Assembly (NCBI GenBank): GCA_001873285.1
Contig: MNYV01000003.1
Coordinates: 1 to 21,159 of the forward strand
DNA: 21,159 nt
Reading direction: 5' to 3'
DNA from: Nitrospirae bacterium CG2_30_53_67
GTDB lineage: Bacteria; CG2-30-53-67
Each line of letters opens with the position of its first letter. The first letter of the stretch is position 1. Under the pieces are notes generated by a model. It saw only the letters and a list, made by a program, of their open reading frames with translations. It was not told the DNA's origin and ran no database searches. Position numbers and translations under genes: made by a program. Below, one piece after another: positions 1 through 21,159 of the stretch.

Positions 1-120
1 AATGTATTTCTTACGTTTCATTTTCCTGAAGCGCTTTCAAACCTGCTCACATCAGAGCACAAAGACCCGATCACAGGGACCCCGGAATACAAGTCGTGTG
101 CGGTTAAAATAGAGAAGTAA
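1..120 (+). CDS. fdhA: Formate dehydrogenase alpha subunit, C-terminal fragment
   Basis: Reading frame 1 is open from the window edge to a TAA at 118-120 and encodes the last 39 residues of a protein cut off on its 5' side. The segment has the pattern seen at the end of the molybdopterin-dinucleotide-binding domain of NAD-linked and related formate dehydrogenase alpha subunits: FHFPEALSNLLTS, then DPITGTPEYKSCAVKIEK. Family knowledge: these molybdenum- or tungsten-dependent enzymes oxidise formate to CO2 (or the reverse), passing electrons through Fe-S clusters to partner subunits. The catalytic part lies outside the window, so neither the exact subtype nor activity can be judged. The stop is followed after 49 bp by a MITE-like element, so any native downstream operon partner may have been separated from it. 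The assignment rests on a short tail only. Confidence 0.72.
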   Translation, partial: NVFLTFHFPEALSNLLTSEHKDPITGTPEYKSCAVKIEK

Positions 121-169
121 CAGAGATAGCGCCTCAGTACATGAGTTTTGCAGTTTCATGGAAGTGCCT

Positions 170-307
170 GGGGTCAGACTTAGATAATTTGATATTTAAA
201 CTGATCCCCTCACCGAATCACCTTGGCAATTCTTTCAATTTCCGCTGTTAAAAAGGGAGAGATACTATCTTCATCGGATCAATATCAAATTATCTAAGTC
301 TGACCCC
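170..307. mobile_element. MITE-like element, copy A
   Basis: This 138-bp element is bounded by perfect 27-bp terminal inverted repeats at 170-196 and 281-307. The outer ends read GGGGTCAGACT... and ...AGTCTGACCCC. The interior has no plausible gene. Bases 170-294 match the reverse complement of 3607-3731 with a single mismatch (A at 220 against C at 3681 on the given strand). No clear target-site duplication is visible. Short non-coding elements with such ends are usually mobilised in trans by a transposase; none is encoded here. The right end lies 48 bp upstream of the preferred start of the next gene, so the element forms its immediate upstream region. Confidence 0.8.
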
Positions 308-355
308 ATCTTCTTCTTGTTGCCGAAACAGGGGCATCAGGAGTATCATAAAAAG

Positions 356-1576
356 ATGAAGGTCATCACGTCAGAAATCCTGTTGATCAAAGCCTTGACG
401 ACTCTTCTCAAGCGGGACGGCCGCTTCAGGATCCTCTTTAACGGACGGCGCCAGACCAAGGAGATCTGCATCGGCCGGAACCATATCCTGTTCGCCACAT
501 CCAACCTCCTGAAAGATAAACTCACGGAGATCCTGTTCAAGGCGGGGAAGCTGACCCGGGAACAGTACATGCTGGCCACGGAACTCAGTATCGTGACTAA
601 AAAAAGAACCGGTGATATATTGATCCATGAAGGATTTCTCTCCAAGAAGGACGTGGAAAAGGGACTCCGGGACCAGGCGATCATGATCATCTGCAGCCTT
701 TTTGAACATCCGGACTGGAAGATGAATGTCTCGGAATTCACGCCGGACAGATCCATGGAGACAACCCCGAAGCTTTCACTGTTCGATGCCCTGATCACAG
801 GGATCCGGAGCGTGGACAATCTCTCGGTTCTCTATGAGGCCCTTCCTCGGAAGGAGGAGATCCTCGAGATCTCTCCGGGGTATGAAGCCCTGGCCGACAG
901 GATCCGGATGACTCAGGACGAAAGCCTTCTATTCTCTCTCGCCGACGGCCGGCGGACACTCCAGGAAATCTATCAAGAGTCGAAGATGTGGGAGTACCGC
1001 TTCTACAAAACTCTTTATCCTCTACTGGCCCTCAAGATCCTCAAGGCACAGAACAAACCTTTTGAACTCTCTCTGATTGAAGAAGCCGCCGTCACAGCGG
1101 CTTCAGATGCCGGAGATCCTGAAGAGTCCAAGGTTCAGACTCCATCTGCGGGGTCTCCATCAACCCCCGTCACTTTCGAGAATCAGATGGAAGAGGCCAA
1201 ATTCCTGATCTCCACGGAACAGTACAGCGCTGCGGCCAACAAGCTCAGAAGCCTGATCGGCACGGACAGCAGGAAGCCGGCTTACTACTATTATCTTGGA
1301 CTTGCCCTGGACCACATCCCAGGACAAAACAAGGAGGCGGAAAAAATGCTCAAGATGGCCATCCGTCTGGAGAATTACAACCCAAGGTATTACCTCGCCC
1401 TTGGCTATCTCTATCTGAATCGTAATATGACGCGGCAGGCAAGGGAGCAGTTTATGACGGCCTTCAAGTGGGACCCCCAAGACCCGTATGTCCAGGAAGC
1501 CATCGAATACTTGAACCGGATTGAAAAAAAAGGGGCCGGATTCCTGACCGAAAGATTTTTCCGCAAGAAAGCATAA
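356..1576 (+). CDS. DUF4388 (PATAN)-like protein with MshEN-like motifs, winged helix and C-terminal TPRs
   Basis: A soluble protein of 406 residues. Residues 1-60 resemble the DUF4388/PATAN fold. Residues about 55-108 carry two tandem motifs of the LxxILxxxGxLxxxxL type, as in MshEN domains. Residues about 175-230 look like a winged helix (LFSLADGRRTLQEIYQ). Residues about 278-391 form TPR repeats (YYYYLGLALDH, YYLALGYLYLNRN). PATAN-like domains are found in proteins of two-component networks, gliding and pilus regulation; no enzymatic motif is seen. I chose the ATG at 356, with AGGAG at 339-343; a TTG at 317 in the same frame would add 13 residues and lies closer to the MITE. It is followed by a hybrid histidine kinase, with which it may share a pathway. 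The protein encoded at 13608-14858 has the same domain order up to the C-terminal part and is probably a paralogue. The molecular function is unknown. Confidence 0.8.
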   Translation: MKVITSEILLIKALTTLLKRDGRFRILFNGRRQTKEICIGRNHILFATSNLLKDKLTEILFKAGKLTREQYMLATELSIVTKKRTGDILIHEGFLSKKDVEKGLRDQAIMIICSLFEHPDWKMNVSEFTPDRSMETTPKLSLFDALITGIRSVDNLSVLYEALPRKEEILEISPGYEALADRIRMTQDESLLFSLADGRRTLQEIYQESKMWEYRFYKTLYPLLALKILKAQNKPFELSLIEEAAVTAASDAGDPEESKVQTPSAGSPSTPVTFENQMEEAKFLISTEQYSAAANKLRSLIGTDSRKPAYYYYLGLALDHIPGQNKEAEKMLKMAIRLENYNPRYYLALGYLYLNRNMTRQAREQFMTAFKWDPQDPYVQEAIEYLNRIEKKGAGFLTERFFRKKA

Positions 1577-1679
1577 CATTCAAAGGGAATCTTTCTGCAA
1601 CCTTGGAGACATTTTTTCTATCTTGGGATTGGATTCAATGACCCATGTCTGACCGTGTCGTTAAAAAGATGATGTAACG

Positions 1680-3608
1680 ATGAATAACCGCCTCCTCCGG
1701 GAACAAGTCGCCCAACTTGACCAGCACGCCCCCCTGGGACTGATCGGGACTGCGATCAACGCGCTGATCCTGGTCTGGATTCTGAGAAACCAGGCGCCCC
1801 AGACCCATCTTATGGCATGGCTCGCGGCCGTACTCCTGGTGACCCTCCTGAGGCTCCCCCTTCTTTACCGAAAAATTCCTCTTTTTTCAGGTCCGGATTC
1901 GACACGCCGTCTGGCCGTATTCCTGATCTCGGGCGCCGGCCTGTCCGGCGCGGCCTGGGGCTCGGCCTCCCTGATTATTTTCCCGACGGATTCCATCGTC
2001 CACCAGACCTTCATGGCGTTCGTGGTCGGTGGTATGGTGGCCGGGGCCGCAGGCCTCTACTCGGTGATGATGACGGCCTTTCTGGCATTCAGCCTCCCGG
2101 TGCTGATCCCGCTGATTTTCCGTTTTTTAGCGGCAGGAGACGAGATCCACGTCGCCATGGGAGGCATGACATTTCTCTTTGCCGTACTCATGACATTCAC
2201 CGCGAAACGGATCCATGCCACGACAATCAACAATATCTCTCTCCAATTTGAGAAGGGAGATCTGATCGTCCACCTGACTGAGGCCAAGGAGGAGACGGAG
2301 ATCATCAACCGGGAATTGGCGTCCGAAATCCTTGAACGAAAGCGCGTCGAAGAAAACTTAAAACGACACAAGGAACAGCTTGAAGAAAAAGTTGCGGAGC
2401 GGACCCGGGAACTCAGCTTCACCAACCAAAGGCTTCAGCAGGAAATAGACGAGCGCACCCGGCTCGAAAACGAGCTGCTGCAGGCGGAAAAACTAAAATC
2501 CCTCGGCCTGCTGGCCGGCGGGATCGCCCATGACTTCAACAATTTACTGACCGGGATCCTCGGCAACATCTCTCTGGCAAAGATGGAGACCCCGGCAGGG
2601 GAGCGCCTTCATGATACGCTGACGGAGTCGGAAAAGGCGGCCGTCAGGGCCAAGGCCCTGACACAGCAGCTCCTCACCTTCTCCACGGGCGGCGCTCCGG
2701 TGAAAAAGCGTATGTTTCCGGCGGATCTGATCCGGGATACGGCAACGTTCGCATTGAGTGGATCCAATGTTCGGTGCCGATTCGATCTGGCCTCGGATCT
2801 TTGGCCGTTGGATGCCGACGAGGGACAGATCAGTCAGGTGATCAACAATCTGGTCATCAACGCCCACCAGGCCATGCCCAACGGCGGGACCATCCGGATC
2901 TCAGCTGAGAATCTCCAGGACGGCGCCGACAAACCGGTCACCCTGGAACAAGGAAATTATATACGAATAACCGTTCAGGACCAGGGCTGCGGCATTCCTG
3001 AAGAACATCTCTCCCGGATATTTGACCCTTACTTCACAACCAAGCAAACCGGGAGCGGGTTGGGCCTGGCCACTTGCTATTCCATTATCCGAAAACATGG
3101 CGGCTGCATCACAGCCGAGTCCAAACTAAGAGCGGGCGCCACCTTCCGGATCTACCTTCCTGCATCCTCGGCGCCGGTTGCCAAGGCCAGGGAGCCGGAA
3201 CATGTCCTGCCGGCGGCCGGGGGAAGGATCCTGGTCATGGATGATGAAGAGATGATAAGAAAGACGATTTGTGCCATGCTCATCCGGCTTGGTTTTTCCG
3301 TAGAGAGTGTCCATGACGGCGCCGAGGCCATCGCGGTCTACCAGGCCGCCCGGGAGGCCGGATCGCCGTTTCAGGCCGCGATCATGGACCTGACCGTACC
3401 CGGAGGCATGGGCGGCAAAGAGGCGGCATCGCTTCTTCTTCAGATGGACCCAGAGGCCAGGATCATTATATCCAGCGGCTACTCCAATGACCCCGTTATG
3501 GCGGACTATCGAGACCACGGCATCTCCGGCGTCATGATGAAGCCCTACACAACTCAAGAACTCGGCGCCATCCTGAACAATATTCTGGGGGAAAGGGGCA
3601 AACATTGA
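1680..3608 (+). CDS. Membrane hybrid sensor histidine kinase with C-terminal receiver domain
   Basis: This 642-residue protein is an inner-membrane sensor. Residues 20-180 contain several hydrophobic segments forming a multi-helix membrane input domain. A coiled coil follows at about 195-270. The HisKA H-box is GGIAHDFNNLL, with the phospho-accepting histidine at 284. The HATPase domain shows the N box (NNLVINAHQAM, 389-399), the G1 box (DQGCGIP, 434-440) and GSGLGL (458-463). A receiver domain begins near 515, with acidic DD at 521-522, phospho-acceptor Asp570 (AIMDLTVPGG) and Lys621. It therefore autophosphorylates and passes phosphate to its own receiver; the final output partner is not in the window. 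The signal is unknown, as no periplasmic sensor domain is evident. The preceding gene ends 103 bp upstream and may be in the same unit. The last codons and the stop run into MITE copy B, so the extreme C-terminus may have been altered by that insertion. Confidence 0.9.
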   Translation: MNNRLLREQVAQLDQHAPLGLIGTAINALILVWILRNQAPQTHLMAWLAAVLLVTLLRLPLLYRKIPLFSGPDSTRRLAVFLISGAGLSGAAWGSASLIIFPTDSIVHQTFMAFVVGGMVAGAAGLYSVMMTAFLAFSLPVLIPLIFRFLAAGDEIHVAMGGMTFLFAVLMTFTAKRIHATTINNISLQFEKGDLIVHLTEAKEETEIINRELASEILERKRVEENLKRHKEQLEEKVAERTRELSFTNQRLQQEIDERTRLENELLQAEKLKSLGLLAGGIAHDFNNLLTGILGNISLAKMETPAGERLHDTLTESEKAAVRAKALTQQLLTFSTGGAPVKKRMFPADLIRDTATFALSGSNVRCRFDLASDLWPLDADEGQISQVINNLVINAHQAMPNGGTIRISAENLQDGADKPVTLEQGNYIRITVQDQGCGIPEEHLSRIFDPYFTTKQTGSGLGLATCYSIIRKHGGCITAESKLRAGATFRIYLPASSAPVAKAREPEHVLPAAGGRILVMDDEEMIRKTICAMLIRLGFSVESVHDGAEAIAVYQAAREAGSPFQAAIMDLTVPGGMGGKEAASLLLQMDPEARIIISSGYSNDPVMADYRDHGISGVMMKPYTTQELGAILNNILGERGKH

Positions 3609-3731
3609 TAATTTGATATTGATCCGATGAAGATAGTATCTCTCCCTTTTTAACAGCGGAAATTGAAAGAATTGCCAAGGCGATTCGGTGAGGGGATCAG
3701 TTTAAATATCAAATTATCTAAGTCTGACCCC
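3595..3731. mobile_element. MITE-like element, copy B, inverted relative to copy A
   Basis: Bases 3607-3731 match the reverse complement of 170-294 at 124 of 125 positions. The right 27-bp terminal repeat (3705-3731) is intact. The left repeat is intact only from 3607 to 3620; towards 3595 it is degenerate (GGGG at 3595-3598, then several mismatches), exactly where the kinase gene ends. Both copies are followed at their rightward end by ATCTT, which could be part of the element or chance. The element sits in the convergent gap between the kinase and yeiH. As a strong inverted repeat, its transcript could fold into a long hairpin acting as a terminator on both strands (inference). Confidence 0.78.
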
Positions 3732-3743
3732 ATCTTTTCGCGG

Positions 3744-4805
3744 CTATTTCGCCCCCAGCACGTAACCCGCGAACAAGAATGCATACGCGAAGAGGATAAA
3801 AGTCAATACAAAGCCCGCCGCAATAGGGGCAAGGTCTCTCTTATGGAATTGTTTGAAATCGACCGCCGCTCCGATCCCAACGAAACAGAATGAGAAGAAC
3901 CACTGATACAGGTGTGTGGTCGTCTTGACCATTTCCGGGGTGAATAAACCAAAACTTGCCAAGGCGGAGAGGACCAGCAGTCCCAGCACAAACTTGGGAA
4001 ATTTGGACCACAGGATTCCAAGCCTCACCTTTTCGCCGACGGGCAACCCCTTTTTGGTATAGTAGTAAACGAGCGCCAGGATAAGAACAGGCATCAGGGC
4101 GTTTCTCGCCGACTTGGTTATGGTCGCCACATTTCCGGCCATATCACTGTAGGCAAAACCTGTGGCAATACACTGGGCGGTATTCGACGGCGTCGTGCCG
4201 GAAAGGTACCCTACAAACACATCATTCCAGCCAAAGTAGTGGCCCAGCAGGGGAATGCCGAAAAGACACATGACGTCCGTCAGGAGCGAAGCTCCGATCG
4301 CTATGATCAACTCTTTATCGGTTGCCTTGATGGCCGGCGCTGTCGCGATAATAGCGGATACCCCGCAAACACCGATGCCGGTGCCGATTAGATGACCCAA
4401 TCTGTGTCCCATTTGATATTTATTGGAAATATAACCGGCGCCAAGGACCATCATGGTAATGGAGATAGACACCATGACAAGCGCGCCGCTTCCCACCTTG
4501 AAGATTTGTACAAGATTCAGTTTGGCTCCTATGAGAACAACGCCGATGTAGAGAAAGACCTTTGTGCTGAAATTGATTCCCTCCTGAAAAACATCACCCA
4601 TCTTGAAGATGTTTTTCGTCAGCATGCCGAGAATGATGGCGATAAAGACATAATTTAAAGGGATGTTTTTCCCCCAGTGGGCATAGGCCGCTTTCTCGAG
4701 ATACCAGGACAAGACGCCCAGACCCATACAATAAATTAAGCCGGGCATTAAGGCCTTGAGATAGCTTGACCCATTCTTATACTTTTCAGGCGGGATTTTC
4801 GCCAT
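3744..4805 (-). CDS. yeiH: YeiH/UPF0324 family membrane protein (putative sulfate exporter)
   Basis: A 353-residue polytopic inner-membrane protein with about ten hydrophobic segments. It resembles the UPF0324/YeiH family, in which members are often annotated as putative sulfate exporters although transport has rarely been shown. Visible family-like signatures are VLIGAKLNLVQIF near residues 91-103, GTGIGVCGVSAIIATAPAI in the middle, and SGTTPSNTAQCIA followed by ATITKSARNALMPVLIL. The ATG at 4805 has AGGAG upstream at a spacing of about 10 bp, and the length is normal for the family. A 39-residue single-helix protein is encoded just upstream on the same strand, and both appear to be read from the promoter at 4995-5023. 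The stop lies 12 bp from MITE copy B. The substrate is not known; the sulfur-relay genes at the far end of the window are too distant to argue a link. Confidence 0.85.
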   Translation of the reverse strand: MAKIPPEKYKNGSSYLKALMPGLIYCMGLGVLSWYLEKAAYAHWGKNIPLNYVFIAIILGMLTKNIFKMGDVFQEGINFSTKVFLYIGVVLIGAKLNLVQIFKVGSGALVMVSISITMMVLGAGYISNKYQMGHRLGHLIGTGIGVCGVSAIIATAPAIKATDKELIIAIGASLLTDVMCLFGIPLLGHYFGWNDVFVGYLSGTTPSNTAQCIATGFAYSDMAGNVATITKSARNALMPVLILALVYYYTKKGLPVGEKVRLGILWSKFPKFVLGLLVLSALASFGLFTPEMVKTTTHLYQWFFSFCFVGIGAAVDFKQFHKRDLAPIAAGFVLTFILFAYAFLFAGYVLGAK

Positions 4806-4838
4806 GGCAATCTATCTCCTGCTTCTGAAGCGGCTCCC

Positions 4839-4958
4839 TTACCAAGGGATATGTTTTATAATCCCTGCAATGACCAGCAAGCCCAGGATAATGCCCACAT
4901 AAAAAGAAAACCAATCTTCTTCAATCCTGAATTTCTTAGGCTCCTGTTCTTTCTCCAT
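4839..4958 (-). CDS. Small single-pass membrane protein upstream of yeiH
   Basis: A 39-residue protein starting MEKEQEPKKFRIEEDWFSFY, followed by one hydrophobic helix (VGIILGLLVIAGII) and the tail KHIPW. The start at 4958 is preceded by AGAGGG at a spacing of 7. The open frame extends back to 5093, but that longer form would include the consensus promoter at 4995-5023, so the short form is preferred. The gap to yeiH is 33 bp, so the two are probably co-transcribed. The charged N-terminus followed by one helix would suit a small accessory subunit or regulator of the YeiH transporter (inference). No named family is recognised. Confidence 0.65.
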   Translation of the reverse strand: MEKEQEPKKFRIEEDWFSFYVGIILGLLVIAGIIKHIPW

Positions 4959-4994
4959 GATCATGCCCTCTAAAATGTTCAATTTTTTCGTGGT

Positions 4995-5023
4995 ATTATA
5001 AATAATCGTCTTGAGGCTGTCAA
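4995..5023 (-). promoter_or_regulatory. Perfect consensus sigma-70 promoter for the small membrane protein and yeiH
   Basis: On the minus strand TTGACA (5023-5018) is followed by a 17-bp spacer and TATAAT (5000-4995), a full match to the -35/-10 consensus. The sequence just upstream (about 5024-5038) is A/T-rich, like an UP element. The -10 lies 37 bp before the start at 4958. No operator palindrome is obvious around it. Confidence 0.8.
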
Positions 5024-5216
5024 ACAAAATATATATAGCGATAACCTCTTGCAAAGGACCTGCAGAATATGGTATGAATTCCGTTGTAAGCATATCCCGG
5101 CATGAGCGGATTTCTTACGGGATAGATGGATTCCCATATCAACGAGATTCCAACGGGACCGGGAATCCTCTATGATAAGGTAGATGCGAAGAGAGGCGGG
5201 AAGGAGCAGTCAAGGC

Positions 5217-6315
5217 ATGATTGACGAGTTCAGGCAAGAAATCAAGGAAATCACCAGGAATTATCACCTCCTTCGGAGTCATCTTTGACCTTACAGAAAA
5301 CAGAAACCGTCTGGAAGAGATCGAAAAACGGATCACGGATCCGAATTTATGGCAGGATCCCCAGTCCGCGCAGAAAATACTGAAAGAACGGACCGCCCTT
5401 CAGAATCAGATCAGCGAATGGGAAAACCTGGCCCAGTCTTATGAAGACCTGGAAGCCCTCGTTGAATTATCCGATACGGAAAAAGACGAGTCCCTTTACC
5501 CGGAAATCCGCCAGACGATTGATGGCTTCAGAGAGAATTTCAACCGCCTGGAACTCAAGACCATGCTGGGCGAGGAGAACGACCCGAACAACGCGATCGT
5601 CAACATCCATTCGGGCGCCGGGGGGACTGAATCCCAGGACTGGGCGCAGATGCTCCTGCGGATGTACCAGCGCTGGGCTGAAAACAAACGCTTCAAAACG
5701 ACCGTGCTGGACCTGATGTACGGCGAAGAGGCCGGGATCAAGAACGTCACCTTTATTGTGGAGGGCGCCTATGCCTACGGCCTGCTTAAGGCCGAAGACG
5801 GCGTACACCGTCTGGTCCGTATCTCCCCGTTTGATGCCGGAAAACGGCGGCATACCTCTTTTGCCTCGGTTCTGGTCAGCCCGGAATTGGATGAAAAGGT
5901 CGAAGTGCCGATCCGTGAGGAAGACCTCAGGATCGATACCTTTCGGTCGAGCGGCGCCGGAGGCCAGCATGTCAATGTCACCGACTCAGCCGTGCGCATC
6001 ACCCACATCCCTACGGGGATCGTGGTTCAATGCCAGAACGAGCGATCCCAGTATAAGAACAAGGCCTCGGCCATGAAGGTCATGAAAGCCAGGATATACG
6101 AACTCGAGAAGAAAAAAGAGCAGGAGCGGCTGGAAGAGATGATGGGAGAAAGAAAGGAGATCGGTTGGGGGAGCCAGATCCGGTCGTATGTGCTTCAGCC
6201 GTACCAACTGGTCAAAGACCTTCGGACCAAATTGGAGACGGGAAATGTGGAAGGGGTGCTCAACGGGGATATCGATGAGTTCATCAATGCCTTCCTGCTG
6301 AAAAAAAAGAAGTAA
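5217..6315 (+). CDS. prfB: Peptide chain release factor 2, with programmed +1 frameshift
   Basis: RF2 recognises UGA and UAA at the ribosomal A site and triggers peptide release. The gene is in two frames. An ATG at 5217 (AAGGAG at 5201-5206) opens 23 codons that end at CTT TGA C (5283-5289). Skipping T5286 continues in the +1 frame from 5287 to the TAA at 6313-6315, giving 365 residues, normal for RF2. In the joined protein the RF2-specific anticodon tripeptide SPF is at 203-205 ([12 protein letters not shown]), and the peptidyl-hydrolysis GGQ is at 248-250 ([15 protein letters not shown]). A simple gene call in the downstream frame would start falsely at 5221. lysS follows after 8 bp, so prfB, lysS and lolC look like one operon. 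Regulation is autogenous: low RF2 slows reading of the internal UGA and favours the shift (known for the family). Confidence 0.95.
5268..5289 (+). promoter_or_regulatory. prfB programmed +1 frameshift site
   Basis: The slippery CTT at 5283-5285 is followed by the in-frame stop TGA (5286-5288) and C, the canonical RF2 arrangement. A Shine-Dalgarno-like GGAG (5275-5278) sits 4 nt before the CTT, close to the spacing of the E. coli site. CTCC at 5268-5271 could pair with this GGAG across a three-base loop. Continuous homology to RF2 only after shifting frames supports the function. Confidence 0.9.
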
Positions 6316-6323
6316 GGGAGACG

Positions 6324-7865
6324 ATGCAAGACGACAACGAATTAATCCAGCAGCGGAAGAAAAAGATCCGGGACATGATGGAGGAGGGGATCGAGCTCTA
6401 TGCCCACCGGTTTGATCCCGAACATTCCACCCGGGAGATCCTGGATCGTTACGGCTCGTCCACCGCAGAAAAACTCTCAGCCGAAAAACCCCAAGCGGTG
6501 ATCGCCGGCCGGATTATCTCCATGCGGCGGTTCGGCAAAGGCGCCTTTGCCCATTTGCAGGATGCCGGCGGGAAGATCCAGATCTTTATATCCATGAATA
6601 CGTTGGGAGAGACGGCCTTCGGACTCTTCCGCCGTATGGATATCGGGGACTTCATCGGCGTCAGAGGCGGCCTTTTCTTCACCAAGACCGGCGAGCTTAC
6701 GGTGGAAGTCCGGGATCTCAAACTCCTGACCAAATCCTTGCGCCCGCTCCCCGAGAAGTGGCACGGCCTCAAAGACAAGGAGATCCGGTACCGGCAGCGG
6801 TACCTCGACCTGGTGGTCAATCCCCAGGTCAAAGAGACCTTCACCCTGAGGAGCCGGATCATCTCGTCCATCCGGGAATTCATGAACGGCCATGGTTTCC
6901 TCGAGGTGGAAACTCCCATGATGCAGCCGATCCCCGGCGGGGCCGCGGCCCGCCCTTTTAAGACACACCACAACGCCCTCAGCACGGACCTCTATCTTCG
7001 GATCGCCCCGGAACTCTATCTCAAGAGACTCCTGGTGGGAGGCTTGGAACGCGTGTATGAACTCAACCGTAACTTCCGGAACGAAGGGATGGACCTGGAG
7101 CACAACCCGGAATTCACCATGATTGAATTCTATATGGCTTATGCAGACTATACGGATTTGATCCCGCTGACCGAATCCCTTTTGAGCGAGGTCTGCCGGG
7201 AAACACGGGGCACGCTGGCCCTTGACTTCAAGGGGGAGGTGATCAACCTGACGCCGCCCTATAAGAGAGTGAGCTATCACGAAGCGCTGTCATCCGCTCT
7301 CCATGAGAAAGGTTACCCCCAAGAAATCTTGAATGATGCAGAAGGGCTCCTGAAGGCCGCTTCCGGACTCGGCATCCAGAATCCCGGCAGGATGCCGAGG
7401 TTCAAGCTCGTGAATAAAATCTTCGAAATTCTGGTGGAGCCCAGTCTGATGCAGCCGACCTTCGTGACCGATTATCCCACAGAGGTATCGCCCCTTTCCA
7501 AACGGAAACCGGACCGGCCCGATCTGGTGGAACGGTTTGAGCTTTTTATCGGGGGCAAGGAAATCGCCAATGCCTTTTCCGAATTGAACGATCCCGAAGA
7601 CCAGCGGGAACGATTCGAAAAGCAGGCGGCGAGCCGGGCGGGAGGGGATGAAGAAGCCATGTTCATGGACCAGGACTTCCTCCGGGCCCTGGAATACGGG
7701 ATGCCCCCGGCCGCGGGCGAGGGAATCGGGATTGACCGGATGGTCATGCTCCTGACCGGCAACGAATCCATACGAGACGTGATCCTCTTTCCGCAGATGC
7801 GCCCGGAAGCCGGAATTTCATCATCCTCCGGCACGAATTTCCCGCCGGAGGAAACGACGCCATGA
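6324..7865 (+). CDS. lysS: Lysyl-tRNA synthetase, class II
   Basis: Cytoplasmic enzyme that activates lysine with ATP and charges tRNA-Lys; 513 residues, close to the usual size. An OB-fold anticodon-binding domain occupies about 55-150 (IAGRIISMRRFGKGAFAHLQ). The class II core follows: motif 1 near 189-200 (GHGFLEVETPMM), motif 2 near 248-262 (LNRNFRNEGMDLEHN), the GGKEIANAFSELNDP segment, and motif 3 near 467-477 (GEGIGIDRMVML). The conserved end IRDVILFPQMRP is followed by about 20 extra low-complexity residues (SSSSG, PPEETTP), as if the reading frame had been extended to reach the next gene. GGGAG precedes the ATG. The stop overlaps the lolC start (ATGA at 7862-7865), so translation of the two is probably coupled. 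Confidence 0.96.
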   Translation: MQDDNELIQQRKKKIRDMMEEGIELYAHRFDPEHSTREILDRYGSSTAEKLSAEKPQAVIAGRIISMRRFGKGAFAHLQDAGGKIQIFISMNTLGETAFGLFRRMDIGDFIGVRGGLFFTKTGELTVEVRDLKLLTKSLRPLPEKWHGLKDKEIRYRQRYLDLVVNPQVKETFTLRSRIISSIREFMNGHGFLEVETPMMQPIPGGAAARPFKTHHNALSTDLYLRIAPELYLKRLLVGGLERVYELNRNFRNEGMDLEHNPEFTMIEFYMAYADYTDLIPLTESLLSEVCRETRGTLALDFKGEVINLTPPYKRVSYHEALSSALHEKGYPQEILNDAEGLLKAASGLGIQNPGRMPRFKLVNKIFEILVEPSLMQPTFVTDYPTEVSPLSKRKPDRPDLVERFELFIGGKEIANAFSELNDPEDQRERFEKQAASRAGGDEEAMFMDQDFLRALEYGMPPAAGEGIGIDRMVMLLTGNESIRDVILFPQMRPEAGISSSSGTNFPPEETTP

Positions 7866-9133
7866 TGAAGTTCGAACTGCTCATCGGCCTCCGGTATCTC
7901 AAATCCAAGCGCAAGAATGCCTTCGTCTCTCTGATCACCCTGATCTCCATTATCGGCGTGACCGTGGGGGTGATGGCGTTGATCATCGTCCTCGCGGTGA
8001 TGAACGGTTTTGAGGAGGACCTCAAGTCCAAGATCCTCGGGACCAACTCCCATGTCGTGGTCCTGCAGGCCGGCAAAGAAGGCATGTCCGGATACTCGGA
8101 AATCATGAAAAAGATCCATGGGACCCCCCATGTGGTTTCAGCGACCCCTTTTGTCCTGAACCAAGTCATGCTGACCACCCAGAATAACGTTTCAGGCGTC
8201 GTGATCCGCGGGATCATCCCCGAAGAGGAAGGCCGGGTCACGGACATCACCAGGAATATGGTCGAGGGAGACATCATGGACCTCTCCCGAAAGTCCGATC
8301 AACCCGATAAGAGCGAGGTTTACGGGATCGTCATCGGACGCGAGCTCTCCATGTCGCTGGGCGCTTACCTCGGAGACCCGGTCAATGTGGTCTCCCCCCT
8401 CGGCAGGATCACCCCCCTCGGCATGGTCCCCAAGATGACCCAGTTCCGGGTCGTGGGGATCTTCGATTCCGGACTCTATGAGTACGACACCGGGCTCGCC
8501 TATATCTCTCTCCCTCATGCGCAGAATTTCTTTGACATGGGTGACCGGGTGACGGGCATTGAGATCAAGCTTGACAATATCTATGCGGCCAAGGACGTCA
8601 GGAACAGGATTCAGGCGTCTCTCGGTCCAAACTACTGGGCCAAGGACTGGATGCAGATGAACCGGAACCTCTTTTCAGCTCTGAGACTGGAAAAAATCAC
8701 CATGTTCATCATCCTTTCGCTGATCATCCTGGTGGCCGCCCTGAACATCATCAGCACCCTGACCATGGTGGTCATGGAGAAGGGCAAAGAGATCGCCATT
8801 CTGAAATCCATGGGCGCACGGAGAAAGAGCATCATGCGGATCTTCATGGTGGAGGGGCTGATCATCGGGTTTCTGGGCACCGCCCTCGGGTGCATCTTCG
8901 GACTTCTCGTGGCCTTGAACCTGGAAACGATCGTCGGTTCCATAGAAAATTTCTTCCACTTCAAGATCATCGACAGTTCCGTCTATTACATTGACAAGCT
9001 CCCTTCCAAGGTCAACCCCATGGATGTCTTTCTGGTCGTCCTCGTCACCTTCCTGATCAGCCTCTTTTCCACCATGTATCCCTCGTACAAGGCCTCCAAA
9101 CTCGACCCGGTCGAGGCCATCCGGTACGAATAA
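7862..9133 (+). CDS. lolC: LolC/LolE-family lipoprotein-releasing ABC transporter permease
   Basis: Inner-membrane permease that, with the ATPase LolD, extracts outer-membrane lipoproteins and passes them to LolA. The protein has 423 residues, a typical length. An N-terminal cytoplasmic stretch (FELLIGLRYLKSKRKNAFVS) leads into the first helix, then a large periplasmic domain (about 50-270), then three helices of the FtsX type in the last 150 residues. The conserved coupling segment is AILKSMGARRKSIMRIF and the end is DPVEAIRYE, so the gene looks intact. A single LolC/E-type permease fits the LolF-like arrangement of many non-enteric bacteria, or a second copy lies elsewhere. lolD commonly follows lolC, but here the next genes are a restriction-modification pair; the ATPase must be encoded outside the window. 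Confidence 0.93.
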   Translation: MMKFELLIGLRYLKSKRKNAFVSLITLISIIGVTVGVMALIIVLAVMNGFEEDLKSKILGTNSHVVVLQAGKEGMSGYSEIMKKIHGTPHVVSATPFVLNQVMLTTQNNVSGVVIRGIIPEEEGRVTDITRNMVEGDIMDLSRKSDQPDKSEVYGIVIGRELSMSLGAYLGDPVNVVSPLGRITPLGMVPKMTQFRVVGIFDSGLYEYDTGLAYISLPHAQNFFDMGDRVTGIEIKLDNIYAAKDVRNRIQASLGPNYWAKDWMQMNRNLFSALRLEKITMFIILSLIILVAALNIISTLTMVVMEKGKEIAILKSMGARRKSIMRIFMVEGLIIGFLGTALGCIFGLLVALNLETIVGSIENFFHFKIIDSSVYYIDKLPSKVNPMDVFLVVLVTFLISLFSTMYPSYKASKLDPVEAIRYE

Positions 9134-9144
9134 CCCCTGGTTAA

Positions 9145-9150
9145 TATAAT
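9145..9150 (+). promoter_or_regulatory. Possible -10 element upstream of the restriction-modification pair
   Basis: A TATAAT lies 80 bp before the endonuclease start and just after the lolC stop. No good -35 is found at 16-18 bp spacing, so this is only a candidate for independent transcription of the restriction-modification genes. Confidence 0.3.
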
Positions 9151-9229
9151 GGTGAAACATGTCGACAAATGAAGATAAAACAAACGGATGAAGAACCAAT
9201 GACGCAAGCGTTAACATCGGGAGAATGAT

Positions 9230-9880
9230 ATGCAAAAACTCACAGTCCAACTTCTGAAATCCGAAGCAAAAGCCTTTGCCGACCGGGAATCAGGGCACAA
9301 AGAGAAATCGCTTTTCGGTGTGACGGACGGCAAAGCGGTCGGGACTTATCTGGAATACAAGTTCCAGGAAGCACTACAGAAGAAATACGAGTACGCGTGA
9401 GGTTCCTCGGCGAAAGGAATAGACTTTCCAAAACTGGATGTAGACATAAAAGTGACAAGCATTCGGCAGCCACAATCCTCCTGCCCCTTTAAATCGGCAC
9501 GACAAAAAATATATGGACTCGGTTATTCTCTCTTAGTTTTTGTATACGACAAGAAGGACGAGCGGAAAACGCGCACCGCTACATTGGACATCAAACATGT
9601 TATTTTTATCGAGAGCAGTCAGACCGGCGACTTTCAGACCACGACGGGAATCCTTAAAATATCGGACAATAACGGCAACGCTGATGATCTTGTCGCTTTC
9701 ATGACGGAGCGTTTTTTGCCTGTGGACGAGATTCAAGCTGCGGAATTGGCGAAAGAAATCCTCAAAACCAGACCGAAAGTCGGCTATCTGACCATCTCAA
9801 ACGCTTTACAGCGGAGGCTTCAGTACGCACGGGTCATTGAACAGGCCGGCAAAGTCAGCGGCGTACAGCGCATAGCATGA
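9230..9880 (+). pseudogene. Type II restriction endonuclease (PD-(D/E)xK), interrupted by an in-frame TGA
   Basis: An ATG at 9230 with GGGAG at 9219-9223 opens a frame that reaches an in-frame TGA at 9398-9400 (codon 57) and then continues uninterrupted in the same frame to 9880, 216 amino-acid positions plus the final stop. The two parts together read as one restriction-endonuclease-like protein. There is an N-terminal helix with GTYLEYKFQEAL (38-49), then GSSAKGIDFP and VDIKVTS, giving a PD-(D/E)xK-like pair Asp65 and Asp72-x-Lys74. QPQSSCPFKSARQKIYGLGY follows, and the C-terminal part is intact. A single CGA-to-TGA change would explain the break. A downstream start (GTG at 9452) would omit the catalytic acidic residues, so an active enzyme is unlikely without readthrough. 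The final stop overlaps the methyltransferase start (ATGA at 9877-9880), as expected for a functional pair before the mutation. Codon choice differs from lolC. Confidence 0.78.
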
Positions 9881-11448
9881 CGATCAAAAAAACAAAAATT
9901 GAATTCGGAGATTTTCAGACGCCCCGCGATTTGGCCAGCGCTGTTACGACCTTCCTCCGCGACGCGGGCATTTCACCGTCCGTTATCGTGGAACCGACGT
10001 GCGGCCGCGGCAGTTTTGTACTTGCGGCACATGATGTTTTTTCTAAAGCGCGTCAGATATTCGCTTTCGACATAAATGGCGCCTATATCTCAGCTTTACG
10101 TAAAGAAGTCCGTGATGCACACGGCTTTTATTGGCATGTGACCCGGCAGGATTTCTTCGCCTACAATTGGAAAGAGTTCTTCGCGACGTTTCGCGGTGAA
10201 ATTCTCGTCCTGGGAAATCCTCCATGGGTTACCAATGCCTCTCTCGGAGCATTGGGAAGCGACAATCTTCCTAAGAAAACAAACTTCCAAAATCACGTCG
10301 GTTTTGCCGCGAAGACCGGCAAGGCCGACTTCGACATTTCAGAATGGATGTTGATCAAACTCCTCGAAGCCCTTGATGGACGGCGCGGCAGCCTGGCCAT
10401 GCTTTGTAAGACTTCAACCGCGCGGAAAGTGCTCAGGCATGGCTGGCTCAATCGGTTTAATATCGGTAAGGCAAGCCTTCATTTGATAGACGCTGCTAAG
10501 CATTTTGATGTTTCGGTTGACGCTTGTTTGCTAATTGTTCACACCGGCGTTCCGGACCTGTTGTCTACGGCAGGTGTATATGCAGACCTTTCTTTCGATC
10601 ATAAACTGACGACATTCGGTCTCGTAGGTAGAGACCTGGTCGCGGATGTTGACGAATATCAACGGTTGCGCGAGCTCGACGGTATTGCCTATTATACATG
10701 GCGCTCTGGCGTGAAACACGATGCGGCTTCCGTCATGGAGTTCAGTAAGTCCGGCGAGACACTGGTCAACGGTTCTGGTGAACAGGTCAAGATTGAACCG
10801 ACCTACCTTTATCCGTTGTTGAAGTCTTCCGACCTCGCCAATGACAGGCTTATACCGAAACGCTCTGTTCTTGTTACTCAACGCAAGCCCGGTGATGACA
10901 CGGAGTCTATTGCGAGAGCCGCTCCGAAGACGTGGGCTTACCTGCTGCGTCACGCGGAGGTTCTGGATCGGCGTCAGAGCATAATCTATCAGAAGCGACC
11001 GCGGTTCTCTGTATTCGGCGTCGGAGACTATACTTTCTCTCCATGGAAGGTGGCGATCTCCGGCCTCTACAAGAATTGCCGATTCGTAGTCGTCGGAAAG
11101 TACAAGAACAAGCCGGTGGTTTTAGACGATACCTGTTACTCCATTCCTTGTGGTTCCGAGGAAGAGGCAACTTTCGCAAGTCTTCTGCTCAATTCCGACA
11201 TCGCAAAGCGGTTCCTTCATTCTCTCGTGTTCTTCGATGCAAAGAGACCAGTTACTATTGACGTGCTTAATCGTATTGATTTGAAACGAGTGGCAGAAAG
11301 GCTCGGTTTAGAAAGAGAAGCACGTTCATACCTCAGAGATGCTGCGATGTTTGAGAGCCAACAAGGTCTGCTCGTCTTTGAAAAACAAGCGCAGTATCTA
11401 ACCAATCGCTCAAGAGGGACGCGGCTAAAAAGCCGCCGCGCCCCTTAG
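9877..11448 (+). CDS. N6-adenine DNA methyltransferase of a type II restriction-modification system
   Basis: This 523-residue enzyme transfers a methyl group from S-adenosylmethionine to adenine in a recognition sequence. The N-terminus has FGDFQTPRDLA. The SAM-binding motif I is VEPTCGRGSF (38-47), and the catalytic motif IV is NPPW (114-117). Residues from about 300 onward (YLYPLLKSSDL, then YTFSPWKVAISG) would form the target-recognition part, and the architecture resembles Eco57I-like gamma-type N6 methyltransferases. The start overlaps the stop of the broken endonuclease gene by 4 bp. The gene is intact, so the genome is probably still methylated. Codon use appears less GC-biased (more CGT, GTT, TTT) than in lysS or lolC, pointing to horizontal acquisition. 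The last codons lie in a small GC hairpin (GCGGCT-AAAA-AGCCGC, 11421-11436) with no T-run. The recognition site cannot be read from the sequence. Confidence 0.88.
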   Translation: MTIKKTKIEFGDFQTPRDLASAVTTFLRDAGISPSVIVEPTCGRGSFVLAAHDVFSKARQIFAFDINGAYISALRKEVRDAHGFYWHVTRQDFFAYNWKEFFATFRGEILVLGNPPWVTNASLGALGSDNLPKKTNFQNHVGFAAKTGKADFDISEWMLIKLLEALDGRRGSLAMLCKTSTARKVLRHGWLNRFNIGKASLHLIDAAKHFDVSVDACLLIVHTGVPDLLSTAGVYADLSFDHKLTTFGLVGRDLVADVDEYQRLRELDGIAYYTWRSGVKHDAASVMEFSKSGETLVNGSGEQVKIEPTYLYPLLKSSDLANDRLIPKRSVLVTQRKPGDDTESIARAAPKTWAYLLRHAEVLDRRQSIIYQKRPRFSVFGVGDYTFSPWKVAISGLYKNCRFVVVGKYKNKPVVLDDTCYSIPCGSEEEATFASLLLNSDIAKRFLHSLVFFDAKRPVTIDVLNRIDLKRVAERLGLEREARSYLRDAAMFESQQGLLVFEKQAQYLTNRSRGTRLKSRRAP

Positions 11449-11573
11449 CTCATCGTTAACCCCCCCAGAATAACGGACACTCCATCGCCTTGAAACACCG
11501 AAATGTCCACATTCCTCTGTACACGGTGTAAGCCGCGCAGGAGTTTCCCATGATGATTCTTGCAAAAAGTTTA

Positions 11574-11602
11574 TTGCCCGCTGCGGCCTTTCTTGATATA
11601 AT
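11574..11602 (+). promoter_or_regulatory. Sigma-70 type promoter of the pilT-like gene
   Basis: TTGCCC (11574-11579), a 17-bp spacer and a perfect TATAAT (11597-11602) lie 54 bp before the preferred start at 11657. This gives the gene its own promoter after the restriction-modification island. Confidence 0.7.
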
Positions 11603-11656
11603 TAAATAAATCGGAAATCTTTATAAATGCTGGAATATCTCATTTATGGAGGTATC

Positions 11657-13219
11657 ATGACCGGAACGGAGACCATCAAAGGCACGAAATTGGGCGCTCT
11701 CCTGATCCAGAACAAGATCATCACCGAGGAGCAATTAAAAGAGGCCCTGAAACGTCAATATCAGCAGGGGGGATTTCTCGGGACCAACCTGGTCATGCTG
11801 GGTTATATCGATGAAGAGACCCTTCTGCATATCCTGAGCACCAAGCTCGGAATCCAGAGCATCAGTCTGACCGGGATAGAAATCACTCCCATGCTCCAGA
11901 GGATGCTCCCGTTCGACAAGGTGAAACTCCACAATGTCCTCCCCATCGCCCTGGAAGGAAACACCTTTATCGTCGCCATGGCCGACCCCACGGACCTCAA
12001 GGTCCAGAATGACCTGGAATACACCCTGAACCGCTCGGTCCGGGGAGTCCTGGCTTCGGAAACCGAAATCCTGGAAGCCGTTGAATTCTTCGAACGAGAA
12101 GGATACGGCATCAAGACCTACGTTAAAACCGCAAAGAGCTCATCGAGAATGAACAGAAAACTCGACCTGAGAGAACTCCTGACGGCAACCGCCAAGAAAA
12201 AAGCATCCGACCTGCTCATCACTGCGGGGGTCCCGCCGAGTCTGAAACTGAACAATGAAATTATCCGGCTGGATTACCCGTCGCTGACGCCGGGCCAGGT
12301 GGAGGAGCTGGTTCTTTCCATCCTGACCGAGAACCAGAGACTGAAATTCGACAAACAGTCCGAGCTTGACTTTGCCTATTCACTCTTTGATGTGGGGCGT
12401 TTCAGGGTCAACGTCTACAAGCAGAGGAATTCCCTCTCCCTGACGGCCAGGAACCTCATGGATAACATCCCGTCATTCCAGGAGCTGGGGCTCCCCGCAT
12501 GGATCAAGGATTTCGCCCTCAAGTCCCAGGGAATGATCCTGATCACCGGCCCGGCCGGCCACGGAAAATCCACCACCATCGCCTCGATCATTGAGTACAT
12601 CAACAGCCACAGAAAATGCAACATCATTACCATCGAAGATCCGATCGAGTTTCTCCTGCAGCACAAAAACAGTAATGTGAATCAGCGGGAGGTGGGTACG
12701 GATACGGAATCCTTCTCCATGGGGCTCAAACATATCTTCCGGCAGAGCCCGGATGTGATCATGATCGGAGAACTCAGAGACTATGAGAGCATCTCCATCG
12801 CCGTCAGCGCGGCGGAAACCGGGCATCTCATCCTGGGGACGCTCCACACATTAAACGCAACCAGCACCATTGACCGGCTGATCAACGTCTTTCCCGGAGA
12901 ACAGCAAAATCAGGTCCGCGCACAACTCGCCGAATCGCTGCTCCTGATTCTTTCTCAACGTCTTGTTGCGACATCGGACGGGAAAAGAAGGATCCTGGCG
13001 TACGAAAAACTCATCAATTCGACTCGGGTCAAAAACCTGATCCGGAACAAGAAGACTCATCTGATCCGCACCCAGATGATGAACGACAAGGAAGATTTCG
13101 AAATCATCGACGCGAGTCTCGGCAGACTCGTGAACGAGGGAAAGATCCTCTACGAAGAGGCCATCAAGTTCGCGGACAACGAGAGCTTGTTTTCAGAGAC
13201 GGCAAAGAAGAAACCCTGA
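11657..13219 (+). CDS. pilT: PilT-type retraction ATPase with N-terminal MshEN-like domain
   Basis: Hexameric motor ATPase of the type IV pilus retraction class; 520 residues from ATG 11657, chosen because GGAGG is at 11648-11652 (an ATG at 11627 would add ten residues without a clear ribosome site). Residues 11-70 carry two tandem MshEN-type motifs (KLGALLIQNKIITEEQL, then LGTNLVMLGYIDEETLL); in MshE-like ATPases such motifs bind cyclic-di-GMP. The PilT core begins near 168. Walker A is GPAGHGKST (298-306), the Asp-box region is IITIEDPIEF, Walker B is DVIMIGELRD (366-375), and the His box is TGHLILGTLHT (388-398). The C-terminal RVKNLIRNKK corresponds to the AIRNLIRE motif of PilT. Canonical PilT is about 350 residues and lacks the first 160 residues. 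The gene converges on the DUF4388 operon. No pilin or PilB/PilC genes are in the window, so its system is uncertain. Confidence 0.88.
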   Translation: MTGTETIKGTKLGALLIQNKIITEEQLKEALKRQYQQGGFLGTNLVMLGYIDEETLLHILSTKLGIQSISLTGIEITPMLQRMLPFDKVKLHNVLPIALEGNTFIVAMADPTDLKVQNDLEYTLNRSVRGVLASETEILEAVEFFEREGYGIKTYVKTAKSSSRMNRKLDLRELLTATAKKKASDLLITAGVPPSLKLNNEIIRLDYPSLTPGQVEELVLSILTENQRLKFDKQSELDFAYSLFDVGRFRVNVYKQRNSLSLTARNLMDNIPSFQELGLPAWIKDFALKSQGMILITGPAGHGKSTTIASIIEYINSHRKCNIITIEDPIEFLLQHKNSNVNQREVGTDTESFSMGLKHIFRQSPDVIMIGELRDYESISIAVSAAETGHLILGTLHTLNATSTIDRLINVFPGEQQNQVRAQLAESLLLILSQRLVATSDGKRRILAYEKLINSTRVKNLIRNKKTHLIRTQMMNDKEDFEIIDASLGRLVNEGKILYEEAIKFADNESLFSETAKKKP

Positions 13220-13262
13220 ACGTCCATCCGCCGGGATATGCGGGATATTTCCTTTCGGGAAT

Positions 13263-13592
13263 TCAGGATCCGTTCATATCCGCGAGTTCTTCCTCCAGAT
13301 CAGAGGACTCCTCCAAAAGGCCGGGTTCATCCTTGGCGATCCTGGACGCTGCGCGTTCAAGGGCCTTTCTGACCTCCGGAATCAAATAGTAGTCTTCCAG
13401 AGGAAACCGGCATAGGAGGAGAGAAAGCAGATCGGCCTTATCCGGAACGGTCAGATCCTTCCGGATGATCATCATCGGTTCCCCTTTGATCCGGCAGAGG
13501 CCGCCCCGGCTTTTGCACTTTTCATAACGAACCTTGATGGACATTTTCTGAGCCAGGGCTTCCAACTGTTCCAGCATTTCTCTTGAATTCAT
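13263..13592 (-). CDS. Hypothetical protein, small and soluble
   Basis: A 109-residue protein with no signal peptide or membrane segment. A central part has KCKSRGGLCRIKGEPMMIIR, with two cysteines seven residues apart, then an alpha-helical LIPEVRKALERAASRI and a strongly acidic C-terminus (EESSDLEEELADMNGS). It starts 15 bp after the stop of the DUF4388 protein gene and is the last gene of the minus-strand run from pgsA. The order of basic core and acidic tail looks like a compact folded domain that could bind a partner. No family name is recognised, and the function is unknown. Confidence 0.7.
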   Translation of the reverse strand: MNSREMLEQLEALAQKMSIKVRYEKCKSRGGLCRIKGEPMMIIRKDLTVPDKADLLSLLLCRFPLEDYYLIPEVRKALERAASRIAKDEPGLLEESSDLEEELADMNGS

Positions 13593-13607
13593 ATCTCCCT
13601 CAATCCG

Positions 13608-14858
13608 TCAGAGACGCGTTTCGGCCAGCAGGTCATCATCGGTGCCTTCCCGCCGGTCTTCTCCCGAACTCCTTACCGTGATCGTCCTCCCTTTCACCTC
13701 AAGACGGTATGCCTCCCCCCACGGGTCCACGACCTCATTCTTTTCAAGAATGATTTCCTGAACCAGATCATTCAGAGCGCCGGGGAAGGATTCCGTCTCA
13801 AGGTAGTAGACCTTGGAAGCCGAAAGAATCCGGTCCATCTCCTGTAAGGCATGGACCTGTCTGATCAGTTCAAACCGATAAGCCATATTCCTTGTCACAT
13901 CAAACAAGATCCCGGCGCCCGGCCGCCTGGAAGCCGTGAACAAGAAAAGCACCGCCGACAACATGATGGCATAAGCAGCGAGGTTCCTCAAGATTTTTCT
14001 GACCCGCCGCCTCTTCCTGTCGATTTCCTCAACTCCTAAGACCGGGGGCTCCTCTCCAACAGGCAGGATCAATCCGGCGGAGACAAGATTAAACAGCGCC
14101 TTGCTGGTTTCAAACTCTCCGATCAGGCTGATATCGACCAGTTTCCGGACGGATCTTTCACCGTCCACGAGGCTGTATATTTTCTCTTCCTCATGGCTCA
14201 GGGGGAAATCTTTCTGCAGGGCCTTCCCTCTATCCTTAAGGGATTTATTTTGCTGTGACTCATCAAACATCATGTCGATGGCGCTGTCAATGTCACCCGC
14301 AAGCGCTTTGTCTGCCCGTTTTTCATCCGCTTTTTTGAAGACGAGGACATCGGAAGATACAACCCGGCGTACTAGCGGCCACTCGTCCGTGAGACGCATA
14401 CTCTCCATGAGGATCCCGTCACAGGGAATCGGGGCCGTATTATCCTTGTCATAATTCACGGGAACCTGCTCAAATCTGTAGTCCCCTTCTTTCCACTCGA
14501 AGATCTTGAAAACCGTCTCTCTGACCTGAAGCTGGATGATGGAGGAGAGATCCTTGCGGTGCACCATCTTTTCCTGTATGAGGATGTGTCCTAATTTTTG
14601 CCCCGTCTCCTTCTGGACGGCAAGAATCCTTTCAAGGTCTTGATCGGTGATCAGTTCCGCCCTGACCAGGATCTGCCCCAGGAGCCGGCCTTTGCCCTTA
14701 TGATAGGATTCGGCGGCCACGACCATGCCGTTCTCAAAGGTCACGGTGACGGTGTCTTGATCCGAGGTCAGGGTCAAGATCCCTGTTTTTTTCTGCATCC
14801 CGATGAGCTGCAGGATGTCCGTCATGCCGAAATCCTTGATCTTGCCTTCAAGGGCCAT
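13608..14858 (-). CDS. DUF4388 (PATAN)-MshEN-like protein with TM helix and GspG-like C-terminal domain
   Basis: A 416-residue protein of mixed architecture. Residues 1-55 form a DUF4388/PATAN domain (MALEGKIKDFGMTDILQLIG). Residues 58-110 hold two tandem MshEN-like motifs (LLGQILVRAELITDQDL and LGHILIQEKMVHRKDL). Residues 225-265 form a winged helix (IYSLVDGERSVRKLV). A basic stretch (RKRRRVRKILR) precedes a transmembrane helix at about 293-309. The extracytoplasmic end resembles the C-terminal half of type II secretion major pseudopilin GspG: FPGALNDLV, DPWGEAYRL (378-386) and SSGEDRREGTDDDL (397-410), the last like the calcium-binding loop of GspG. The N-terminus would be cytoplasmic and the GspG-like part periplasmic. 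It follows the TPR membrane protein gene by 32 bp. It may couple a cytoplasmic regulatory module to pilus or secretion machinery (inference). Confidence 0.8.
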   Translation of the reverse strand: MALEGKIKDFGMTDILQLIGMQKKTGILTLTSDQDTVTVTFENGMVVAAESYHKGKGRLLGQILVRAELITDQDLERILAVQKETGQKLGHILIQEKMVHRKDLSSIIQLQVRETVFKIFEWKEGDYRFEQVPVNYDKDNTAPIPCDGILMESMRLTDEWPLVRRVVSSDVLVFKKADEKRADKALAGDIDSAIDMMFDESQQNKSLKDRGKALQKDFPLSHEEEKIYSLVDGERSVRKLVDISLIGEFETSKALFNLVSAGLILPVGEEPPVLGVEEIDRKRRRVRKILRNLAAYAIMLSAVLFLFTASRRPGAGILFDVTRNMAYRFELIRQVHALQEMDRILSASKVYYLETESFPGALNDLVQEIILEKNEVVDPWGEAYRLEVKGRTITVRSSGEDRREGTDDDLLAETRL

Positions 14859-14890
14859 GGAGCAACCTCAATAAAAGATATGCAATCAGA

Positions 14891-16888
14891 TCATCCCCTC
14901 GGCCTGTAAAGATGCATGACCGAAAGCCCGTACAGGAACAATGCCGGAATCGCGAACCAGAACCGTGCGCTTAAGGAGAAAGCCCGAACCGTCATCGGGT
15001 CTTGACAAAGGAAGTCCCGGAAAAACGCGTAGACGAAAAAAACCACGGCAAAAGAGAGCACGAAAAAGCCCTTCAAAAATCGGCCGGAGTAGATGTATCC
15101 TCCCCCCGGTATCAATAGCCCCAGGATCCTTCTCGTCTCGATTTTTTTATCCATGTATCTTCGGATCTCAATGATCTTCTTCGTCCTCTGTTTGACTTCC
15201 ACGCCGGACTGTTTTTCAAACACATGGATACATTGTGAACAGACCAAATCCATCTCAACGATGGTCCGGCATCTCCTGCAGTAGACCGCCCCGCACTTCA
15301 CGCAGCGGCGGGCAATACCGAAGCGTTTCCGTACATAATGAAGCGAAAAAACAGCAAGGAGCATGACCAAAGGGGCAACAAGATACAAGACTTTTCCCCC
15401 AAGAAAAGAAAACCCCTTCGTATGCATTCCGGCCATGGATAAGAGTTGATCCGTAAATCGTCCGGCGAGCCATTCCTTGGTGAAGGTCTCATCAATGAGA
15501 ATACGGTTGTAACTCGGGCCCAGGATATTCACATAATAAGAGATCCGGTCCGGATCCAGCTCCTTGGCCTTATTATACTCCGCCTCACTCTCCTGGAGCA
15601 TCAGCTGATCCCGGTGCGCCGCACTGAGATTAAAATAAGATGACGCAATTTGAGGATCGTGGGCGATCGCCTGCTTGTACATGTCGACGGCTTTTGCAAG
15701 GTCACGACCGGCATAAAAGGCGTTTCCCAGATTATTGTAATAGACGGCCATATCGGGGTTCAAAGAGACGGCCTTCTCGAGCCTTGCCTCTGCTTCTGCA
15801 TATTCCCCCCGTTTTTTGTAGGCCGTTCCGAGCATGAAAAACAGGGAATCGTCCTTGGGATGATGAGCGGTCAGACCGAGGAGAGCGGCGACGGCGGCAT
15901 CGTCTGAAACCCCATCCTGGTGATGGATGACGGCCTGGATCCAGTCGCTGTGCAGAAGCTCCATCCCCCGCTGGAGACCTCCCATATAAAAGGGACCCGC
16001 CGCCGTGAACAGAATAAACAGGAGGTGCAGGAACCGCTCTTTGCTTCTGCCGTAGCTCCAGAAAAGCAAAGCCCAGAAAAGGCACAAGCCGTAGATTCCC
16101 AGTCCGAACAGCAGAGGGGCGGCAAGGATCAGGGCCGTCATGGCCGCCGTCCCTGCTCGATGAGGTTCTCCAGGCAGCGCCTCGTAAATGTTGTGCATTA
16201 AAAGCGGATAATATCGGATGAGCTGAACCAGATAAAAGGCCCCGAAAAAGGCAATACCGATGATCATGAGGGTCAGGCTGACATTGATGATAAAATAAAC
16301 GGCATGATCAAAGCTCTCGGGGACGGACCGCAGGGCCATGATCCATTCGAGGGCAATTCGATACAGGTTCAATTTACTCTGCTTCCAGTAGACCTGCGCC
16401 ATAATTTTATGGGGTTCGGGGAGCCCGGGGGAGAAGGCTTCGGCAAAATTGCAGCGGGAGACGGCCTCTTCATGCCTCCCCAATTCAGAGAGGGTCCCGG
16501 CCTCTCGCAGCAGGGAGGCCGAATAAGGGCGCATTCGAACCGCTCCCAGGTCAATCATCTGTTCATACAATTTCTCAAGAAGCCCGGCGCTGACTTTTTT
16601 GTCGCCGATGGCGAGATACCGTTTCCTGAGGAACCACTCCTTCTCCAGCCTGTCGAAAGGGCGAAGGGAATCATTCGCCTCAAGATCGGACAGCGGGCGC
16701 CGAAGGATTTCCATGGGGACGTTGAGGGACGTCTGATCCTGAACCACATCGATCCACTCGTTGGGAGCGCCGGTTCCCGGAAGACCGATCAGAATCCCGC
16801 AAACGAACAGGACAAAGGATAAAAGGCGGGCAGCCGATCCACGCCTCAGAGAAAACCGTTTTGCCTGATGTAAAAGCATGAAGATCAA
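14891..16888 (-). CDS. Polytopic membrane protein with TPR repeats and a cysteine-rich zinc-ribbon-like segment
   Basis: A 665-residue protein. A hydrophobic segment at about 21-40 may be a signal or anchor. Residues 45-190 are helical and TPR-like. Several membrane helices lie between 197 and 305. Canonical TPRs run from about 345 to 450 (AVYYNNLGNAFYAGRDLAKA). A helix at 498-517 is followed by three CxxC pairs (CVKC 529-532, CRRC 537-540, CSQC 550-553), suggesting bound zinc. The last part has IPGGGYIYSGRFLKGFF and further helices to 660. The start is probably a TTG at 16888 overlapping the plsY stop, with a GAGAGG before it; an ATG at 16879 is an alternative. It sits between plsY and the DUF4388-GspG-like gene in the same transcription unit. 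The domain mix suggests a membrane scaffold. I do not recognise a named family. Confidence 0.75.
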   Translation of the reverse strand: MIFMLLHQAKRFSLRRGSAARLLSFVLFVCGILIGLPGTGAPNEWIDVVQDQTSLNVPMEILRRPLSDLEANDSLRPFDRLEKEWFLRKRYLAIGDKKVSAGLLEKLYEQMIDLGAVRMRPYSASLLREAGTLSELGRHEEAVSRCNFAEAFSPGLPEPHKIMAQVYWKQSKLNLYRIALEWIMALRSVPESFDHAVYFIINVSLTLMIIGIAFFGAFYLVQLIRYYPLLMHNIYEALPGEPHRAGTAAMTALILAAPLLFGLGIYGLCLFWALLFWSYGRSKERFLHLLFILFTAAGPFYMGGLQRGMELLHSDWIQAVIHHQDGVSDDAAVAALLGLTAHHPKDDSLFFMLGTAYKKRGEYAEAEARLEKAVSLNPDMAVYYNNLGNAFYAGRDLAKAVDMYKQAIAHDPQIASSYFNLSAAHRDQLMLQESEAEYNKAKELDPDRISYYVNILGPSYNRILIDETFTKEWLAGRFTDQLLSMAGMHTKGFSFLGGKVLYLVAPLVMLLAVFSLHYVRKRFGIARRCVKCGAVYCRRCRTIVEMDLVCSQCIHVFEKQSGVEVKQRTKKIIEIRRYMDKKIETRRILGLLIPGGGYIYSGRFLKGFFVLSFAVVFFVYAFFRDFLCQDPMTVRAFSLSARFWFAIPALFLYGLSVMHLYRPRG

Positions 16889-17469
16889 CGCGGCCTCTCC
16901 TCTCCACGGATGAGGCGTTTGATATTGTCTTTATGGCGAACCAGCATCATCAGCCCCACCAGAAGCGCGAACCAGGTCTTAACCGGGCTCCCTCCCATGA
17001 ACAAGGCAAGCCCGGGCAGCATGACCGACACGGTCAGCGCGCCCACAGACGAGATGCGGGTCAGTGCGAACGCCGCAGCCCAGATCAGAAGGAGAAGGAA
17101 TCCGATTCCCGGCATATATCCAAGAAGCACGCCGAAGGTCGTGGCCACACCTTTGCCCCCTTTAAATCCGAAATAAACCGGGAAATTGTGGCCGAGGATC
17201 GCGAAGAAAGCCGACAAGGCCAGCCACCTTTCCTGATCGGTCATAGCCCTGGCGATCCAGACCGCAACCGTCCCCTTGAGCAGATCCCCGGCCAACGTCA
17301 TCCATCCTTCCCGCTTTCCGATCACCCGGAAGACATTGGTACATCCGATATTCCCGCTCCCATGCTCCCTCAGGTTGACTCCAAGCCTCCTGGAAATCAA
17401 GATCCCGAAACAAACCGAACCGAGCAGATAGGACAAGAGCGCCGAGAGTAGAGGAGTCAAGGCCGTCAT
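16885..17469 (-). CDS. plsY: Acyl-phosphate glycerol-3-phosphate acyltransferase PlsY
   Basis: Integral inner-membrane enzyme that acylates position 1 of glycerol-3-phosphate from acyl-phosphate, the first step of phospholipid synthesis in most bacteria. It has 194 residues, as usual, with five to six hydrophobic helices. Conserved motifs are HGSGNIGCTNVFR (family form usually GSGNPGATN), GHNFPVYFGFKGGKGVATTFG, and RHKDNIKRLIRGEE at the end. The replacement of Pro-Gly-Ala by Ile-Gly-Cys in the first motif is unusual but leaves the Ser, Asn and Thr-Asn. Its start overlaps the pgsA stop (17466-17469) and its stop overlaps the next gene's start by 4 bp, so translation is coupled across three genes. 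Confidence 0.94.
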   Translation of the reverse strand: MTALTPLLSALLSYLLGSVCFGILISRRLGVNLREHGSGNIGCTNVFRVIGKREGWMTLAGDLLKGTVAVWIARAMTDQERWLALSAFFAILGHNFPVYFGFKGGKGVATTFGVLLGYMPGIGFLLLLIWAAAFALTRISSVGALTVSVMLPGLALFMGGSPVKTWFALLVGLMMLVRHKDNIKRLIRGEERPR

Positions 17470-18008
17470 ACAAGATCCATCTCTTTCACGAAGCGTCTGA
17501 TATACTGGAAACCTGAAATCACGGACAGGATCATGGCCGTCCAGATTGAAAGGGTTCCCAGGATATGCCAGTTGAATATCCAGAACCGGTTATCAAGCAG
17601 GAGCATCAGGATCGCCGTAATCAGCGCGCCCATCTTATACTTGCCCATCCGGTCAGCAGGCATGACGACCCCCTCTGCAGAGGCCATGGCACGGATGCCG
17701 GTGACGGCGAACTCCCGTGCAATGATGATGATCACAATCCACGCCGCCGCCCTTTGAAGCTGCACCAGAAAGATCAGGGCCGCCGAAGTCAGGATCTTGT
17801 CCGCAATAGGATCCAGCAGCTTGCCCAGTTTGGTGATTTGATTGGTGCTTCGTGCAATATACCCGTCAAAAAAATCGGTGATCGAGGCCAATGAAAAAAC
17901 AACAAAAGGCCACACACACACCGTTCCAGGCCCGGCAGGAAGTAAGAGGAGAATGAAAAAAGGGATCAAGATAATCCGCAAGACGGACAGCATGTTCGGA
18001 ATATTCAA
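17466..18008 (-). CDS. pgsA: CDP-diacylglycerol-glycerol-3-phosphate 3-phosphatidyltransferase
   Basis: Membrane enzyme that makes phosphatidylglycerophosphate, the committed step toward phosphatidylglycerol and cardiolipin. It is 180 residues long with about five helices. The CDP-alcohol phosphatidyltransferase signature is complete: DFFDGYIAR, eight residues, then GKLLDPIAD, matching D-x2-D-G-x2-A-R-x8-G-x3-D-x3-D. The start is a TTG at 18008 (protein begins MNIPNMLSVLRI, the usual beginning for PgsA), with GAGG a few bases upstream. It is the first gene of the minus-strand run and has its own promoter at 18045-18074. plsY overlaps its stop, grouping two phospholipid-synthesis steps. Confidence 0.94.
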   Translation of the reverse strand: MNIPNMLSVLRIILIPFFILLLLPAGPGTVCVWPFVVFSLASITDFFDGYIARSTNQITKLGKLLDPIADKILTSAALIFLVQLQRAAAWIVIIIIAREFAVTGIRAMASAEGVVMPADRMGKYKMGALITAILMLLLDNRFWIFNWHILGTLSIWTAMILSVISGFQYIRRFVKEMDLV

Positions 18009-18044
18009 GAGGGCCTCGTATGAAATAAGTATAACTGTTTGATA

Positions 18045-18074
18045 ATAATACTATTTCTAAAACACTATTGTCAA
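18045..18074 (-). promoter_or_regulatory. Sigma-70 type promoter for the pgsA operon
   Basis: On the minus strand a perfect TTGACA (18074-18069), an 18-bp spacer and TATTAT (18050-18045) lie 36 bp before the pgsA start. The surrounding sequence is A/T-rich. Confidence 0.7.
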
Positions 18075-18200
18075 CTGAGAAGTGCCCCCGGGTCTGCGAT
18101 AAAAATGCCTGTCCTCCGACCGGATCGGGGGATGGGTACACGTCCGGATTACATAGGGTTGTCATTGTCCGGTCCTCCGATCAAGTCGGTTTGTTATTTC

Positions 18201-18229
18201 TTTACAGGCAAAACAAATTCTGTTAAATT
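18201..18229 (+). promoter_or_regulatory. Likely sigma-70 type promoter for the Crp/Fnr-family gene
   Basis: TTTACA (18201-18206), a 17-bp spacer and TAAATT (18224-18229) lie about 40 bp upstream of the ATG at 18271. The match is moderate. No clear TTGAT-N4-ATCAA or TGTGA-N6-TCACA operator was found in the divergent gap. Confidence 0.45.
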
Positions 18230-18270
18230 GCCCTGAGAACGGGCTTTGAATTTCAAAGAATGGATTTCCC

Positions 18271-18969
18271 ATGGCTGAAAGATCGAATGAAAAAAACCTC
18301 CGGCTCTTAAAAAAAATCCCGTTTCTCGCTCCCCTCAAGGAAGAGGAACTCCGCTCGCTCCTCCCGTTTCTCAAAGAGAAAAAATTTAAAAAGAATCAGG
18401 CGCTCTTCCATGAGGGGGAACCGGGGCGCTCTCTATTCTTGATCCGCTCCGGCAATGTGAAGGTCTACAAACTCTCCTCAGATGGGAAAGAAAAGATTCT
18501 CCGCATCTTCGGCCCGGACGATTTCTTTGCGGAACTCCCCTTGCTGGATGGAGGGAAATACCCCGCATCCGCTGAAACCTTGTCGGACTGCACCCTCCTC
18601 TGCCTGAGCCGTGAAGATTTTCTCAAGACCTTATCCGCGAACCCAACGATCATGAAGAAGATTTACGAGGTGGTCGGTGAGCGCCTCCGTCATTTTACGA
18701 CCATGGTCACCGATCTGACCTTGAAAGACGCCTCATGCCGGCTGGCCGGCTTCCTTCTGGACATGGCCGAGAAGAAAGACCCCTTCTCCTCAAAGGTGAT
18801 CCGTTTCCCCATGGAACTGACGCATCAGGATATCGCTTCGATCATCGGCACGGCCCGGGAAACGGTCTCACGCACCCTGATGCAGTTCCAAAGGGAGGGG
18901 ATGATCGAAATCAAGGAACGGTATATCACCATCCTCGATAAAGAACGCCTGACTCAGGCGGCCCGTTAA
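18271..18969 (+). CDS. Crp/Fnr-family transcriptional regulator
   Basis: A 232-residue DNA-binding regulator. Residues about 12-130 form a cyclic-nucleotide-binding-type beta barrel (FHEGEPGRSLFLIRSGNVKV, FGPDDFFAELPLLDGGKYPA). A long dimerisation helix follows. The HTH at about 178-210 is LTHQDIASIIGTARETVSRT. There is no N-terminal cysteine cluster as in FNR, so it is not an Fe-S oxygen sensor. The E-x-x-S/T-R recognition-helix pattern (ETVSR) is typical of the family. The effector is unknown, because the phosphate-binding cassette is not a clear cAMP type. It is divergent from pgsA and converges with the sulfur cluster, ending 5 bp before the stop of the cysteine-synthase-like gene. It may control neighbours on either side, but no target site is visible. 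Confidence 0.9.
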   Translation: MAERSNEKNLRLLKKIPFLAPLKEEELRSLLPFLKEKKFKKNQALFHEGEPGRSLFLIRSGNVKVYKLSSDGKEKILRIFGPDDFFAELPLLDGGKYPASAETLSDCTLLCLSREDFLKTLSANPTIMKKIYEVVGERLRHFTTMVTDLTLKDASCRLAGFLLDMAEKKDPFSSKVIRFPMELTHQDIASIIGTARETVSRTLMQFQREGMIEIKERYITILDKERLTQAAR

Positions 18970-18974
18970 GAAAA

Positions 18975-19952
18975 TCAGAGATATTTTTGCAGCTTGGGAA
19001 GGATCTCGTTTGCATATCGGAAGAATTCATCGGCCACAATGGCTACAAAGAGCCCTTTTTCACCCCGTCTCTCAAGAACCTTCATGCCATAGACCGTCAT
19101 ACCCGAAGACGGCCCGGCCACGATCCCTTCCATGGTAATCAGTTCCACCAAGGTCCGGTAGGCATCGTCCGAATCAATGAGCAGTTTTTCATCAACAAGG
19201 GATTCGTCATAGACGTCGGGTTTCATGGTATATTCCGTGTTCCGGAGGCCGTAAAACTCGTGGCTCTTCTCGCTCGGTTCCACGGAGATGATCTTGACCC
19301 TGGGATTCTTCTCCTTGAGAAACCTTCCGACACCCGTAATGGTCCCGCCGGTCCCGACACCGCAGACGAAATGCGTAATCTTCCCGCCTGTCTGCTCCCA
19401 GATCTCAGGCCCCGTGGTCTGGTAATGAATCTCCGGATTATGCGGGTTGCCGTACTGATAAGGGACAAAGTGATCTTTCCGGTTCTTATAGCCGAAGGCT
19501 GATGCGATGGCCCCTTCTCCTGGGAACCTCGGACAGGCGTCGTCCGGCGCAAGATCCATGGCCTTTGTGGTCAGGGTCAGAAGCGCCTTCTTGCCTGCCG
19601 GGATCTGCTCACCGGCCGTGATGATCGGCTTTTTGAAACCCATCAGATTTAAAAAAACACTGAGGGCCACGCCGGTGTTGCCCGACGTAGGCTCCACACA
19701 GGTTGTCTCAGGACCGAGATCCCTGTCCCGGATCGCGCCGGTGATCATGCCGTAAGCGGTCCGGTCCTTGATCGAGCCCACGGGGTTGAAAAACTCGAGC
19801 TTGGCGCAGGCCGTCCTGTCGGACGTCGGGGGGATGATGCGATTCAGGCGGACCATGGGCGTATCGCCGATCAGTTCCGTGATATCGTTATAAATCCGAT
19901 GGCGCCGTAAGGCCCTTTTCTCCTCTGCATGTGGGAAAACCTGCGGCTTCAC
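18975..19952 (-). CDS. cysK: Cysteine synthase-like PLP-dependent enzyme
   Basis: A fold-type II PLP enzyme of 325 residues in the cysteine synthase/cystathionine beta-synthase family, which replaces the acetyl or hydroxyl group of a serine derivative with sulfide or a thiol. PLP would be bound by Lys62 (NPVGSIKDRTAYGMI). The substrate loop is EPTSGNTG (87-94), the phosphate-binding loop is GVGTGGTITG, and PSSG is at 281-284. The segment at 111-125 reads TAGEQIPAGKKALL, whereas ordinary O-acetylserine sulfhydrylases have a MPETMSxERR-type motif, so substrate specificity may differ. The start GTG overlaps the tusA stop by 4 bp (GTGA at 19949-19952). Downstream of DsrF-, DsrH- and TusA-like genes it probably takes sulfur from a protein persulfide carrier or feeds it (inference). 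It is the last gene of the cluster. Confidence 0.85.
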   Translation of the reverse strand: MKPQVFPHAEEKRALRRHRIYNDITELIGDTPMVRLNRIIPPTSDRTACAKLEFFNPVGSIKDRTAYGMITGAIRDRDLGPETTCVEPTSGNTGVALSVFLNLMGFKKPIITAGEQIPAGKKALLTLTTKAMDLAPDDACPRFPGEGAIASAFGYKNRKDHFVPYQYGNPHNPEIHYQTTGPEIWEQTGGKITHFVCGVGTGGTITGVGRFLKEKNPRVKIISVEPSEKSHEFYGLRNTEYTMKPDVYDESLVDEKLLIDSDDAYRTLVELITMEGIVAGPSSGMTVYGMKVLERRGEKGLFVAIVADEFFRYANEILPKLQKYL

Positions 19953-20203
19953 TCCGCACCCCCTCCCTTTCTGGCGATGATCTGCCAGTCGGTATCATTG
20001 ATCCGGCTGACGTTTAGCACTTCATTCCCCTCCCCTTTCAGGCTCTTCGGAACGCTCTCGGTAGCGGGCAGGTGGTCAACAATCACCCGCAGAACCTGAC
20101 CGGGTTTCATGGTCTCCAAGGCCAGCTTGGTCTTTACAAAGGTGTACGGGCAGACCTCGCCCTTGATATTGATCTCTTTATCAATCCTGATCTCGTTTTT
20201 CAT
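19949..20203 (-). CDS. tusA: TusA/SirA-family sulfur carrier protein
   Basis: An 84-residue cytoplasmic sulfur-transfer protein. The persulfide cysteine is in KGEVCPYTFVKTKLALETM (Cys18), the same place as the CPxP motif of TusA, but here the sequence is CPYT. The rest has the beta-alpha-beta pattern of the family (GQVLRVIVDHLPATESVP). AAGGAG lies 9 bp before the ATG. Its stop overlaps the start of the cysteine-synthase-like gene, indicating coupled translation, and a DsrH-like gene lies 23 bp upstream. In known systems TusA exchanges sulfane sulfur with DsrEFH/TusBCD, which fits this arrangement. Confidence 0.9.
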   Translation of the reverse strand: MKNEIRIDKEINIKGEVCPYTFVKTKLALETMKPGQVLRVIVDHLPATESVPKSLKGEGNEVLNVSRINDTDWQIIARKGGGAE

Positions 20204-20226
20204 ACCACTGAACTCCTTTCTCTTTC

Positions 20227-20490
20227 CTACCAGCAGACCACGGAATCCGCCTCAAGAAGCATCTTCACGATCTCTTCGTATCCTACGAGCTGGGCCTTGG
20301 TCTTCACTCCCCTTGCCGCCACGTCATCCCTGCATGCAAATACGCCGTCCGCATCCACGGGGCCGGACGCAAGCACCGCGTCATGCAGAAGGAGAACAAG
20401 AACCTGACCGTCCTTTTTCTCCCTCTGCCGCAAGGCCGCCTCCCAGGCGTAGGTATCATTCGTCTTTTTTATAATATGAAGGACCTTCAT
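20227..20490 (-). CDS. dsrH: DsrH/TusB-like sulfur relay protein
   Basis: An 87-residue protein with the DsrH/TusB pattern: MKVLHIIKK at the start, LLLHDAVLASGP in the middle, ACRDDVAARGV, then YEEIVKMLLEADSVVCW, ending in the Trp common to this family. In DsrEFH/TusBCD complexes it is one of three subunits that hand sulfur to TusA. A strong GGGGGG ribosome site precedes the ATG. The adjacent genes for a DsrF-like protein and TusA support the assignment. Confidence 0.75.
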   Translation of the reverse strand: MKVLHIIKKTNDTYAWEAALRQREKKDGQVLVLLLHDAVLASGPVDADGVFACRDDVAARGVKTKAQLVGYEEIVKMLLEADSVVCW

Positions 20491-20520
20491 CTTCCCCCCA
20501 AATCGTATATCGTTTGCATC

Positions 20521-20865
20521 CTAAAACCCGATGACCCGGTCGCTTCCCTCTATGATCCGGCCGATCTCCTTTCGGCTCTTCACATTCAGCGCAACCCCCC
20601 GATCCGGAAGCCCCCTTGTCTCCATGGACTCCTTTTCAACAACCAGTTCGCAGCCGAGTTCTTTCAGCGTCTCCATATGCCGCTTGATATCAGGATATCC
20701 GATCACATCGGGAGCCGGGAAAACCGACAGGTAAACCCCATCCTCAACGAAGACCACGGTCACTTTGTTATTGGTCAGGGTCAGCCCCAGGCTCATACGG
20801 AGGGCATCCGAGACAGCCATACTATTGAACGGGGAGCGCCTGATCACAGTGGTCACTTTCTTCAC
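20521..20865 (-). CDS. DsrF/TusC-like (DsrE superfamily) sulfur relay protein
   Basis: A 114-residue DsrE-superfamily protein. It begins KKVTTVIRRSPFNS, as in DsrF/TusC, has VTVVFVEDGVYLSV in the middle, and ends in a helix followed by GSDRVIGF. One cysteine (LGCELVVE, near residue 72) could be functional. The start is a GTG at 20865 with AAGGGGG upstream. The dsrH-like gene follows after 30 bp. Immediately upstream is a 158-bp palindromic element, so this gene may be separated from its original upstream partner. DsrF or a generic DsrE-like role cannot be distinguished here. Confidence 0.7.
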   Translation of the reverse strand: MKKVTTVIRRSPFNSMAVSDALRMSLGLTLTNNKVTVVFVEDGVYLSVFPAPDVIGYPDIKRHMETLKELGCELVVEKESMETRGLPDRGVALNVKSRKEIGRIIEGSDRVIGF

Positions 20866-20880
20866 ATTATCCCCCTTGGT

Positions 20881-21038
20881 GGCCCTGTTCGTAAATATGG
20901 TGACGTACCGAGAGGGTCGCAGGGCGGTCTCATCCCCGCGCGCGACTGAGGCGTACCCCTCTGGTACACCGCAAGGAGCGGAACGGAGAGAAGGCCGCCC
21001 TGCGGCACTCGAATGCCACCGTATTTACGAATAGGGCC
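20881..21038. repeat. Long imperfect palindromic (MITE-like) element in the sulfur cluster
   Basis: The arms at 20881-20931 and 20991-21038 are imperfect inverted repeats. The outer ends are GGCCCTGTTCGTAAATATGG and the reverse complement of a near-identical 3' arm, and an inner block GCAGGGCGG pairs with CCGCCCTGC. About 60 bp of GC-rich sequence separates the arms. The element fills nearly the whole gap between the partial upstream gene and the DsrF-like gene. It has no convincing coding content. It could be a mobile palindrome or an mRNA-processing or attenuation hairpin. Confidence 0.7.
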
Positions 21039-21044
21039 GCTTAG

Positions 21045-21158
21045 TCAGGTCAGGGCCAGAAAACCATCGGCCTTTGCAACCATCACGGCCAGATCATAGT
21101 AGCTGCCGAAGTGGATTCCGGTTTTTTTATCGAGACCTCTTTCCATGGCATCATAGGC
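21045..21158 (-). CDS. C-terminal fragment of an upstream gene, possibly DsrE-like
   Basis: The minus-strand frame is open from the window edge to a TGA at 21045-21047, giving the last 37 residues: AYDAMERGLDKKTG, then IHFGSYYDLAVMVAKADGFL, ALT. The pattern of a small residue run, a helix and 'AD' followed by hydrophobics is like the end of DsrE-superfamily proteins and would fit a DsrE partner for the downstream DsrF- and DsrH-like genes. The segment is too short to be certain, and the rest of the gene is outside the window. Confidence 0.4.
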   Translation of the reverse strand, partial: AYDAMERGLDKKTGIHFGSYYDLAVMVAKADGFLALT

Positions 21159-21159
21159 A

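Follow-up and report, generated by a model that had tools for sequence, protein, structure and literature searches.

A DUF4388 protein with a membrane-tethered GspG-like domain and its conserved partner gene: a candidate two-protein inner-membrane signalling unit in bacteria

What might be the function of a protein that carries a PATAN (DUF4388) domain on one side of a single membrane helix and a domain resembling a type II secretion pseudopilin on the other? This question is raised by a gene in a 21,159-nucleotide stretch of DNA (contig MNYV01000003.1, positions 1 to 21,159, hereafter the window) from the genome of an uncultured lineage, for which the nearest named entries are Hainich-H32-bin143-1 and 'uncultured Nitrospirae bacterium ES_M_CG2-30-53-67_01'. 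ORF calling placed the 416-aa fusion gene on the minus strand at 13608-14858, a position that the initial annotation had given correctly while omitting the strand; the plus strand of this interval contains several stops. The architecture that had been claimed, DUF4388, MshEN-like motifs, a single helix and a GspG-like tail, was borne out by Pfam, NCBIfam and hydropathy. Full-length orthologues with 49-71% identity were found in five other genomes of the window's own family, which together with the window's genome form the six-member set used below for counts of invariance, and the same architecture recurs in many distant genomes, indicating that the fusion gene is not an assembly artefact. Every single domain is already known; neither their arrangement nor the two-gene unit to which the fusion belongs was found described in the openly searchable literature.

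Analysis of the GspG-like tail (residues 334-408; 13635..13859, minus strand) revealed matches at the level of both sequence and predicted fold. The Pfam T2SSG model (PF08334) recognized this region with an E-value of 4.9e-5 and 23.8 bits against a curated cutoff of 21, and the GspG equivalog model TIGR01710 scored 12.7 bits, below its cutoff of 88.85. Independent Pfam searches detected T2SSG in 11 of the initial 13 homologues (E up to 0.1) and in nine of 35 homologues that had not entered the profile (E up to 0.01). A C-terminal profile built from 13 tails of several lineages and searched against PDB chains retrieved GspG, EpsG and PulG chains first and almost exclusively, with no other structure above noise (best match 2kep, E 2.5e-8; other hits at E 0.06 or worse), and the family profile aligned with PulG over the C-terminal part (5wda, E 0.0037). 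The full-protein AlphaFold2 model from a single sequence (pLDDT 34) was not used; a three-sequence model of residues 310-416, with a low-confidence pLDDT of 51.6, showed, in the order known from pseudopilins, one long helix, another helix and three strands. When this model was compared with 350,542 chains using Foldseek, the top three matches were EHEC GspG twice and PulG (probabilities 0.94, 0.89 and 0.69; all with E > 0.01), which, because the pLDDT was only 51.6, we count as support and not as proof.

Two short elements of the tail point in the same direction within the window's family. The DPWG motif (residues 378-381; 13716..13727, minus strand) is invariant in all six family members and not invariant in distant homologues, so that the conservation expected of it holds at the level of the family. 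Also invariant in the six orthologues is the S-x-G-x-D....T-x-D-D loop at residues 397-409 (SSGEDRREGTDDD; 13632..13670, minus strand), including G399, D401, T406, D408 and D409. In the GspG structure 3G20, calcium is bound by the motif G-x-D-G-x-x-[GN]-[TN]-x-D-D with D117, T122 and D125 as side-chain ligands (PMC3396595). The loop of the fusion, G399-x-D401-RRE-G-T406-x-D-D409, fits this motif except for the fourth Gly, and D401, T406 and D409 are the equivalents of the three ligands, marking a candidate calcium site on the basis of sequence, as had been suspected for this acidic loop. Since the model follows the pseudopilin order and both the DPWG motif and the loop are invariant in the family, neither a failure to predict a pseudopilin-like fold nor a loss of DPWG among these orthologues spoke against the proposed identity of the tail, and we assign the C-terminal domain of the fusion as GspG-derived from its sequence. 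The source genome has a separate canonical GspG (E 1.8e-40), whose contig also carries GspE/GspF-type genes, and has PilB/PilT/PilC-type genes elsewhere.

The tail is predicted to lie on the periplasmic side. Hydropathy and charge identified a single membrane helix at residues 289-307 (13938..13994, minus strand), with seven K/R before the helix and two after it, and the N-side was the more basic in 35 of the 42 fusion homologues, predicting a cytoplasmic N terminus. On the cytoplasmic side, the DUF4388/PATAN domain (residues 4-160; 14379..14849, minus strand) matched Pfam PF14332 with an E-value of 3.9e-33 and 114.5 bits (cutoff 25), and the same model matched all members of two homologue sets (13/13 and 35/35). 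The winged helix proposed in the initial annotation, at residues about 217-268 (14055..14210, minus strand), draws its support only from conserved columns and from weak MarR/TrmB/HTH hits among part of the homologues. In addition, a weak DUF4388/MshEN-like protein with C-terminal TPRs is encoded at 317-1576 of the window (Pfam DUF4388 E 1e-4, below cutoff), and the source genome contains many DUF4388 matches overall.

The fusion is nearly always accompanied by a second gene. In the window this partner gene (14891..16888, minus strand) encodes a 665-aa membrane protein with a signal sequence, periplasmic TPRs recognized by Pfam, several TMs, a Cys4 zinc ribbon (CVKC...CSQC; 15230..15304, minus strand) with four invariant Cys columns, and a C-terminal PGxGxIYxG-TM region. 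In each of the seven distant genomes that the fusion itself had brought up, a partner homologue immediately precedes the fusion gene. For a wider survey, a partner C-terminal profile (A4) was run over 386 genomes, DNA around the best matches was taken for locus inspection, and genes around these loci were called by profile searches of all frames. A PATAN gene was immediately downstream in 51 of 54 partner loci, with a gap of -21 to +103 nt that was mostly within about 50 nt, and the same was true of 38 of the 41 loci for which the partner was the sole basis of selection. Nearly all complete downstream PATAN genes encode a membrane helix near residue 250-330 followed by a tail of 55-140 residues. 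The A3 profile recognized the tail at E<1e-4 in 27 of the 38 partner-picked loci, and of the other 11, three were cut by contig ends and eight were complete with degenerate or replaced tails. A DPWG-like motif was kept in about a third of all loci and the calcium loop in about a quarter, and the GspG domain thus tends toward reduction across lineages. Three of the 54 partner loci had no PATAN gene on the same strand; in L156 (genome G157) and L165 (genome G295), where the gene is missing, phoH follows a few hundred bases on, and loss or replacement of the PATAN-GspG gene is possible. The spread of the pair across the sampled genomes indicates that it is either ancient or widely transferred. 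Because the fusion is nearly always found in the same operon as the partner, the two, which occur in dozens of bacterial families, look like an undescribed two-protein inner-membrane signalling unit.

Starting from these domains, the sequence-based topology, the conserved operon and the broad distribution, we propose, with a probability of about 0.45, that the fusion and its partner form a signalling unit of the inner membrane that is built on a pseudopilin domain and acts on the machinery of type IV pili or of type II secretion (T2SS). We infer that the two proteins interact physically, which way the signal runs and which machine it reaches. The fusion is predicted to be a single-pass inner-membrane protein, with the PATAN, MshEN-like and winged-helix regions inside and the GspG-derived globular domain in the periplasm. 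It would make up half of a membrane unit, the other half being the TPR/zinc-ribbon protein of the adjacent upstream gene. The tethered GspG domain may dock on the periplasmic TPRs of the partner, on pilin-family subunits, or on both, and the cytoplasmic PATAN domain could pass the docked state to or from motor or polarity proteins such as PilB, PilT, GspE or MglA-like GTPases. The route by which signals from the cytoplasm arrive at the periplasmic part of type IV pilus and type II secretion machines is poorly understood, and a PATAN-pseudopilin unit with a dedicated TPR partner provides a testable candidate across dozens of bacterial families, as well as a function hypothesis for many proteins labelled merely DUF4388 or TPR.

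The main rival to this proposal, which we consider a serious possibility at roughly one chance in three, is that the pair is a general transmembrane sensor, in which the GspG fold has been reused to bind calcium or the TPR protein as a periplasmic ligand or partner, with the PATAN/winged-helix part controlling a process unrelated to pili or secretion, for example envelope homeostasis. Genomic context provides evidence on both sides. Within the window's family, pgsA-plsY-type genes precede the pair, and a gene for a MshEN-PilT family ATPase (11627..13219, plus strand; TIGR01420, E 2.5e-122) converges on it in 6/6 genomes. Between them in the window lies a 109-aa ORF downstream of the fusion (13263..13592, minus strand) with homologues in family relatives only (L066-L069) and no Pfam or NCBIfam match. 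The neighbourhoods retrieved from other lineages contained no full-length PilT-like ATPase, one lineage having a 97-residue partial match, and adjacency to pilT, which the initial annotation had suggested looking for in other genomes, was therefore rejected as a general context of the pair, being confined to the window's own family, as is the adjacency of type IV pilus or T2SS genes in general. The commonest neighbours elsewhere were phoH and ybeY (16 lineages each), pgpH (13) and lnt (eight), and it is the frequent phoH/ybeY/lnt context that keeps the general sensor alive; the phoH-ybeY synteny may, however, simply be inherited from an ancestor and have no bearing on function. Also favouring a general sensor is the dispensability of the calcium loop and DPWG, which are lost in many distant members while the tether, PATAN domain and partner persist, about eight complete tails being no longer recognised as GspG.

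Set against the general sensor are PATAN domains with known targets, which bind a pilus motor: a statement quoted in PMC10519157 has PATAN domains binding PilB in Synechocystis. In addition to the convergent PilT gene, MglA-like GTPases were found beside the pair in six lineages and roadblock proteins in five, and an association of MglA/MglB with PATAN genes has been reported earlier (PMC4316618). The GTPase and roadblock proteins were named by family search in one lineage, and the other neighbours from sequence appearance and cluster recurrence. In genomes G070, G341 and G211 the gene order was TPR protein, roadblock, MglA-like GTPase, roadblock-like protein, partner and fusion. Strong PilM matches (E<=1e-66) occurred in 39 of 51 pair-bearing genomes compared to 42 of 335 other genomes, a difference that is confounded by phylogeny. 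T2SSE and T2SSF proteins were present in all nine pair-bearing genomes tested, including the three with no detectable PilM; their presence in 13 of 14 control genomes makes this weak evidence. The link to pilus or secretion assembly that the initial annotation had claimed is one that we, too, infer.

A second alternative, which we regard as unlikely, is that the fusion is a cyclic di-GMP receptor in which the MshEN insertion binds c-di-GMP and relays binding via the membrane helix to the periplasmic domain. The MshEN-like insertion (residues 59-111; 14526..14684, minus strand) matched the NCBIfam MshE-related c-di-GMP motif NF053729 (E 2.3e-13, above the model cutoff at residues 60-109), which is present in 22 of 42 homologues, and the N-domains of PilF, PilB and MshE in PDB. 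Like MshE, PilB and PilF, the fusion has two 24-residue motifs with a 5-residue spacer, retaining the exact 24+5+24 spacing and G61, Q82, G90 and Q111 at the Gly-3 and Gln-24 positions; in contrast to those proteins, its insertion sits inside a PATAN domain and not at the N terminus of an ATPase, and the consensus Arg and Gly are missing. The tandem motif has been described with Arg, Gly, Leu and Gln in a strict and a relaxed consensus (PMC5013675), and the fusion fails both, with both motif Arg replaced (L59, K88) and both turn Gly replaced (E68, K97). The earlier reading of tandem MshEN-like motifs is thus upheld for spacing, Gly-3 and Gln-24 and not for the two Arg and two turn Gly that the c-di-GMP consensus requires, leaving c-di-GMP binding unsupported for the window's fusion, for which canonical binding was rejected. 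A few other fusion members kept one intact MshEN motif, and from several distant ones the motif is gone altogether.

The fusion shares with GspG/PulG (PF08334; 3g20, 2kep, 5o2y) a long-helix globular domain, DPWG, the calcium-loop residues and an N-in/C-out orientation. In contrast to these pseudopilins, it lacks a type III leader and cleavage site and has a large cytoplasmic domain instead, and the calcium loop is lost in many of its homologues. A prepilin cleavage motif (G|FTLxE) before the membrane helix was absent in 42/42 fusion homologues. With no prepilin leader, the pseudopilin domain of the fusion would be incapable of being processed and polymerised, and the fusion is predicted to be a pseudopilin domain permanently tethered in the inner membrane and not a pilus subunit. 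Accommodation in a T2SS or type IV pilus filament as a special (pseudo)pilin subunit is highly improbable, since despite the topology of an unprocessed pseudopilin and the alignment with PulG the fusion has no cleavage site, about 290 cytoplasmic residues precede its helix and the genome has its own canonical GspG.

Returning to the proposed signalling unit, a further possibility, less likely than not, is that the uncleavable tethered pseudopilin serves as a transmembrane coupler: in the periplasm, together with the TPR partner, it would sense or prime the (pseudo)pilus, and its PATAN domain would hold or gate an assembly or retraction ATPase or a MglA-type polarity GTPase. If so, type IV filament machines in many bacterial lineages would have in the fusion a regulatory element that has so far gone unrecognised.

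A similar layout is known from GspL and the PilM-PilN linkers, in which an ATPase is coupled to the periplasm through a domain in the cytoplasm, a single helix and a small domain on the periplasmic side; their domains are unrelated to those of the fusion and a sequence match between them was not found. PixE, PixG and LsiR of Synechocystis resemble the fusion in having a PATAN domain with a helical insertion, and act on PilB (PMC10519157, PMC7690835), but are described as CheY-like response regulators, whereas the fusion has no receiver domain and instead continues through a membrane helix into a GspG domain in the periplasm. The MasABK proteins of Myxococcus xanthus form a multi-protein membrane complex that is encoded beside mglBA and interacts with PilA (PMC3546991). 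As described there, MasA spans the membrane with two TMs, MasB is a lipoprotein, and domains of the fusion type are unreported; given this different topology and domain content, MasABK was rejected as a characterised homologue of the pair and serves as an analogy only.

Several additional features were observed in the window and at other loci. The MglA-like GTPases located beside roadblock proteins and the pair in L061 (5130-6368), L148 (15248-16465), L157 (12041-13258) and L168 (12339-13688) are extended at the C terminus by about 200 residues, with a SurA_N-like match in L061. Prepilin-like proteins of about 255-303 aa with a normal GFTLIE or GFSLIE N terminus and one or two DAWG/DGWG-type GspG domains are encoded in relatives (L057, L058, L047 and L048). 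The window contains a prfB-like release factor 2 gene (5221-6315), for which the TTG start of the ORF suggests the usual programmed frameshift upstream. Finally, two ORFs (142 and 523 aa) lie between a lolC-like gene and pilT at 9452-11448, and the longer of them weakly matches an N6 DNA methylase (E 0.0015); lolC and pilT adjoin each other in the family relatives L065, L067 and L069, which suggests that these ORFs are an inserted methyltransferase-type island.
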